A DNA stretch of 64,000 bases from Pontiellaceae bacterium B1224 (GTDB lineage: Bacteria > Verrucomicrobiota > Kiritimatiellia > Kiritimatiellales > Pontiellaceae). Position numbers and translations under genes: made by a program. Position 1 is the first letter of the stretch. Each line of letters starts with the position of its first letter. The notes beneath the pieces were generated by a model, which was given only the letters and a program-made list of their open reading frames with translations, was not told the DNA's origin and did not search any database. This document shows, piece after piece, positions 1-64,000 of the stretch. The stretch is from contig JAROBA010000027.1 in NCBI GenBank assembly GCA_029432815.1, positions 1 to 64,000 of the forward strand. Direction: 5' to 3'.

Positions 1-317
1 TCCGGGTAGCCCCAAATGGCTACTGCACGGCTGAGCGGTTGATCGTCCTCATGATCCGCAAAACCATCGGCATCAGTATCGGCGATGGCCGGATCCGTCC
101 AAATCTGCGACTCCTGAAGATTGTTCAGTTGATCCTCGTCATAGTTCGCAGCACCATCTGCAGCGTCATCGGAATCTAACTGAAAAAACTTTTCATAGAC
201 ATCGCTCATTCCATCGTTATCCGAATCGATCCCGAAAGAAATACCAACTCCGATCACAAGTGCTATAGCAAACAGAAGTTGGAACAGTTTGGTTCTAAAT
301 AAAGCAATTTTTGACAT
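1..317 (-). CDS. Secreted protein with DxDxDG calcium-loop motifs (N-terminal part, runs off left edge)
   Basis: The reading frame opens with ATG at 317 and stays open to the window edge (105 residues seen). A hydrophobic signal segment at about residues 11-29 suggests export. It is followed directly by Asp-rich loops: DSDNDG at residues 31-36 and DTDADG at about 80-85. These are the DxDxDG calcium-binding pattern of thrombospondin type-3, dockerin or EF-hand-like repeats, common in secreted proteins of PVC bacteria. A purine-rich AAGGGGAA about 8 bases before the ATG is a likely ribosome site. The C-terminal domain that would define the function lies outside the window, so only the export signal and calcium loops can be claimed. 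Confidence 0.75.
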   Translation of the reverse strand, partial: MSKIALFRTKLFQLLFAIALVIGVGISFGIDSDNDGMSDVYEKFFQLDSDDAADGAANYDEDQLNNLQESQIWTDPAIADTDADGFADHEDDQPLSRAVAIWGYP

Positions 318-790
318 TGGGATTCCCCTTTACGCTTTAACCACACGATTTATGAAGGCAACTCTTTCTTTATTTTCATAAACAAACATATCTACCCCCC
401 CCCGCAATATTTTTAATAATTTCTTTTCTAGTATTTTTTACTAGTGCGTTTTCAAGGGATATAAATACATTGCATAACTCAAAATCCATATAGACAGGAG
501 ACAGGGAGCGCTGAACTGAACAGGTCCATATTGCTCGCGCGTGGGGCGGTCGGCGACTTCCCACCTCTTTAACCGAACGACATACTTTCAATATTCCTGA
601 TTTCTTGTTCGATATTCGTTTACTTCTCCGCCCTGTTGCATGTGCTGGAAACGGCGTAAAACATCATTCTACGATATGGAGTTCCATCTGTTTTCCAAAG
701 TTTGGAAGTAATGTCGCCGAATTGGAAGGATGCAAGGCATATCACCTGTAAAGAAAAAGCAGGGTAGTGTTCCGGCCCTCTCGTCAGAGC
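318..790. other. Intergenic region, no convincing gene
   Basis: The stretch between the start of the leftmost gene and the rpoC terminator has only short minus-strand frames rich in Cys/Arg/Ser, with no ribosome site or recognisable product. It holds a C9 tract near 396, a small CTAGTA...TACTAG inverted repeat near 433-450 and one perfect TTCCAA-N3-TTGGAA palindrome at 693-707. The promoter of the leftmost gene must lie here, but I see no strong -35/-10 pair. Confidence 0.5.
693..707. repeat. TTCCAA-N3-TTGGAA palindrome (spacer AGT)
   Basis: Perfect copy of the dispersed 15-base gapped palindrome, in intergenic DNA downstream of the rpoC terminator. Confidence 0.85.
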
Positions 791-820
791 AAAAAAAAAG
801 CGCCCCGTACGGGACGCTTT
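791..820 (-). terminator. Intrinsic terminator after rpoC
   Basis: Read on the minus strand, AAAGCGTCCC pairs across a GTAC loop with GGGGCGCTTT and is followed by nine T. This is a strong rho-independent terminator 25 bases past the rpoC stop. It means rpsL-rpsG-fusA, which often follow rpoC, are not co-transcribed here. Confidence 0.9.
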
Positions 821-822
821 CT

Positions 823-837
823 TTCCAATGATTGGAA
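823..837. repeat. TTCCAA-N3-TTGGAA palindrome (spacer TGA)
   Basis: Perfect copy lying exactly between the rpoC stop codon (845) and the stem of its terminator (820). Confidence 0.85.
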
Positions 838-844
838 TCAACCG

Positions 845-3800
845 TTAGGCTTCTTCATCATCCGACTGATCTGCAAAGGCGAGCGGATCGCCGCCCAGTG
901 CATCTTCAACCGAGATTTCATCACCCAGCTTGACCGGCTTGATATCGCGGTACATCGGGAATCCGGTACCGGCAGGAATCAAGCGACCCATGATGACGTT
1001 TTCTTTGAAGCCGCGGAGTGAATCCACCATGCCGAGTGTTGCGGCTTTGGTGAGTACGCGGGTGGTATCCTGGAACGACGCCGCCGAGATGAAGGACTCG
1101 GTTTCGAGCGCTGCCTTGGTGATACCCAGCAGTACCGGAGAAGCTTCCGCTGGACGACGGCCATCGCCGACCGCACGTTGGTTGACTTCCTGGAAGGTCT
1201 GCTTTTCGACCTGCTCGCCCCAAAGGAACTCGGTATCGCCCGGATCGGTGATCTTCACTTTACGCAGCATCTGGCGAACAATCACCTCGATGTGCTTATC
1301 GTTGATTTCCACACCCTGCAGACGATATACGGCCTGAACTTCGTTCACGAGGTATTCCTGCAGATCCTGCGGACCACAGACTTCGAGCAGTTCCTGCGGA
1401 ACGATCGGACCTTCTGTGAGCTGCTGTCCTTTGTGAACAAAGTCACCCGGGAATACAATTACGTGTTTGTTCATCGGAATGAGGTGTTCTTCCTCAGCAC
1501 CCGTGACTGTATCACGAACGATGAGCTTGCGCTTACCTTTGGCAATGCCGCCGAGTTCAACAATACCTTCGATCTTCGCGATCTCGGCTGCTTCTTTCGG
1601 GGTACGTGCTTCAACGAGTTCCGCCACACGCGGCAGACCACCGGTAATATCCTTGGTACGAACCGTTTTACGCGGCGTACGAGCCAGCGTGTAACCGGCG
1701 CTGATCGCGTCGCCTTCCTTGATCATTACCTGAGCGCCAGCCGGAATAGAGTAGAAACCCTTGTTTCCGTCTTTACCCTCAATCACGATCTGCGGATGGA
1801 GGTCTTCCTTGTGTTCCATAACGGTAAGACCTTCAACACCGGTAGCTTCATCCACCGCCTTCTGAACGGTTACGCCTTCAATGAAGTCGTGGAACTCAAG
1901 TTTACCATCGTGCTCTGAAAGAATCGGAACGGAGTACGGATCCCATTCAACGAAGGTTTCGTTGGCTTTAACTTCGCCACCGTCATCGACGGAGACCAAA
2001 GCACCGATTACCAATGCGTAGCGTTCCAGCTCACGTCCTTCTTCATCAACAATAACAATGCTGCCGTTTTTATTCAGGATAACATTCTTATCATCCACTT
2101 TCACCGAACGAACATTTTCGTACTTCGCAGTACCACCTAATTTCGCAATGACTTTCGGCTGTTTAAAGACGGAGGATGCAGTACCACCAATATGGAAGGT
2201 ACGCATGGTCAGCTGCGTGCCCGGCTCACCAATCGACTGTGCGGCAATAATACCAACTGGCTGACCCAGCTGAGCAACTTTACCGGTCGCGAGGTTTTTA
2301 CCGTAGCACTTCGCACAAACACCGCGACGGGATTCGCAGGTGAGAACCGAACGAATGATCACCATCTCAACACCGGCACTTTCCACCTTGCGGGCGGAAT
2401 ATTTGTCGATGAGTTCGCCGGCCGCCACAATGACTTCCAGCGTATGCGGGTTGCAGATATCTTCGGCCGCACTACGACCGATGATACGGGTTGCAAGCGA
2501 AACGAGTTCATCGTCCCCTTCGGTGATCGCAGTCACTTCAATACCATTCAGCGTATGACAGTCTTCTTCGGTAATGATGATGTCGTGCGAAACGTCCACC
2601 AGCTTACGGGTAAGATAACCGGAGTCGGCTGTTTTCAATGCGGTATCGGCCAGACCTTTACGGGCGCCGTGCGTTGAAATGAAGTATTCCAGTACCGACA
2701 GACCTTCACGGAAGTTCGACAGAATCGGCCGTTCAATAATTTCACCGGATGGCTTCGCCATCAGGCCGCGCATGCCGGCCAGCTGACGAATCTGCTGACG
2801 TGAACCACGGGCACCGGAGTCAACCATCACATAAACCGGATTCAACTCTGCCTTGGACTGCTCATTCAACGGATCATCATTCTTCTCGAGCACATCGAAC
2901 AGCTTGTTTGTCAAGCGGTCGTTGGTGTCGGTCCAGATATCGATGATCATATTGTAGCGTTCACCTTCGGTAATCAAACCTTTGCGATGTTTGCCGTCAA
3001 CATCCTCAATTTCTTTACGAGCCGCAGCAACCATGCCTGCTTTATCCTGCGGAATGATCATGTCGCACAATCCGATAGACATACCGGAACGCGTCGCGTG
3101 TTCATATCCGAGGTTTTTCAGCGCATCGAGTACTGTTACCGTTACGGCGTGGCCTGAAATTTCGTAGCATTGTTCAATCAGTACACCTACCACCTTTTTG
3201 GTCGCCGTCTTATTTACAAAACCGAGCTCATCGGGCCATACTTCATTAAAGAAGACACGACCGACGGTAGTTGTGATGACAGAACGTTCCTGGTCGCCAT
3301 TGCGGGTTTCGCGCTGGTAGTCCGGGTTGCGGTAGCGAATACGATCGTGCAGTTTAACAACGCCTTCATCGTATGCTGTATGCACTTCCATGATGTCATT
3401 CATCATACGCAAGTGCTCGTTCCCGTTTTTCTTTTTACCGTTCTTACGTTCCATCTGGTAGGTCTGGGATTCGGAAGTCAGGAAGTAAACCCCTAACGCA
3501 ATATCCTGCGTCGGCGTCGTTACCGGTTTACCGGAAGACGGAGAGAAGATATTATTTGTTGCAAGCATCAGACTCTTGGACTCAACCTGAGCTTCCACCG
3601 ACAACGGTACGTGTACCGCCATTTGGTCACCGTCGAAGTCGGCGTTATAGGCCGTACATACAAGCGGGTGCAACTGAATGGCTTCCCCTTCAATCAGGAT
3701 GGGCTCAAACGACTGAATCGAAAGTCTGTGAAGTGTCGGCGCACGGTTCAACATAACCGTATGACCACGGGTTACCTCATCGAGGATATCCCACACTTCA

Positions 3801-5029
3801 TCCACTTCGCGCTCAATCATCTTTTTCGCGCTGCGAACAGTGTGAACCACGCCACGCTCTTTCAGGCGACGAATGATGAACGGTTCGAAAAGGACAAGTG
3901 CCATTTTCTTCGGCAGACCGCACTGGTTCAGTTTCAGCGTCGGACCCACAACAATTACGGAACGGCCGGAGTAGTCAACACGCTTACCGAGCAGGTTCTG
4001 ACGGAAACGACCCTGCTTACCTTTCAGCATATCGGAAAGGGATTTCAGCGGACGGTTACCCGGACCGGTTACGGCGCGGCCATGACGACCGTTGTCGAAC
4101 AGGGCATCGACCGACTGCTGCAGCATACGTTTTTCGTTGCGGATGATGACTTCCGGAGTCTTCAGCGCGAGCAGGGTTTTCAAACGGTTGTTACGGTTGA
4201 TGACACGACGATACAGATCGTTCAGATCGGACGTTGCAAAACGACCGCCTTCGAGCGGAACCAACGGACGCAGATCCGGCGGAATCACCGGCAGCACTTC
4301 CATAACCATCCATTCCGGACGGGAGTTGGATTTAATGAACCCTTCCATGACCTTCATCTGATTAACAAGTTTTTTACGGGTCTGTTTGGAGCGGGTGTTC
4401 ATCATTGCTTCTTCTAAAGCAATCAACGTTTCGGCCGGATCAATCTTCGTCAGCAATTCGCGGACGCCTTCAGCACCGATCTTCGCGGAAAAACTTTCCG
4501 CGCCATAGTTGTCCATGGCTTCACGATATTCCTCTTCCGAAAGAAGCTGTTTTTCTTTCAGCGGGGTATCACCGGCATCTACCACAATATAGTTATCGTA
4601 GTACAGAACGCGTTCGAGGTTACGCATGGTCATATCAAGAATAAGACCCATGCGGCTCGGAGTGGCTTTGAAGAACCAGATGTGCGAAGTCGGAACCGCC
4701 AGCTCAATGTGAGCCATGCGTTCACGACGGACGCGGGACAGCGTTACTTCAACGCCGCACCGGTCGCAGATCACGCCTTTATGTTTGATGCGTTTGTACT
4801 TTCCGCAAGAACATTCCCAGTCCTTGGTCGGACCGAAGATGCGCTCGCAGAACAGACCGCCTTTTTCAGGCTTGAAGGTTCTGTAGTTGATCGTTTCCGG
4901 ATTTTTAACTTCGCCATGACTCCAGGAACGGATCGACTCTGGAGATGCGAGCGTGATGCTCGCAAAGTCGCTTTGTTCCTGTTGCTTGATACCGAAGATA
5001 TCGGCAACGTTGCTTGAATTATTTTCCAC
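845..5029 (-). CDS. rpoC: DNA-directed RNA polymerase subunit beta'
   Basis: Largest RNA polymerase subunit, 1394 residues with the start chosen here. The catalytic NADFDGDQM loop with its three magnesium-binding Asp is at about residues 462-470. The N-terminal zinc ribbon has Cys at about 73, 75, 88 and 91, and the second zinc site ([11 protein letters not shown]) is also present. The frame stays open upstream into rpoB, but the best start is GTG at 5029 because a perfect AGGAGG stands seven bases before it and the protein then begins [12 protein letters not shown]. This leaves 46 bases after rpoB instead of an overlap. It is the last gene of the tuf-secE-nusG-rpl-rpo block. Identification is certain; only the start is a judgement. 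Confidence 0.98.
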
Positions 5030-5075
5030 GGGTGTTCCTCCTGCAGTATAATGTATAGGTATCGATGTTACGCGA

Positions 5076-8840
<3,765 letters not shown>

Positions 8841-8877
8841 TCCGCACCTTCAGGTTGTTGTTGGGGATAAAACGCAT

Positions 8878-8930
8878 GTTCCCCTTTGAGTCTCAAAGGG
8901 GAACATAACACATGCCACCCGAAGGTGGCA
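8878..8930 (-). promoter_or_regulatory. Two hairpins in the rplL-rpoB gap, likely attenuator or processing site
   Basis: Two near-perfect hairpins stand in tandem. 8913-8930 pairs TGCCACC with GGTGGCA around a four-base loop. 8878-8904 pairs 13 bases, GTTCCCCTTTGAG with CTCAAAGGGGAAC, around one base. On the transcript the second is followed only by a weak U-rich stretch. In E. coli the same gap carries a partial terminator and an RNase III site that lower rpoBC relative to rplJL. An equivalent role here is inferred from position. Confidence 0.7.
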
Positions 8931-8959
8931 CAATCTGTCAAAGTTTAATAATACGAGTA

Positions 8960-9373
8960 TTATTTAACTTCGATTGATGCTCCAACGCCTTCAAGTTTTT
9001 CTTTCATCGCGTCAGCATCTTCTTGAGAAACACCAGCTTTGATGCTGGTAGGCGCGCCATCGACGAGCTCTTTAGCTTCTTTCAGACCGAGACCGGTGAT
9101 TGCACGGAGTTCTTTGATAACCTGGATCTTAGAACCACCAGCAGCAGTAAGAACGACTTCGAATTCAGTCTGAGCTGCGGCTGCGCCGCCTTCGTCACCA
9201 CCAGCCGGAGCTGCTACAGCGACTGCAGCTGGAGCGGCTGCAGTTACGCCCAGACGATCTTCCAGAGCCTTAACCAGCTGAGAGAGTTCAAGAACCGAGA
9301 TGGTTTCAACCCAATCAACGAATTCTGCCATTTTACCTTCGAGTACTACTTCTTCTTTTGTTTCTTCGGACAT
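8960..9373 (-). CDS. rplL: 50S ribosomal protein L7/L12
   Basis: Stalk protein that recruits translation GTPases, 137 residues, slightly longer than the usual 120-130. It has the N-terminal dimerisation helix ([17 protein letters not shown]), the flexible Ala/Gly-rich hinge at about 45-68 and the conserved C-terminal domain ([20 protein letters not shown]). ATG at 9373 follows AGGAGG. It sits 41 bases after rplJ in the standard rplK-A-J-L order. Confidence 0.97.
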
Positions 9374-9414
9374 TTTGTGCCTCCTAATGAACTGCTTCTA
9401 ATTCAAATTAATAG

Positions 9415-9945
9415 TTATGCTTCTTGTTCTTTTTTGTCTTTTACCGCGCTCAGCACGTAAACCAGACTTGCGACTTTCTGATCAAGAACGCCAACGAGCT
9501 GGGTGCATGGTGCCTGCAGGGTGCCGAGCAACATGGCACGCAATACATCCTTGGAAGGAAGTTTTGCGAGTTCCACAACGTCATTCGCGCTGACAGCTTT
9601 GCCTTCAACAAAACCACCGGTAACAACCGGTTTTTCATTTGCAGCGGTAAATTTCTTAATAACCTTGGCCACTTCAACCACATCGCCTTCGCCATAAATC
9701 ATCGCGGTTTGACCAGTCATCAGATCTGATGCGTCATCGGCGAGAGCACGGTTCAGCATGGTTTTCTTAACCACGTTGAACGATGCACCGCTCTCACGCA
9801 GCGAATCTTTGAAGGCAGTGGTGGTCGGCATGTCCATTCCGGTATAATCGGCAATGATCATGTATAACGCACCGGCTACTCGCTCATTGAGTTCGGTAGC
9901 TTCAGCAATTTTTTCGGGCCGTACGCCTTTTTCTTCAGGTTTCAT
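9415..9945 (-). CDS. rplJ: 50S ribosomal protein L10
   Basis: Base of the ribosomal stalk, which holds the L7/L12 dimers. At 176 residues it is a normal length. The N-terminal RNA-binding part contains ADYTGMDMPTTTAFKDSLR and the family-typical VVKKTMLNRAL; a C-terminal helix follows. ATG at 9945 is preceded by GGGGAGGG, a strong ribosome site, in the 14-base gap after rplA. In many bacteria L10 represses its own operon through the leader; I cannot show this from the short gap here. Confidence 0.96.
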   Translation of the reverse strand: MKPEEKGVRPEKIAEATELNERVAGALYMIIADYTGMDMPTTTAFKDSLRESGASFNVVKKTMLNRALADDASDLMTGQTAMIYGEGDVVEVAKVIKKFTAANEKPVVTGGFVEGKAVSANDVVELAKLPSKDVLRAMLLGTLQAPCTQLVGVLDQKVASLVYVLSAVKDKKEQEA

Positions 9946-9959
9946 TTAAATACCCTCCC

Positions 9960-10655
9960 CTATGCGGAGATTTCCTTGAGGGCAACCCGGAGACCCGGAC
10001 CCATGGTGCTGGAAATCGTGCAACGTTTAATGTAGGTTCCTTTGGCAGTAGCCGGGCGGGCACCGTTGATGGCGTCCACAATGGCCTGCGCATTTTCGAG
10101 CAACGCGGTCTTTTCGAACGAACGTTTTCCGAAAGGAACGGCAATGTTTCCGTTACGGTCCATACGAAACTCAACTCGACCGGCTTTCAGCTGGTTCACA
10201 GCAGCGGCCGTATCGTCGGTTACGGTTCCGGTTTTCGGATTCGGCATCAGACCACGCGGACCGAGTACACGAGCAACTTTACGCACTTCTTTCATTGCGT
10301 CCGGTGTGGCAACGGCAGCGTCAAAGTCGGTCCAGCCGTCCTGAACTTTCTTGATCAGGTCGTCGAATCCAACTTCAGTTGCTCCTGCTTCGCGGGCTGC
10401 TTCTGCAGCATCCCCTGTTGCAAAAACAATGACCTTAACATCTTTACCGGTACCGTGCGGCAACGCAACGGTGGAGCGGATCGCCTGATCGGATTTTGAC
10501 GGGTCTACCCCCATCCGGAAGGCGAATTCCAATGTTTCGTCGAACTTAGCGGTTGGGTTTTCCTGAAGAAATTCAACAGCACTTTCGACGCTGTAGTCAT
10601 TTTCGCGGGTCACCTTTTCCGAAACTGCGGTATATTTTTTTCCGTGAATAGCCAT
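9960..10655 (-). CDS. rplA: 50S ribosomal protein L1
   Basis: Binds 23S rRNA at the L1 stalk near the E site, 231 residues (E. coli 234). Recognisable stretches include TAKFDETLEFAFRMGVDP, a VLGPRGLMPNPKTGTV loop and a C-terminal GPGLRVAL. The stop of rplK and the ATG of rplA are directly adjacent with no spacer, and the ribosome site GAGGTGG lies in the last rplK codons, pointing to coupled translation. Confidence 0.97.
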   Translation of the reverse strand: MAIHGKKYTAVSEKVTRENDYSVESAVEFLQENPTAKFDETLEFAFRMGVDPSKSDQAIRSTVALPHGTGKDVKVIVFATGDAAEAAREAGATEVGFDDLIKKVQDGWTDFDAAVATPDAMKEVRKVARVLGPRGLMPNPKTGTVTDDTAAAVNQLKAGRVEFRMDRNGNIAVPFGKRSFEKTALLENAQAIVDAINGARPATAKGTYIKRCTISSTMGPGLRVALKEISA

Positions 10656-11078
10656 TTATTCCACCTCTATTCCCATGCTGCGCGCGGTACCTTCAATGAT
10701 ACGAACTGCGGCATCCAGATCGCTGGCGTTCAGGTCAGCTTTCTTAACCTCAACGATCTCTTCGATCTGCGCGCGGGTTACTTTACCGACCTTATCGCGG
10801 TTCGGAACGCCGGAACCTTTTGCAAGGCCGGCTGCTTTTTTCAGCAAAACTGCTGCGGGCGGGCTCTTCGTAACAAACGAGAAGCTACGGTCTTTATATA
10901 CGGTGATAACCACCGGAATGACCAGCCCCGCCTGGCTCTGCGTAGCGGCATTGTATGCCTTGCAGAACTCCATAATGTTAACGCCGTGCTGACCCAATGC
11001 GGGGCCGACGGGCGGCGCAGGGTTTGCTGCCCCTGCGGGGATCTGCAACTTAATATACCCTGTGATTTCTTTAGCCAT
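10656..11078 (-). CDS. rplK: 50S ribosomal protein L11
   Basis: Forms the GTPase-associated centre with 23S rRNA, 140 residues as chosen here. The N-terminal domain reads [20 protein letters not shown] followed by [11 protein letters not shown], almost invariant in the family. A TTG codon four residues upstream is in frame, but the ribosome site TGAGGA overlaps it. Starting at ATG 11078 gives the family-standard MAKE N-terminus. Confidence 0.97.
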
Positions 11079-11096
11079 AACAATCCTCAATCAAAT

Positions 11097-11651
11097 TTAT
11101 TCGGCTGAACGTTCTACCTGCCAGTATTCGAGCTCCACCGGAGCTTCGCGTCCGAAGACAGAAACAAGTACCTTAAGCACACCACGCTCCGGATCAACTT
11201 CGTCGATCACTCCAGTCGAGCTGGTGAACGGTCCATCGGTAACCTTGACGGTTTCGCCTGGCTCGAACATCACCTTCGGTGCAACAACTTCCTTCTTTTC
11301 TTCAATCTGATTCACGATGCTGTTTACTTCTTCATCGCTCATCGCGGCGGGTCTTTCACCGCCAAGGAAGCCGATCACACTCGGCGTGTTCTGTATAAAG
11401 GTCCAGGCTTCAGCATTCAGTACATTTTCTTCGTTATACAAGTTGATGTTAATCAATAGGTATCCCGGAAAAAACTTACGGTTGACCGTTGTCTTTTTGC
11501 CTTGTTTAACTTCTGAGACTTTTTCGGAAGGAATTAAAACTTCTCCGATATCGTCTTCCATTTCTTCTTGCTGCACTCGGCTGGCAATGTTCTTTTGAAC
11601 TTTCAGCTCGTGACCGGAAAGCGCGTGTAGGATGAACCATTGTTTTGGCAT
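11097..11651 (-). CDS. nusG: Transcription termination/antitermination protein NusG
   Basis: Elongation factor that bridges RNA polymerase to Rho or to the ribosome, 184 residues. The NGN domain (WFILHALSGHELKVQKNI, with RKFFPGYLLI) spans about residues 1-115. The KOW domain follows: FEPGETVKVTDGPFTSSTGV then VSVFGREAPVELEY. Order secE-nusG-rplK is the usual bacterial arrangement, with 18 bases to rplK. Confidence 0.97.
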   Translation of the reverse strand: MPKQWFILHALSGHELKVQKNIASRVQQEEMEDDIGEVLIPSEKVSEVKQGKKTTVNRKFFPGYLLININLYNEENVLNAEAWTFIQNTPSVIGFLGGERPAAMSDEEVNSIVNQIEEKKEVVAPKVMFEPGETVKVTDGPFTSSTGVIDEVDPERGVLKVLVSVFGREAPVELEYWQVERSAE

Positions 11652-11675
11652 GTTATATAATCCCTACTGAATAAA

Positions 11676-11879
11676 CTAGCGAATGATGAGGCGGAGCAGA
11701 TTCATGTTCACCACATCACAGAGCCCGACAAATGCGCCTAGGATGATGACGGAGATGACAACCACCAGAGACTGACCAAACAGTTCTTTACGGGTGGGCC
11801 ATGTGCACTTCAGCAGTTCAACTTTTACCTCTTCGAGAAAGGTTCTTAAACTACCTACGCCTTCGCTTAATTTATTCAT
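11676..11879 (-). CDS. secE: Preprotein translocase subunit SecE
   Basis: Small essential subunit of the SecYEG channel, 67 residues, the short single-span form found in most bacteria. It has the amphipathic helix with the family motif VKVELLKCTWPTRKEL, followed by one membrane segment at about residues 38-60. It lies between tRNA-Trp and nusG as in many bacteria. Confidence 0.95.
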   Translation of the reverse strand: MNKLSEGVGSLRTFLEEVKVELLKCTWPTRKELFGQSLVVVISVIILGAFVGLCDVVNMNLLRLIIR

Positions 11880-11903
11880 GTTACGTTCCAGTTTACAAAA
11901 AAG

Positions 11904-11979
11904 TGGCAGGTCGGAAGGGACTCGAACCCCTAACAGCCGGTTTTGGAAACCGGTGCTCTACCAATTGAACTACCGACCT
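11904..11979 (-). tRNA. tRNA-Trp (anticodon CCA)
   Basis: The minus-strand transcript starts AGGTCGG and ends CCGACCT plus a discriminator G and an encoded CCA, 76 bases in all. The anticodon stem CCGGT/ACCGG closes a seven-base loop TTCCAAA with anticodon CCA. The T arm has GGTTCGAGT. It lies between rpmG and secE. Confidence 0.97.
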
Positions 11980-11998
11980 GTCGTCAAAATAGGATCAA

Positions 11999-12151
11999 CT
12001 ACTTCGTTTCGCGATGAAGTGTGTGCCGCCTTAATCGGGGACAATACTTCTTAATTTCACGGCGACCAGTTTCCAGCTTTTTATTGCGAGTACTGGTGTA
12101 GTTACGATCTCCACACTCGGTGCAGGCCAAAGTGATAATATCTCTTGGCAT
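11999..12151 (-). CDS. rpmG: 50S ribosomal protein L33
   Basis: Fifty residues, starting [20 protein letters not shown] and ending [17 protein letters not shown], the L33 family pattern. ATG at 12151 follows AGGACG. Of the four zinc Cys of the zinc-binding form, the first CxxC pair and the third Cys are present, but the fourth position reads Leu (CPRL), so zinc binding is doubtful. The gene sits between tuf and tRNA-Trp, a common place for rpmG. Confidence 0.95.
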
Positions 12152-12174
12152 GGTTTCGTCCTGTTTGAGTTAAA

Positions 12175-12204
12175 CGGGCACAGACGGTCGTGCCGTCTGT
12201 CCCG
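12175..12204 (-). terminator. Hairpin between tuf and rpmG, partial terminator or attenuator
   Basis: The minus-strand transcript forms CGGGACAGACGG paired with CCGTCTGTGCCCG (one bulged base), followed by TTTAA. The stem is strong but the U tract is short, so partial termination that lowers downstream expression relative to tuf is more likely than a full stop. Confidence 0.6.
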
Positions 12205-12218
12205 ATTACCCGTTGATT

Positions 12219-13418
12219 TTAAGCAACGATTTCGATAACGCGTCCAGCACCAACGGTGCGACCACCTTCACGAATGGCGAAGCGCATGTGCTGCTCCATC
12301 GCGATCGGAGTGATCAGCGTAACATCCATAGTCACGTTGTCGCCAGGCATAACCATCTCAACGCCTTCCGGCAGCTGAATGTCGCCCGTCACGTCCGTTG
12401 TACGGAAGTAGAACTGCGGACGGTACCCTTTGAAGAACGGAGTATGACGTCCACCTTCATCTTTGGACAGAACGTATACTTCACCCTTGAACTGGGTGTG
12501 CGGAAGAATGGAACCCGGCTTAGCCAGAACCTGACCACGCTGAACTTCTTCTTTCTTTGTACCACGCAGCAGAACACCAACATTGTCGCCAGCCTGACCC
12601 TCGTCGAGGATCTTGCGGAACATTTCAACACCTGTGCAGGTAGTCTTGGCAGTATCTTTGATACCGATGATTTCAACTTCATCGCCGGTGTGGATCACAC
12701 CGCGCTCAACACGACCGGTAACAACAGTACCGCGACCTTCGATAGAGAATACGTCCTCAATCGGCAGCAGGAAGGGAAGATCAGTAACACGTTCCGGCTC
12801 CGGAATCCAGGAGTCGAGGGCGTCCATAAGATCCTGAATGCACTGGGCGTCCGGGCCTGTAGGATCGTTAATCGCTTTAAGAGCGGATCCACGAACGATC
12901 GGAGAATCTTCTTCGAACTCATACTTAGCGAGGAGTTCCTGAATTTCCATTTCAACGAGTTCGATCAGCTCTTCGTCATCGACGAGATCGCACTTGTTGA
13001 GGAAAACAACGATTTTCGGCACACCAACCTGGCGGGCCAGAAGGATGTGCTCACGCGTCTGCGGCATCGGGCCGGACGGAGCTTCAACCACCAGAATTGC
13101 GCCGTCCATCTGGGCAGCACCGGTGATCATGTTTTTAACGTAGTCAGCATGGCCCGGACAGTCAACGTGGGCGTAGTGACGCTTATCCGATTCGTACTCA
13201 ACGTGCGAAGTCGCGATGGTCAGAATCTTAGTGGAGTCACGACGTCCCTGGGATTCAGATGCTTTTGCAACGCTGTCATATGCGATGTATTCAGACAGGC
13301 CTTTAGCAGCCTGTACACATGTGATGGATGCAGTTACAGTAGTTTTACCATGGTCAACGTGACCAATCGTTCCCACGTTCACGTGGGGTTTATTACGTTC
13401 GAACTTGTCTTTAGCCAT
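12219..13418 (-). CDS. tuf: Translation elongation factor Tu
   Basis: Delivers aminoacyl-tRNA to the ribosome, 399 residues. ATG at 13418 is chosen because AGGAGG precedes it and the protein then begins [20 protein letters not shown]; the longer frame runs back into tRNA-Thr. G1 is [10 protein letters not shown]3 DCPGH, G4 NKCD and G5 SAL. Switch I is atypical: the usual EEKARGITI is replaced by a longer segment reading [17 protein letters not shown], about five residues longer than in E. coli, although the Thr before the conserved SHVEY region is kept. I recall similar switch I sequences in Planctomycetes, so this is probably a lineage trait. Confidence 0.97.
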
Positions 13419-13472
13419 TTTGTTTACCTCCTGATATTGCTCAGTTAATAATGTTACATAAAATCGAATAAA

Positions 13473-13548
<76 letters not shown>

Positions 13549-13674
13549 CTGTTTATCCAAAAAACAGACAAACAAGCCCGCGTGCACACCGGTAAAAAAT
13601 GCGTTCACAGAGCTTGTCCCTACAAAAATTATCCTACTCACCGCTCCAACTGCATTTGGCGAATAAGACGGCGC

Positions 13675-13702
13675 AATATATAGAACCCCCGGATAGAGTC
13701 AA
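13675..13702 (-). promoter_or_regulatory. Sigma70-type promoter of the tRNA-Thr/tuf block
   Basis: On the minus strand TTGACT (13702-13697) is followed after 16 bases by TATATT (13680-13675). Transcription would begin near 13668, about 120 bases before tRNA-Thr. It is the only strong -35/-10 pair found upstream of the block. Confidence 0.7.
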
Positions 13703-14145
13703 CCCCGAACCTGAAAAAAAATCAGTAATTTCCATTATTTCAGGTGGACCTGCAAAAATAGCTAAAAAAAAACAGTAACAGGACGCCTCAAACACCTGGA
13801 AGGTACAAAACGGTCCTGTTTGTTCAACGACCAGCAAACACGCCTTCTTCAACACTAGAAAACGGTGTAGTTCCTTAATAATAGAATGTGGACACGTAAG
13901 GTACAGCCGGAACCGCCTGCAGGAACCAGCAAAACCGCATGCCAACACAGCGCATCGGCTCTGATATAAAAACAATTTCTGACTCTCCCATTTCCAGTGC
14001 CAAAAAGAATGAGGAGACAGTCCAATTTACCCCCACACAGAACTGATTTAATACAAAACACAAGAATCTCACTTAGAATGGACAATAAAAGAGATTCATT
14101 AAGCGTTGGTCAGTGCACGACACCGAACCAATAATCTATTGCTTT
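13703..14145. other. Intergenic region between divergent tuf block and gspE, no convincing gene
   Basis: Only short minus-strand frames are present, with unusual Cys/Phe-rich translations and no ribosome site; one overlaps the tuf promoter. A/T-rich runs and one half of the dispersed palindrome (CTGGAA near 13796) are visible. The gspE promoter should lie at the right end but I cannot place it with confidence. Confidence 0.5.
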
Positions 14146-14160
14146 TTCCAAAGTTTGGAT
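14146..14160. repeat. Near-perfect TTCCAA-N3-TTGGAA palindrome in the gspE leader
   Basis: TTCCAA, AGT, TTGGAT: one base off the consensus. It ends 17 bases before the chosen gspE ATG, where it could form a small hairpin in the leader. Confidence 0.65.
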
Positions 14161-14177
14161 GGCAGACTGTTTTTGAA

Positions 14178-15893
14178 ATGTTAACGACTAATACAAGAAT
14201 CTACGATCTCCTCGCTGCCACCGGCCTTTTTGAAGAAAAAGCGCTAATGGCCACTCTCGATGAAGCCCGCGAAAACGGAATGCCGACCTGCCAAGCGGTT
14301 CTGGAAAAAAACGACATAAAGGAAGAGCCTTTTCTAATAAAGTTGGCCGAGGCGATGAACCTCCCCTTTCAGCGACTGAAGGAGGTGGAAATCGAAACGG
14401 AGATTCTTGAAAAAATCCCGACCAAAGCCATCTTCCAATACAATATCATTCCGCTTGGACTGGAAAACGACTGCTTGAAAGTCGCCACCAGCGATCCTTT
14501 CATTCCCGGCTTGGCCGATGCCCTCCGGCTTGCAGCTGAATACCGAATTCGATTGGTGCTCAGCCCGACGGAAGATATTGAAACCTCTGCCAAAAGATTC
14601 TACGGCGTCGGCGCGGAAACTCTTGACCGAATGATGGAAGACGGCGCGCTGGACTTCGATGATGAAGAAGATCTGATGCGCCAGGATCTCAGCGAGCTCG
14701 ACCAGGAAGCTTCCGTTGTTAAATTTGTAAACCAGATTATCTGGGAAGCCTTCAAAGACCGCGCAACGGATATCCACATTGAACCGATGGAAATGGACCT
14801 GCGCATTCGCTACCGCGTCGACGGCGTGCTGCATGAAACCCCGATGCCTCCGCAGCTCAAACGCTTCCAATCCTCGGTCATCTCTCGCCTCAAGGTCATG
14901 GCAAATATGGATATTGCCGAAAAACGCCTTCCTCAGGACGGACGTATCAGTGTACGCATCCGCGGCGCAGAAATCGATGTTCGTGTTTCCACCATGCCGA
15001 CGGTTTACGGCGAATCGGTCAGTCTGCGTCTGCTGATGCGCGGCGGCGGGCTGGTCACCATGGCCGATCTGGGACTGAATGAACGAGACGCAACCGGCCT
15101 GAAGAAAATGATTACCCGTCCGCACGGCATTCTGCTGGTTACCGGCCCGACTGGTTCCGGCAAGTCGACCTCGCTCTACGCCTGGCTGCACACCATCAAC
15201 TCCGTCGACAAACGGATTATGTCGGCCGAAGATCCTATTGAATATGAGATGACCGGAGTCAATCAGGTACAGATGCGGCCCGAAATCGGCCTGACCTTTG
15301 CCAACACCCTGCGCACCTTTCTTCGTCAGGACCCGGACGTGATTATGGTCGGGGAAATCCGCGACAAAGAAACGGCCGAAATCTCCATTCGCGCTGCACT
15401 GACCGGTCACTTGGTATTCAGCACGATTCATACGAATGACTCCGCCAGCACCGTAACCCGCCTGCTCGATATGGGCATCGAACCTTTTCTGGTTGCGTCT
15501 TCGGTTGAAGGCATTGTGGCCCAGCGTCTGGTTCGTGGACTCTGCAAAAACTGTCGCCAACCCATCGAAATTGATGAAGCCTTCCTGAAGGAACACAACT
15601 TCCCGATCGAGCGCCTTGCCTCGGAAGGCCCTATTTACGAAGCGGTCGGTTGCGATGAATGCCGAGGTAACGGCTATAAAGGTCGTACCGGAATCTTTGA
15701 AATCCTGCAGATAACCGATGAAATCCGGCCATTAATCATTGCCCATGCATCCGCTGCGGCCATCAAACAGCAGTCGCTGGAACACGGTATGAAAACCCTG
15801 CGCGAAGACGGGTGGGATAAGGTGCTCGCCGGCGTTACCACGATCGATGAAATTCTGCGTGTTACGGAAGACGATGAGCTGGATGAAGAGTGA
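14178..15893 (+). CDS. Type II secretion / type IV pilus assembly ATPase, GspE/PilB family
   Basis: Hexameric ATPase on the cytoplasmic side that drives pseudopilus or pilus extension, 571 residues. The N-terminal MshEN-type domain covers about 1-150. Walker A GPTGSGKST is at about 323-331, the Asp box LRQDPD follows, then Walker B IMVGEIRD and the His box HLVFSTIHTND. A zinc tetracysteine (CKNC...CDEC) is present as in GspE and PilB. ATG at 14178 is chosen over an upstream frame because homology starts at LTTNTRIYDLL; no strong ribosome site is visible. No gspD/F/G genes are adjacent, so secretion and pilus roles cannot be separated. Confidence 0.9.
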   Translation: MLTTNTRIYDLLAATGLFEEKALMATLDEARENGMPTCQAVLEKNDIKEEPFLIKLAEAMNLPFQRLKEVEIETEILEKIPTKAIFQYNIIPLGLENDCLKVATSDPFIPGLADALRLAAEYRIRLVLSPTEDIETSAKRFYGVGAETLDRMMEDGALDFDDEEDLMRQDLSELDQEASVVKFVNQIIWEAFKDRATDIHIEPMEMDLRIRYRVDGVLHETPMPPQLKRFQSSVISRLKVMANMDIAEKRLPQDGRISVRIRGAEIDVRVSTMPTVYGESVSLRLLMRGGGLVTMADLGLNERDATGLKKMITRPHGILLVTGPTGSGKSTSLYAWLHTINSVDKRIMSAEDPIEYEMTGVNQVQMRPEIGLTFANTLRTFLRQDPDVIMVGEIRDKETAEISIRAALTGHLVFSTIHTNDSASTVTRLLDMGIEPFLVASSVEGIVAQRLVRGLCKNCRQPIEIDEAFLKEHNFPIERLASEGPIYEAVGCDECRGNGYKGRTGIFEILQITDEIRPLIIAHASAAAIKQQSLEHGMKTLREDGWDKVLAGVTTIDEILRVTEDDELDEE

Positions 15894-15895
15894 TT

Positions 15896-15973
15896 CGTGA
15901 AACGTGAAACGTGATTTCTTCCAACCCTTGGAAACCTGCAAGAACAATCACGACTCAGTCGTCACTATTCACG
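15896..15973. repeat. Composite inverted-repeat element, copy 1
   Basis: The left arm repeats CGTGAAACGTGAAACGTGAT (15896-15915). The centre is a perfect TTCCAA-CCC-TTGGAA (15919-15933). The right arm AATCACGACTCAGTCGTCAC, then TATTCACG, runs 15946-15973. It begins three bases after the gspE stop and ends at the stop of the convergent gene. Confidence 0.8.
15919..15933. repeat. TTCCAA-N3-TTGGAA palindrome (spacer CCC)
   Basis: Perfect copy, at the centre of composite element copy 1. Confidence 0.85.
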
Positions 15974-15975
15974 CC

Positions 15976-16668
15976 CTACTCTGCGCCGGGCGGAAGAACA
16001 CCCTCAGCCACCAGCTGATCATCCATTTCCTGTGTCAGCGGAACCGGAAGCGGCGGCATTCCATTGCGGATGACCTCCATCTGATACTGGCGTAATCGCT
16101 CCGTAGTCTCGGCGCGCGCTTTAGCTATCTCTTCAGGAGTGAGTGTCGGTTCCGGCGGTTTGGCTGGCTGCTCCGGCGGCTTGGCCCGGAATCCGCCGCC
16201 AAACTTTCGGGCGGGTTGCGCAGCGGCTTTGGCCACAGGTTCTGGCGTCGTTGACTGGGTAAGCTCAAATGTCACGCGCTTACCATTCAGCATAAGAGTG
16301 GCACTGGAAGTCGCAAGATCCACTTCGGAAAGCTTCATCCCATTAAAACTTTCGCCCACCGTCAGCATAATACTCTGCGGGTCGCCTGGGCGGGCCCTCA
16401 GATTCTGGAATGCGGCACGTACCTCTCCGGTCTGAGTTTCATTGAGATAACAAAGGCGCATCTCCTTTTCCATTTTTTTGGCTGCCGCAGCTGCTTCCGC
16501 CGCTTCTTTGGCATTCTCTCTCTCTTCCTGCGCCAACAGCGGATCCTCCCCGAACGGCGAGCGCTCCAGAATAAGCTCATACCGCTCGCTATCATATTCC
16601 ACTGCATGTACAGCCATGGAACTCGCAATAAACAACCACAATATTTTCTGTATCAGCTTTCCAACCAT
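15976..16668 (-). CDS. Putative exported protein with Pro/Ala-rich region, unknown function
   Basis: With ATG at 16668 the product is 230 residues and begins MVGKLIQKILWLFIASSMAVHA, a clear signal peptide. GAGGA eight bases before this ATG supports the start; an ATG 15 bases upstream is the alternative. A short coiled, Ala/Glu-rich stretch at about 40-65 is followed by a segment reading EVDLATSSATLMLNGKRVTF, a Pro-rich linker (KPPEQPAKPPEPT) and a C-terminal helix. The middle segment loosely recalls periplasmic scaffold proteins of secretion or pilus systems, and the gene converges on gspE, but I recognise no family. The TTCCAA palindrome 16659-16673 overlaps the start codon. Confidence 0.6.
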   Translation of the reverse strand: MVGKLIQKILWLFIASSMAVHAVEYDSERYELILERSPFGEDPLLAQEERENAKEAAEAAAAAKKMEKEMRLCYLNETQTGEVRAAFQNLRARPGDPQSIMLTVGESFNGMKLSEVDLATSSATLMLNGKRVTFELTQSTTPEPVAKAAAQPARKFGGGFRAKPPEQPAKPPEPTLTPEEIAKARAETTERLRQYQMEVIRNGMPPLPVPLTQEMDDQLVAEGVLPPGAE

Positions 16669-16673
16669 TGGAA
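16659..16673. repeat. TTCCAA-N3-TTGGAA palindrome (spacer CCA) over a start codon
   Basis: Perfect copy spanning the proposed ATG (16668) of the minus-strand exported protein, between its ribosome site and codon 3. Confidence 0.85.
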
Positions 16674-16732
16674 GATTCCTCATTCGATCAAGGGAAACAA
16701 TGCGCACTCGCCCGCGTTTCGTCAAGCATCGC

Positions 16733-16747
16733 TTCCAATCCTTGGAA
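16733..16747. repeat. TTCCAA-N3-TTGGAA palindrome (spacer TCC) between divergent genes
   Basis: Perfect copy in the gap between the divergent starts at 16668 (minus) and 16808 (plus). Confidence 0.85.
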
Positions 16748-16807
16748 AACAACGTTACGGCGGTGGAAATATTGCCGCCCCGCCCCATTTCATCTACCGT
16801 CACGCCC

Positions 16808-17692
16808 ATGAAACAGAAAACCGTCATTATTACAGGAGCCAACTCCGGCATCGGGAAAGCGGCGGCGAAGTATATCTCCGCCGCCGGGCATCGTGTAATC
16901 ATGGCCTGTCGCAATGCGGAACGCGCCGCTCAGGCGCAAATAGAAATCGGCGCCGATTCCATTGTCGGCGAACTCGATCTCGCGTCCCGCAGCAGCATTC
17001 ACCAATTTACCGACTGGGTTCACCGCGAATTCGATGCCGTCGATGTACTCATTAACAATGCGGCTGACTTTGACTTATCGCGCACCGAACGGGAGATGAC
17101 GCCCGACGGATTTGAACGAATCTGGTTCACCAATCATCTGGCCCCCGTGCTTTTAACCGACCGCCTGATGGACCGGCTGGTCTCCAGCCCGCAGGGCCGC
17201 ATTCTCAACATTTCCTCCAAAGGCCTGCTGATGCACCCGTTCCAGATCGTCGATCTGAAAGATCCAATGTTTGGAAAACGGCCCTACTCGCCCGCCAAAG
17301 CCTACTACCAATCCAAACTCGCACAAATCATGCACACCCGCTGGCTGGAACAGCAACTGACCGGAACCATGGTCACCGCCAACTGCATCCGCGTCACCAA
17401 TGTTCGGATCGATCTCTCTCGCTTCACCAACCTGCCGCAGTGGATGAAAAACCTCTACAGCATCAAATCCCTCTTTTCAATTACACCGGAAAAAATGGCC
17501 GAAACGTATGCAAAGGCTGCTCTGAATGAAAGTGCCCGCGATGTTTCGGGGGCCATGATCGACTATCCATTCAAGCAAACCGCCCCGCCCGTTTATGCAA
17601 AAGACCCGCTCGTGATCGAGCAGGTCATGCAGCTGACATTTAAACAGCTGGGCATCCAGCCTTCAATTTCGTTCGAGGACGCCCAAACGTAG
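16808..17692 (+). CDS. Short-chain dehydrogenase/reductase (retinol-dehydrogenase-like)
   Basis: NAD(P)-dependent oxidoreductase of the classical SDR superfamily, 294 residues. The Rossmann signature TGANSGIG is at residues 9-16, the structural NNAA is present, the catalytic Ser lies in RILNISSKG, and the catalytic YxxxK is Tyr166/Lys170. The overall pattern is that of the retinol dehydrogenase/WWOX-like branch. ATG at 16808 gives the family-standard MKQKTVIITGA start; the longer open frame upstream runs through the opposite gene and is not used. The substrate cannot be inferred. Confidence 0.88.
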   Translation: MKQKTVIITGANSGIGKAAAKYISAAGHRVIMACRNAERAAQAQIEIGADSIVGELDLASRSSIHQFTDWVHREFDAVDVLINNAADFDLSRTEREMTPDGFERIWFTNHLAPVLLTDRLMDRLVSSPQGRILNISSKGLLMHPFQIVDLKDPMFGKRPYSPAKAYYQSKLAQIMHTRWLEQQLTGTMVTANCIRVTNVRIDLSRFTNLPQWMKNLYSIKSLFSITPEKMAETYAKAALNESARDVSGAMIDYPFKQTAPPVYAKDPLVIEQVMQLTFKQLGIQPSISFEDAQT

Positions 17693-17715
17693 CAGCGAAG
17701 GCAGCACGTCTACGC

Positions 17716-19038
17716 TCAGTGCCGGCGGTGCCCGAGCGGAACAGAAAGGTTACCGTTGAAAAACTCAATAATATGGCCGCGCTCAATCAGCCAGCCGAGT
17801 GGCTGAAGCGCATGCTTGGCTTCCTCCGATTTCGGGTCCAGCGACGGATGCAGCACTTCCAGCAATTGAAGCCGGTTCGAACCGGGATTCTCCTTCAGGA
17901 ACATCAATACTTCACAGATGTTCGGTACGGTATCCTCAGGCTTCACCGGATTCGGCTTAATGTGCGTCACAAAATTAATCTTGCCTGCTTTGAACAGATA
18001 GAGGTGCATGTGCCGAAACGCCGCGCGCATCGAAAACGACATCGTCAGCGGGAAGCGGCTCTCTTTGCCCCAGACCTGCTTGATGGCATGGGTCACATCC
18101 CGATCTTCCAATGACTGGGAAATCTTGGCCGGTACCACGGCCCGGTGCGTGCGCTCATACATAGAGGGTATTTTTTTAGAAAATTCAATCTCCGCCCGTT
18201 TCAGATCAAGCGGTTCCGCTTCCGGATCGGATTTCAGTTTGTAGACCGTCTGCTTGCGACTCTCTTCTTTCCACTGCTCAACCAGTTCATCGTCCTTCAC
18301 GATCTCGATGTTGCGCTTATAATCTTCGAGCGACATATTCGGGAAACGGGTTGCGTGCACCTCCGCCACCTTTTCGGTATAGCTGTGATGGTTCGGCGGT
18401 CCGAGCAGAATCCCGCTCTTCCGGCAGCGCGCCACCCCGGGAAAACTGCCAGCCGGCGGCTCGATCTCGATCTCTTCCTTGTCATAAACATCCGTCAGAT
18501 GTTTCGACTTGATGTGCTGCACGATCATTTCTTCCGTCGAAGCAACGCTCTTACACTTTTTACACTGGAAGAGTTCAAATGCCGGCGTGTCCTTATTGCA
18601 CTCAATCTTAACCAGATAACCCTCTGAATCATGAATCATCAGATTGGCCAGATCCATTAGCGGATAGGCACGGCGGGAATGATGAATCTGCCGCACCAGC
18701 GAAGCCAGGCGCTTCTGTTCCGGCAGGAAAGAGACCGTCACCGGCAACTCTTTAATCGGTTCGCGCGGTTCACGGCGGCGCTCAGGCCGCTCGCTTCGGG
18801 AATCGTTCCGGCGGTCCGACTGCGGACGACGCGGACGTTCATCGTTCCGACCTGAAGGGCGGCGGTCGCCTCCGCGGGATCGATCATCCCGACGGCGGGG
18901 ACGCTCTTCACGATACTCCTTTTTAGAATAGTGATTTTCCCCCGGCGGTTTTTTCGCCCATTGCGGAACAAAGTTCAGATCAAGGATCACATCGCGGGCA
19001 TCGGACCGCGCTTCCTTAGCATGTATTTTATCATCCAT
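17716..19038 (-). CDS. Arg-rich protein with a C2H2 zinc-finger motif, probable nucleic-acid-binding protein
   Basis: At 440 residues, it has three visible parts. Residues 40-95 are low-complexity RR/RD/RG-rich, like disordered RNA-binding tails. A classical C2H2 pattern follows: Cys159, Cys162, His175, His180 (FQCKKCKSVASTEE then MIVQHIKSKH). The rest (about 190-440) is a folded region, including a predicted winged-helix-like C-terminus (EVLMFLKENPGSNRLQLLEV). C2H2 fingers are rare in bacteria. I believe related proteins exist in Verrucomicrobia and Lentisphaerae but know no assigned function. RNA or ribosome binding is inferred from composition only. It converges on the dehydrogenase gene with a 23-base gap. 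Confidence 0.6.
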   Translation of the reverse strand: MDDKIHAKEARSDARDVILDLNFVPQWAKKPPGENHYSKKEYREERPRRRDDRSRGGDRRPSGRNDERPRRPQSDRRNDSRSERPERRREPREPIKELPVTVSFLPEQKRLASLVRQIHHSRRAYPLMDLANLMIHDSEGYLVKIECNKDTPAFELFQCKKCKSVASTEEMIVQHIKSKHLTDVYDKEEIEIEPPAGSFPGVARCRKSGILLGPPNHHSYTEKVAEVHATRFPNMSLEDYKRNIEIVKDDELVEQWKEESRKQTVYKLKSDPEAEPLDLKRAEIEFSKKIPSMYERTHRAVVPAKISQSLEDRDVTHAIKQVWGKESRFPLTMSFSMRAAFRHMHLYLFKAGKINFVTHIKPNPVKPEDTVPNICEVLMFLKENPGSNRLQLLEVLHPSLDPKSEEAKHALQPLGWLIERGHIIEFFNGNLSVPLGHRRH

Positions 19039-19246
19039 GGCATCAACCGTACGTTAGTTTATTGAAAATCGAGTTTAGAGAAATCGTGCTTAATGAAAAG
19101 CAATATTCCACCCCGAGATTTAAAAGTCCGTCACACTTCACATCTACATTCCCGCAGAGGGCAATCACCATTAGTAAAAATCTAATCAGGCTTCACGACA
19201 TTTAGTGCTCTTGCCCAAATTTGTAACTTTATGAGAAGGTGCCAAC

Positions 19247-22069
19247 ATGAAAACCTCATACAAATTGATTTGCACCTTACTCACCCCCCACGTACTGACA
19301 ATGCTGGTACTGCTCGCGACCCTCACCAGCCGGAGCCACGGCGCACCGTCAGCGCCGCCCAAACTTTATCTCGGGCCGGCCCAGTGGGAAGTAGATGATT
19401 TCAAAAAAGAAACGGGCGGAACACTGTTGGTCGAACTGCTCAGACAGTCGGTCATTATATCTGCGGAACTTGAACGGCACTGGCTGACATACGACGCCAC
19501 CATGGGAGAACCGAAACCTTCCGACGCCGTCCCGTTAAATATCGTGATCAAATATCGCGTCTTTGAAAACAAACATTGCGAATTCGGTGTCGTGACCAAT
19601 GGAACGAAATTTTTAACCGGATTCGCCGAGATCCCGAAGAAGCAATACCTAGTCTATAAATCCATGCTCGAACAGGCGGAAACCCTATCCAGAAACACAT
19701 TTCCAGAGCTCCTTGAAAACAAGGGTTCCGCAACCTCCCGCCCCTCCAAATCCACAGCGATCCCCGAAACTATTTTTTCCCAGGTAAACACCTTCTCGCT
19801 ATGGAACGATCTCCGCACACTTCACACACTGCTTGAAACCGGTGGGGAGACGCCGGAACTGCTTTCCGCACTATCCCAAGGCTACGCGACGCTTGGCCTG
19901 GTGAATCATTCGCTCGGATCGAAAATGCCTAAAGCCTGCTATGCAAAAGCGCTTATCTACGCGCAACGTCTGGTCGTCGCACGACCGAACGATGCCCGAT
20001 CCTACTATACCAGAGCCTATGCCTGGGCTTTGCCCGGATTCCATGCCTTGGCCATAAAAGACTTGGAGAAGGTGCAAGAACTTGGCGGCCAAGCTCCCTC
20101 ATGGCTCTCCACCGTGCGGAGCTATCTTGACTATGACATCCCTGCGCTCAAAAGTGCGTTATGCGAAGACGACTTCGACGCTCAGCTGGCCGGCACGTTC
20201 CTTCTCATGGCCAGTTACAGAACGCATAACCAGAATTTCATTTTTGAGCACGCATGGCCCGCGCTGGAGCATAATCCGAAAAACCTCCAACTCGCACACG
20301 CTGGTGCGGTGGTCGGAGGACTGTCCACCAAAGGTGCGCTGACCTCCCAATACCCGCTCATTTTTGAATACATGATCATGAACGACCTTCGTTCCATGGA
20401 AGGCATGAACGAAATTCTCACGCCATTCATCACGCTGCCTCAGGAAACGGTCGAAGGCGGAATCAATTATCCCGCGACCCACGAACGGTTGACCCGGCTC
20501 GTTGAACAGGGAACGGACTCCCGCAAACCCAGTATGGCAACGCTCGCCACCATCATCAGAGAAACGCGCTTCGTGCAGATCTGGCATCGACTCCAATACC
20601 TGAGGCACACATTAGGCGTGCCCACCGAAAATGCATTACGCGAAATGATGCCCGACATTGAAGGCCATCCCTACGCGCCTCTCCTCCACACCTACTCAAA
20701 GACTGCAGATATTAAAAAAATCTTTGGCAACCAGGAGATTATCGATCCCCCATTCCAAATCTATTTCCTCCTGCATGGCAGACATATAACCGATGAGAGG
20801 GCCAAGTTTACCAACCAACCTCAGTGGAGAGGACAGATGCTTTCCATGAACAACGGGGACTACATGGCGCTGGATCTGGAACGAATCAACAGCTACAGGA
20901 GTCAGCTCATTGATGTAAATCCGAACAGCATTAATGGCATTCAAAAAGAATTCGAATACAGCAAAGAATCCCCGGAAACCCTTTATAAACGCTTTCAACC
21001 ACACGTAGACAAATCTGCCTTGCTATCCATGGCCTTAGCGCAGCGCCTTGAGCAGGATGGCCAGACAAAAGGCGCGGCGCATTTCTATCAGCAATCGTTG
21101 GATCTGGAAGAATATCCCGCGTGCCTTAAAGCATTCGCGGGGCTTTGGCTAAAAGAAGGAGATGTCGAGAAATGGCATCAGCTTATGGAGCGATCGATGG
21201 AACTCCCCGACCAGGCGGGCCTTCGAAACTCTTTCACCCGCGTCGACATCGCCCGGGAACTTCTGAGGCTAGGTCATTGGGAAGCGGGGCTTCAATACAC
21301 CGAGGATGCCGCCAGCAGCTACACCCAAACCTCATTGGAGTTGGCCGCGTGGGTCAACGGCTTGCTTGGCCAATCGGATCGAGGGCTCGAATACGCCATC
21401 GCATCCATGAAGCGATACTCATATTCCGATTTTTTCAATCAATACATCCTGTCATTCGCTCCTACCCTGACAGATGAAGCACGAGCTCTAACCGAAGACT
21501 TTTACTTGGGAGAACTCAATAAAAACGCCGTAAAACAGGCTTCTGCAGCAAACCACAACTTCATCACGGGTGACTACAAAACCTATTGCGAAATGAATGA
21601 AGCCTGCCTAAAAGCGACGAACGATCCGTGGTACGGCTTGGTGGCCGCTTTGGTCGCGGAGGATCAGGGGTGGCTGGAAAAGCGGGACAAGATCCTGAGT
21701 GAAACACTTGAACGTTTTCCGAAACTGCACCGACCCTCAGCCAATCGAAAGGCCATGAAGGAATTCGCGGAGATCTATGTGGAGATCAACGCGCTGGGGC
21801 GTATGGAGCCCGGGCATATCGAGCAGGTGCAATCTTTCTCCAGACAGTTTCCGGATGAGGGTTTCAATTACGATGCCCACGCCATGGCCGGCGATCTGCT
21901 CAGACTGAAAGGTCATGAAAATGAAGCGCGAGAAGTTTACGTGAACGGCCTCTCGCCGATTTACGCAAAACGCATGATTGGCTTCATCCCGTTCTTTCGG
22001 TTACGCCAGATGGGCGCTGATCCCGCTCAATTATTAAAGGAACGGATCCAGAAAGAAGAATCGCAATAG
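19247..22069 (+). CDS. Large secreted protein with TPR-like helical repeats
   Basis: At 940 residues, with an N-terminal signal segment (hydrophobic about 8-27, ending SRSHGA). No catalytic motif is visible. Helical repeats resembling tetratricopeptide units occur, for example around YYTRAYAWALPGFHALAIKD and near the C-terminus (AMAGDLLRLKGHENEAREVY). A protein-interaction or scaffolding role outside the cytoplasm is the most that can be said. ATG at 19247 follows AGAAGGTG. The stop lies only four bases from the stop of the convergent lipoprotein gene. Confidence 0.6.
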   Translation: MKTSYKLICTLLTPHVLTMLVLLATLTSRSHGAPSAPPKLYLGPAQWEVDDFKKETGGTLLVELLRQSVIISAELERHWLTYDATMGEPKPSDAVPLNIVIKYRVFENKHCEFGVVTNGTKFLTGFAEIPKKQYLVYKSMLEQAETLSRNTFPELLENKGSATSRPSKSTAIPETIFSQVNTFSLWNDLRTLHTLLETGGETPELLSALSQGYATLGLVNHSLGSKMPKACYAKALIYAQRLVVARPNDARSYYTRAYAWALPGFHALAIKDLEKVQELGGQAPSWLSTVRSYLDYDIPALKSALCEDDFDAQLAGTFLLMASYRTHNQNFIFEHAWPALEHNPKNLQLAHAGAVVGGLSTKGALTSQYPLIFEYMIMNDLRSMEGMNEILTPFITLPQETVEGGINYPATHERLTRLVEQGTDSRKPSMATLATIIRETRFVQIWHRLQYLRHTLGVPTENALREMMPDIEGHPYAPLLHTYSKTADIKKIFGNQEIIDPPFQIYFLLHGRHITDERAKFTNQPQWRGQMLSMNNGDYMALDLERINSYRSQLIDVNPNSINGIQKEFEYSKESPETLYKRFQPHVDKSALLSMALAQRLEQDGQTKGAAHFYQQSLDLEEYPACLKAFAGLWLKEGDVEKWHQLMERSMELPDQAGLRNSFTRVDIARELLRLGHWEAGLQYTEDAASSYTQTSLELAAWVNGLLGQSDRGLEYAIASMKRYSYSDFFNQYILSFAPTLTDEARALTEDFYLGELNKNAVKQASAANHNFITGDYKTYCEMNEACLKATNDPWYGLVAALVAEDQGWLEKRDKILSETLERFPKLHRPSANRKAMKEFAEIYVEINALGRMEPGHIEQVQSFSRQFPDEGFNYDAHAMAGDLLRLKGHENEAREVYVNGLSPIYAKRMIGFIPFFRLRQMGADPAQLLKERIQKEESQ

Positions 22070-22073
22070 GCCT

Positions 22074-22607
22074 TCACCGAGACCAAACGCCGGGGTTCAC
22101 TTTCGTGGTTTTACGATAGACGGTGGTTTCTTTGCCGAGCTCTGCGACAAAATTGAACGTGATGGTTTCCCCGAGTTCACCGGATTCTGAAAAACGGGAG
22201 GCCAGAAAAATGCCGTTCACCTGAAAGCGATCCATGGCCAGCGGCTCAACCTTGGCCATAAAGTTTTCGCCGGGCATGCCGGAGACCGCCACCATTTCGC
22301 CGTCGAGCAGGCATTCGGTTTCAGAATCATACCCCACGATCCTGCCGCTGCGTTTCACCTCGGTCCAAACGGACGGCCGTATTTCGATGGCGAATACATT
22401 TTTCCGCCCGTGCGAATCGCTCTCTCCCTTTTCCTGCCGCGAAGTATGATGGCTGAGCGTGAAGATGAGCTTTTCATCCGAAGCCCCCTCGTCGACCTGA
22501 ATATGCAACTCTTCGGTAATGGTATGCGGCTTCGGCGACGGGGCTTTTTTCGGACTTTGACATCCCACCAACAAACAACACGCCGCCCCCGCAAGATATC
22601 GAACCAT
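22074..22607 (-). CDS. Putative lipoprotein, unknown function
   Basis: At 177 residues, it starts MVRYLAGAACCLLVGC, a short signal peptide with lipobox LVGC, so lipidation at Cys16 is likely. The body is beta-rich with no family I recognise. It lies 15 bases downstream of the next minus-strand gene (22623-23327) and is probably co-transcribed with it. Confidence 0.6.
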   Translation of the reverse strand: MVRYLAGAACCLLVGCQSPKKAPSPKPHTITEELHIQVDEGASDEKLIFTLSHHTSRQEKGESDSHGRKNVFAIEIRPSVWTEVKRSGRIVGYDSETECLLDGEMVAVSGMPGENFMAKVEPLAMDRFQVNGIFLASRFSESGELGETITFNFVAELGKETTVYRKTTKVNPGVWSR

Positions 22608-22622
22608 CTCTTCCCCCTGTTA

Positions 22623-23327
22623 TCAAGAATCCAGATTCTGGATGATCGTATCCAGCCATTCGAGTTTTTTCTTCTGCATCATCGGACTCGGATGCGCATT
22701 CAGAAGCGGATGCACGGCGGAAGGCACGGTGGCGGTCGGCTCGCCCTGAATCCATTGAAGACACCGCTCAACCAACGGAAGCAACCCCATGTCCTGCCCC
22801 CACCCCAGCAGAATCGGCGTGGGTGTTTTTCGAACGAGGGAGCGGCGGCACTCTTCGGCCCGCTCCCCGCAGAACATACTATGCACGTGCCCGCCCATAA
22901 TTTCGGAGAATCCATTAGCGCGCTGCAGGAAACTTCCGGACTTTGGATCGCGCAGGTCGGAAAGATTCAACACCCGGATATGCTTCCAACCTTTGGAAAC
23001 GGCCACGCGCATAATCTGATACTGCGTATTGTCGGGCTGCGTCAGCACCAGGCTTTTTCCCATCGGGTTTCCAGACCCTGGATATTCGATCACATCGTCC
23101 ACATGCCCTTTATCCTTAGGATGCGAGGAGCCGGGATTCATCATGATGACCACCACGTCGGGAATCATTTCAGCAATCGCCGTGGGATTATCCTGCGGGA
23201 TCGACTGATCCACAATTTCGAGCACACTCCGACATTGAGCCGTTTCGCCATTCATCAGGGCCAGTTCATAAAAATGGCCGTAACAGGTGAAACGCTGCTT
23301 AAGCTCGGCCGCATATATAAAATTCAT
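22623..23327 (-). CDS. DUF1643-like protein, unknown function
   Basis: At 234 residues, soluble, with no signal peptide. The segment VVVIMMNPGSSHPKD followed by QYQIMRVAVSKGWKHIRVLNLSDL resembles DUF1643 proteins, which carry an MNPSxA-type motif and then a strand of the form GFxxxxVxNLF. The match is from memory and partial. The dispersed palindrome 22984-22998 lies inside the gene and encodes the SKGWK segment. It is the first gene of a two-gene minus-strand unit with the lipoprotein. Confidence 0.45.
   Translation of the reverse strand: MNFIYAAELKQRFTCYGHFYELALMNGETAQCRSVLEIVDQSIPQDNPTAIAEMIPDVVVIMMNPGSSHPKDKGHVDDVIEYPGSGNPMGKSLVLTQPDNTQYQIMRVAVSKGWKHIRVLNLSDLRDPKSGSFLQRANGFSEIMGGHVHSMFCGERAEECRRSLVRKTPTPILLGWGQDMGLLPLVERCLQWIQGEPTATVPSAVHPLLNAHPSPMMQKKKLEWLDTIIQNLDS
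22984..22998. repeat. TTCCAA-N3-TTGGAA palindrome (spacer CCT), intragenic
   Basis: Perfect copy inside the DUF1643-like gene, read there as Ser-Lys-Gly-Trp-Lys. Confidence 0.85.
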
Positions 23328-23341
23328 AGGGACTCCGTTTC

Positions 23342-23410
23342 GTATTGCGTATTGTCGGTCTGTTCAACAAGAGCTTCTCCGTGAAGCAATACGAACTACG
23401 CACTACGTAA
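23342..23410. repeat. Inverted-repeat element between divergent genes
   Basis: CGTATTGCGTATTG on the left faces CAATACGAACTACGCACTACG on the right across about 35 bases. A different sequence from the other repeat families; only one copy is seen in the window. Confidence 0.5.
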
Positions 23411-23488
23411 TTTATAAAGTGCCCATTTTAGGCTTTCTGCCCGTATCTTAACAAACTATCTTTAACGCGTTAATTCTATGGGGACTGT

Positions 23489-24403
23489 ATGCACATTGTA
23501 ATCGACATTCTGGCGGCCATCATCCTGCTCTTCTTTTTGCTGGCCGGATGGCACAAAGGATTTCTTCTTTCTGCTCTGGGCGTGATCCGCGTCATTCTCG
23601 CGTATGGCGTTGCCTATTTTGCCGGGCGCTATCTCGGCTCCTGGCTGGGCGAAGTGGCACATCGTCCACGCATTGTTACCATCCCCGTCATTGCAGCACT
23701 CACTTTTGTCATCATCACCTTCATTTTTCACATCATCATGACTAATATCCGGGAAAATCACCGGGAAAAAGAAGAAAAAGAGGACTATACGCATCCTTGG
23801 TACAGTTCCCTCGGCGGCAGCGTCATCAACCTGAGCATTGGGCTCTTTTCCCTCATTTTTCTTTTCTGGCTGGGCGAGGTTTTCATGGTCGGCACAACAG
23901 GCCGATCCATTCCCGGGGCGGCGGAATCCAAATTCGGCGAGTTTGCCCGCCGTGCTGTTTATGAAACTGTAAACGTGATTGTCTCGCGCGATGGACACGA
24001 ATCGCAGGCGGCCGCCACGGCTCGCGTTATTTCCGATCCAGATAAAGGGATGCAGCATCTGGAAAACCTGATTGCAGCCGATTCGATCCAGCAGCTGGTC
24101 CTGGATAAACAGTTTCGCGACGACCTGCTTTCCGGTGATGCGGAGCGTCTTGAACAAAACGCTTCGCTGCAGATGCTCTTCGCAGACCAGGACACCCTGA
24201 ATGAATTAAAAGAACTGGGCGTCCTCAGCGGGAATGAAAAAAAATCGGTGCTCTGCCAAAACCTCTCTAAATTTGGTAGCAACGAAAAAATACAGGCCAG
24301 TCTTCAGAACCTGCAGGCGAAAGATCTGCTGAGCACCGACCAGATCATCATGCTGATCCGCGATCCGGATTTCGATATCATTATCGGCGAAGTCCTTAAA
24401 TAG
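23489..24403 (+). CDS. CvpA-like membrane protein
   Basis: At 304 residues, with four hydrophobic spans at about 5-24, 28-47, 60-82 and 105-130, as in the CvpA family (colicin V production protein), a broadly distributed inner-membrane family linked to envelope homeostasis. Between spans 3 and 4 is a charged loop (RENHREKEEKED). The second half (about 140-304) is a soluble helical extension, longer than in E. coli CvpA (162 residues). ATG at 23489 follows ATGGGGAC. It is upstream of the LpoB-like gene but separated by a candidate promoter. Confidence 0.7.
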   Translation: MHIVIDILAAIILLFFLLAGWHKGFLLSALGVIRVILAYGVAYFAGRYLGSWLGEVAHRPRIVTIPVIAALTFVIITFIFHIIMTNIRENHREKEEKEDYTHPWYSSLGGSVINLSIGLFSLIFLFWLGEVFMVGTTGRSIPGAAESKFGEFARRAVYETVNVIVSRDGHESQAAATARVISDPDKGMQHLENLIAADSIQQLVLDKQFRDDLLSGDAERLEQNASLQMLFADQDTLNELKELGVLSGNEKKSVLCQNLSKFGSNEKIQASLQNLQAKDLLSTDQIIMLIRDPDFDIIIGEVLK

Positions 24404-24419
24404 AGTAAAATTCTTGCAG

Positions 24420-24446
24420 TTGACCTGACTCGGCCCAACCTATACT
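24420..24446 (+). promoter_or_regulatory. Candidate promoter for the lipoprotein trio
   Basis: TTGACC at 24420-24425 and TATACT at 24441-24446 with a short 15-base spacer. TACTCT two bases on would give 17. The start of transcription would fall about 40 bases before the ATG at 24492. Confidence 0.45.
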
Positions 24447-24491
24447 CTTTCATCGAATTTATTTGAGATACTAAAACCCAGGAGAGAATAC

Positions 24492-25094
24492 ATGAAAAGA
24501 TGTCACCTGCTATCCACCCTTGCCCTTGTTGCCGTGGTCGCGCTAAGCGGTTGCAAAACTAAAGTTACACGTGTTGGCTCCGAAACAGATATCGATCTGT
24601 CCGGACGCTGGAATGATTCCGACTCCCGGCGCGTTTCGGAAAAGATGATCGCCTCCCCCGCGCTCTATGATCGAATCGACGAATACACCGCAAAAAACGG
24701 CAAGAAGCCCGTCGTCATCGTCGGTATGATTCGTAACCTGAGCTCAGAACACATCCAGACCGAAACCTTCACAACCGATCTCGAACGCGCGCTGATCAAC
24801 AGCGGTCGCGTAACTTTCGTGGCGGCAGATAAACAACGCGCGGCGCTACGCGAGGAACGCAAACAACAACAGACCTGGTCCACCACGGAAACTGCCAAGC
24901 GCCTCGCAGCCGAAACCGGTGCAGATTTAATGCTTCAGGGCAGCATCAAAACCATCACCGATCAGGAAGGCAAAAAATCAGTCATCTTCTACCAGATCGA
25001 CCTCGAATTGATCGACCTCGAGACCACCGAGAAAGTTTGGATCGAGAGCGAGAAAATCAAGAAATACGTCAAAAAAAATAGCTTCTCGTTTTAG
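24492..25094 (+). CDS. LpoB-like lipoprotein (penicillin-binding protein activator family)
   Basis: At 200 residues, signal peptide with lipobox LSGC at Cys21. The first folded segment, DIDLSGRWNDSDSRRVSEKM, is the hallmark opening of LpoB-family proteins, followed by IVGMIRNLSSEHIQTETF and a core like ETGADLMLQGSIKTI. In E. coli LpoB sits in the outer membrane and activates PBP1b; other family members lack that link. A ribosome site GGAGAG precedes the ATG. It forms a unit with two further lipoprotein genes, an arrangement I recall from several Gram-negative genomes. Confidence 0.82.
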   Translation: MKRCHLLSTLALVAVVALSGCKTKVTRVGSETDIDLSGRWNDSDSRRVSEKMIASPALYDRIDEYTAKNGKKPVVIVGMIRNLSSEHIQTETFTTDLERALINSGRVTFVAADKQRAALREERKQQQTWSTTETAKRLAAETGADLMLQGSIKTITDQEGKKSVIFYQIDLELIDLETTEKVWIESEKIKKYVKKNSFSF

Positions 25095-25109
25095 TTGCGG
25101 ACGATCTGG

Positions 25110-25133
25110 GGTGCGGCACTTCAGTGCCGCACT
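25110..25133. repeat. Perfect hairpin before the COG3014-type gene
   Basis: GTGCGGCACT faces AGTGCCGCAC across two bases, 12 bases before the ATG at 25145. There is no T run after it, so it is not a classic terminator. It may influence translation or mRNA stability between the first two lipoprotein genes. Confidence 0.6.
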
Positions 25134-25144
25134 CCGAAAAATAA

Positions 25145-26545
25145 ATGCGCATACCTACCTCCATTCCGATCCTGATTGCAATTGCGTCATTCCTTTCCGG
25201 GTGCGCAAGCATGCGGACGGATAAAACGCAATATGCCGGAGTGGATCTGATGCTGGCTAAGGCGGACTATCCCGCCGCCATTGCCCAGATTGAAACTGCA
25301 AAAAATGATTCCTACTCCGTCAAAGACCGAGTGATCTATTATCTCGATCTCGGCATGCTCTACCATTGGAACGGGGAATACAAAAAGAGCAACGAACAGC
25401 TGGAACTGGCCGAGCGCGCCATTGAAGACAACTTCACAAAAAGCGTCACGCGCTCTGCCAGCACCCTCATCCTGAACGATAATGCCCAGGCCTATGCCGG
25501 CGAAGATTATGAAGACATCTATCTCAACACCTTCAAAGCGCTGAACTATATCGCACTGGGCCAAAACGATTCCGCCTTTGTTGAAGTCCGCCGCATCAAC
25601 AACAAGCTGCTTCAGCTGGGAAGCAAATACGACAAGGTTGCAGAGAAGATGAGTAAGGCCGAGGAGGCCCACGAAGAGTTCCGTCCCGGAAAGAGCTATT
25701 TCCAGGAGTCTGCGCTCGGCCGCTATCTGAGCATGCTGCTCTACCGCAACGACGGCAAATGGGACGACGTCCGGATCGACCTCGAAAAAATTTCCAAGGG
25801 CTGGAAACTCCAGCCGGATATTTACACTTTTAAAGAACCCGATTTCTCCAAATCCACCGAACGGGTCTACCCGCCCGTCGCCCGCTTGAACGTGATTGCC
25901 TTCAGCGGAATTGCCCCCGATAAAAAAGCCAGTTCGTTTCAGATTTATACCGAAGAAAATGTCATCGTACTGGCCGGCACCTCTGAAAATTATCTCGGCA
26001 AACAAAACCTCTCCGGCCTGAGCATCATTCCCTGGCCCGACGTCAAACCCGGCTATAACTTTAAATTCCAACTGCCCGATATGGTCAAACGCCCCTCCAA
26101 AGTGGCCCGTATTGAGGTGCTGGTTTCCGGCAGTCAAACCAATACGCTCCAACGATTGGAAAGCCTGGAAAATGTGGCCATCGAAACCTTCAGCATAAAA
26201 AAACCGCTGATCTATATGAAAACCATCACCCGGGCCGTCGTCAAAGGCCTGGCCACGCAAACCGCCACGGCGCAGGTGACCGACAATATGGACAGCGGAC
26301 TGGCCTTCTTTACCCGGCTGGCCACGACCGCACTGGTGAACCAGACCGAAAATGCCGACCTGCGGATGTCGCGCTTTTTCCCCGCCGATGCCGCCATTAA
26401 CGAACTCCATTTGAATGAAGGCGTCTACGATGTCCGCGTGAACTATTATTCAGCAAGCGGCTCCATATTGCACACCGATGCCAGACCCGGGATCGAAATC
26501 AAAGCCGGGAAACTTAATCTCATTGAATCCTCCTACCTGAACTAG
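25145..26545 (+). CDS. COG3014-like lipoprotein
   Basis: At 466 residues, signal peptide ending in lipobox LSGC (Cys19). A TPR-like N-terminal half (YYLDLGMLYHWNGEYKKSNE, then LELAERAIED) includes the family-typical stretch YAGEDYEDIYLNTFKALNYI. The second half is beta-rich. Proteins of this type are annotated COG3014, function unknown, and tend to travel with LpoB-like and LPP20-like genes, as here. The start at 25145 has no strong ribosome site and lies just past a hairpin. Confidence 0.75.
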   Translation: MRIPTSIPILIAIASFLSGCASMRTDKTQYAGVDLMLAKADYPAAIAQIETAKNDSYSVKDRVIYYLDLGMLYHWNGEYKKSNEQLELAERAIEDNFTKSVTRSASTLILNDNAQAYAGEDYEDIYLNTFKALNYIALGQNDSAFVEVRRINNKLLQLGSKYDKVAEKMSKAEEAHEEFRPGKSYFQESALGRYLSMLLYRNDGKWDDVRIDLEKISKGWKLQPDIYTFKEPDFSKSTERVYPPVARLNVIAFSGIAPDKKASSFQIYTEENVIVLAGTSENYLGKQNLSGLSIIPWPDVKPGYNFKFQLPDMVKRPSKVARIEVLVSGSQTNTLQRLESLENVAIETFSIKKPLIYMKTITRAVVKGLATQTATAQVTDNMDSGLAFFTRLATTALVNQTENADLRMSRFFPADAAINELHLNEGVYDVRVNYYSASGSILHTDARPGIEIKAGKLNLIESSYLN

Positions 26546-26554
26546 GAAGTCATT

Positions 26555-27571
26555 ATGAAAAAATCAGTTGGTCTCAAAATTCTACTGTCGCTGCTGCTGA
26601 TGGGAACCGCCGGATGCAAAACCCTTTCCAACCGCGAACCGGAATGGGTTTCCAATCCGAAAACGGTTTACCCCGACAATCTATACCTCGTCGCCATCGG
26701 TGCCGGCGACACACGCCGGGCGGCTGAGAATGCAGCTGCTGCCAGCCTTTCACGCATCTTCGAATCGCATATTGAATCCGACGAACGCCTATCGGATCAG
26801 ACCCGCGAAACCATTTCCACTTACGAACACACTTCCGACTTTTCCTCCGACATTAACATTCTCTCCTCCCAGACCCTCTATAACATTCAGCACGCCGAAG
26901 CCTGGAAAGACGACCTTGGCCGCTACCACGCCGTCGCCTACCTGAACCGCCGCGAAACTGCCGCAATCTACCGCGATAAAATCGATGAACAAACCAGCCG
27001 CGTAAATTTTCTGCGGGCCAGCGCGGAAACGACCGATGATCTTCTTAAAGAATATGCCACCTACCGCGCGGCCAACATCCATGCCATGCAGGCCGACTAC
27101 ATGCTGCGCCAGCTGAAGGTGATCTATCCGCAGGCCGTGCCGGATTCCACCCCGAGCTATTCCCTGAACCAGTTGCGCAAGGCTCTCGCGGATACGGCCA
27201 AACAGATCAAAGTTGATATCAGCGTCGACGGCGATGAAGAAAAACGGATGACCGCTACGCTCCAGGAATTTATCACCGGTTATGGGTTTGTGATTGGAAA
27301 GCCGGTCATTCTTCAGATCGACGCCAAGGTCGATGTCACCGACACCGGTGAGCGCGAACAGGGGCTCGTCTTTGTACGCTACGAACTGATGCTTCAGATG
27401 AAAGACGCAAAAGGTAACGTGCTCGTCACCGTTCGCGACAAAGGCCGCGAAGCCCACAAAACACTGGGCCAGGCACAAACCCGCTCATTCCGAACTCTGG
27501 AAAACTCCATCAAAGCCAACGGAGCCCAGCGGCTCGACGCCTATTTCGATTCCCTCATCGATCAGCAGTAA
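26555..27571 (+). CDS. LPP20-like lipoprotein
   Basis: At 338 residues, signal peptide with lipobox TAGC (Cys21). The N-terminal domain contains EPEWVSNPKTVYPDNLYLVAI and GAGDTRRAAENAAAASLSRIFE, the pattern of LPP20-family proteins, in which periplasmic or surface lipoproteins share a short alpha/beta domain. A long C-terminal region follows. It starts nine bases after the COG3014-like stop, so the two are almost certainly co-transcribed. Function in the envelope is inferred only. Confidence 0.7.
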   Translation: MKKSVGLKILLSLLLMGTAGCKTLSNREPEWVSNPKTVYPDNLYLVAIGAGDTRRAAENAAAASLSRIFESHIESDERLSDQTRETISTYEHTSDFSSDINILSSQTLYNIQHAEAWKDDLGRYHAVAYLNRRETAAIYRDKIDEQTSRVNFLRASAETTDDLLKEYATYRAANIHAMQADYMLRQLKVIYPQAVPDSTPSYSLNQLRKALADTAKQIKVDISVDGDEEKRMTATLQEFITGYGFVIGKPVILQIDAKVDVTDTGEREQGLVFVRYELMLQMKDAKGNVLVTVRDKGREAHKTLGQAQTRSFRTLENSIKANGAQRLDAYFDSLIDQQ

Positions 27572-27573
27572 AC

Positions 27574-27588
27574 TTCCAACCATTGGAA
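27574..27588. repeat. TTCCAA-N3-TTGGAA palindrome (spacer CCA)
   Basis: Perfect copy two bases after the stop of the LPP20-like gene. Confidence 0.85.
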
Positions 27589-27716
27589 ACCGGGCAAACA
27601 CCCCAATAGGCGAGGACGGGCGACATGTATATCGCCCCTACACACGACGCCTTACATTTTCGCTTCCACTTCCAGACCTTGGAAATAAATGTCGAAACTT
27701 GCCTAACCCTTTGTTT

Positions 27717-27731
27717 TTCCAAGGGTTGGAA
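27717..27731. repeat. TTCCAA-N3-TTGGAA palindrome (spacer GGG)
   Basis: Perfect copy in the gap before nifE. Confidence 0.85.
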
Positions 27732-27877
27732 AAGCAGGGCTTCCAAGGGCAGGAACTCGTGGAAATATATTTCCGTAATGCGCAATCCGTAAACCGCAAG
27801 CTATTCAACCCTGCTACATTTTCTAATAACTAATAACTAATAACTTACAACTTCGCTGCACCTGTGCGATGCGCCGA

Positions 27878-27894
27878 TGGCACACCTGATGCAA
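27878..27894 (+). promoter_or_regulatory. Sigma54 (-24/-12) promoter of nifE
   Basis: TGGCAC-ACCTG-ATGCAA, with GG at 27879-27880 and GC at 27891-27892, ten bases apart. Transcription would begin near 27904 and the ATG is at 27923. nif promoters are classically sigma54/NifA dependent. Confidence 0.85.
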
Positions 27895-27901
27895 TAGGGG
27901 C

Positions 27902-27916
27902 TTCCAACCATTGGAA
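27902..27916. repeat. TTCCAA-N3-TTGGAA palindrome (spacer CCA) at the nifE transcription start
   Basis: Perfect copy covering the predicted start of transcription and ending six bases before the nifE ATG, so it would occupy almost the whole leader, including the only GGA-type ribosome site. Confidence 0.85.
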
Positions 27917-27922
27917 AATAAA

Positions 27923-29278
27923 ATGCCCGACGAAAAAATCAATCTATTGGAAAAGCGCAAACGCCAGGTTCATGAAGGCGGCGAGTTTGCGATGGAAGCT
28001 GAAAAGCAGAGCCTCGCCGGCTCAGTGAGTCAGCGTTCGTGCAGCTTCTGCGGCTCCCGTGTAGTGCTCTACCCGATTGCCGACGCGCTTCATATGGTAC
28101 ACGGCCCGATCGGCTGCGCGTCCTATACCTGGGACATCCGCGGCTCCCTCTCTTCCGGCCCGGAACTGCATCGCCTCAGCTTCTCGACCGACATGCAGGA
28201 AAAGGACGTCATCTACGGCGGCGAGAAAAAACTCTACAACGCGCTCATTGAACTGATCGATGAATATAAACCGAAAGCAGCCTTCATCTATACCACCTGC
28301 ATCATCGGCGTGATTGGCGACGATGTGCAGGCCATCGCCAAAAAGGTGCAGGCCGAAAAAGGCATCCCGGTCATAGCAGTCGACTCCGAAGGCTTCAAGG
28401 GTTCCAAGAAAGAAGGATATAAGGCCGCCTGCGATGCACTCTTCAATATCGTTGGAACAGATGAATCCAATACACCGATTCCTAAATCGATCAACATTCT
28501 GGGCGACTTCAACATTGCCGGCGAAATCTGGGTGATTAAGGACTACTACGAACGCATGGGCGTGGAAGTGGTTTGCTCCATCTCCGGTGACGGCCGGGTG
28601 GATGAGATTCGTAAAGCCGGCCGCGCTCAGCTGAATATTGTTCAGTGCTCGGGCTCCGTCAGCAATCTCGCAAAAATGCTGGAACATGAATACGGTACCC
28701 CGATGCTGCGCGCCTCCTATTTCGGCATCGAAGATATGTCGAAGGCGCTCTACGATGTTGCTGATTTTTTTGACGACCCGGAAATGCACAAAGCGGCTCA
28801 GCGCGTGATTAAAGAAGAAGTCACAAAACTGGTTCCGCAGCTCGCGCCCTTCCGAAAAGACCTCCAAGGGAAAAAGGCCGCGGTCTATACCGGCGGAGCC
28901 TTCAAGGTCTTTTCGTTGGTGCGCTCGCTGAAGACCATCGGCATGGATGTGGTCATTGCCGGGTCCCAGACTGGATCGGTTGAGGACTATAAACTGTTGG
29001 CCGAGCTCTGCGATCCGGGCACCATTATTCTCGACGACACCAACCCGCTTGAGCTCGCCAAGTTCGTGAAGGAAAAGGATGTCGACCTCTTTATCGGCGG
29101 CGTGAAGGAACGCCCGATCGCCTACAAACTCGGCGTCGGTTTCTGCGACCACAACCACGAACGCAAAGAAGCACTGGCCGGTTTCATCGGTATGTACAAC
29201 TTTGCCAAAGAAGTTCACATGTCCGTCATGAGTCCCGTCTGGCAGTTTGCGCCACGCCGCGCCAACAACAGGAAATGA
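27923..29278 (+). CDS. nifE: Nitrogenase FeMo-cofactor scaffold protein NifE
   Basis: Half of the NifEN scaffold on which the NifB-made precursor matures into FeMo-cofactor. It has 451 residues. Typical features: CSFCGSRVVLYPIADALHM then VHGPIGCASYTWDIRG near residues 36-75, FIYTTCIIGVIGDD, a GAFKVFSLVRSLKTIGMDVV segment, and the C-terminal KERPIAYKLGVGF. ATG at 27923 is chosen; an in-frame TTG four codons upstream lies inside the palindrome. It is directly behind a sigma54 promoter and heads nifE-nifN-nifB. No nifHDK occur in the window. Confidence 0.93.
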   Translation: MPDEKINLLEKRKRQVHEGGEFAMEAEKQSLAGSVSQRSCSFCGSRVVLYPIADALHMVHGPIGCASYTWDIRGSLSSGPELHRLSFSTDMQEKDVIYGGEKKLYNALIELIDEYKPKAAFIYTTCIIGVIGDDVQAIAKKVQAEKGIPVIAVDSEGFKGSKKEGYKAACDALFNIVGTDESNTPIPKSINILGDFNIAGEIWVIKDYYERMGVEVVCSISGDGRVDEIRKAGRAQLNIVQCSGSVSNLAKMLEHEYGTPMLRASYFGIEDMSKALYDVADFFDDPEMHKAAQRVIKEEVTKLVPQLAPFRKDLQGKKAAVYTGGAFKVFSLVRSLKTIGMDVVIAGSQTGSVEDYKLLAELCDPGTIILDDTNPLELAKFVKEKDVDLFIGGVKERPIAYKLGVGFCDHNHERKEALAGFIGMYNFAKEVHMSVMSPVWQFAPRRANNRK

Positions 29279-29283
29279 ATATG

Positions 29284-29354
29284 AAACACAAAGACACAAA
29301 ATACTCAAAGATTTCGGCCTGCCGTTCCTTCGTGCTCTTCGTGTCTTTGTGTTT
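29284..29354. repeat. ACACAAAGACAC-type inverted repeat, copy 1 (nifE-nifN)
   Basis: AAACACAAAGACAC (29284-29297) faces GTGTCTTTGTGTTT (29341-29354), 14 bases perfect, with an imperfect stem between. It fills the nifE-nifN gap. Confidence 0.8.
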
Positions 29355-29369
29355 AAAAAGGATTTTATC

Positions 29370-30833
29370 ATGAGCTGCGAATGCGGAAAAACCTGTGCGC
29401 CTGAAGCCCCGGCTGAAAATGCCTGCAATGCTGAAGACAAAGCCAAATGCGGCTGTGGTCCGGCGCTGGCCCCGGAACACATCACCGGCGATAACTTTAC
29501 GGCCACCCGCAATGCCTGCAAACTCTGCGCCCCCCTTGGAGCCAGCCTTGCCTTTCGTGGAATTGAAGGTTGCCTCCCCTTCCTCCACGGCTCCCAGGGG
29601 TGCGCCACCTATATCCGCCGCTACATGATCAGCCACTTCCGCGAACCGATGGATATTGCCTCGTCCAACTTCGGGGAAGAGAGCGTGGTCTTCGGCGGAC
29701 GGCAGAATCTGTTTGATGGGCTCTCGCATGTGATCGATGGCTATAAGCCCGCCGTGATCGGCATTGCCACCACCTGTCTGGCGGAAACCATCGGCGACGA
29801 TGTCCACATGTATGTGAAAGAGTACCTCGAAGAAAACAGCGCTAGAAAAGACCTGCCCCGCCTGCTGCATGTCTCCACACCCAGTTATGCCGGCTCACAC
29901 GCCGATGGCTACCACTGGGCGGTGCGTGCCATTGTTGAGCAGCTGGCCGTCGACGGCCCCAACGAAAAATTTATCGGCCTGTTTCCCGGCATGCTCTCTC
30001 CCGCCGACCTGCGGCACCTGCGCGAAATCCTGACCGCCTTCGGCATGCGCTTTTCCATTGTGCCCGACTATGCCGACACCATGGACGGACCGGTCTGGGG
30101 TGACTATCACAAGATTCCTGAAGGCGGAACCCCCGTGGATGAAATCAGCAAGATCGGCCGGGCGTCCGCCGTCATTGAACTCGGCGCCACCATTAAAGAT
30201 CAGCAATCGGCGGCCAAGCTGGTTGACGAACGGTTTTCCACCGCGGCCTTCCGCATTGGCCTGCCGATCGGCATCCGGCAATCCGATGAATTTTTCAACG
30301 TACTCGAACAGATCACCGGCCAGCCGACCCCGAGAAATCTGGAGGCCGAACGCGAACGTCTGGTGGATGCCTATGTGGACGGCCACAAATATACCGCCGG
30401 CAAAACCTGCGTCATCTTCGGAGAAGAAGACTATGTCGTCGGGCTCACGGTCTTTTGTTCTGAAATCGGCATGAAACCGGTGCTGTGTGCTTCCGGCGGA
30501 CAGAGTGGAAAACTTAAAAAAGCGATCCTCGATGCTGCTCCAGAAATAGATCCGGAAACGCCCATCCTCGAAGCCGTCGACTTTGCCGAAATCGAAGTGG
30601 CGGTCAAAGAGCTGAAGCCGGACGTACTGATTGGCAACAGCAAAGGCTTCACCCTCAGCCGCAAAACCGAGATCCCGCTGATCCGGGTCGGCTTCCCGAT
30701 TCACGACCGCATGAGCGGACCGCGTACGTTGCACGTCGGCTACCGCGGTGCCCAGCAGCTCTACGACAAGATCGTCGATAAACTACTCGAAATTAAACAA
30801 GACAGTTCGGATGTCGGATACACGTATTTCTAA
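29370..30833 (+). CDS. nifN: Nitrogenase FeMo-cofactor scaffold protein NifN
   Basis: Partner of NifE, 487 residues. The conserved region runs NACKLCAPLGASLAFRGIEG, then LPFLHGSQGCATYIRRYMIS, with SSNFGEESVVFGG, a nitrogenase component 1 signature. ATG at 29370 follows AAGGA; the frame extends upstream through the inverted repeat but is not used. The first 30 residues are an unusual Cys-rich extension with Cys at 3, 5, 9, 19, 27 and 29, absent from NifN as I know it; metal binding there is a guess. An additional C-terminal region fits the family length. Confidence 0.9.
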   Translation: MSCECGKTCAPEAPAENACNAEDKAKCGCGPALAPEHITGDNFTATRNACKLCAPLGASLAFRGIEGCLPFLHGSQGCATYIRRYMISHFREPMDIASSNFGEESVVFGGRQNLFDGLSHVIDGYKPAVIGIATTCLAETIGDDVHMYVKEYLEENSARKDLPRLLHVSTPSYAGSHADGYHWAVRAIVEQLAVDGPNEKFIGLFPGMLSPADLRHLREILTAFGMRFSIVPDYADTMDGPVWGDYHKIPEGGTPVDEISKIGRASAVIELGATIKDQQSAAKLVDERFSTAAFRIGLPIGIRQSDEFFNVLEQITGQPTPRNLEAERERLVDAYVDGHKYTAGKTCVIFGEEDYVVGLTVFCSEIGMKPVLCASGGQSGKLKKAILDAAPEIDPETPILEAVDFAEIEVAVKELKPDVLIGNSKGFTLSRKTEIPLIRVGFPIHDRMSGPRTLHVGYRGAQQLYDKIVDKLLEIKQDSSDVGYTYF

Positions 30834-30936
30834 CCAGTTTTAGGTAATTAAGTTTTAAGAAACCAAATAGGCGAACGTCGACTGAGTTCCACCAATCGGC
30901 AATCGGAAATCAAAAATCGGAAATGAGGAATGACCC

Positions 30937-32199
30937 ATGGCTTTAGATTTCACAAAACACCCCTGCTTTAACCCGGATGTAAAAGGCAAGTTCGGACGTG
31001 TTCATCTGCCAGTCGCCCCGAAGTGCAACATTCAGTGCGGCTACTGCAACCGGAAATATGATTGCGTGAATGAGAGCCGCCCCGGCGTGACCTCCAACGT
31101 GCTCTCTCCCGGCCAGGCATTGTACTACGTCAACGATCTGGTGGAGTCCGGCAAACCGATTTCGGTGGTGGGTATTGCCGGCCCCGGCGATCCTTTCGCC
31201 AATCCGGAAGCGACCATGGAAACGCTCCGCCTGATCCGCAAGCGCCATCCCGATATGCTGCTGTGCGTTTCCACCAACGGCCTCGGCGTCGGCCCCTATA
31301 TTGCCGAGCTGGCCGAACTGGAAGTAAGCCACATCACGATTACGATGAATGCCATCGATCCGGAAATCGGAGCGAAGGTATACAGCTGGGTGCGCGACGA
31401 CAAAAAACCGTTGCGCGGAATCGAAGCCGCCGAGCTGTTGTTGCAGCGCCAGATTCAGGCCATGAAATCCATCAAAGCGCATGGCATCACGCTGAAGATT
31501 AATACCATCCTGATTCCGGGTGTGAACGATGGCGAATCGCTGGATGCCGTTGCTTCTTTTGCCAAAGCCGAAGGGGCCGACCTGCATAATATTATTCCGC
31601 TCTGCCCGGTTGAAGGCACCACATTCGAAGACGCGGAAGAACCGACCCCGGCCCAGATTCATGCCGCCCGCGATATTGCCGGGCAGTATATGCCGCAGAT
31701 GACACACTGCCAGCGTTGCCGGGCCGACGCCTGCGGTCTGCTGGCTGAAGGCACCACGCAGGAAACGCTCGAAAAAATTCAGGAAGCCGCCAACGCGCCG
31801 GTCAACCCGGACGAGGAACGTCCCTATGTGGCCATCGCAACTCGCGAAGGTGTGCTGGTGAATCAGCATCTCGGCGAAGCCACTACGCTGGATATTTATG
31901 AAGAGCAGCATGGCACCTTCCAGCAGGTCGAAACGCGCACAACGCCCGACACGGGTGGCGGAGAAGAACGCTGGGGTATGCTGGCGGCATCACTTAAAGA
32001 TTGCCGCGCCATTCTGGTTTCGGGCGTGGGTCCCAAACCAACCCGCGTGCTGCGCGATTCCGGGCTTAAAGTGATTGTGATGGAAGGGCTGATTGAAGAA
32101 GCCCTTTCCAAAATCTATGCCGGCGAAACCATCCGCGCTCCCATCCGCCCCACCAAATGCGGCGAAAAATGTGCCGGCGACGGCGGGGGATGCGGTTAA
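30937..32199 (+). CDS. nifB: FeMo-cofactor biosynthesis radical SAM protein NifB (with NifX-like domain)
   Basis: Radical SAM enzyme that builds the 8Fe carbide precursor (NifB-co), 420 residues. The SAM-cluster motif CNIQCGYC has Cys30, Cys34 and Cys37, preceded by the N-terminal HPCFNPDVKGKFGRVHLPV typical of NifB. Further Cys (CQRCRADACG near 260-270) serve the additional clusters. From about residue 300 a NifX/NafY-like domain follows (YVAIATREGVLVNQHLGEA), which binds cofactor intermediates. The C-terminus is Cys/Gly rich. The gap before it holds short AATCGGAAAT repeats, and a purine-rich GAGGAATG precedes ATG. Confidence 0.95.
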   Translation: MALDFTKHPCFNPDVKGKFGRVHLPVAPKCNIQCGYCNRKYDCVNESRPGVTSNVLSPGQALYYVNDLVESGKPISVVGIAGPGDPFANPEATMETLRLIRKRHPDMLLCVSTNGLGVGPYIAELAELEVSHITITMNAIDPEIGAKVYSWVRDDKKPLRGIEAAELLLQRQIQAMKSIKAHGITLKINTILIPGVNDGESLDAVASFAKAEGADLHNIIPLCPVEGTTFEDAEEPTPAQIHAARDIAGQYMPQMTHCQRCRADACGLLAEGTTQETLEKIQEAANAPVNPDEERPYVAIATREGVLVNQHLGEATTLDIYEEQHGTFQQVETRTTPDTGGGEERWGMLAASLKDCRAILVSGVGPKPTRVLRDSGLKVIVMEGLIEEALSKIYAGETIRAPIRPTKCGEKCAGDGGGCG

Positions 32200-32200
32200 C

Positions 32201-32343
32201 GTGAAACGTGAAACGTGAAACGTGAAACGTGAAACGTGAAACGTGAAACGTGAAACGTGAAACGTGAAACGTGAAACGTGAAATTTTTCCATACCTTGGA
32301 AACTAGAAAAGGAAAATCACGACTCAATCGTCACGTTTCACGC
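32201..32343. repeat. Composite inverted-repeat element, copy 2, with expanded GTGAAAC tandem
   Basis: The left arm is expanded to about 11.9 head-to-tail copies of the 7-mer GTGAAAC (32201-32283). The centre TTCCAT-ACC-TTGGAA (32287-32301) is one base off the palindrome. The right arm AATCACGACTCAATCGTCAC then GTTTCACG ends near 32342. It starts two bases after the nifB stop. Confidence 0.85.
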
Positions 32344-32394
32344 ACAACTTAAAATTTAACACCAAACTAACTACCAACATCAGGGGAACAACAC

Positions 32395-32703
32395 ATGCCA
32401 ATAGCAAAACCGGAAATGCACTTTTTTATCTGTAACTCATACCGCGTAGCGGGAGAAGCAAAGGGGACTTGTAATGCCAAACAAGCGGGTGAACTGCTCG
32501 CGTATCTCGACACCGAAATTCTTGATCGCGGCATGGATGCCCAAGTCTCTGGCTGCGGCTGCCTGAAAGTATGCACGGAAGGCCCGGTCATGGTCGTCTA
32601 TCCGGAAGGAAAGTGGTTCGGACGGGTCGATGAGGAAAAACTTGATGCCATCCTCGACGCTATCGAAGATGGTGAGGATACCAGTGAACTCGAACTTGCC
32701 TAG
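32395..32703 (+). CDS. Thioredoxin-like [2Fe-2S] ferredoxin
   Basis: Small electron carrier of 102 residues. Ligand candidates are Cys13 and Cys26 (C-x12-C in CNSYRVAGEAKGTC) and the later CGCLKVC, the arrangement of thioredoxin-fold [2Fe-2S] ferredoxins found next to nif genes in many diazotrophs. The acidic C-terminus (EEKLDAILDAIEDGEDTSEL) suits a redox partner surface. ATG at 32395 follows CAGGGGAAC. Electron donation to nitrogenase or to cofactor assembly is inferred from position behind nifB. Confidence 0.85.
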   Translation: MPIAKPEMHFFICNSYRVAGEAKGTCNAKQAGELLAYLDTEILDRGMDAQVSGCGCLKVCTEGPVMVVYPEGKWFGRVDEEKLDAILDAIEDGEDTSELELA

Positions 32704-32869
32704 TTGCAAACACGATCACGACAACGGCTCATACTGTGGAACACAGGATGGCCGTTGGGTAAAATCGGTTAAAGAATATGTCAAAGATCTGGACTTCGGA
32801 GAAGTGACGTTGACCGTGCACAACGGTCACGTCGTCCAGGTTCAGAAAACAGAAAAGATACGGTTTTAG
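32684..32869 (+). CDS. YezD-like small protein (DUF2292)
   Basis: With GTG at 32684 the product is 61 residues; GTGAGGA six bases upstream is a good ribosome site, and the start overlaps the ferredoxin 3' end by 20 bases, suggesting translational coupling. The C-terminal half, WVKSVKEYVKDLDFGEVTLT then VHNGHVVQVQKTEKIRF, matches the short YezD/DUF2292 family, of unknown function but often near sulfur and nitrogen assimilation genes. The N-terminus has two Cys and His/Asp residues (CKHDHDNGSYC), a possible metal site. The longer frame from 32630 is within the ferredoxin and unlikely. Confidence 0.75.
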   Translation: MNSNLPSCKHDHDNGSYCGTQDGRWVKSVKEYVKDLDFGEVTLTVHNGHVVQVQKTEKIRF

Positions 32870-32913
32870 ACACTCGACCAGTACCTACAAACCGTAGACG
32901 AAAAGAGAATTCC

Positions 32914-33441
32914 ATGACTACTGAACCCGACAAAACCGTTACCCTCAACCTGATCGGCACCATCCGCACCACGCACACCACGGCAGACAATATTCCAGTG
33001 CAGCCCGTTGGCAGTAGCGATGAAGGGGTTGTGGAACTCTTTCCCGAATATGCAGAGGGCTTGGTGGATGTCGATGGATTCTCACACGTCATGCTCCTCT
33101 TTCATCTGCATGAGATGAAGAAGGATTTTAAACTGACCATTACGCCTTTCATGGATAATAAAGAGCACGGAGTTTTTGCCACGCGCTCCCCTTCCCGCCC
33201 GGCGGCAATTGGCCTATCGACCGTGAAGGTAAAAAAGGTCGAGGACAACAAACTCTATTTTGAAGGCGCGGATATGCTCGATGGCTCCCCGCTTATCGAC
33301 ATCAAGCCCTTCTTCCGAAATGTGGACAATCGACCCGATGCCATCAGCGGGTGGCTGGAAAACAAGGATGCCGAGATTGCATCGAAGCATCGGTCGGACG
33401 ACCGATTTATGGAACGGAAAGCCATCCATAAAATGCACTGA
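32914..33441 (+). CDS. trmO: TrmO/TsaA-like tRNA m6t6A methyltransferase
   Basis: SAM-dependent methyltransferase of the TsaA (UPF0066) beta-barrel family that methylates t6A37 in some tRNAs, 175 residues. Seen: the opening NLIGTIRTTHT, EGVVELFPEYAEGLVDVDGF, SHVMLLFHLHE and the central GVFATRSPSRPAAIGLSTVK, the family signature. It lacks the C-terminal extension of E. coli TrmO (235 residues), like the short archaeal and environmental forms that often sit in molybdenum or nif clusters. A cofactor-related role in this context is possible but unproven. Confidence 0.88.
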   Translation: MTTEPDKTVTLNLIGTIRTTHTTADNIPVQPVGSSDEGVVELFPEYAEGLVDVDGFSHVMLLFHLHEMKKDFKLTITPFMDNKEHGVFATRSPSRPAAIGLSTVKVKKVEDNKLYFEGADMLDGSPLIDIKPFFRNVDNRPDAISGWLENKDAEIASKHRSDDRFMERKAIHKMH

Positions 33442-33544
33442 TATTTTTGTTAATCATCGCCTACCGGAAATACCGGCGGCTTCTTAAAACATAATACAGG
33501 TCTACGCTTCCTGACATACAGGTGTCGCAGTCGGAGACCGAATC

Positions 33545-34198
33545 ATGAAACAATTCACAACCGCACTTACCCTTTTTTGCGGAGCAGCACTAACCACCCA
33601 GGCATGGGATCAGGGCGAAAATGCCATCTGGCTCGAAGGTACCGTTCGAGGAAACATTACAGACCAACTCAGTGCATCACTGAAGGAACAGGTACGTTAT
33701 CGGGAAAGTGATGGCTTCTATTTTTACCGATATACCGATTTCGGACTGGGTTGGAAATTTTCCAATGCCTGGAATGTTACCGCCCAATACCGCTATGTGA
33801 CCGCCCGCAAAGAGGGAGGAAACTGGGTTGCAAAACCAATGACCCATGTGAATGTGAACAACAAACTTCCGTTGGGTCCCGTAAAACTCAGCACCCGGCT
33901 TCGGTTCGGATTTATTGACATTGAAAGTGCCGACAATCAAACGCTGATCTGGCCGCGATTCGTATTAAATTTATCCAAATCCTGGGTGGGCCTGAACCCC
34001 TACGCGGCCTTTGAAACCATCTATGACATCGAGCAGAATCTGGTGTTCCGGAATCGGTTCGAGGGCGGACTGACCTATTCGCCAACCAAAATGCTCTCCT
34101 TGAAAATGTTCCTGATGCAGCAGCTGACTCGTACCGCATCCAATTCGACGTGGACGGAAGCCTATAATGCGGGCGCTGGTGCAACGCTTAAATTTTAA
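33545..34198 (+). CDS. DUF2490-like outer-membrane beta-barrel
   Basis: At 217 residues, with a signal peptide (about 1-19, ending TTQA). The mature part is a run of amphipathic strands with aromatic residues (YRESDGFYFYRYTDFGLGWK, WNVTAQYRYV) and ends in Phe (GAGATLKF), the usual C-terminal signal of outer-membrane barrels. It looks like DUF2490. It begins 10 bases before modA1, so a role in moving molybdate, or a molybdate carrier, across the outer membrane is suggested by position alone. Confidence 0.7.
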   Translation: MKQFTTALTLFCGAALTTQAWDQGENAIWLEGTVRGNITDQLSASLKEQVRYRESDGFYFYRYTDFGLGWKFSNAWNVTAQYRYVTARKEGGNWVAKPMTHVNVNNKLPLGPVKLSTRLRFGFIDIESADNQTLIWPRFVLNLSKSWVGLNPYAAFETIYDIEQNLVFRNRFEGGLTYSPTKMLSLKMFLMQQLTRTASNSTWTEAYNAGAGATLKF

Positions 34199-34207
34199 GG
34201 GGACCAC

Positions 34208-34951
34208 ATGAAAACAATAAAGATACTCATTTTCATCAGCCTTGGTCTGACCGCGTCGTATGCAGAAGACGGGAACACATTACGCATTTTTGCGGCGGCC
34301 GGAACAACCCCGGCCATGAAAGAGATTGCTCAGCAATACACTCGGAAGACCGGCACCGCAATTGTATTTAATTTCGCCAATTCCGGAATCCTGGCCCGGC
34401 AAATTAATGCCGGTGCGGAATTCGACCTCTTCTTTTCCGCCAACGAAAAGTGGATGGATTATGTGGAGGAAAAAGCGCTCATTGAGCCTTCAACCCGCAT
34501 CACGTTGCTTGAGAATGAAATGGTGATTGTGGTTCCGAAAGGCCATTCACCCGATTTCGATTTGTCAGCACCGGACGTGGAGCGTTTTGCGGTGGGCGAC
34601 CAAGCCACGCCCATCGGAATCTATGCCAAACAGGCGTTCACCCAACTGGGTTGCTGGGATTCGCTCCAACCGCATCTTTGTGTGGGCGATACCGTCAACA
34701 AAGTGCTGAACTATGTCGCACTCGGCGAAGCCGATGCGGGCGCGGTTTTCCGGTCGGTTGCGCATTGCGCATCGAACCAGGTTGATATGGCCTGCATCGT
34801 ACCCGCTGCGTTGCACAGCCCGATCCGCTTTCCGATTGCAGCGGCACAACGTTCGCCGGAGCGCATGGCCTTTATTGCCTACCTCCAATCGCAACCCGCT
34901 CAGAACCTCTTCAACAAATACGGATGGACCCCATGCAAAATAGAAAAATAA
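34208..34951 (+). CDS. modA: Molybdate-binding periplasmic protein ModA, first copy
   Basis: Periplasmic solute-binding protein for molybdate/tungstate, 247 residues with a signal peptide (about 1-19). The family motifs FAAAGTTPAMKEIAQQYTRK, NFANSGILARQINAGAEFDL and SANEKWMDYVEEK are present. A second, clearly related modA lies 0.8 kb downstream, with DUF364 in between. The two share the layout but differ widely in sequence. ATG at 34208 follows AAGGGGACC; it is nine bases after the barrel stop. Confidence 0.88.
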   Translation: MKTIKILIFISLGLTASYAEDGNTLRIFAAAGTTPAMKEIAQQYTRKTGTAIVFNFANSGILARQINAGAEFDLFFSANEKWMDYVEEKALIEPSTRITLLENEMVIVVPKGHSPDFDLSAPDVERFAVGDQATPIGIYAKQAFTQLGCWDSLQPHLCVGDTVNKVLNYVALGEADAGAVFRSVAHCASNQVDMACIVPAALHSPIRFPIAAAQRSPERMAFIAYLQSQPAQNLFNKYGWTPCKIEK

Positions 34952-35676
34952 CAGAAGAACTGAAAAATCAATTAAACCGGCTCGCCATAGAAAATGACTG
35001 GCTCAGCCGATCGCTGAAAATCAGCTGCGCCGCCCTGACGGCAGAAGAAGCCATCGGCACCCCGGACCAAATGGATTACCCCATCCAGAAAGGCCGCGAA
35101 ACCATGCTGGAAGTCACCTTCGGCGAGCACCGCGGGCAGGCTTTCACGCGGGAAGTGGTGCGCAACCGAACGTATACCTTGCATGAAGTATTGGCCCTGG
35201 AGCTGGATTCCGACTGGAAACGGGCGGTGCTCATTGCTTCAGCCAACGCCATGTTCACCGCTGCCGGATGCGTCAGCAACACCGTACACTGCCGGAACAA
35301 AGGACCGGCACGCTGTGCAGAGCACCTTTCGGAAATTACCCAAAATGAAAAGGTAGCCCTGTTCGGCCTGCAGCCGCGGTTTCTTGAAAAGTTGAACCAG
35401 CTGGGCGAAGTCCGCTGTGTTGATATCGATCCGGATGTGATCGGAACCCAACCCGATGGAATCGAAATTGAACCGCCGGAACACACCCGGGAATTATTCG
35501 ACTGGGCGGATCGGATTTTGGTGACCGGCTCCGCAACGGTGAACGACACGTTCGACCGTTTTCTAGATGCCAAAAAACCGATTCACGTTTTCGGAACCAC
35601 CGGCGCCGCCGTCAGCTTTATCCGGGAACTCCCGCGCTATTGTCATGCGGATGAGTTGGCAGAAGTGGCGATATAA
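34933..35676 (+). CDS. DUF364/DUF4213 putative metal-chelation protein
   Basis: About 247 residues, soluble. The N-terminal DUF4213-like part (about 1-95) leads into a Rossmann-like DUF364 domain with VALFGLQPRFLEKLNQ, LFDWADRILVTGSATVNDTF and a VFGTTGAAVSF motif. The family is described as putative heavy-metal chelation and appears next to molybdenum and nif genes. Start: ATG 34924 and 34933 are both possible; 34933 is chosen because GGATGG stands before it. It overlaps the modA1 end, so it is co-translated. The sigma54 promoter of modA2 lies six bases after its stop. Confidence 0.75.
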   Translation: MQNRKITEELKNQLNRLAIENDWLSRSLKISCAALTAEEAIGTPDQMDYPIQKGRETMLEVTFGEHRGQAFTREVVRNRTYTLHEVLALELDSDWKRAVLIASANAMFTAAGCVSNTVHCRNKGPARCAEHLSEITQNEKVALFGLQPRFLEKLNQLGEVRCVDIDPDVIGTQPDGIEIEPPEHTRELFDWADRILVTGSATVNDTFDRFLDAKKPIHVFGTTGAAVSFIRELPRYCHADELAEVAI

Positions 35677-35681
35677 CCCCG

Positions 35682-35698
35682 TGGCACACTCCATGCAT
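35682..35698 (+). promoter_or_regulatory. Sigma54 (-24/-12) promoter of modA2-modB-modC
   Basis: TGGCAC-ACTCC-ATGCAT with GG at 35683-35684 and GC at 35695-35696, ten bases apart. Predicted start near 35708, 45 bases before the modA2 ATG. Confidence 0.85.
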
Positions 35699-35752
35699 AT
35701 TAAGGTACTTAAAATGGACTTACACAGAAAAAACCTCTCAGATACGACAATC

Positions 35753-36544
35753 ATGAAAATTATTGCGACATTTTCGTTTCTTTTATTCATCGTACAGCTT
35801 TCCTCAGCCGACCTTGCGGTCTTTGCGGCAGCCAGTACAACCGATGCCATGACCGAACTCGCAGCCGCCTTTAAAGCCGACGATGGAGACTCGGTTCAAT
35901 TCAACTTTGCTTCGTCCGGCGCGCTGGCCCGACAGATTGATTCCGGCGCACCGGCCGATGTTTTTGTTTCGGCCAACACCAAATGGATGGATTGGCTGGA
36001 AGAAAAATCGGTCCTCCAAAAAGGAAGCCGATTCAACTTGGCCGCCAACACATTGGTCCTCATTGCTCCACCCGGTTCACCGCTCAAATTCGATGGCCAG
36101 GTCGACGGCCGCGTCGCCGTGGGCGATTTCAAAAGTGTTCCGGCGGGCTTGTATGCCCAAGAGGCGCTGGACTACATGGGCTGGTTGAACGATTGGAAAC
36201 CCAAACTGGTGATGGCGTCCAATGTTCGAACGGCATTGCTCTATGTGCAACGGGGCGAAGTGGCCGCTGGTATTGTCTACGCGACCGATGCCAAAGCCGC
36301 CGGACTTCCAGTCGTTGGAACTTTTCCCGCCGAATCCCACAGCCCAATCGTCTATCCCGTTGCGGCGGTTTCGAAAAACAAAACGGCCCTTAAATTTTTG
36401 GAATTCCTGAGAACCGACATGGCCAAAGTCATTCTTAAAAAACACGGTTTCACAGCCCCAGAAGAAAACATTAAACACAAAGACACAAAGGTCTCAAAGC
36501 AAGCAGGACTGAAGAAATATCCTTCTTCGTGCCCTTCGTGTTAG
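35753..36544 (+). CDS. modA: Molybdate-binding periplasmic protein ModA, second copy
   Basis: Solute-binding component of the ModABC importer, 263 residues. ATG at 35753 starts a clean signal peptide (MKIIATFSFLLFIVQLSSA); the upstream frame is inside DUF364 and the promoter. Motifs: FAAASTTDAMTELAAAFKAD, FNFASSGALARQIDSGAPAD, SANTKWMDWLEEK. The last roughly 25 codons, after GFTAPEEN, are encoded by the inverted repeat at 36473-36545 and give a Lys/Ser/Cys-rich tail unlike the family, ending at a stop supplied by the repeat. It is the first gene behind its sigma54 promoter. Confidence 0.9.
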   Translation: MKIIATFSFLLFIVQLSSADLAVFAAASTTDAMTELAAAFKADDGDSVQFNFASSGALARQIDSGAPADVFVSANTKWMDWLEEKSVLQKGSRFNLAANTLVLIAPPGSPLKFDGQVDGRVAVGDFKSVPAGLYAQEALDYMGWLNDWKPKLVMASNVRTALLYVQRGEVAAGIVYATDAKAAGLPVVGTFPAESHSPIVYPVAAVSKNKTALKFLEFLRTDMAKVILKKHGFTAPEENIKHKDTKVSKQAGLKKYPSSCPSC

Positions 36545-36545
36545 A
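36473..36545. repeat. ACACAAAGACAC-type inverted repeat, copy 2 (modA2-modB)
   Basis: AAACACAAAGACACAAAGGT on the left, TTCTTCGTGCCCTTCGTGTT on the right. It overlaps the 3' end of modA2 and ends eight bases before the modB ATG. Confidence 0.75.
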
Positions 36546-36552
36546 AACTCTG

Positions 36553-37257
36553 ATGCTTAGTCTCTCCCCATCCGAATGGAGCGCCATCTGGCTCTCGCTG
36601 AAAGTCGCGACGAGCGTGGCCGTGGTTACGATCGTGCCCGCCGTGCTGCTCGGCTGGTTTCTGGCGCGGCGGGAGTTCCGCGGCAAGATGCTTGTGGAGA
36701 GTCTCGTGCATGCTCCGCTGGTGATGCCCCCCGTCGTGACCGGCTACCTTTTGCTGGTCATCTTCGGCCGCCACGGCTTCATGGGGCAGTGGCTGGAAAG
36801 CTGGTTTGGCATACGGCTCATCTTCACGTGGCAAGGGGCCGTGCTGGCCTCGGCCATTGTGGCCCTGCCGTTGGCGGTGCGCTCGGTACGACTGGCCATT
36901 TCGCTCGTTGACCAACGCCTGGAAGAAGCCGCGCTAACCTTGGGTTATCATCCGCTACGCATCTTCTTCAAGGTGACACTCCCACTGGCCTGGCCCGGAA
37001 TTCTCGGCGGAATTCTGCTCGCCTTTTCGCGCAGCCTCGGCGAATTCGGAGCAACGATTACCTTTGCCGGAAATATTGAAGGCTCCACGCAAACCCTCCC
37101 GCTCGCCATCTATTCCGCCCTCCAGGTTCCCGGCGAAGAAACCGTTGCCATGAAATTAGTCATCGCGTCACTCATTTTATGTTTTGCCAGCCTGTTTATT
37201 TCCGAAGCCTTAACCCGTAAAGCAAAGAAAAAGATGAGCGTGACGAGTGAAACGTGA
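36553..37257 (+). CDS. modB: Molybdate ABC transporter permease ModB
   Basis: Inner-membrane channel half of ModABC, 234 residues, with five to six hydrophobic spans (starting at about 10-35 and 50-75). The ABC-permease EAA-type loop reads EEAALTLGYHPLRIFFKVTLP and contacts ModC; SLGEFGATITFAGNIEG is typical of ModB. ATG at 36553 is chosen over an upstream GTG that lies in the repeat. The last codons, KMSVTSET and stop, are encoded by the left arm of composite repeat copy 3, so the repeat supplies the stop codon. Confidence 0.92.
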   Translation: MLSLSPSEWSAIWLSLKVATSVAVVTIVPAVLLGWFLARREFRGKMLVESLVHAPLVMPPVVTGYLLLVIFGRHGFMGQWLESWFGIRLIFTWQGAVLASAIVALPLAVRSVRLAISLVDQRLEEAALTLGYHPLRIFFKVTLPLAWPGILGGILLAFSRSLGEFGATITFAGNIEGSTQTLPLAIYSALQVPGEETVAMKLVIASLILCFASLFISEALTRKAKKKMSVTSET

Positions 37258-37318
37258 GTCTGAATTTCCAAGGACTGGAACCCGAGCCATCACGCCTCAC
37301 GGCTCAATCGTCACTTTA
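37238..37318. repeat. Composite inverted-repeat element, copy 3 (modB-modC)
   Basis: Left arm GCGTGACGAGTGAAACGTGA (from 37239), centre TTCCAA-GGA-CTGGAA (37266-37280, one base off), right arm CATCACGCCTCACGGCTCAA then TCGTCAC. It includes the end of modB and fills the gap to modC. Confidence 0.8.
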
Positions 37319-37323
37319 CATAA

Positions 37324-38412
37324 ATGAACCTCGATATTGACATCTATCTGAAACAAGGGCGCTTCCTGCTCGACGCACAATTCAAGTGTTTTGAATCTGC
37401 ATTGGGTATCTTTGGCCCATCGGGCTGCGGAAAAAGCACGCTGTTCCGAGCGCTGGCTGGCTTGGTGCGTCCGGATGGCGGTCATATTGTACTAGGTGAT
37501 GTCACGTTGTTTGACGCCGCCCAACATATTTTTGTTCCGCCACACAAACGAAACATCGGCTTGGTTTTTCAGGATGCCCGCCTTTTCCCGCACTGGTCGG
37601 TCGAGCAAAACCTGCGCGCCGGAGAATGCCTGAAGGAACGCATCAAAAATCGACCCTATGGCTTCGACGATATCATCGACCTGCTCAATATCCGTCCCTT
37701 GATCAATCGTTCCGTCGATGATTTATCCGGCGGCGAAAAGCAACGCATTGCCATTGGCCGAACCCTGCTCGCACACCCGAAGCTGCTGTTGATGGATGAA
37801 CCGGTCACCGGTCTGGACATTTCGCTGAAGATGCAGATTCTACCGTTCCTCGCGAAGGTACACCAGACGCTGGAAATTCCCACCATTCTGATCAGCCATG
37901 ACCTCGGCGAAATTCTGCAGCTGACGGATCGGCTGTTGCTCATGCGCGACGGCAGGGCGGTCGGATGCAATACGCTCGATAAGCTCGTTCAGGATCCGCA
38001 TACCCTTCAGGAGCTTAAAGGCGCCGACCTGACCAACCTGATCCGGGTTCGTGTCAAACAGCACAACGAAGAACGCGGCATCACCCAGTTGCAGGTCTTC
38101 GACAACCCTGAACAGATCATCCGCATGGAATGGTGCCCGGAACTGATCCCCGGCGCTGAAATTAATATCGGAGTTTCCGCCAATCAGATTGCGCTGGCCG
38201 CCGGGCGAATCGATGCCATTTCCATGCGCAACCAGCTGCCCGGAACTGTGGTTAAAATCGTGCACGCACCCGACCGGTCCATCTGCCACATCGAAACCAC
38301 TGCCGGCCTGCTATTTGTTGAAATCACGCCCGGAACCGAGCAGGACCTGAGCCTGATCGATGGCTCCGAAATCTGGGTTCTGTTCAAAAGTATGTCGATC
38401 CAGCGGCTTTGA
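37324..38412 (+). CDS. modC: Molybdate ABC transporter ATPase ModC with TOBE domain
   Basis: ATPase that powers ModB, 362 residues. Walker A GPSGCGKST is at residues 31-39, the Q-loop VFQDARLFPH follows, the signature is LSGGEKQRIAIGR, and Walker B is LLLMDEP. Residues after about 290 form a Mop/TOBE domain (GTVVKIVHAPDRSICHIETT) that binds molybdate and usually senses the oxyanion. ATG at 37324 has little ribosome site because composite repeat copy 3 ends six bases upstream, which is odd for an operon gene. Confidence 0.93.
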   Translation: MNLDIDIYLKQGRFLLDAQFKCFESALGIFGPSGCGKSTLFRALAGLVRPDGGHIVLGDVTLFDAAQHIFVPPHKRNIGLVFQDARLFPHWSVEQNLRAGECLKERIKNRPYGFDDIIDLLNIRPLINRSVDDLSGGEKQRIAIGRTLLAHPKLLLMDEPVTGLDISLKMQILPFLAKVHQTLEIPTILISHDLGEILQLTDRLLLMRDGRAVGCNTLDKLVQDPHTLQELKGADLTNLIRVRVKQHNEERGITQLQVFDNPEQIIRMEWCPELIPGAEINIGVSANQIALAAGRIDAISMRNQLPGTVVKIVHAPDRSICHIETTAGLLFVEITPGTEQDLSLIDGSEIWVLFKSMSIQRL

Positions 38413-38413
38413 T

Positions 38414-38428
38414 TTCCAACCTCTGGAA
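38414..38428. repeat. Near-perfect TTCCAA palindrome after modC
   Basis: TTCCAA-CCT-CTGGAA, one base off consensus, starting two bases after the modC stop. Confidence 0.65.
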
Positions 38429-38465
38429 GTCCTCGGAACAAAACATTATTGTAATACATTATCAT

Positions 38466-38483
38466 ATTACTCCCATTTTTGTT
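38466..38483 (+). promoter_or_regulatory. Candidate upstream activator site for nirB
   Basis: ATTACTCCCATTTTTGTT differs at one base from the sequence at 48245-48262. It lies 107 bases upstream of the nirB -24 element; the other copy is 127 bases upstream of the narK -24 element. Sigma54 promoters need activators bound at such distances. Confidence 0.5.
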
Positions 38484-38571
38484 TTTACCGCTAAATTCCG
38501 GCTTCCTGCATAAAAATCACTTCCCTTTCGTTTTCAAATACTTACAAAAGCAAACCCCACCTCCTTTTCGA

Positions 38572-38588
38572 TGGCACACCCTGTGCAT
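38572..38588 (+). promoter_or_regulatory. Sigma54 (-24/-12) promoter of nirB
   Basis: TGGCAC-ACCCT-GTGCAT with GG at 38573-38574 and GC at 38585-38586, ten bases apart. Predicted start near 38598, 22 bases before the ATG. Confidence 0.88.
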
Positions 38589-38619
38589 ATAGGCCCGTTT
38601 AATTATAGAGGTGCTTTAC

Positions 38620-41529
38620 ATGAGTTTAAAGAAACACGAGGTTGTCGTGGTCGGCAACGGAATGGTGAGCGTTCGGTTCTGCCAACGCCTGCTGGAATAT
38701 GACAAAAATAAACGGTTCCACATCAAGGTGCTCGGAGAGGAATGCCGACCGGCCTACGACCGAGTACAGCTGACCTCCTTTTACGAAAAAGAATCGGCCG
38801 ACGAACTGATCCTCGAGCCTGCCTCGTGGTACGAGCAAAACGGTATTGAGCTATTTACCGGAGACCGCGTGGTTGAAATTGACCGCAAGCACAGGACGGT
38901 TTCCACACAGAGCGGACGGCAGTGTGCTTACGACCACTTGATTCTCGCCACCGGTTCCAGCCCATTTGTACCGCCGATAAAAGGAAAAGACCTGCCCGGC
39001 GTTTTTGTCTACCGCACGATCGAAGACCTGGAGGCGATCCGGGAATACGCGAAGACCGCGACAACGGCTTCCGTGATCGGCGGTGGACTGCTGGGGCTCG
39101 AGGCGGCGAAGGCCGTTCATGACATGGGCCTGCAAACAACCGTCGTTGAGCGCTCTTCCCGTCTGCTCACCCGGCAGGTCGATACGGGCGGCGGCGTTAT
39201 TCTGAAACACCTCATCGAAGATCTCGGCGTACATGTGGCCATCGATAAAGTGACGCTGCACTTCACCGGTGAAGATAAAGTCGATGGCATCGCCTTCGAA
39301 GGCGACAATCATCTGCAAACCGACATGATCATTATTTCCGCCGGCATCCGACCGAACGATGAACTGGCGAAAGAGTGCGACATCAAAGTCGGTCCGCGCG
39401 GCGGCATTGAGATCGACTCTAAAACCCGCACGTCAGATCATCATATTCACGCCATTGGAGAATGCGCACTCTATGACGGCATGATCTACGGGCTGGTTGC
39501 GCCGGGCTACGACATGGCCGATGCGGCCGCCGCCAACCTCTGCCACGAAAAGAAACTTTTCGAAGGCGCAGATATGTCCACCAAGCTCAAGCTGATGGGT
39601 GTGGATGTTGCCAGTGCCGGCGAACCTCTCCTGCCGGAAGAGCAGACGAAAGCCGTTGTGGTCTACGACAGTCACCGCGGCATATATAAAAAGCTGGTAC
39701 TCTCGCTCGACGGCAAAAAACTGCTGGGTGCCGTACTGGTCGGCGATGCCTCGGAATACGGCCTGCTTTCCGCTATCTGCAAAAAAGGCATGGAACTTCC
39801 AGATGAACCGGAAACCCTGCTGGTTAAAACCGGCGCGCATAACGATGTGGTCATTGAATATGACGACGACGAGATCATCTGCTCCTGTAAAGACGTCACC
39901 GCCGGCGCAATCCGCAAAGTGGTGCAGGATGGTGGCACCACATTCGCCGCTGTCAAAAAAGAAACCCATTGCGGCACCGGTTGCGGCGGATGCGCCGCCG
40001 TTGCCACCGATATCTTTGAATCGGAAATGACGAAGATGGGCGTCGAAATCGACACCTCCCTTTGCGAGCATTTTTCCTATACCCGTCAGGAGCTGTTCAA
40101 CATTGTCAAAGTGACGGGCGCAAAATCCTTCGACGAAGTCATCGAAAGCCACGGCAAAGGTGCCGGTTGCGAAATCTGCAAGCCCGCCACTGCCTCGATC
40201 CTCGCTTCCATCCAGAACGACCACGTGGTGAACCACGCGCAGATTCAGGACACCAACGATAAATACATGGGCAACATTCAGCGCAATGGAACCTACTCCG
40301 TGGTGCCGCGCGCTCCCGGCGGAGAACTGACACCCGATCAGCTGATTGTGATCGGCGAGGTGGCCAAGAAATATGATCTCTACACCAAGGTGACCGGCGG
40401 CCAGCGCATCGACCTCTTCGGCGCGCATCTCAACCAGCTTCCCGATATCTGGAAAGAGCTGATTGCAGCCGGACTCGAAACCGGCCATGCCTATGGCAAA
40501 TCGCTGCGGACCGTCAAGAGCTGCGTCGGCAGCAGCTGGTGCCGCTTTGGCCTGAAAGACTCGGTCGACATGGCCGTGGATCTGGAAAACCGATACAAAG
40601 GACTGCGCTCGCCGCATAAACTCAAAATGGCCGTATCCGGCTGCGTGCGCGAATGCGCCGAGGCGCAGAGCAAAGACGTCGGCCTGATTGCCACCGAAGA
40701 CGGATGGAATATTTATGTCTGCGGCAACGGCGGGGTCACCCCGCGCCATGCCGACCTGCTCGCCACCAATGTCGACGACGAAACGGCCATCAAATATATC
40801 GACCGTTTCCTAATGTATTATGTCCGCACCGCCGATCGCCTGATGCGTACCGCCCCCTGGATGGAAAAGCTGGAAGGCGGACTCAAGCACCTGCAGGATG
40901 TCGTCATCAACGATTCGCTGGGCCTCAACGACCAGCTCGAAGCCGACATGCAGCACGTGGTCGACACCTACCAGTGCGAATGGGCCACCACACTGAACGA
41001 TCCGGAAAAACTGAAAATGTTCCATCACTACAGCAACTCCGATGAAACCGATCAGTTTGAATACATCGAAGTCCGCGGCCAGAAACGTCCGGCTCCATGG
41101 AAAAAGGAATATGAACCGCTCGTTCCGGAGCCCACCGAAAATGCGGAAACGCAGTGGGTCTGCTTCGGCGAAGCGTCGGCCATTCCGAAAGACGGCGGCG
41201 AAACCCTGAAATATGGCCGCCACCAGATTGCCGTCTTTAACTTCGCCAAAACCGACCAATGGTTTGCCAGCCAGAACCTCTGCCCGCACAAGCGCGAGAT
41301 GGTCCTCTCCCGCGGATTGCTGGGCGATGTGGATGGGTTACCGAAAGTCGTCTGCCCCATGCATAAGCGGGCCTTCTCGCTGGAAACCGGCGAAGGGCTG
41401 AGCGATCCGGAACTGAGCATCTCCACCTTCCCGGTGGAAATCCGCGAAGGCCGCATCTTCATCGATCTGCCAACGGAAGAGGAGCTCGACAAGCTCCACA
41501 TCTGCAATCCCGACAAAGTCTGCTCTTAA
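38620..41529 (+). CDS. nirB: Assimilatory nitrite reductase, NirB-NirD fusion
   Basis: NAD(P)H nitrite reductase, nitrite to ammonium, 969 residues. In order: FAD/NAD module (VVVVGNGMVSVRF near residue 6; VIGGGLLGLEAAKA near 150), BFD-type [2Fe-2S] (CSCKDVTAGAIRKV then CGTGCGGC), a second BFD-like repeat, the siroheme/4Fe-4S half with Cys635, Cys641 (CVGSSWC) and Cys675, Cys679 (CVREC), then a Rieske-type NirD domain from about 845. Unlike E. coli NirD, the Rieske ligands are all present: Cys888/His890 and Cys912/His915. GAGGTG precedes ATG 38620. A sigma54 promoter stands upstream and an intrinsic terminator follows. Confidence 0.94.
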   Translation: MSLKKHEVVVVGNGMVSVRFCQRLLEYDKNKRFHIKVLGEECRPAYDRVQLTSFYEKESADELILEPASWYEQNGIELFTGDRVVEIDRKHRTVSTQSGRQCAYDHLILATGSSPFVPPIKGKDLPGVFVYRTIEDLEAIREYAKTATTASVIGGGLLGLEAAKAVHDMGLQTTVVERSSRLLTRQVDTGGGVILKHLIEDLGVHVAIDKVTLHFTGEDKVDGIAFEGDNHLQTDMIIISAGIRPNDELAKECDIKVGPRGGIEIDSKTRTSDHHIHAIGECALYDGMIYGLVAPGYDMADAAAANLCHEKKLFEGADMSTKLKLMGVDVASAGEPLLPEEQTKAVVVYDSHRGIYKKLVLSLDGKKLLGAVLVGDASEYGLLSAICKKGMELPDEPETLLVKTGAHNDVVIEYDDDEIICSCKDVTAGAIRKVVQDGGTTFAAVKKETHCGTGCGGCAAVATDIFESEMTKMGVEIDTSLCEHFSYTRQELFNIVKVTGAKSFDEVIESHGKGAGCEICKPATASILASIQNDHVVNHAQIQDTNDKYMGNIQRNGTYSVVPRAPGGELTPDQLIVIGEVAKKYDLYTKVTGGQRIDLFGAHLNQLPDIWKELIAAGLETGHAYGKSLRTVKSCVGSSWCRFGLKDSVDMAVDLENRYKGLRSPHKLKMAVSGCVRECAEAQSKDVGLIATEDGWNIYVCGNGGVTPRHADLLATNVDDETAIKYIDRFLMYYVRTADRLMRTAPWMEKLEGGLKHLQDVVINDSLGLNDQLEADMQHVVDTYQCEWATTLNDPEKLKMFHHYSNSDETDQFEYIEVRGQKRPAPWKKEYEPLVPEPTENAETQWVCFGEASAIPKDGGETLKYGRHQIAVFNFAKTDQWFASQNLCPHKREMVLSRGLLGDVDGLPKVVCPMHKRAFSLETGEGLSDPELSISTFPVEIREGRIFIDLPTEEELDKLHICNPDKVCS

Positions 41530-41534
41530 GAATG

Positions 41535-41562
41535 AAGGGTCGCCGGCTTCGGCGACCTTTTA
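41535..41562 (+). terminator. Intrinsic terminator after nirB
   Basis: GGTCGCCG, loop GCTT, CGGCGACC, then TTTT, six bases past the nirB stop. nirB is therefore a single-gene transcript and the molybdopterin genes need their own promoter. Confidence 0.88.
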
Positions 41563-41624
41563 ATCCCTTTTATTTGTGCTTCTTGCGCCTTTTCGTGGCC
41601 AAAAAACCCGTTACAATCCGCGAC

Positions 41625-42728
41625 ATGAAAAGGATGCCGAACATGCTGATGGCCGGAGCGGCCGGCCGTAATCGGGGCAAGACCGAATTCCTCTGCCTCG
41701 CAATCCGCGAGCAAGCCGCAACGGTTCCAGTCATTGGAATCAAAGTCACCACGATTGATGATACCCAGGCCGACTACCGCAATATCGCCGGGGACTTCAT
41801 CATTTCGGTCGAACAGCCCGGCGACGATAATAAAGACACGCACCGGATGTATCGCGCGGGAGCAACAAAGGTTTTCTGGCTCCGCGTCAAACGCCCCTCT
41901 TTGGAGGCCGGGCTGAATCATCTTTTCCAATCATTGGAAACAGAAGGAATCAATCCGAACATCGCCTGTCTGGTGATGGAATCCGGCGGCGCCCGGAACT
42001 TTATTGAGCCGGGCCTTTTCTTCATTATTCAGGAACACAACGATGCGCTGAAACCCGCCGTGGCAGAAGTGGCGCACCTGGCGGATCGTCTCAACAACGT
42101 CAGCGGCAATGGCTGGGATGTTATTCCGGAAAACCTCAGCTTTGAAAATGACCGATGGGGCCTGAAGGAAAATGCCGCAGCCATCATTCTAAGCGGCGGC
42201 GGAAGCCGCCGCATGGGTGAGGACAAAGCCATCCTGACGATTCACGGTCAGCCCCTGCTTTCATCGGTCGTTGAGCAATTAGTTCCAAACTTCGGAACCG
42301 TACTCGTGAGTGGTTCATATGAAAAGTATACCTTCACCGGCTGCCGCGTGGTGGAAGATCTGGAACCCGACCGCGGCCCCCTCATGGGTCTGCTGTCTAC
42401 ACTGAAAGAATCTTCTCACGCGCTCAACTTTATCACCACCTGCGACGTACCGGACATACAACTGCCCTTCGTTCGAAGAATGCTGCGCGAAATCGACGGC
42501 CACGATGCCGTGGTTCCAATCATTGGAAACGACCGCAAGCAGCCGCTTTTTGCGGTCTACAAAAAAAGCGTATCCCGAACCATTGAAGAGCTGATGGCGG
42601 AAGGCAAGCAGGCGATGTTTGCGTTGCTCGACCGATTGGATGTAAAGTACCTTCATATGGATGGCGACTGGTATCATAATCTCAATACGCCCGATGAATT
42701 AGAACACTATCGAAAGACCTGCACATGA
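41625..42728 (+). CDS. mobA: MobB-like P-loop domain fused to MobA (molybdenum cofactor guanylyltransferase)
   Basis: At 367 residues. The first part (about 1-180) has an atypical P-loop GAAGRNRGKTEF as in MobB-like GTPases. The second part is MobA, which attaches GMP to molybdopterin: IILSGGGSRRMGEDKAIL carries the nucleotide-binding LxGGxSxRMGxDK motif, followed by DLEPDRGPLMGLLSTL and TCDVP. Three palindromes of the TTCCAA family lie inside: 41725-41739 (one base off), 41925-41939 and 42514-42528 (both perfect), in two different frames. ATG 41625 is chosen because the open frame upstream starts inside the nirB terminator. moeA overlaps its stop by four bases. Confidence 0.85.
   Translation: MKRMPNMLMAGAAGRNRGKTEFLCLAIREQAATVPVIGIKVTTIDDTQADYRNIAGDFIISVEQPGDDNKDTHRMYRAGATKVFWLRVKRPSLEAGLNHLFQSLETEGINPNIACLVMESGGARNFIEPGLFFIIQEHNDALKPAVAEVAHLADRLNNVSGNGWDVIPENLSFENDRWGLKENAAAIILSGGGSRRMGEDKAILTIHGQPLLSSVVEQLVPNFGTVLVSGSYEKYTFTGCRVVEDLEPDRGPLMGLLSTLKESSHALNFITTCDVPDIQLPFVRRMLREIDGHDAVVPIIGNDRKQPLFAVYKKSVSRTIEELMAEGKQAMFALLDRLDVKYLHMDGDWYHNLNTPDELEHYRKTCT
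41925..41939. repeat. TTCCAA-N3-TTGGAA palindrome (spacer TCA), intragenic
   Basis: Perfect copy in the MobB-like part, read as Phe-Gln-Ser-Leu-Glu. Confidence 0.85.
42514..42528. repeat. TTCCAA-N3-TTGGAA palindrome (spacer TCA), intragenic
   Basis: Perfect copy in the MobA part, read in another frame as Val-Pro-Ile-Ile-Gly-Asn. Confidence 0.85.
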
Positions 42729-43900
42729 TCACCTTTGAAGAAGCCATCGAAACGGTGCTGGCAAACACCCCGACGCCACAAACCGAAGCCGTTCCGCTAA
42801 ACCAGGCAAACGGGCGCATCCTGATGCAGGACGTTTTATCCGATCACGATATGCCGCCCTTTAATAAATCGGCTATGGACGGCTATGCCTGCCGCCGCGC
42901 CGACCTGCCCGGCCCGCTCCACTGCCTCGAAACGATTGCCGCCGGCGACACCCCGAAAAATGTCATCAACACCGGACGTTGCGCAAAGATCATGACCGGT
43001 GCCATCGTGCCGGAAGGGGCCGACTGCGTCTTTATGGTCGAGCAGTCGCAAATCCTCGAAGACAACTCCGTACGCTTCACCGGCGACAACACGCGCGACA
43101 ACATTTGCTTTAAAGGCGAAGATGTTCGGACCGGCGATATCGTTCTGCATCCGGGCTCGCTCATCCGCCCCGGCCATATTGCGGTGCTGGCCGCCGCCGG
43201 TTGCGTTGAACCCATCGTTGCGAAAGTTGCAAAGGTTGGAATTCTTTCCACCGGTTCCGAACTGGTGCCGCCCAGCGCGCTGGTCTCAGGGGCCACCATT
43301 CGCGAAACCAGCGGGCAGCAGCTCGTCGCTCAGGTCAGCGAATGCGGTTGCCTCCCGATCTTCTACGGCATTGTGGAAGACGACGAAGCAAAGATTGCAA
43401 CCGCCATTAATCAAGCGGTCGAAGAAAATGATGTGGTGCTGATCTGCGGCGGCAGCTCCGCCGGTGATTTTGATTTTGTGCCCCTCCTTTTAGAACAAGC
43501 CGGATTTCAACATGCCTTTGAAAAGGTTGCCATTCAACCCGGCAAACCGCTGGCCTTTGCCGTGCGTGAAGACAAGGTCTGCTTCGGAATGCCCGGCAAC
43601 CCGGTCTCCACCTTTATGACGATGGAAACGATTGTGAAACCGTTCCTCTACCGTTCGATGGGCCACGACTTCCGTCCCCCCGTTGTGCAGCTGAAGCTGG
43701 GCAAAACGATGACGCGTAAAAAAGGTGGGCGCATGAGTTTTGTACCCGGTCATTTAGTCAACACCAGTACGGTTGAAAAAATGAACTACAATGGCTCGGC
43801 CCATATCCACGCGATGGCTCAAGCCGATGGATGGATCATTTTCCCGATGGATGTAACCGAACTTGAAGCAGGATCACTGGTAGACTTCTGGCAACTGTAA
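42725..43900 (+). CDS. moeA: Molybdopterin molybdotransferase MoeA
   Basis: Inserts molybdate into adenylylated molybdopterin, 391 residues. Seen: MPPFNKSAMDGYACR at the N-terminus, the RITTGAxxP-like AKIMTGAIVPEGADCVFMVE, GILSTGSELV, VLICGGSSAGDFD and FGMPGNPVSTFM, which together define MoeA. ATGA overlap with mobA indicates translational coupling. Length fits (E. coli 411). Confidence 0.95.
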   Translation: MITFEEAIETVLANTPTPQTEAVPLNQANGRILMQDVLSDHDMPPFNKSAMDGYACRRADLPGPLHCLETIAAGDTPKNVINTGRCAKIMTGAIVPEGADCVFMVEQSQILEDNSVRFTGDNTRDNICFKGEDVRTGDIVLHPGSLIRPGHIAVLAAAGCVEPIVAKVAKVGILSTGSELVPPSALVSGATIRETSGQQLVAQVSECGCLPIFYGIVEDDEAKIATAINQAVEENDVVLICGGSSAGDFDFVPLLLEQAGFQHAFEKVAIQPGKPLAFAVREDKVCFGMPGNPVSTFMTMETIVKPFLYRSMGHDFRPPVVQLKLGKTMTRKKGGRMSFVPGHLVNTSTVEKMNYNGSAHIHAMAQADGWIIFPMDVTELEAGSLVDFWQL

Positions 43901-44003
43901 ATAAGGGCAGACAAATTTAGTTAAAAGACTGGTGATTGGATGTTTCTGCCGTCCATTTTTCTGCCTACAAAAAGGTTTCTTCGGAACGGGATTAGGATAA
44001 AAG

Positions 44004-44453
44004 ATGAATAAGAAACTTTCACACATTGGAAACGACAACCGGCCCTCGATGGTGGACGTCAGTCATAAGCTGCAGCAGAAGAGAACCGCCATTGCTTCAG
44101 GCTTTATTTCGCTTCAGCCGGAAACCCTCCAGCTCATTGGCGACAACCAGATGAAAAAAGGAAACGTGCTGCTGACCGCCGAGCTCGCCGGCATCAACGC
44201 CGCCAAGAAAACCGGCGAACTGATCCCGCTCTGTCATCCATTGTTACTTTCTAAAATTGATATGAAAGCCGAACCGGAAGCAGATGGAATTCGCGTAACC
44301 GGCACCGTCATCTGCACCGGACAAACCGGTGTGGAAATGGAAGCCCTCTCTGGTGTCTCGCTCGCCCTGCTCACGATTTATGACATGTGTAAAGCCGTCG
44401 ATAAAACGATGGAGATCGGTTCCGTTAAGCTACTCGAAAAAACGAAGGAATAA
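44004..44453 (+). CDS. moaC: Cyclic pyranopterin monophosphate synthase MoaC
   Basis: Second step of molybdopterin synthesis, converting the MoaA product to cyclic pyranopterin monophosphate, 149 residues. Family motifs: PSMVDVSHK, KKGNVLLTAELAGINAAKKT, LIPLCHPLLLSKI and TGVEMEALSGVSLALLTIYDMCKAVDK (split across two stretches), with the catalytic Lys region at the end. The 103-base gap after moeA holds no recognisable riboswitch. Confidence 0.95.
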   Translation: MNKKLSHIGNDNRPSMVDVSHKLQQKRTAIASGFISLQPETLQLIGDNQMKKGNVLLTAELAGINAAKKTGELIPLCHPLLLSKIDMKAEPEADGIRVTGTVICTGQTGVEMEALSGVSLALLTIYDMCKAVDKTMEIGSVKLLEKTKE

Positions 44454-44456
44454 AAA

Positions 44457-44526
44457 AAGTTCGTAGTTCCTCCTTTCATGTCCGCCGTAGCCTTGGCAAA
44501 GGAGGAAGGTGGCCGGCGGAACTACA
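44457..44526. repeat. Inverted-repeat element between moaC and mogA
   Basis: GTAGTTCC at the left faces GGAACTAC at the right; inside, CCTCCTTT faces AAAGGAGG and GTCCGCCG faces CGGCGGA. A further intergenic repeat type, one copy in this window. Confidence 0.6.
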
Positions 44527-44535
44527 TACCTTATC

Positions 44536-45036
44536 ATGAAAACTTTAATCATTACCTTATCCGACCGCGCATCGCGCGGAGAATATGAAGACCGCAGCGG
44601 GCCGGAAATTGAGTCCATGCTTCAGGAGAAATTCCAAACATTGGAAGTCGAGCGCGTGCTGATCGGCGATGAGCCGAACCCGCTCCGCGAACAGATCCAG
44701 CGGACCGCCGAGTTCGATGTCATCATCACCACCGGCGGAACCGGTATCGGCGCGCGCGATATTACACCGGACGTCGTCAATCCGATGCTCGACCGCGAGA
44801 TCCCCGGCATCATGGAATTCATTCGTTGTAAACACGGCGAGCGCCTCCCCTCCGCCCTGCTCAGCCGTTCGGTGGCCGGCGTAATCGGAACGACTTTAGT
44901 CTACACCCTACCCGGAAACATCAAAGCCGTCCGCGAATACATGGCCGAAATCCTCCGCTCCCTCGAACACGCCCAGCAGATGATTCAGGGCATCGACTCA
45001 CACTGTTCTGAAACACTAAAACACGAAGAGCACTAA
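44536..45036 (+). CDS. mogA: Molybdopterin adenylyltransferase MogA/MoaB
   Basis: Adenylylates molybdopterin before molybdate insertion, 166 residues. The conserved TTGGTGIGARDITPDVV binds molybdopterin; the beginning LIITLSDRASRGEYEDRSG is also typical. ATG 44536 is chosen; the upstream frame is in the inverted repeat. The palindrome 44632-44646 encodes FQTLE, and the same FQTLEVE peptide recurs in the MoeB domain of the next gene through another palindrome copy. The last codons (LKHEEH) come from an inverted repeat of the ACACAAAGACAC family. Confidence 0.93.
   Translation: MKTLIITLSDRASRGEYEDRSGPEIESMLQEKFQTLEVERVLIGDEPNPLREQIQRTAEFDVIITTGGTGIGARDITPDVVNPMLDREIPGIMEFIRCKHGERLPSALLSRSVAGVIGTTLVYTLPGNIKAVREYMAEILRSLEHAQQMIQGIDSHCSETLKHEEH
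44632..44646. repeat. TTCCAA-N3-TTGGAA palindrome (spacer ACA), intragenic
   Basis: Perfect copy in mogA, read as Phe-Gln-Thr-Leu-Glu. Confidence 0.85.
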
Positions 45037-45073
45037 GATCCTCATCCTTCGTGCTCTTTGAGACTTCGTGTTT
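45017..45073. repeat. ACACAAAGACAC-type inverted repeat, copy 3 (convergent mogA/moeB ends)
   Basis: AAACACGAAG faces CTTCGTGTTT (45064-45073) and GAGCAC faces GTGCTC. It spans the mogA stop and reaches the stop of the convergent gene, so it may act as a two-way terminator. Confidence 0.75.
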
Positions 45074-46523
45074 AAATTTCCGGTAGCATCCGATTCCCTC
45101 CGATGAGGGAATAGACCTTGTTATATCCGGCGGAGCGGAAGGCGTTGGCGGTGTATTGCGTGCGGACGCCGGCGGCACAGACGAGCAGATAGGCTTTGTC
45201 TTTATTAATGGCAGAAGGATTATTCAGCAGTTCATTCATGGGAATGTGCTGATGATCGCAGGGCAATGAGGATACCGCCACTTCGTTGGGTTCGCGGATA
45301 TCGATGACCTGATAGTCGCTTAAATTAATTTCGTCGATGGTAACTTCAATAGATTCAGGCACGGGGTTCTCCTTATCGTGGGCGGGACAGTTGGAATTCC
45401 GCGGAAGCTTGAGCTTCCGCATAGAATAGTCGACCAGATTGACGATGAGCAGTTCGTTACTCAACCGCCCTTCCAACCCCAGCAATTGTTTAATGGCTTC
45501 CAAGGCCTGGATGGAACCGATCACACCGGGCACGGCGCCGAGCACGCCGGCTACCGCACAGGTCAGCACTTCATTTGGAGTCCCGTCTTCGTAGAGACAT
45601 TCGAGGCAGGATGAATCCGGCGTGACGACCTGCACCTGTCCTTCAAATTGATAGATGCTGGCAAAGACCACCGGCACTTCCGCTATTATCGCCGCGCGGT
45701 TTACCAACAGTTTGGTATCCATACAGTCGGTACATTCAATAATTAAATCGTAGTCGGCGAGCTGCTCAACTTCCAATGTTTGGAAACGCGCGGGGAATGC
45801 TTCAATATCGATGGAGGGGTTGTATTGCTTCAGCCAGGCTTCGGCCAGATCGGCTTTCTTTTCACCCACCTGATCGAGCGCATATAAAAACTGTCGGTGC
45901 AGGTTGCTGGCTTCGAGATGATCGTGTTCCACGATTCCGAGTTGACCAACCCCCGCCCCGGCCAAATAAGCCAGCACCGGACAGCCGAGCCCGCCGGCTC
46001 CAACAACGAGCACTTTGCTTTCGGCGAGCTTTTGCTGCCCTTCTTTTCCAATGGTTGGAAGAACGGTTTGCCGGCTGTAATCCATCTCCGGTTTGTGGCC
46101 GTGCTTCGCGCATTCTTCGCAGTTTACCCAGCCGGAGTCGCCCGTCACATAATGCTCTTTTTTCCAGATCGGGACGCGGACTTTTATTTCGTCGATAATA
46201 TAGCGATTGGCTTTATAGGCGGCATCACGATGCGGCGTGGAGACGCCGACCCAAACGGCGATGTCGCCGATCTGCAGATGTCCGACCCGGTGTACGCAGA
46301 CCGCCGTTTTGAGGCCGAACTTTTCTTTGGCTTCAGCCAGAATTCGCTCGCCCTCTGCGTTGGCCAGCGCGCTGTACGCTTCGTATTCCAGCGAGGTTAC
46401 ATCGTGCCCCTCGTTATGATTCCGCACCCAGCCTTCGAACGTAACCAACGCCCCGCACGTTGGGTCTTCCGCAGAAGCTTTAAGCGCTTCTATATCCAAT
46501 GGTTCTGATAATATTCTAAACAT
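45072..46523 (-). CDS. MoaE - MoeB - rhodanese triple-domain fusion
   Basis: At 483 residues, three molybdopterin-pathway modules in one chain. Residues 1-145 are MoaE, the large subunit of molybdopterin synthase (VHRVGHLQIGDIAVWVGVST, VPIWKKEHY with the catalytic Lys). About 148-390 is a MoeB/ThiF-type E1 enzyme that adenylylates the MoaD C-terminus (GAGGLG at 175-180, SNLHRQFLY, a CLEC zinc half-site, then CPAH). About 393-483 is a rhodanese domain with catalytic Cys449 in LLVCAAG, a likely sulfur donor. MoeB-rhodanese fusions are known (MOCS3-like); joining MoaE in front is unusual to me. Palindromes 45771-45785 and 46046-46060 lie inside. moaD follows upstream on the same strand. Confidence 0.9.
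   Translation of the reverse strand: MFRILSEPLDIEALKASAEDPTCGALVTFEGWVRNHNEGHDVTSLEYEAYSALANAEGERILAEAKEKFGLKTAVCVHRVGHLQIGDIAVWVGVSTPHRDAAYKANRYIIDEIKVRVPIWKKEHYVTGDSGWVNCEECAKHGHKPEMDYSRQTVLPTIGKEGQQKLAESKVLVVGAGGLGCPVLAYLAGAGVGQLGIVEHDHLEASNLHRQFLYALDQVGEKKADLAEAWLKQYNPSIDIEAFPARFQTLEVEQLADYDLIIECTDCMDTKLLVNRAAIIAEVPVVFASIYQFEGQVQVVTPDSSCLECLYEDGTPNEVLTCAVAGVLGAVPGVIGSIQALEAIKQLLGLEGRLSNELLIVNLVDYSMRKLKLPRNSNCPAHDKENPVPESIEVTIDEINLSDYQVIDIREPNEVAVSSLPCDHQHIPMNELLNNPSAINKDKAYLLVCAAGVRTQYTANAFRSAGYNKVYSLIGGNRMLPEI
45771..45785. repeat. TTCCAA-N3-TTGGAA palindrome (spacer TGT), intragenic
   Basis: Perfect copy in the MoeB domain, read on the minus strand as Phe-Gln-Thr-Leu-Glu. Confidence 0.85.
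46046..46060. repeat. TTCCAA-N3-TTGGAA palindrome (spacer TGG), intragenic
   Basis: Perfect copy in the MoeB domain, read on the minus strand as Leu-Pro-Thr-Ile-Gly-Lys. Confidence 0.85.
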
Positions 46524-46554
46524 ATCAATTTACTTTTAACCACTCGCTTCGCTT

Positions 46555-46600
46555 AAGACACAAAGAACACTAAGCTTCGAGTACTTTGCTTTGTGTTTAA
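46555..46600. repeat. ACACAAAGACAC-type inverted repeat, copy 4 (moaD-moaE gap)
   Basis: AAGACACAAAG (46555-46565) faces CTTTGTGTTTAA (46589-46600) in the gap between moaD and the fusion gene. Confidence 0.7.
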
Positions 46601-46607
46601 TATTATT

Positions 46608-46847
46608 TTAACCGCCGGCGACGGGGGGAATAAAGACAATGGAGTCGCCGTCGTTCAGCGGGGTGTCCCAATCGACAAAGGCATCGTTCAGCGCGAGGCG
46701 CACGTGCGAGCGGCACATGGCAAAATCGTATTTAGTTTTCAGCGATTCGAAAAGTTCCACCGCATTGGAAGATGCCGCTTCAACCACCTCGTTGCTGCAG
46801 CCCGCCGCTTCGCGGAACATGGCATAATAGTTCACGTTAATTTTCAT
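46608..46847 (-). CDS. moaD: Molybdopterin synthase sulfur carrier subunit MoaD
   Basis: Ubiquitin-like sulfur carrier, 79 residues. It begins MKINVNYYAMFREAAGCSNE and ends PPVAGG, the exposed Gly-Gly that is adenylylated and thiocarboxylated by MoeB. ATG at 46847 is chosen; the longer frame runs into the composite repeat. It lies upstream of the MoaE-MoeB-rhodanese gene, which supplies its partner, its activating enzyme and probably its sulfur source. Confidence 0.93.
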   Translation of the reverse strand: MKINVNYYAMFREAAGCSNEVVEAASSNAVELFESLKTKYDFAMCRSHVRLALNDAFVDWDTPLNDGDSIVFIPPVAGG

Positions 46848-46849
46848 GT

Positions 46850-46939
46850 ATCGTGAAAAGTGACGCATAAAACGTGATGCTTGATACGTGATCAGAATAG
46901 AATCACGGCTCACTCGTCACGTTTCACGCATCACTCATC
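46850..46939. repeat. Composite inverted-repeat element, copy 4 (moaA-moaD), without central palindrome
   Basis: ATCGTGAAAAGTGACGC and AAAACGTGATGC on the left, AATCACGGCTCACTCGTCAC then GTTTCACGC on the right. It fills the whole gap and touches the moaA stop. The TTCCAA centre is missing. Confidence 0.75.
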
Positions 46940-47966
46940 ATCCTCCAATATAAAACATTTCGATTTTGTGTTTTGATTCCTGCTTTGTTTCACCGCCCCA
47001 GCGGGTCTGACTGTACTGATCGTTGCGGTCGCACCAGACCTGGCGAATGGAGTTGTGCAGCTCTTCATCGGATGATCCGTCACGTAGTTGCGTCCGCAGG
47101 TCGGCGCCTTCGGTGGCGAAGAGGCAGGTGTAGAGCTTGCCGTCGGCCGAGAGGCGACTGCGGTTGCAGGGTCGACAGAAGGGCTGGCTAATGGAGGAGA
47201 CGAATCCGATTTCCCCGCCGCCATCGGAGAAGCGATAACGGTCGGCCACTTCGCCGGTATAATGTTTTGCAACCGGCTCAATTTTCCAATGATTGGAAAT
47301 ATACTGAATCAGCTCAGCAGTCGGCACCACCTGATCGCGCTCCCAGTGGTTGACGTTGCCGACATCCATATATTCAATGAAACGCACCACCACCCGGCTG
47401 CCCCGGAACTCTTCGATGATCGGTACGATTTCGCTCATATTCATGTCGCGCCGGACGACCATATTGACCTTAAGATTTCCGAAGCCGGCCGCTTTGGCGG
47501 CGTCGATTCCTTCCAGCACCTGCTGCGGCGAATCAAAGCCGCCGTTCATTTTGCGGAAAATGGTTTTATCCAGCGCGTCGAGGCTGACCGTCACCCGATC
47601 GAGCCCGGCCTGGCGCAGCGCTTGAGCGTAGCGTGAAAGCAGAATACCGTTGGTCGTCATGGCAATGTCGCGAATACCGGGTACCGCATTCAAGCGGGAC
47701 ACCAGCTCCGGCAGATCGCTGCGCAGCAGCGGCTCCCCGCCGGTGAGGCGGATCTTTTCCACCCCGAGTTTAGAAAACTGAGTGACCAGACGGATCATTT
47801 CATCGAAGGAGAGCTGCTCGCTTTTCTTAAGCCAGGGAAAATCCGGCCCGACTTCATCGGCCGGCATGCAATAAGTGCAACGAAAGTTGCAGCGGTCGAT
47901 GACGGACAGCCGCAGATCGCGCATGGGGCGGCCGAGCTGATCTTTTACTGTATTCTCTTCAGACAT
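46938..47966 (-). CDS. moaA: GTP 3',8-cyclase MoaA
   Basis: Radical SAM enzyme for the first step of molybdopterin synthesis, 342 residues. The N-terminal cluster motif CNFRCTYC has Cys26, Cys30 and Cys33; the C-terminal 4Fe-4S site is FCRPCNRSRLSADGKLYTC. RLTGGEPLLR is the family GGEP motif, and the protein ends in the functionally important Gly-Gly (FYIGG). The palindrome 47284-47298 is inside (Ser-Asn-His-Trp-Lys). It is the first gene of moaA-moaD-moaE/moeB behind a sigma54-type promoter at 48135-48150. Confidence 0.95.
   Translation of the reverse strand: MSEENTVKDQLGRPMRDLRLSVIDRCNFRCTYCMPADEVGPDFPWLKKSEQLSFDEMIRLVTQFSKLGVEKIRLTGGEPLLRSDLPELVSRLNAVPGIRDIAMTTNGILLSRYAQALRQAGLDRVTVSLDALDKTIFRKMNGGFDSPQQVLEGIDAAKAAGFGNLKVNMVVRRDMNMSEIVPIIEEFRGSRVVVRFIEYMDVGNVNHWERDQVVPTAELIQYISNHWKIEPVAKHYTGEVADRYRFSDGGGEIGFVSSISQPFCRPCNRSRLSADGKLYTCLFATEGADLRTQLRDGSSDEELHNSIRQVWCDRNDQYSQTRWGGETKQESKHKIEMFYIGG
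47284..47298. repeat. TTCCAA-N3-TTGGAA palindrome (spacer TGA), intragenic
   Basis: Perfect copy in moaA, read on the minus strand as Ser-Asn-His-Trp-Lys, the third frame. Confidence 0.85.
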
Positions 47967-47969
47967 ATT

Positions 47970-48045
47970 TTAACCACTTAGACACTAAGTTTACATTAGT
48001 TCCCTCGGCTGTCTCTTAGTGTCCTTTGTGACTTAGTGTTTAAGG
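47970..48045. repeat. ACACAAAGACAC-type inverted repeat, copy 5 (moaA leader)
   Basis: TTAACCACTTAGACACTAAG on the left, CTTAGTGTCCTTTGTGACTT then AGTGTTTAAGG on the right. It lies in the moaA leader directly before its start codon. Confidence 0.7.
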
Positions 48046-48134
48046 TTTTTGCAATTTAACGGCCCCGCTTTGAAGGTCGGCCGAAGGACTCTGAATCAAA
48101 TGCCGTAAATGTCAACCGGTTCGTCATGTAATAG

Positions 48135-48150
48135 TGCAGGGAGTGTGCCA
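48135..48150 (-). promoter_or_regulatory. Sigma54 (-24/-12) promoter of moaA-moaD-moaE/moeB
   Basis: On the minus strand TGGCAC-ACTCC-CTGCA, with GG at 48149-48148 and GC at 48137-48136, ten bases apart. Predicted start near 48124, giving a leader of about 160 bases that contains inverted repeat copy 5. Confidence 0.8.
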
Positions 48151-48159
48151 CCGGTCGGG

Positions 48160-48174
48160 TTCCAGTCTCTGGAA
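48160..48174. repeat. Compensated variant of the palindrome (TTCCAG-TCT-CTGGAA)
   Basis: Both arms carry the matching A-to-G / T-to-C change, so the symmetry is kept. It lies ten bases upstream of the moaA -24 element. Confidence 0.65.
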
Positions 48175-48244
48175 TACGCTTCCTGCCTGTTTTCAGATAG
48201 ATAGGTTAAACAATGCTGAAATACCCTCCCTTAAAACCGATATA

Positions 48245-48262
48245 CATTACTCACATTTTTGT
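48245..48262 (+). promoter_or_regulatory. Candidate activator site shared with nirB
   Basis: ATTACTCACATTTTTGTT, 17 of 18 bases as at 38466-38483 upstream of nirB. A weaker relative, ATTACATATTTGT, lies at 51968-51980, 137 bases upstream of the nitrate reductase -24 element. Confidence 0.5.
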
Positions 48263-48371
48263 TATATTAAGGCCGGTTTTTACATATTTGGATTTAATCT
48301 AAATAGTTTATTTTGAACGATATTTGTCATAACAACCTCATATAACGACTCATGGATAATGCTCAAACCGG

Positions 48372-48388
48372 TGGCACACCTCCTGCAA
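48372..48388 (+). promoter_or_regulatory. Sigma54 (-24/-12) promoter of narK
   Basis: TGGCAC-ACCTC-CTGCAA with GG at 48373-48374 and GC at 48385-48386, ten bases apart. Predicted start near 48398, 80 bases before the ATG. Confidence 0.88.
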
Positions 48389-48477
48389 CAGAGAGGTAGT
48401 AATACATTATTATTTCATTCATGTTTTGCTAAATCTATCGGAATAGGATGCAAAACAACATACCTAAGGAGAGGGAC

Positions 48478-49950
48478 ATGGCATCAACGAATCTTAATCC
48501 GCTGGATTTTAAAAATCCGGCGATCCGCACACTGCACCTATCATGGGTCGCATTCTTTTTAACCTTCGTGGTCTGGTTCAGTCATGCCCCGCTCATGGTG
48601 GCCATTAAAGAAACATTTGACCTGACCGGACAACAGGTTAAATCCCTGTTGATCCTGAACGTGGCCTTAACGATTCCGGCCCGTATTGCCATCGGTATAT
48701 TGGTCGACAAGTTTGGACCGCGCAAAGTATTCAGCGGTCTGTTGGTCGTCTCTTCCTTCATCTGCTTTGGATTTGCCAGTGCGCAGTCGTTTGAACAGTT
48801 GGCCCTCTTCCGCTTCCTTCTCGGATTTGTGGGCGCAGGTTTTGTGATCGGTATCCGTTTGGTCGGCGAATGGTTCCCGGCGAAACAGGTCGGCATGGCC
48901 GAAGGCATCTATGGCGGATGGGGCAACTTCGGTTCGGCTTTCGCTGCCATGACCCTTCCCTCTCTCGCCCTGCTTTACGGCGGCGAAAACGGATGGCGCT
49001 ATGCCATTGCCACCACCGGCGCGGTTGCCTTCCTTTACGGCATTTTCTTCTATATCCGCGTCCGCAACACGCCGAAGGGCGCCACCTATTTCAAGCCGAA
49101 AAAATCGGGCGGTCTGGAAGTCTCCAGCAAAAAGGATTTCTATTTCTACCTCCTGATGAACATTCCAATGTACCTCGCCCTGACGGTACTCACCTGGAAA
49201 CTCTGCTCGGCTAAAGTCGCCCTGATTCCGGTACCGGTCGGCTACGGCCTGGTGGTCGGGTTTATCGCCCTCTTTATTTATCAGAGCCTGCAGATCAAAA
49301 AAGTAAACTCGCACCTGTTCGACGAAAGCGAAGAGGCCGGCATGCTGAACTACCGCTTCAAGCAGGTCGCTATTCTTGACCTGGCCTATTTCGTGACCTT
49401 CGGCTCCGAGCTGGCCGTGGTTTCCATGCTGCCGCTCTTCTTTATGGAAGTCTTCGGCCTCACCGCCGTAAAGGCCGGCCTGCTGGCTTCCGGCTTTGCT
49501 TTCATGAACCTGGTGGCCCGACCGGGCGGCGGGTGGCTGTCCGATAAACTCGGACGCCGCAAAACCCTGATGGTGCTGATCTGCGGCCTTTCCGCCGGCT
49601 ACTTTATCCTCGGACAGGTTGGATCCACCTGGCCCGTAGCGCTTGCTGTGGTGGCCACCATGTGCTGCTCGTTCTTTGTACAGGCCGGCGAAGGCGCCGT
49701 GTTTGCTATGGTTCCACTGGTGCAGCGCCGCATGACCGGACAGATTGCCGGGATGGTTGGAGCGTATGGAAACGTCGGGGCCGTCATCTTCCTGACGGTG
49801 CTTTCGTTCGTGGACTATTCCACGTTCTTCATGGTCATCGGTGCCAGCTCGCTGCTCACCCTGATCTCCACCTGGTTCATCACCGAACCCGCCGGCCATG
49901 TGCAGGAAGTGGATGAAAGCGGCAACATCCAGCTGATTGAGGTAGCGTAG
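48478..49950 (+). CDS. Nitrate/nitrite transporter, NarK/NasA family (MFS)
   Basis: Inner-membrane major facilitator of 490 residues with about 12 hydrophobic spans. Nitrate-porter features: [20 protein letters not shown] in span 1, [20 protein letters not shown] with the substrate Arg in the nitrate signature region, and the second signature [14 protein letters not shown]. Residues between spans 6 and 7 form a short charged loop. ATG at 48478 follows AAGGAGAGG. It is the first gene behind a sigma54 promoter, followed by the phosphatase/kinase gene. Uptake for assimilation is favoured because the cluster carries NirBD and a cytoplasmic reductase. Confidence 0.9.
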
Positions 49951-50028
49951 GCTGAAAAGTGAAACGTGAGGCGTGATTGCCTTTCCAATGATTGGAAGTC
50001 ATAATGCCCTCACGTTTCACGACTCACT
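49951..50028. repeat. Composite inverted-repeat element, copy 5 (narK-kinase)
   Basis: Left arm AAAAGTGAAACGTGAGGCGT, centre a perfect TTCCAA-TGA-TTGGAA (49983-49997), right arm CCCTCACGTTTCACGACTCA. It fills the gap and ends five bases before the kinase ATG, leaving no room for a normal ribosome site. Confidence 0.8.
49983..49997. repeat. TTCCAA-N3-TTGGAA palindrome (spacer TGA)
   Basis: Perfect copy at the centre of composite element copy 5. Confidence 0.85.
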
Positions 50029-50032
50029 ACCC

Positions 50033-51769
50033 ATGTTCCACCTCGACGGAAAAATTGAACTCACGACCGGCCAGGGCACCTCGGCCGGTCGCAAGGCATC
50101 GAACGACGATGCCACCGCTGTTCATATTCCTGAGGACGAACTGTTAACCACCCACAAAGGGATTGTGGCGGTCATCGCCGACGGCGTCAGCAGCGCGGAT
50201 GCCGCCGCCGAAGCCGCTCAACTCTGCACCCGGCGTTTTATTTCCGACTACTACGCCAGCCCGGAAATATGGACCACCAAACATTCCGGCCAGAATGTGC
50301 TCACCACCCTCAATCGTGAACTCTACAATAATGGCAAAACCTATCGAACCGCTGAAAAAGGATTCATCTGCACGCTCAGCGTCGTCATCTTTAAATCGCA
50401 TACCGCGCACATTTTTCATATTGGCGACACCCGAATCTACCGCCTGCGCAACGGCACGCTGAAGCAGCTGACCGAAGACCACAACCAGCAGATCAATGCG
50501 GAAACGAGCTATCTCTCCCGCGCCATGGGACTTGACAGTCAGGCCCGCATTGACTACTCCACCGTCGACCTTCAGGAAGGCGATACTTTTCTGCTGACGA
50601 CAGATGGCCTGCATGAAAACATCGATGAGCCGCGCATCATCACCCTGCTCGAATCCAACCAAGGTAATCCGGACAAATGCTGTTCCATGCTGATAGACGA
50701 AGCCTATGCCATGAACAGCAAAGATAATATTTCCTGCATCACGCTCAACATTACCAAGCTGCCGGAAAACTCGCGCGAAGAAATCGACCACCGTTTAACC
50801 CAACTCCCCTTCCCGCCCCCACTGACCAAAGGCCAGACGCTCGATGGCTACAAAGTTATCGACGAAATCCACGCCAGCAGCCGTAGCCAGGTCTATCAGG
50901 TGGAGGACGAAGAAACCGGCACGGCCTACGCAATGAAAACACCGTCGCTGAACTTTGAGGATGACGACGCATATATCGAGCGCTTCATCATGGAGAGCTG
51001 GATCGGGGCACGCATCAACTCCCCGAATGTTGCACATGTGATTGAGCAGCAGCGCCCGCGCAGCTGCCTCTATTTTCTATTGGAATTTGTACCCGGCATT
51101 TCGCTCTCACGCTGGGAAGAAGAAAACCATCTGCCCCAGCTGCAGACCGTGCGGGAGATTGCCCAGCAGATGACCAAAGGGCTGCGCGCCTTCCACCGCA
51201 AAGAGATTTTGCATCAGGACCTCAAGCCCGACAATATTATGATCGACCGGCACGGGCGCATAAAGATTGTTGATTTCGGGTCCTGCCGCGTGGCGGGTTT
51301 CGAAGAAATCTGCGGGCCGATTGAACGCGACCTGATCCTCGGCACGGTCGACTATACCGCCCCCGAATACCAGCTGCGCCTGCCCGCCGGAACCTGGTCA
51401 GACCTCTTCAGCCTCGGCTGTATTCTCTATTTCCTGCTGACCGGCGAACATCCCTACGGACCGCAGTTTTCCAAATGCCGGAAACGGGCTGATTTCGAAA
51501 AACTGAAATACCGGCCGTCCTATCACTTCAACCCTGACATCCCCGTCTGGGTGGATGGCGCGCTCGAAAAAGCGGTAAAAGTGAAACCGGAGGAGCGCTA
51601 CGAAGCGCACTCCAAATTTATGGCCGATCTCAACAAACCGAACCCCGACTTTGTTGAAAAAAACCGAATCCCGCTGGTAGAGCGAAATCCCCTCCTCTTC
51701 TGGAAAACCCTCTGCGGCATACTGGCCGCGATCATCGCCATCCTCCTGCTGATGCTGGCGAACGGATAA
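50033..51769 (+). CDS. PP2C phosphatase - Ser/Thr protein kinase fusion with C-terminal membrane anchor
   Basis: At 578 residues. Residues about 1-250 form a PP2C-type phosphatase (VIADGVSSADAAAEAA, HIFHIGDTRIYRL, LLTTDGLHENID, with the metal-binding Asp residues). About 265-530 is a Hanks-type kinase: HQDLKPDNIMID with Asp396 and Asn401, DFG Asp414, and an APE-like APEYQL. One membrane span ends the chain (ILAAIIAILLLMLAN). I recall similar bifunctional proteins beside nitrate assimilation genes in marine Gammaproteobacteria, so it is probably a regulator of nitrate uptake or reduction. The targets are unknown. The ATG at 50033 has no visible ribosome site because composite repeat copy 5 abuts it. 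Confidence 0.88.
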   Translation: MFHLDGKIELTTGQGTSAGRKASNDDATAVHIPEDELLTTHKGIVAVIADGVSSADAAAEAAQLCTRRFISDYYASPEIWTTKHSGQNVLTTLNRELYNNGKTYRTAEKGFICTLSVVIFKSHTAHIFHIGDTRIYRLRNGTLKQLTEDHNQQINAETSYLSRAMGLDSQARIDYSTVDLQEGDTFLLTTDGLHENIDEPRIITLLESNQGNPDKCCSMLIDEAYAMNSKDNISCITLNITKLPENSREEIDHRLTQLPFPPPLTKGQTLDGYKVIDEIHASSRSQVYQVEDEETGTAYAMKTPSLNFEDDDAYIERFIMESWIGARINSPNVAHVIEQQRPRSCLYFLLEFVPGISLSRWEEENHLPQLQTVREIAQQMTKGLRAFHRKEILHQDLKPDNIMIDRHGRIKIVDFGSCRVAGFEEICGPIERDLILGTVDYTAPEYQLRLPAGTWSDLFSLGCILYFLLTGEHPYGPQFSKCRKRADFEKLKYRPSYHFNPDIPVWVDGALEKAVKVKPEERYEAHSKFMADLNKPNPDFVEKNRIPLVERNPLLFWKTLCGILAAIIAILLLMLANG

Positions 51770-52104
51770 AGGTAGCAGACACCGGAACCACGGGCAGGAC
51801 GCCCGTGCCACGTAGAATGGGCATCCTGCCCATTGAATCCCCGCCACCCATCCACTCTCTCGGGGCTGGAGGGTCGACAACCTTGGCGATCACCGCTCGA
51901 ACAGGCCGTACCGCCGAAAGTCCTGGAGGCCCGGCAACCCCACATATGTAGATTAATGTGATCATATATTACATATTTGTCTCCATCCATCCAATCTCTG
52001 CAACCCCGCTCCTTAGGGGAATCCACAACCAGAACAGCTCTACCCGCTGCGAACACAGGGGTGTTATAGATATTTTAAAACGACACAAGGCGCCTCGCTT
52101 CGCT
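51770..52104. other. Intergenic region before the nitrate reductase operon
   Basis: No gene. Two short hairpins stand side by side: CACGGGC-AGGAC-GCCCGTG (51789-51807) and ATGGGC-ATCCT-GCCCAT (51817-51833). Similar hairpins (near 56077-56096 and 56195-56212) follow the operon, so the nitrate reductase genes are flanked by the same repeat type. A weak relative of the candidate activator site is at 51968-51980. Confidence 0.6.
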
Positions 52105-52120
52105 TGGCATGGTGTGTGCG
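52105..52120 (+). promoter_or_regulatory. Sigma54 (-24/-12) promoter of the nitrate reductase operon
   Basis: TGGCAT-GGTGT-GTGCG with GG at 52106-52107 and GC at 52118-52119, ten bases apart. Predicted start near 52131, 30 bases before the ATG at 52161. It is less close to consensus than the others. Confidence 0.7.
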
Positions 52121-52160
52121 TTAACTGCCCTACTAGCTTTAGGACCATTTCGGTATACTT

Positions 52161-53855
52161 ATGAACCCATCTTCAGACACAAAACAGGGCTGCTGCGGAG
52201 GCGGCTGCTCCGGCTCCAAACCAACGACGGAGGCTCCAGCCAAGCCATGCGAATCCGCCCCCGTCGATCGGCCGGACATTGTCGGCTTCCGCACGGAAGG
52301 GCGCGAATCGCAGACGCGCTTTCATTTCCACATGGACCTGTGTATTGGCTGCCACGCCTGCGAGGTGGCCTGCGGCGAACAGAATAACCTGCCGGCCGAG
52401 ACCCAATGGCGCCGCGTCGGCGAAGTCCAAAGCGGAACCTTTCCCGACACCCAAAGCTTTTTTCTTTCCAGCGGTTGTAATCACTGTCTCGATGCGGCCT
52501 GCGCCAAAGGCTGCCCGGTGGATGCCTATCAGGTGAACGACAAAGGCATTGTCATTCATTTGGACGACGTCTGCATCGGCTGCGGCTACTGCACCTGGAA
52601 CTGCCCGTATGGCGTGCCGACAATGCAGACTGACCGGCGCATCGTCACCAAGTGCGACCTCTGTCATAACCGCCTGGAAGATGGTCAGGACCCGGCCTGC
52701 GTAGCCGCCTGCCCCGCCGGAGCCATCGAAGTTGAAACGGTTGCCATCGCCCAGATTTTTGCAGAGCATATGGAAAACGGCGTCGGCCCGGATATGCCCG
52801 CGCCGAACCTCACGATTCCTTCCACCAAGATCACCCTGCCCGAAGGCATGGACGTGGCAGCCTTCACGAAGGTGGACCAGCCGTTCGTGAAGCCGGAGCA
52901 TCCGCACACGCCGCTGATCGTTATGACCGTTTTGACGCAGCTTGGATTCGGCGGGTTCTGCACCGTCTTTATGGCCGACCTGATTCGCACGTTTTTCTTC
53001 GACAGCGCGGCGCTCGGCCATGTACTCGGATGGCTGGCCCCCACGCTGATGGGCATTGTTGCCCTGTCGCTCGGTGCCTCCACACTGCATCTGGGCCGTC
53101 CGATCCATGCCGGGCGCGCGATGAAGAACTGGAAATCCTCATGGTTATCGCGCGAGGTGCTGGGTCTCTCCGCCTTTGCGGGAGCGGCCATGGTTTATGC
53201 GCTGATCCTGTTTGTGACCGAGGGGCTGGGTCTGCTGGACATCGGTGTCATCGGCGGCTCAGCCGTTCGGCTGATCATCGGCTTCGGCACGGTGATCTGC
53301 GGGATTGCCGGCATTTACTGCAGCTCAATGATCTATCGCGTGCCGGCCCGCCCGGCCTGGGACAGCCGCAAAACCACCATCGACTTTTTTGATGTCGCCG
53401 CCATCCTCGGGCCGGCCGCTTTCATTGTTGCCGCCATGGTGGCCACCCTGATTGCCGGCCACTCCATCGGATTCCTTACCGGAGCCATGCAGACCGCCGC
53501 TCTATTTGCCGCGATCGCCTTTGTGTTCAAGCACACCAAGAATGCATATATCATTAAAAAATGGCATGAGTCGGACACGCACGAACTCAAAGCCAGCGCC
53601 GAAATGCGCATAACACACTTTTTCCGCCTGCGGATGATCCGCAACAGCATCGGCATTGCCGGGCTGCTGGCGCTGATTCCGTTCATGAGCAGCACGGCCC
53701 TGCTCTCCGCCGTTGGCCTGCTGGCCATTGCGCTGCTGATGCTGATGCTCTTTTTAGCCGTCAGCTTTATCAACCGCTATATTTTCTTCGTCTCCGTGGT
53801 GCCGCGCAACATACCCGGCAACTACGTCGTCGCCTCCAAAGGCGAAGCGCACTAA
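52161..53855 (+). CDS. Fused DmsB-like Fe-S subunit and DmsC-like membrane anchor
   Basis: At 564 residues. A Cys-rich N-terminal tail (GCCGGGCSG) precedes a ferredoxin-like part with four 4Fe-4S motifs: CIGCHACEVAC, CNHCLDAACAKGCP, CIGCGYCTWNCPYG and CDLCHNRLEDGQDPACVAACP. From about residue 250 come roughly eight membrane spans of the DmsC/NrfD-like quinol-binding type (TLHLGRPIHAGRAMKNWKSS is typical of DmsC). It should pass electrons from quinol to the catalytic subunit encoded next. Fusion of the two subunits, and pairing with a nitrate-reductase-like subunit instead of DmsA, are both notable. There is no strong ribosome site before ATG 52161. Confidence 0.88.
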   Translation: MNPSSDTKQGCCGGGCSGSKPTTEAPAKPCESAPVDRPDIVGFRTEGRESQTRFHFHMDLCIGCHACEVACGEQNNLPAETQWRRVGEVQSGTFPDTQSFFLSSGCNHCLDAACAKGCPVDAYQVNDKGIVIHLDDVCIGCGYCTWNCPYGVPTMQTDRRIVTKCDLCHNRLEDGQDPACVAACPAGAIEVETVAIAQIFAEHMENGVGPDMPAPNLTIPSTKITLPEGMDVAAFTKVDQPFVKPEHPHTPLIVMTVLTQLGFGGFCTVFMADLIRTFFFDSAALGHVLGWLAPTLMGIVALSLGASTLHLGRPIHAGRAMKNWKSSWLSREVLGLSAFAGAAMVYALILFVTEGLGLLDIGVIGGSAVRLIIGFGTVICGIAGIYCSSMIYRVPARPAWDSRKTTIDFFDVAAILGPAAFIVAAMVATLIAGHSIGFLTGAMQTAALFAAIAFVFKHTKNAYIIKKWHESDTHELKASAEMRITHFFRLRMIRNSIGIAGLLALIPFMSSTALLSAVGLLAIALLMLMLFLAVSFINRYIFFVSVVPRNIPGNYVVASKGEAH

Positions 53856-53869
53856 CTCCGGATTTCAAC

Positions 53870-56053
53870 ATGATCAAAAAAATCAAACACCTCATCGGGC
53901 TCGACATCAAAGAAGAGGAATATGCCTACGGCCATGATCCGGAATACGGATACTTAGCCGCGCGCAAGATTCCCGACCGCTGGGTTAAATCGACCTGCGG
54001 CTACTGCAGTGTGGGCTGCGGCATGCTGCTGGGCGTTAAGGATGATAAAATTATCTCCGTGCGCGGCGACAAGGATCATCCTGTCAACGAAGGCGACCTC
54101 TGTCCGAAAGGGCTGAGCGAACACCACCCGCTGACCAGCCCGGACCGAGCGGTTTCGCCGCTGCTTAAACAACCAGACGGATCCTTTAAAGAGGCGAGCT
54201 GGGACGAGGCCTACGACCGCATGGTCGATACCGTTTCTAAAGTACAGAAAAAATACGGCCCCGAAAGTTTCGGCGTGCTTTCCACCGGACAGTTGCTGAC
54301 CGAAGAATTTTATACGCTAGGCAAGCTCGTGCAGCTGGGCTTCGGCACCAACAACTATGATGGCAATACCACGCTGTGCATGTCATCCCCTGTGGTCGGC
54401 TATAAACAAAGCTTCGGTTCAGACGGACCGCCCGGCTCCTACAAAGGCCTCGCCACGGCCGATGTCATCTTCCTCACCGGTGCCAACATTGCCGACAACC
54501 ACCCGATCCTCTGGCACCACATCCGCAAGAATAAGGATTTCAAACTGATCGTCTGCGACCCGCGCAAAACCAAGACCGCCATGCTGGCCGATCTGTACCT
54601 TCCGCTCAAACCGCGCCGCGACATCGACCTGATTAACGGCCTGATTCATCTCGTGATTAAAAACGGCAAGGTGGACCGGGACTATATTGATAAACACACC
54701 ACCGGCTACGAGGAACTGTGCAAACATGCTGAGGCATTCGATCTCGCCACCACCGTTGAACGCACCGGGATTTCGGAAGAACGCATCCTCGAAACCTACG
54801 AAGCCATCGCCAACGGAAAGAATGTCTTCTTCGGCTGGACCATGGGCATTAATCACAGCACGCAGGGCTCCGACACCGTCAGCCTGATTAATACGCTCGC
54901 ATTGATTACCGGCAACATCGGCCGAACCGGCGCCGCGCCGATGAGCATTACCGGCCAGTGCAACGCCATGGGTTCGCGTGAATTCAGCTTTTCCTCGTCG
55001 CCGCCCGGCTACCGTAAATTTGAAAAAGCCGAGGACCGAAAAGAACTGGCCGAACTGTGGAATATTGACGAAAGCCTGATGCCCACCGCACGGGGAGGAA
55101 ACTATCCGGAGATTATCGACGGGATCCTCGAAGGAAAAATCAAAGCGCTTTGGGTGATTGCCACCAATCCGGTGGTCAGCTTCTCCGATCAGGACCGGCT
55201 CAAGAAAGCCCTCGCCAAACTCGAGATCCTGATTGTGCAGGACGGCTTCCATCCGACCCCCACCACCGAGCTGGCCGATGTGGTACTGCCCGCCGCCATC
55301 TGGGGAGAAAAGGACGGATCGTTCACCAACACCGAACGCCGGGCCTCCCGCGCCAATGCCGCCGTGCCTCCGCCGGGGATGGCCCGTTCCGATTTCCAGA
55401 TCTGTCTGGATCTGGCCGACAAGCTCGGCAAGAAGGACATGCTTTTCCCGGAATGGACCCGGACAGAGGATGCGTTTGAAGAAATGCGTAAAATTTCCAA
55501 AGGCCGACTCTGCGATTACAGCGGTATGACCGTTGAAAAAATGACAGAACAAGGCGGGCTTCAGTGGCCCTGCAACGAAGCCAACCCCGACGGGTCCGAC
55601 AGTCTTTACACCGATGGAATCTTCAAAACCGAGGACGGCAAGGCCAAGCTTCTTTTCACCTCACCGGAAAAACTTCCGGAAGACGTCGACGGAAGCTATC
55701 GCCTCATCCTCAACACCGGCCGGACGGTGGAGATGTGGCACACCGGAACCAAAACCCGCAACGTGCCGCTGCTGAACAAACTCGCACCGGAAGCCTGGGT
55801 GGAAGTGAACCCCGCCACCGCTAAATATTACGGCATCGGCCCGCACGACCGCGTGTCGCTCGTCTCCCGCCGCGGCCGCGTGGACAACCTGATGGTTCGC
55901 ATTGCTGAAACCATCCATCCCGATCATGTATTCATGCCGTTCCACTTCGCCGAGAAATGCATTAACAAACTGACCGTCCCCGCCTTCGATCCGAAATCAG
56001 GCACCCCCAACTATAAACAGTGCGCCGTGCAACTCGAGCGCTACCGCGGTTAA
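53870..56053 (+). CDS. Molybdopterin nitrate reductase catalytic subunit, NasA/NapA-like
   Basis: Mo-bis-MGD oxidoreductase, nitrate to nitrite, 727 residues. An N-terminal 4Fe-4S site has Cys43, Cys46, Cys50 (CGYCSVGC) and a fourth in GDLCPKG. The Cys that ligates Mo is Cys170 in NTTLCMSSPVVGYKQSFGSD, as in Nas/Nap enzymes. MGD-binding segments include GANIADNHPILWHH and ATNPVVSFSDQDR. There is no twin-arginine signal, so the enzyme is cytoplasmic and probably assimilatory. It follows the DmsBC-like gene by 14 bases. Formate dehydrogenase relatives share the fold, but transporter, NirBD and motif agree on nitrate. Confidence 0.88.
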   Translation: MIKKIKHLIGLDIKEEEYAYGHDPEYGYLAARKIPDRWVKSTCGYCSVGCGMLLGVKDDKIISVRGDKDHPVNEGDLCPKGLSEHHPLTSPDRAVSPLLKQPDGSFKEASWDEAYDRMVDTVSKVQKKYGPESFGVLSTGQLLTEEFYTLGKLVQLGFGTNNYDGNTTLCMSSPVVGYKQSFGSDGPPGSYKGLATADVIFLTGANIADNHPILWHHIRKNKDFKLIVCDPRKTKTAMLADLYLPLKPRRDIDLINGLIHLVIKNGKVDRDYIDKHTTGYEELCKHAEAFDLATTVERTGISEERILETYEAIANGKNVFFGWTMGINHSTQGSDTVSLINTLALITGNIGRTGAAPMSITGQCNAMGSREFSFSSSPPGYRKFEKAEDRKELAELWNIDESLMPTARGGNYPEIIDGILEGKIKALWVIATNPVVSFSDQDRLKKALAKLEILIVQDGFHPTPTTELADVVLPAAIWGEKDGSFTNTERRASRANAAVPPPGMARSDFQICLDLADKLGKKDMLFPEWTRTEDAFEEMRKISKGRLCDYSGMTVEKMTEQGGLQWPCNEANPDGSDSLYTDGIFKTEDGKAKLLFTSPEKLPEDVDGSYRLILNTGRTVEMWHTGTKTRNVPLLNKLAPEAWVEVNPATAKYYGIGPHDRVSLVSRRGRVDNLMVRIAETIHPDHVFMPFHFAEKCINKLTVPAFDPKSGTPNYKQCAVQLERYRG

Positions 56054-56076
56054 TCAGGCAGTATACAGCCTGGACT

Positions 56077-56212
56077 CAGGGCGGAACGCCCGTGGGCCGG
56101 GCTTACGGATCGCCAGACCCACGCCGCGCTGCGGCTGAGTTCAGGCGGTACTTTTTAAAATCGGCAACCTCCTTCCGCATACCTCTCGAGGAATCACGGG
56201 CGGATGTCCGTG
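56077..56212. repeat. Short CACGGGC-type hairpins after the nitrate reductase operon
   Basis: CAGGGCGGAACGCCCGTG (about 56078-56095) and CACGGGCGGATGTCCGTG (56195-56212), related to the hairpins at 51789-51833. There is no long T run, so termination is uncertain. Confidence 0.5.
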
Positions 56213-56216
56213 TCAC

Positions 56217-56231
56217 TTCCAATGGTTGGAA
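56217..56231. repeat. TTCCAA-N3-TTGGAA palindrome (spacer TGG)
   Basis: Perfect copy between the convergent nitrate reductase and pre-peptidase-domain genes. Confidence 0.85.
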
Positions 56232-56272
56232 AATGAATCAGGGCCGAACACTTTTTGGTGACATACCGGGTT

Positions 56273-58609
56273 TTAATCTTTGGCTTTGACCACTTTGACG
56301 GGAATGGCGGGGGCCGGGAAGTAGGTTTTATCTTTCCCGTTTCTGACTTCCGCTTCCAGTACTAAACTGAGAAGGGTTCCTGGCTTAACCGATTCATCGA
56401 CTGAAATGACAATGGAGCCGGCTGCTTTATTTTTCTCAAACCGAACGTTTCCGTTTTTATCTTTTTCCTTGAGCTTCTGTTTTCCGATCCAACCACTTTT
56501 CTCGGTACTGAAACCTTCCGGCGGATCATTAAGCTTAACGGAATAGCCCCGTTGTGCTCCGGTTGCAACGCGTCCGGTTAATCCGATCCGGGTTTCTTTT
56601 CCGGCCTGCATTTCAATGATTCCAATCTTTGGAATCCGGGCTTCGAAAGAAACCGGCGGACGTTTTGATACCGGTGCCAGCACCAGCTCTTTGGCAGGAA
56701 CCAGGTGGCGGTAGAGAAAGGCCTGCATTTGATCATCGACCGGAACCGCCGGACGGGTGACCGATTTTCCGTTCATGATTCCTGTTCCACTGATCTGCGG
56801 ACTGACCAGTCCGCCTTCAATTTTTGCAGGAGCGGTGATGGTGAAGCGCGTCATATCCGAACCTTTTGGAATGACGGCTTCGCTCATCACAAACCCTTCC
56901 GGAAGCTGAGTTGCTTCCAGTGTAATTTTATTCTGATAGCCATCCTGACGCAGGGCACGAACAGTGAAGGCGGCGGTTCCACCGGGTGCGATCTGTATGC
57001 CGGAAGGTTCCATTCGGAGTTTGAAATCCGGATTGGACGGGCTGATTCGCAGGCGGTAGGCATAGTCGTGCCCACCTTTATTCTGCGCATCGGCAATCTC
57101 AACGAAATACGTTCCAGTGGCTGGAAGTTCATGCAGCAGATAGGAGTCGGCATGATGCGTGATCAACCCCGCACCGAGATGCAAGTGGGTATTATCCTTT
57201 TCATTCAAATCGTCGTTGCGAACCGGCTTCTCCATTCCGGGGCCGGTCAACATGAGGTTGGAATCCAACGGCGAATTCAGGCGGCGGGCAATCACCTCGA
57301 TCGAAACGGAATCGCCCTTGGTCCCCTGAAAACTGAATACGTCGCGGTCGCCCGCCTGCCCGATACGGCCGTTAATGATCAGCGGGTGCTTCACGGGCTG
57401 CGCCCTACCCTCCTCATCATTCGGTTCCGATTCCAGAATTTCCTCCATTTCGCCGATTGCAAACGGCATCTGGTTAGAGCGGTAACCGTCTTTGACAACC
57501 GAGATATGCCGGAGTTCAAATCCGTCCGACGGAAGGTTTCCGGTCAACCGGGGCTTCGGAAGATTCCACCCGCTGAGCGCAATATCAACATCGGCACCCT
57601 CGCGCGCTCCCAGCGGAAAGATTCCGGTGATGAAAGGCAGCTCGCCGATGGCGATCCGGTAGATAAAATCTTCCCGCCCGCGGTAGATGGAATCGCGAAT
57701 CGAAAGGGTATAGACCCCTGCTGCGGGGACCTCAAAAAACAGCACCGGGTCCGGATTGAATTTATAATCGTCCTGATAGGCCACTTCCTTGCCGTCCTCG
57801 TCGTACAACGCGACAACCGCCTGGAACCAGCCCGGTACCGCATCGGCCAGATAGGGAATAATACGGCGGGCGGCCACATCGACCACAATCGATTCGCCCT
57901 TACGAGCGCTGAACCGGAAATGGTCCATATCGCCCGGCCGAATCTGGCCGTTGATTACACTCGGCACCGGAACCATCTGCAGGTCCGGGCTCATGTGATC
58001 GTCGTTGGGCTCGGCTTCGCGAACCTCTTCTAACGAACCGACCTGAAAATAGACGGGATTCGACAGACCCTGAGGCGTGTATACCCGCAACTCGCGCTCG
58101 CCAGGCGGGGCCTTCTTTCCCACCTTCACCTGCACCCGTAAGCGGTCCTGCAGCTGGGGATTAAATTGTTCCTTCGTATTAGTGTTGTTCCTGTATAGTT
58201 TCTGCACCGCCTTTTTATCGTTGCGGTCTACGCCTTCCGGAAGATCGAGCAGGGCAATCTGCTTTTCGGCCAGCTCCAGTTTTTTTCGAGCAGCCTGTTT
58301 ACTCTTTTCAGAAGCATCTTTGTCGTCCAACAGTGCGAGAGCATTTTCTTTATTACGGTAAATCTGCCCCACCCGGCGAGGCTCATATTTGACAGCATAA
58401 TCCAGAATCTCGACCTCGACCCCTTCACCGCTTACATACACATTGGTGGCATTGTTAAAATGCTGTCCGCCGAGTTCCATACTGAAGGTGCTGCCCTGTT
58501 GCGCTCCGGCCGGAAAGGCGAAGCCGATATGCGGTTCGTTAGAAGCCCAGGCGGCGCCGGAAAGTATTACACCGCAAAAAAAAATCCAGCGTTTGGAAAT
58601 AACATTCAT
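56273..58609 (-). CDS. Secreted pre-peptidase-domain (PPC-like) protein of the DUF1501/DUF1549 cluster
   Basis: At 778 residues, signal peptide about 1-22 (ending AAWA). The opening PHIGFAFPAGAQQGSTFSME then LGGQHFNNATNVYVSG is the usual start of large PVC-specific secreted proteins. Several beta-sandwich PPC-like modules follow, marked by REAEPNDDHMSP, ESEPNDEEGRAQPV and VFSFQGTKGDSVSIEV. In PVC genomes such proteins accompany DUF1501 and DUF1549 genes, probably in a secreted or surface complex of unknown task. It overlaps the DUF1501 stop by four bases. Palindrome 56620-56634 is inside (Ile-Pro-Lys-Ile-Gly). Confidence 0.8.
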   Translation of the reverse strand: MNVISKRWIFFCGVILSGAAWASNEPHIGFAFPAGAQQGSTFSMELGGQHFNNATNVYVSGEGVEVEILDYAVKYEPRRVGQIYRNKENALALLDDKDASEKSKQAARKKLELAEKQIALLDLPEGVDRNDKKAVQKLYRNNTNTKEQFNPQLQDRLRVQVKVGKKAPPGERELRVYTPQGLSNPVYFQVGSLEEVREAEPNDDHMSPDLQMVPVPSVINGQIRPGDMDHFRFSARKGESIVVDVAARRIIPYLADAVPGWFQAVVALYDEDGKEVAYQDDYKFNPDPVLFFEVPAAGVYTLSIRDSIYRGREDFIYRIAIGELPFITGIFPLGAREGADVDIALSGWNLPKPRLTGNLPSDGFELRHISVVKDGYRSNQMPFAIGEMEEILESEPNDEEGRAQPVKHPLIINGRIGQAGDRDVFSFQGTKGDSVSIEVIARRLNSPLDSNLMLTGPGMEKPVRNDDLNEKDNTHLHLGAGLITHHADSYLLHELPATGTYFVEIADAQNKGGHDYAYRLRISPSNPDFKLRMEPSGIQIAPGGTAAFTVRALRQDGYQNKITLEATQLPEGFVMSEAVIPKGSDMTRFTITAPAKIEGGLVSPQISGTGIMNGKSVTRPAVPVDDQMQAFLYRHLVPAKELVLAPVSKRPPVSFEARIPKIGIIEMQAGKETRIGLTGRVATGAQRGYSVKLNDPPEGFSTEKSGWIGKQKLKEKDKNGNVRFEKNKAAGSIVISVDESVKPGTLLSLVLEAEVRNGKDKTYFPAPAIPVKVVKAKD
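56620..56634. repeat. TTCCAA-N3-TTGGAA palindrome (spacer TCT), intragenic
   Basis: Perfect copy in the PPC-like gene, read on the minus strand as Ile-Pro-Lys-Ile-Gly. Confidence 0.85.
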
Positions 58610-59922
58610 GACATGATTTCCCGCAGACGACCACCCATGGTTACACCATCAGCTTCGGTCGGGCAGACCCGGACATCGAGCCCCTGCGGATGCGGAAGCT
58701 GCGCATTCGGATCGATGCCAAGCTGCTCATAAATGCTACCGATCAAATCCCATGGATAGACCGGTCGATCAGCCACTTCCATACCGTTTTCATTCGACGC
58801 GCCGATCACCTGCCCCCCCTGGAAACCGCCGCCGGCAATTACATGACTGAAGCATTTTCCGTAGTGACTCCGCCCCCCGTTCCAGGGAGCTTCCCACTGA
58901 ATTTTCGGACTGCGGCCGAACTCGCCGCCCCACCAGACAATGGTGGAATCCAGCAGCCCGTGCTGCTGCAAATCGTCGAGCAGAGTTGAGAAGCCCCGGT
59001 CCATTTCTGTGAGTTTATTATTCATGATGTCGAAATGCTTTTTGTGCGTATCCCAGCCCTGATAATTGATCGTGACATACGGCACTCCGGCTTCCACCAG
59101 TTTGCGGGCAATCAGGCAGGAGGCACCGAAATCGCTTTTGCCATATCGTTCGCGCAATTTAGGGTCTTCGTTTTTCACATCAAACACTTTTCCGGCATCT
59201 CCGAGGATCAGTTCATACGCCTGCTCTTTACACAGATTCATATGATTGAACTGGGTGTTTCCTTCCAGCTTACTGCCATAGGTATCGAGCGAACTGAGCA
59301 GCTCGCGACGACCTTTCTGGCGGGCTTCTGTGATGCCCTGCTGAATGACCCCTTCAACGGAGAACACCGGTGCGGAAGGCTTCCCGCCGGTTGCAAATGG
59401 TTTATAGCGCAATCCCATAAAGCCGGACTCTGAAAAGCGGCCCTGCGGTTTGGTCATCACAATGTACGGCGGCAGCAGACCGGTATACCCGGCATCCACA
59501 CCTTTGAAGCGGGACACCACGGCGCCGGTGCAAGGATACACATCGCCGCCGACCGGCCGGCCGGTCTGGGTTACATACGACGCAGTTTCATGCGCATTAA
59601 TGCCATGCGTCATGCTGCGGATAATGGAATATTTATCGGCCTGTTTTGCCAGAAGCGGAAGTTTCTGGCCAATACGAATCCCACTGACGTTGGTTTCGAT
59701 CGGCGAGGCATAGGGGCCGTAATACTCGACTCCCGCCTCCGGCTTGGGGTCGAACGTATCCAGATGAGAGGGCCCGCCCCACATCCAGATCTGAATAACG
59801 GCCTTGGCTTTCCCTGCTTTTACTGCAGAGGCATGCATTGGTGAACCCAGCACCAATCCACCGGCGGCCGCCAGCCCCATGGCATCACGACGTGAAATAT
59901 TCATTCCGTTATTCATTGTCAT
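58606..59922 (-). CDS. DUF1501 protein with Tat signal
   Basis: At 438 residues. The N-terminus carries SRRDAMGLAAAGGLVLG, a twin-arginine signal, so it is exported folded. DUF1501 belongs to the alkaline-phosphatase/sulfatase-like fold: IQIWMWGGPSHLDTFDPKPE near the start, YVTINYQGWDTHKKHFDIMN and STIVWWGGEFGRSP carry the metal-site residues. The reaction is unknown for the family, which is strongly expanded in Planctomycetes and Verrucomicrobia. It lies between the DUF1549 and PPC-like genes. Confidence 0.92.
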   Translation of the reverse strand: MTMNNGMNISRRDAMGLAAAGGLVLGSPMHASAVKAGKAKAVIQIWMWGGPSHLDTFDPKPEAGVEYYGPYASPIETNVSGIRIGQKLPLLAKQADKYSIIRSMTHGINAHETASYVTQTGRPVGGDVYPCTGAVVSRFKGVDAGYTGLLPPYIVMTKPQGRFSESGFMGLRYKPFATGGKPSAPVFSVEGVIQQGITEARQKGRRELLSSLDTYGSKLEGNTQFNHMNLCKEQAYELILGDAGKVFDVKNEDPKLRERYGKSDFGASCLIARKLVEAGVPYVTINYQGWDTHKKHFDIMNNKLTEMDRGFSTLLDDLQQHGLLDSTIVWWGGEFGRSPKIQWEAPWNGGRSHYGKCFSHVIAGGGFQGGQVIGASNENGMEVADRPVYPWDLIGSIYEQLGIDPNAQLPHPQGLDVRVCPTEADGVTMGGRLREIMS

Positions 59923-59941
59923 TACTGACCTCCTTCAAACC

Positions 59942-61537
59942 TCAGTGTTTGAATATAAACTCATTGGTATTCAACAGGGCCCACACCAGATCAACCGCAG
60001 AATCGTAGCGGTTCAATCCGCTCTCGCGAATGTAGGCGATGGCGGTTTCGGTTTCTTTTTCAGTCGGGTAGCGGGAGAGGATGGTCAGGTACATTCTTTC
60101 AATCACCTCCTGCGGTTCGCCCCACTTCGTCTGCGGTTTCTTCTTATTTTTTGGCTTATTATAAGACATACCCAACAGAGCTTTGTTCTGTTGAATTTTC
60201 TGCTGAATATGGGTTGAATTGAGCAAGTGCAGTTTCTGCGCTGCGGAAGGCGTATTGTTACGTTCGGAAAGATAGCCTGTATCACGCGACGGGCGTCCGT
60301 ACAAATCGAGGAACGGGCTGGTGATACTCCCGTCAGAGAGTCTGACCGAGCGCTGATTCTCCGGAATAAAAGTGAACGGCTCCGGAATGTCGCTGGAATA
60401 GGTTTCAGTTGTTTTCGTGATTTGGCAAATCGCATCGATTAAAACTTCGGCATCCAGCCGGCGTGTATAGTAGCGCGAGAAGTTTTCTTCATCCGTCAAA
60501 TTGCCTTCATTATGAATCGAGGCCCGCTGATAGGTTTTTGAATTCAGGATGATCCGGTAGATATGACGCAAGTCGTAGCCGCTGCTCACCAGTTCCTGAC
60601 TGAGGAATGATACTAAGGCTGCATTCTGCGGCGGATTATCGCTCCGGATATCATCGGGTTCATGAATAATCCCCCGCCCTAAAAGCCAATACCAGATACG
60701 GTTTACGATGTTGTCTGAAAAAACTTCGCTGTTCACCAGCCAGTCTGCAAACGCAATGCGCGGATCAATGTGGTCGACCAACTCAACAGTTGTTCCATCC
60801 GGCAACTGAGGCACCACCACTTTCTCTGTGCCGGGATAGCAGAACGATTTCGTCGAGTCGTAGAATACAATTTCCTCTTTCCACTCCGCCGTTCCTTTAT
60901 ATCCGATCTGACCGAAGAAAGCCGCCAGGCCCATGAGTTTTTTTTCATCCCATTGATCGGTCCGTGTGCCCATGAACGTGAGCGCCACAATCCCGGCAAT
61001 GGCTTTCGGTTCACGCTCCGGCATGGCGCGGTAAAAGTTCACCGGAGCTTCCCGGAAATTACTGCCGTTGGAAGTCAGCAACGCCTGGGCAAACTCATCG
61101 TAGGGCAGATTTTCATAGAGCGCTGTGCGGACCCAACGATAGTAGGCCTGAACCGCATTCGGCCATAGTTTGCTGGGGAACTCTGCTTTGACGCGCAACA
61201 GGTCGCACCATTTCAGCGCCCAGTAATCGGCAAACTCGGGCCGTTCGAACAACGTTTCAATCAGCTGTTCCCGTCGGTTGGCGACGTTGCTGGAAAGAAA
61301 CTTTCTGGCCTCCTGCGGAGTCGGCAACGTACCGAGCATGTCCAGATAGACACGACGGAGAAAGACTTCATCGGAACAGATGTCGGAAGGGGGGATTCCC
61401 AGTTCGTCCAGCTTTGAGTCCACTAAACGATCCACCATCTCGCTGGCCGCGGGCTCTGCGGCGCAGACGCTTTGTCTCCCTGCTCCGCACAGCACGGCAA
61501 GCACCCAAATGAATACGCTTGTCTTAAAATTCATCAT
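59942..61537 (-). CDS. DUF1549/DUF1553 secreted protein
   Basis: At 531-532 residues. ATG at 61537 or 61534 is chosen, since either gives a signal peptide (MNFKTSVFIWVLAVLCGAG); GGGAG lies upstream. DUF1549 occupies the first part (VDRLVDSKLDELGIPPSDIC, RVYLDMLGTLPTPQEARKFL) and DUF1553 the second (RIAFADWLVNSEVFSDNIVN, RIWYWLLGRGI, RRLDAEVLIDAICQ, ending VWALLNTNEFIFKH). These PVC hallmark proteins usually pair with DUF1501, as here. The first part lacks the cytochrome-c-like domain that many relatives have. Function unknown. Confidence 0.9.
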   Translation of the reverse strand: MMNFKTSVFIWVLAVLCGAGRQSVCAAEPAASEMVDRLVDSKLDELGIPPSDICSDEVFLRRVYLDMLGTLPTPQEARKFLSSNVANRREQLIETLFERPEFADYWALKWCDLLRVKAEFPSKLWPNAVQAYYRWVRTALYENLPYDEFAQALLTSNGSNFREAPVNFYRAMPEREPKAIAGIVALTFMGTRTDQWDEKKLMGLAAFFGQIGYKGTAEWKEEIVFYDSTKSFCYPGTEKVVVPQLPDGTTVELVDHIDPRIAFADWLVNSEVFSDNIVNRIWYWLLGRGIIHEPDDIRSDNPPQNAALVSFLSQELVSSGYDLRHIYRIILNSKTYQRASIHNEGNLTDEENFSRYYTRRLDAEVLIDAICQITKTTETYSSDIPEPFTFIPENQRSVRLSDGSITSPFLDLYGRPSRDTGYLSERNNTPSAAQKLHLLNSTHIQQKIQQNKALLGMSYNKPKNKKKPQTKWGEPQEVIERMYLTILSRYPTEKETETAIAYIRESGLNRYDSAVDLVWALLNTNEFIFKH

Positions 61538-61565
61538 TCTGAAGAGCTCCCGCCCCAACCTGCAC

Positions 61566-61580
61566 TTCCAACCTTTGGAA
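61566..61580. repeat. TTCCAA-N3-TTGGAA palindrome (spacer CCT) in the DUF1549 leader
   Basis: Perfect copy about 30 bases upstream of the DUF1549 start codon. Confidence 0.85.
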
Positions 61581-61666
61581 GCCGCCTTTTTGCTTTCAGA
61601 AAAAGAACGCTCCGGCTTTCTTTGTATGGACAATCTGCACGGACATAAAGTGAATTATAAAAGGGC

Positions 61667-61711
61667 AAAAAAAAAGTTTTCCAACACCTGGAAGTTTCAG
61701 GCGTTGGAAAA
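61667..61711 (-). terminator. Intrinsic terminator with a palindrome-like stem, after the 54-residue gene
   Basis: On the minus strand TTTTCCAACGCCTG faces CAGGTGTTGGAAAA (one mismatch) around a seven-base loop, followed by C and nine T. It lies 31 bases past the small gene. The outer stem is made of the same TTCCAA/TTGGAA halves as the dispersed palindrome, set further apart. Confidence 0.85.
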
Positions 61712-61741
61712 CTGCGTAGAGGAGGGTGAAAATACTGAGTC

Positions 61742-61906
61742 TTAAAGAACGCCTTGAAGTGCATCGACCGCTTTCGCAATCGCGTCTTTTGCTTCTACTG
61801 CATCTTTAGCGCTTTTGATGATTTTCTCATAATCTGAGATGGGCATCTGGACTGCCACTGCGTTTCCGTTACCATCGTAGAATATCTGTGTGTTATCTTT
61901 TTCCAT
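61742..61906 (-). CDS. Small protein of 54 residues, antitoxin-like N-terminus
   Basis: The ATG at 61906 follows AAGGAGTC, a strong ribosome site, and a solid terminator follows the stop, so this is a real gene. The product begins MEKDNTQIFYDGNGNAVAV and continues QMPISDYEKIIKSAKDAVEA. The pattern xIxYDxxGNxxAVxxPxxDYEKII recalls the DNA-binding N-terminus of Phd/YefM-like antitoxins, but no toxin gene is adjacent and the C-terminal half is a short Ala/Asp-rich helix. It is the last gene of the unit 63856-61742. Orphan antitoxin or regulator is a guess. Confidence 0.7.
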   Translation of the reverse strand: MEKDNTQIFYDGNGNAVAVQMPISDYEKIIKSAKDAVEAKDAIAKAVDALQGVL

Positions 61907-61955
61907 GTCTGACTCCTTGGTTTCTTTAACCTTTTTATTTTTTATTTTAGTTTAG

Positions 61956-63098
61956 TTACTTCAATTTATTTAACAGATCGAGGTGACCACCCAGCCAATC
62001 GCTGTTTTTATTCTCTTGCTTCTCAGGTTCCGGTTCCGGCTCGGCTTCTGCAACTGCAGGGGCCGGTTCAACAACCTTCTCCTTTACGGGCGGGGTCTCA
62101 ACAGAGACAACCGGCTCTTTCACCATGACTCCGCCATCGCGGTCATCATCCTGCGAACCAGAGGCATAGAGAGCGGCATCGAATGCCGGAATCTCGAAAG
62201 CCGGCTTGGATTCCTCTGGCTCAGCTTCTGCCATTGGAAGAACAAAGTCGTCATCTTTATCGATTTCGAGCGGAATGAACTGCTCTTCCTCGATCTCTTT
62301 AACCGGCGCTTCTGCAATAACAGGTTCCGGTTCAACCACAGGTTTTTGCTCAACAACCGGGATCGGAGCGACTTTCGCAGCCGGAGCAATGGGTTCAATC
62401 GGTTCAACGTTCTGCACCGGGGCGGGAGCCGGAACTTCAACTTCGACCTCGCGTTTGGGCATTGGAATAACCATTTTTTTATCGGCAACCGCTTCCTTGG
62501 TTTCAACATGGGTTCGGGCCGCTTCCAGTGCAGCCAGTTTTTCGCTCGGCGTTTTACCGATGCCGAAACGGTTTAACAAACTCCAGATAGTTCCCACAGC
62601 AACACCGGCAATGGCAAACGGGAGCACAACCGCATTGAGTAGCACACGGCTTCCGGCACTGGAGACCTGACTGTTCAGCACCGCATCGACAACCAGCAGG
62701 CCGACGATGATAAAGATGAACGGAACCTGGCCTTTATTGAAGAATGCCAGCCGCACCTTTGTGGTGAAATTACCGATGGCAAGCGCTCCAAAGGCGCCAT
62801 AGGTGGCCCCGGCGGTTGTGACTTCAGCAACGCTGACATCGCTCATACCGCGTACTCCGAGAAAGGCCAGCGTTCCGCCAGCCACATAGGAAACGGCCAC
62901 AACCAATGGCTGAAGGCCCAGCAAGCTAATTGCCCACAAGATGGATGCCACGTTCAGCGCAACAAAGCCCCCCCACAACAAAACATTGTTGATGGGTGAG
63001 ATGGCACCGTTACCTGCCGCCATGAACACTCCCACGTTCAGCGCAACAAGTACTGCAGCCGAAGCCACAGTCATTATTATATTTAATGTTTTATTCAT
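61956..63098 (-). CDS. Membrane protein with long Pro/Glu/Val-rich cytoplasmic tail, unknown function
   Basis: At 380 residues. The first 185 hold about five or six hydrophobic spans (about 7-28, 36-56, 63-85, 95-108, 125-145, 155-175). The rest is low complexity, rich in VEVPAPAPV, EPIEPIAPA and PEPEPEPEK runs, probably disordered. I recognise no family. It lies between a soluble protein with a similar Ala/Pro/Glu linker (63119-63856) and the small gene, in one apparent operon. ATG at 63098 follows GGGAGAT. Confidence 0.65.
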   Translation of the reverse strand: MNKTLNIIMTVASAAVLVALNVGVFMAAGNGAISPINNVLLWGGFVALNVASILWAISLLGLQPLVVAVSYVAGGTLAFLGVRGMSDVSVAEVTTAGATYGAFGALAIGNFTTKVRLAFFNKGQVPFIFIIVGLLVVDAVLNSQVSSAGSRVLLNAVVLPFAIAGVAVGTIWSLLNRFGIGKTPSEKLAALEAARTHVETKEAVADKKMVIPMPKREVEVEVPAPAPVQNVEPIEPIAPAAKVAPIPVVEQKPVVEPEPVIAEAPVKEIEEEQFIPLEIDKDDDFVLPMAEAEPEESKPAFEIPAFDAALYASGSQDDDRDGGVMVKEPVVSVETPPVKEKVVEPAPAVAEAEPEPEPEKQENKNSDWLGGHLDLLNKLK

Positions 63099-63118
63099 TT
63101 TTTATCTCCCATTCCTAA

Positions 63119-63856
63119 CTAGCTGGCTGTCAGACCGACCTCTTCAAAGGCCTTGACCAAAACGTTCAGCATGGTGTTGTTCAAACCATCAACCTGGACA
63201 CATACCAGGTTCCGACGGCTGGAAAGCAGGCGCGGCACTTCACATAGATTCAACGATTGAAGTGCTGCCGTATAACGCGGGTCGAGGGCAATACGCAGTT
63301 GACCCTCAAAAATGTCGATAAAGGAAAATTCTTCCCACTCATCATAATTCCAAAGACTGCAGAACCCGTCCTTCATCGTGACACGTACTGTTCCGCCGCA
63401 TGCATCGTTCAAACAGGTGTAATATTGTTTAAAGACGCTGAACAGACGGCCGGATTCATCCAGCTTGTTAAAATGGGCAGCAATATCTTTTTTAATGGGC
63501 GGAACCTCCACACCTTTGGGCAGGGATCTTCCGTTTGCTGCCGAAGCTTTTGCTACAGGCTGGACCGGCTCTTCAGTTGGTTTAGTCGATTCAACAACCG
63601 GTGTTTCCGCTTTGACCTCTTCAGCAGGCGCCGCCTCTTCTTTAAGATCAGCTTTGCCAGCCGCATCCTTTGCGCTTGCTTCAGCCGCGTACGATTTTCC
63701 TCCTAGAAAACCCTGCAAATTGACGACCACGCTGTCTTTCACCAGACGCATGCGACGGCCTTGCTTCACCTTCTCCATCAGGGAAACATAGTCCTGATAC
63801 GGAATCTGAAGGATTTCGCTGTCTTTCGCTACCAGGCATTTATCAATCGTATTCAT
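63119..63856 (-). CDS. Soluble two-domain protein with Ala/Glu/Pro linker, unknown function
   Basis: At 245 residues. Residues 1-55 form a small domain (KCLVAKDSEILQIPYQDYVS). A low-complexity Ala/Glu/Pro/Val linker spans about 58-110. The C-terminal domain (about 115-245) contains Cys residues (YYTCLNDACGGTVRV) and an acidic WNYDEWEEFSFIDIFEG stretch. No family recognised. ATG at 63856 follows GAAGGTTGG; it heads the unit and lies 50 bases from a sigma54-type promoter. Confidence 0.65.
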   Translation of the reverse strand: MNTIDKCLVAKDSEILQIPYQDYVSLMEKVKQGRRMRLVKDSVVVNLQGFLGGKSYAAEASAKDAAGKADLKEEAAPAEEVKAETPVVESTKPTEEPVQPVAKASAANGRSLPKGVEVPPIKKDIAAHFNKLDESGRLFSVFKQYYTCLNDACGGTVRVTMKDGFCSLWNYDEWEEFSFIDIFEGQLRIALDPRYTAALQSLNLCEVPRLLSSRRNLVCVQVDGLNNTMLNVLVKAFEEVGLTAS

Positions 63857-63905
63857 GCTTTATTCCAACCTTCATGTTTTTGTTTCAAAAAGCTGAGTCA
63901 CATTC

Positions 63906-63922
63906 AAGCAACTGGCATGCCA
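63906..63922 (-). promoter_or_regulatory. Sigma54 (-24/-12) promoter of the unknown operon
   Basis: On the minus strand TGGCATG-CCAG-TTGCTT, with GG at 63921-63920 and GC at 63909-63908, ten bases apart; the -12 box TTGCT fits the consensus best of the seven. Predicted start near 63896, 40 bases before ATG 63856. Confidence 0.75.
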
Positions 63923-64000
63923 AATATTAACGTCCAGATAATTTCCCGCAAAATTTTGAGGAATCCACATTCCGTCAAATTCGGCATGCTATCTGCTTCA

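What the first reader, a model, noticed from the sequence alone, without database searches (positions are those of the whole stretch)
52161..56053. Nitrate reductase paired with a fused DmsB-DmsC-like quinol module
The catalytic subunit has Nas/Nap-type motifs and no export signal, yet its operon partner is a DMSO-reductase-type four-cluster ferredoxin joined to an eight-span anchor in one chain. Known NasA systems use NADH-linked or ferredoxin/flavodoxin donors. This layout implies quinol-linked reduction of nitrate on the cytoplasmic side, a mix of assimilatory and respiratory design. I cannot say whether it is already described.
Basis: partly seen in the sequence, partly recalled or inferred. 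Interest (0 to 1): 0.65.

Follow-up and report, generated by a model that had tools for sequence, protein, structure and literature searches.

The report
Quinol-linked assimilatory nitrate reductase
These bacteria appear to reduce nitrate for growth with an assimilation-type enzyme bolted to a membrane module that draws electrons from the respiratory quinol pool, a pairing found here in at least ten bacterial phyla although the published survey of this enzyme group says it does not occur.

Summary
Window 52161-53855 encodes a fused DmsB-DmsC-type protein (four [4Fe-4S] sites, eight membrane helices). Window 53870-56053 encodes a signal-less Mo-bisPGD enzyme with NasA/NarB motifs. The tree puts it with assimilatory nitrate reductases; placement with formate dehydrogenases is rejected (AU p 2e-5). 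The pair is no accident. Directly adjacent orthologues, usually beside nirB(D) or nirA and often narK, occur in ten named phyla. In 388 genomes of the window's own phylum, 45 carry a second branch of the fusion and the same 45 carry its NasA, including four where the genes lie far apart. All 16 cluster cysteines and the DmsC quinol-site residues His65/Glu87 are invariant. Loop charges put the cluster domain in the cytoplasm, opposite to E. coli DmsABC. The genome has a fused MqnE-MqnC (futalosine menaquinone pathway), no NarG and no other DmsC. Sigma-54-type promoters precede this operon, nirBD, narK, modA, moaA and nifE. Best reading: a cytoplasm-facing menaquinol:nitrate oxidoreductase used for nitrogen assimilation. 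Wells et al. 2020 state that no member of the NasA/NapA/AioA clade has these partner subunits; I found no description in open papers. New variant of a known kind; no biochemistry exists.

The parts
52161..53855 (+). Fused DmsB-DmsC-type protein: N-terminal four-[4Fe-4S] domain (Cys 61-184) and eight-helix DmsC-type quinol module (residues ~250-544; quinol-site His310 and Glu332)
   Evidence: Pfam Fer4_11 + DmsC; 16 Cys and His/Glu invariant in 59 rows, 42 distinct; AlphaFold2 eight TM helices; ActC/PsrC fold
53870..56053 (+). NasA-type catalytic subunit, Mo-bisPGD, one [4Fe-4S], Cys170 Mo ligand followed by Met, no export signal
   Evidence: Pfam; tree and AU tests; motif comparison; Tat scan
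52105..52119 (+). Sigma-54-type -24/-12 promoter-like site TGGCATGGTGTGTGC, 56 bp before the DmsBC start
   Evidence: 7 such sites in the window against 0.54 expected, 0 of 100 shuffles as many; two rpoN genes in the genome
48448..49950 (+). NarK family nitrate/nitrite transporter
   Evidence: TIGR00886 335 bits, over its cut-off
48372..48386 (+). Sigma-54-type site before narK
49973..51769 (+). PP2C phosphatase-Ser/Thr kinase fusion between narK and DmsBC, likely regulatory
   Evidence: Pfam PP2C_2 + Pkinase; same neighbour of NarK in L053 and L063
38611..41529 (+). NirB-NirD fusion: NADH-dependent nitrite reductase, next step of the pathway
   Evidence: Pyr_redox_2, BFD, NIR_SIR, Rieske_2
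38572..38586 (+). Sigma-54-type site before nirBD
35682..35696 (+). Sigma-54-type site before the molybdate-binding protein gene (modA), ahead of modBC
48136..48150 (-). Sigma-54-type site before moaA on the minus strand
   Evidence: moaA ORF 46938-47966

Best explanation
The two genes encode a membrane-bound complex that oxidises menaquinol at the membrane and reduces nitrate to nitrite in the cytoplasm for nitrogen assimilation. Menaquinol is oxidised near the cytoplasmic face of the DmsC-type half, with His310 and Glu332 handling the protons. Electrons pass along the four [4Fe-4S] clusters of the DmsB-type half to the [4Fe-4S] cluster and Mo centre of NasA. Protons are released and consumed on the same side, so nitrate reduction is probably electroneutral and saves NAD(P)H or ferredoxin. 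NarK imports nitrate; the NADH-dependent NirB-NirD fusion takes nitrite to ammonium. Shown by computation: domain content, pairing, co-occurrence, co-evolution, motif conservation, phylogeny, charge asymmetry, presence of key menaquinone enzymes. Inferred: complex formation, quinol as donor, nitrate as substrate, sigma-54 nitrogen control.
For: Pairing: NasA lies directly 3' of the fusion in all complete named loci from ten phyla, usually with NirB(D) or NirA and often NarK nearby. Co-occurrence: identical sets of 45 of 388 genomes, adjacent in 38, over 1 Mb apart or on different contigs in 4; pairwise distances of the two proteins correlate, rho 0.87. Catalytic side: clade with haloarchaeal and Deinococcus Nas, FDH placement rejected, Cys-Met and SxTGQ(C/P)NAMGxR as in Nas, not C/U-H and RGQNNVQG as in FDH. 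Quinol site: His65 and Glu87 of E. coli DmsC map to His310/Glu332, invariant; mutation of His65 blocks quinol oxidation (PMC8076601). Orientation: K+R 10-20 on the DmsB side against 0-5 on the far side in all fusions, 3:6 and 2:6 in E. coli and Proteus DmsC. Quinone: fused MqnE-MqnC over both cut-offs. Sole candidates: one NasA, one DmsC, no NarG in the genome. Assimilation: nirBD and narK in the cluster, sigma-54-type sites before six nitrogen or molybdenum genes, rpoN present.
Against: No biochemistry. NCBIfam cut-offs for NasC, haloarchaeal NasA and FDH are all unmet (FDH model 571 bits, NasC 527). The second-branch operon also holds a CysJ-like NADPH flavoprotein that could feed NasA. A second-branch-like NasA in Cetobacterium has no DmsBC beside it. 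MqnA, MqnB, MqnD and the prenyl transferase were not searched; MenA is absent. The DmsB half of the AlphaFold2 model is of low confidence. Bacillus NasC and cyanobacterial NarB are not in the tree.
Confidence: 0.78

Rival explanations
1. The complex is mainly respiratory: it serves nitrate ammonification or redox balancing by draining menaquinol in anoxic cells, with NirBD as the nitrite sink.
For: Quinol linkage is the hallmark of respiratory reductases. It is the only nitrate reductase found in the genome. Several relatives come from groundwater or deep-sea samples by record title.
Against: Sigma-54-type sites shared with nif, mod and moa genes point to nitrogen control. NirBD or the ferredoxin type NirA, not NrfA, is the partner. 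The predicted geometry gives no redox loop.
Confidence: 0.2
2. DmsBC is only a membrane tether or side branch; the physiological donor is a soluble flavoprotein, ferredoxin or NADH through NirB.
For: CysJ-like flavoprotein follows NasA in the second-branch operon L053; related haloarchaeal NasA uses ferredoxin (PMC2483277).
Against: 16 cluster cysteines and the quinol-site residues are invariant in 42 distinct proteins, which a tether would not need. Presence of the two genes is perfectly linked. No CysJ-type gene was seen beside the pair in the window.
Confidence: 0.08
3. The catalytic subunit is a formate dehydrogenase or another dehydrogenase that feeds electrons into quinone through DmsBC.
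For: The best NCBIfam model is Fdh-alpha (571 bits, below its cut-off); the closest solved structures include FDHs.
Against: Tree and AU tests, active-site motifs, genomic neighbours nirBD and narK.
Confidence: 0.02

Closest known systems
Assimilatory nitrate reductases NasA/NasC/NarB (Klebsiella, Paracoccus, cyanobacteria, Haloferax)
   Same: Catalytic fold and motifs, no export signal, neighbours nirB and narK
   Different: Described donors are NADH, ferredoxin or flavodoxin (PMC2483277), partners soluble; here a fused DmsBC quinol module, and no C-terminal extension as in the Klebsiella and Paracoccus types
DMSO reductase DmsABC
   Same: DmsB-type four-cluster chain and DmsC-type anchor with His65 and Glu87 equivalents
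   Different: B and C fused, opposite charge asymmetry so cytoplasmic, catalytic subunit not DmsA and without Tat signal
SoeABC sulfite dehydrogenase
   Same: Cytoplasmic molybdoenzyme on an NrfD/PsrC-like membrane subunit (PMC6335251) with His65/Glu87 (PMC8076601)
   Different: Sulfite oxidation rather than nitrate reduction; three separate subunits
Respiratory nitrate reductase NarGHI
   Same: Quinol-linked nitrate reduction on the cytoplasmic side (established knowledge)
   Different: No NarG match, Cys rather than Asp ligand, DmsC-type anchor rather than haem-bearing NarI
Periplasmic nitrate reductase Nap
   Same: Related catalytic subunit and Cys-Met motif
   Different: Nap is exported by Tat and forms its own clade

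Membership tests
NasA/NasC/NarB assimilatory nitrate reductase | Phylogenetic position with Nas, outside FDH and Nap | tested here: met
   union of all Nas rows is one side of a branch but with low support (21)
NasA/NasC/NarB assimilatory nitrate reductase | Cys Mo ligand followed by Met; N-terminal CxxCxxxC [4Fe-4S] motif | tested here: met
NasA/NasC/NarB assimilatory nitrate reductase | Cytoplasmic, no Tat signal | tested here: met
   with NapA and DmsA as positive controls
NasA/NasC/NarB assimilatory nitrate reductase | Curated NCBIfam cut-off for NasC (NF047855) or haloarchaeal NasA (NF041323) | tested here: not met
   526.6 of 1100 and 506.1 of 1000 bits; the Klebsiella-type Erwinia NasA also fails both, so this is no exclusion from Nas at large
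NasA/NasC/NarB assimilatory nitrate reductase | Soluble donor partner (NADH, ferredoxin or flavodoxin) | tested here: not met
   operon partner is fused DmsBC
NasA/NasC/NarB assimilatory nitrate reductase | Nitrate reductase activity | not testable with these tools
   needs enzyme assay
DmsABC DMSO reductase | DmsB with four [4Fe-4S] sites and DmsC anchor with quinol-site residues | tested here: met
DmsABC DMSO reductase | DmsA-type catalytic subunit exported by Tat | tested here: not met
NarGHI respiratory nitrate reductase | NarG catalytic subunit in the genome | tested here: not met
   TIGR01580 no match
Formate dehydrogenase (cytoplasmic) | Placement with FDH and C/U-His or C-Gln active-site motif | tested here: not met
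Nap periplasmic nitrate reductase | Tat signal and Nap clade | tested here: not met
SoeABC-like cytoplasm-facing quinone-linked molybdoenzyme | Cluster domain on the cytoplasmic side | tested here: met
   charge asymmetry, (prediction)
SoeABC-like cytoplasm-facing quinone-linked molybdoenzyme | SoeA-type catalytic subunit | not tested
   SoeA was not in the tree

The most novel reading that the evidence does not exclude
A separate class of cytoplasm-facing quinol:nitrate oxidoreductases, evolved independently of NarGHI, whose NrfD-superfamily anchor also moves protons, so that nitrogen assimilation itself conserves energy.
Probability: 0.12. Interest if true: 0.85.

Novelty: new variant of a known kind. 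Interest (0 to 1): 0.64.

Why it matters
It adds a donor class, menaquinol, to assimilatory nitrate reduction, and contradicts the published generalisation that the NasA/NasC-NapA-AioA clade never has four-cluster and membrane-anchor partners (PMC7331816). It spans at least ten phyla and about 15% of well-assembled genomes of one phylum, so many genomes annotated as having 'DMSO reductase B/C' subunits and an orphan nitrate reductase or formate dehydrogenase may instead use quinol-driven nitrate assimilation. It changes energy and redox budgets for such organisms and is directly testable.

Tried and rejected
Formate dehydrogenase identity: rejected by tree, AU test and motifs although it is the best-scoring NCBIfam model. 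Periplasmic orientation as in E. coli DmsABC: rejected by charge asymmetry and lack of a Tat motif. A clade of Q-type proteins without Cetobacterium was rejected (p 0.002), with Cetobacterium accepted (p 0.62), so a single origin of the pairing with a later loss remains possible but is not shown. An apparent fused DmsBC in Proteus proved to be separate dmsB and dmsC genes and became a control. Sigma-70-type promoter and terminator scans before DmsBC gave nothing; no Rfam family in 29-57 kb. Ten literature searches found no description of the pair; only open-access papers were covered.
Full report
What is there. The two ORFs are at the stated coordinates, 14 bp apart, on the same strand. The 564-aa protein carries a DmsB-like four-cluster domain and a DmsC-family (PF04976) membrane domain in one chain. 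The 727-aa protein is a Mo-bisPGD enzyme with its own [4Fe-4S] domain. Upstream lie a NarK transporter (TIGR00886 over its cut-off) and a PP2C-kinase fusion. About 11 kb further upstream lies a NirB-NirD fusion, with molybdate transport and molybdopterin genes in the same stretch and NifE/NifN/NifB-like genes beyond (named from the translations, not from a family search).

Is the pairing real? A scan of genome contigs returned relatives of the fusion from Verrucomicrobiota, Planctomycetota (Sedimentisphaerales), Latescibacterota, Omnitrophota, Nitrospirota, Campylobacterota (Sulfurovum), Myxococcota, Actinomycetota (Acidimicrobiia), Spirochaetota and Chlamydiota. In every one with sequence 3' of the fusion long enough to tell, except one weak short hit (L017), NasA follows directly, and NirB(D), NirA or NarK usually lies within a few kb. 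In the window's own phylum, 45 genomes besides the window's carry a more distant version (about 30-41% identical); 45 carry its NasA at 57% or more to the query used; the sets are identical. NasA lies within 1 kb 3' in 38, 1-3 kb away in three, and far away or on another contig in four. The hypergeometric figure of 5e-60 ignores kinship and is only indicative. Pairwise distances of both proteins correlate (Spearman 0.87 over 28 taxa; 0.60 and 0.65 within the two branches). None of nine sampled genomes of the window's own genus has the pair; after L002 the nearest relatives are in other phyla, which suggests horizontal transfer.

What is the catalytic subunit? In a 48-row tree, the window enzyme sits with its relatives (support 99) in a wider group with haloarchaeal NasA and a Deinococcus nitrate reductase, apart from Nap (100) and FDH (92). 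Forcing the window protein into FDH is rejected (p 1.7e-5), as is forcing all Q-type proteins with FDH (p 1.7e-4). The Mo-ligand Cys170 is followed by Met as in Nas and Nap, where FDHs have His or Gln; the segment SITGQCNAMGSRE matches Nas, not the FDH RGQNNVQG or RGHNNVQG. The AlphaFold2 model resembles Nap and FDH equally well, so the fold does not decide. Automatic annotation fails here: no NCBIfam cut-off is reached, and the best model is FDH.

Where do the electrons come from? All 16 cysteines are invariant in 59 rows (42 distinct proteins). E. coli DmsC His65 and Glu87 align with His310 and Glu332, also invariant. The NrfD review lists these residues in the quinone site, and substitution of His65 blocks quinol oxidation (PMC8076601). 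The membrane half of the model aligns with ActC and with menaquinone-bound PsrC over 245 residues. The genome encodes a single chain that matches MqnC and MqnE in two stretches, over both cut-offs, so menaquinone is probably made by the futalosine route; MenA was not found and other Mqn steps were not searched. A cytochrome bd oxidase is also present. There is one NasA-like protein, one DmsC and no NarG, so no other partner competes.

Which side of the membrane? Loops on the DmsB side hold 10-20 Lys+Arg, those on the far side 0-5, in every fusion examined. E. coli and Proteus DmsC, whose DmsB faces the periplasm (established knowledge for E. coli), show 3:6 and 2:6. Together with the lack of any twin-arginine motif, this places clusters and NasA in the cytoplasm. 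SoeABC is a published precedent for a cytoplasmic molybdoenzyme on an NrfD/PsrC-like anchor (PMC6335251).

Assimilation or respiration? A -24/-12 pattern, TGGCAYRNNNNNTGC, occurs seven times in the window against 0.54 expected (0 of 100 shuffles as many). Six of these lie in front of the NifE-like gene, modA, nirBD, moaA, narK and dmsBC-nasA. Two rpoN genes are present. The pattern was chosen after seeing the site before dmsBC, so the count is slightly flattered, and the sites are not conserved before the dmsBC genes of other phyla. With nirBD and narK beside it, assimilation is the likelier role; a respiratory or redox-balancing role is not excluded.

Mechanism, marked. Shown by computation: parts, pairing, conservation, orientation signal, phylogeny. 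Inferred: menaquinol is oxidised near the cytoplasmic face, electrons pass through four clusters to NasA, nitrate is reduced to nitrite, NirBD completes reduction to ammonium. With both half reactions on one side the step should be electroneutral, unless the anchor also moves protons; the half-channel residues in DmsC-type subunits are poorly conserved (PMC8076601), which makes pumping unlikely.

Variant of the theme. In the second branch the order in L053 is NirA - DmsBC - NasA - CysJ-like flavoprotein - NarK - PP2C/kinase. L053 and L063 share the window's NarK (66%) and kinase (46-48%) more closely than its DmsBC and NasA, so the cluster is a mosaic. Bacteroidota and mycobacterial plasmid records instead fuse extra domains to their nitrate reductase or pair it with rubredoxin, other solutions to the donor problem.

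What is known. Nas enzymes are described as using NADH, ferredoxin or flavodoxin (PMC2483277). Wells et al. 2020 write that none of the members of the NasA/NasC, AioA, NapA and cytoplasmic FDH clade is associated with the canonical four-cluster or membrane-anchor subunits (PMC7331816). Ten searches of open-access papers found no report of this pair; subscription papers and preprints were not covered. I file it as a new variant of a known kind: Nas catalytic subunit, DmsBC-type quinol module, combination not found described.

Limits. No biochemistry. First-branch loci other than the window are MAG contigs. The tree lacks Bacillus NasC, cyanobacterial NarB, AioA, PsrA and SoeA. The cluster half of the AlphaFold2 model is poor. 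The distribution outside the own phylum rests on one seed-based scan and is a lower bound.

Noticed in passing
window 27878, 35682, 38572, 48136(-), 48372, 52105: Sigma-54-type -24/-12 sites stand in front of NifE-like, modA, nirBD, moaA, narK and dmsBC-nasA genes: an apparent nitrogen and molybdenum regulon in one island.
   Followed up: partly
window 49973-51769; L053 16254-17999; L063: PP2C phosphatase-Ser/Thr kinase fusion conserved beside NarK in nitrate clusters whose nitrate reductase is of a different branch; L009 and L010 also hold a distant homologue. Role in nitrate assimilation unknown.
   Followed up: partly
window 38611-41529: NirB and NirD fused in one 972-aa chain, while most relatives have NirD as a separate frame.
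   Followed up: partly
L080 4854-7061 (own genome C129): MqnE and MqnC, two enzymes of the futalosine menaquinone pathway, apparently fused in one 735-aa chain.
   Followed up: partly
L081 8995-12007 (Cetobacterium somerae plasmid): A NasA relative of the second branch without DmsBC, followed by a SLAC1-type anion channel gene and near mobB and moeA; donor unknown.
   Followed up: partly
L053 12437-14170: CysJ-like NADPH flavoprotein directly behind NasA in a second-branch operon with NirA; it may feed NirA.
   Followed up: no
L069 7992-13011, L084 5992-11038 (Bacteroidota plasmids): About 1170-aa nitrate reductases with a long C-terminal extension, followed by a 'rubredoxin' gene of about 490 aa; similar long ORFs occur in genomes of the window's phylum (G015, G023).
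   Followed up: no
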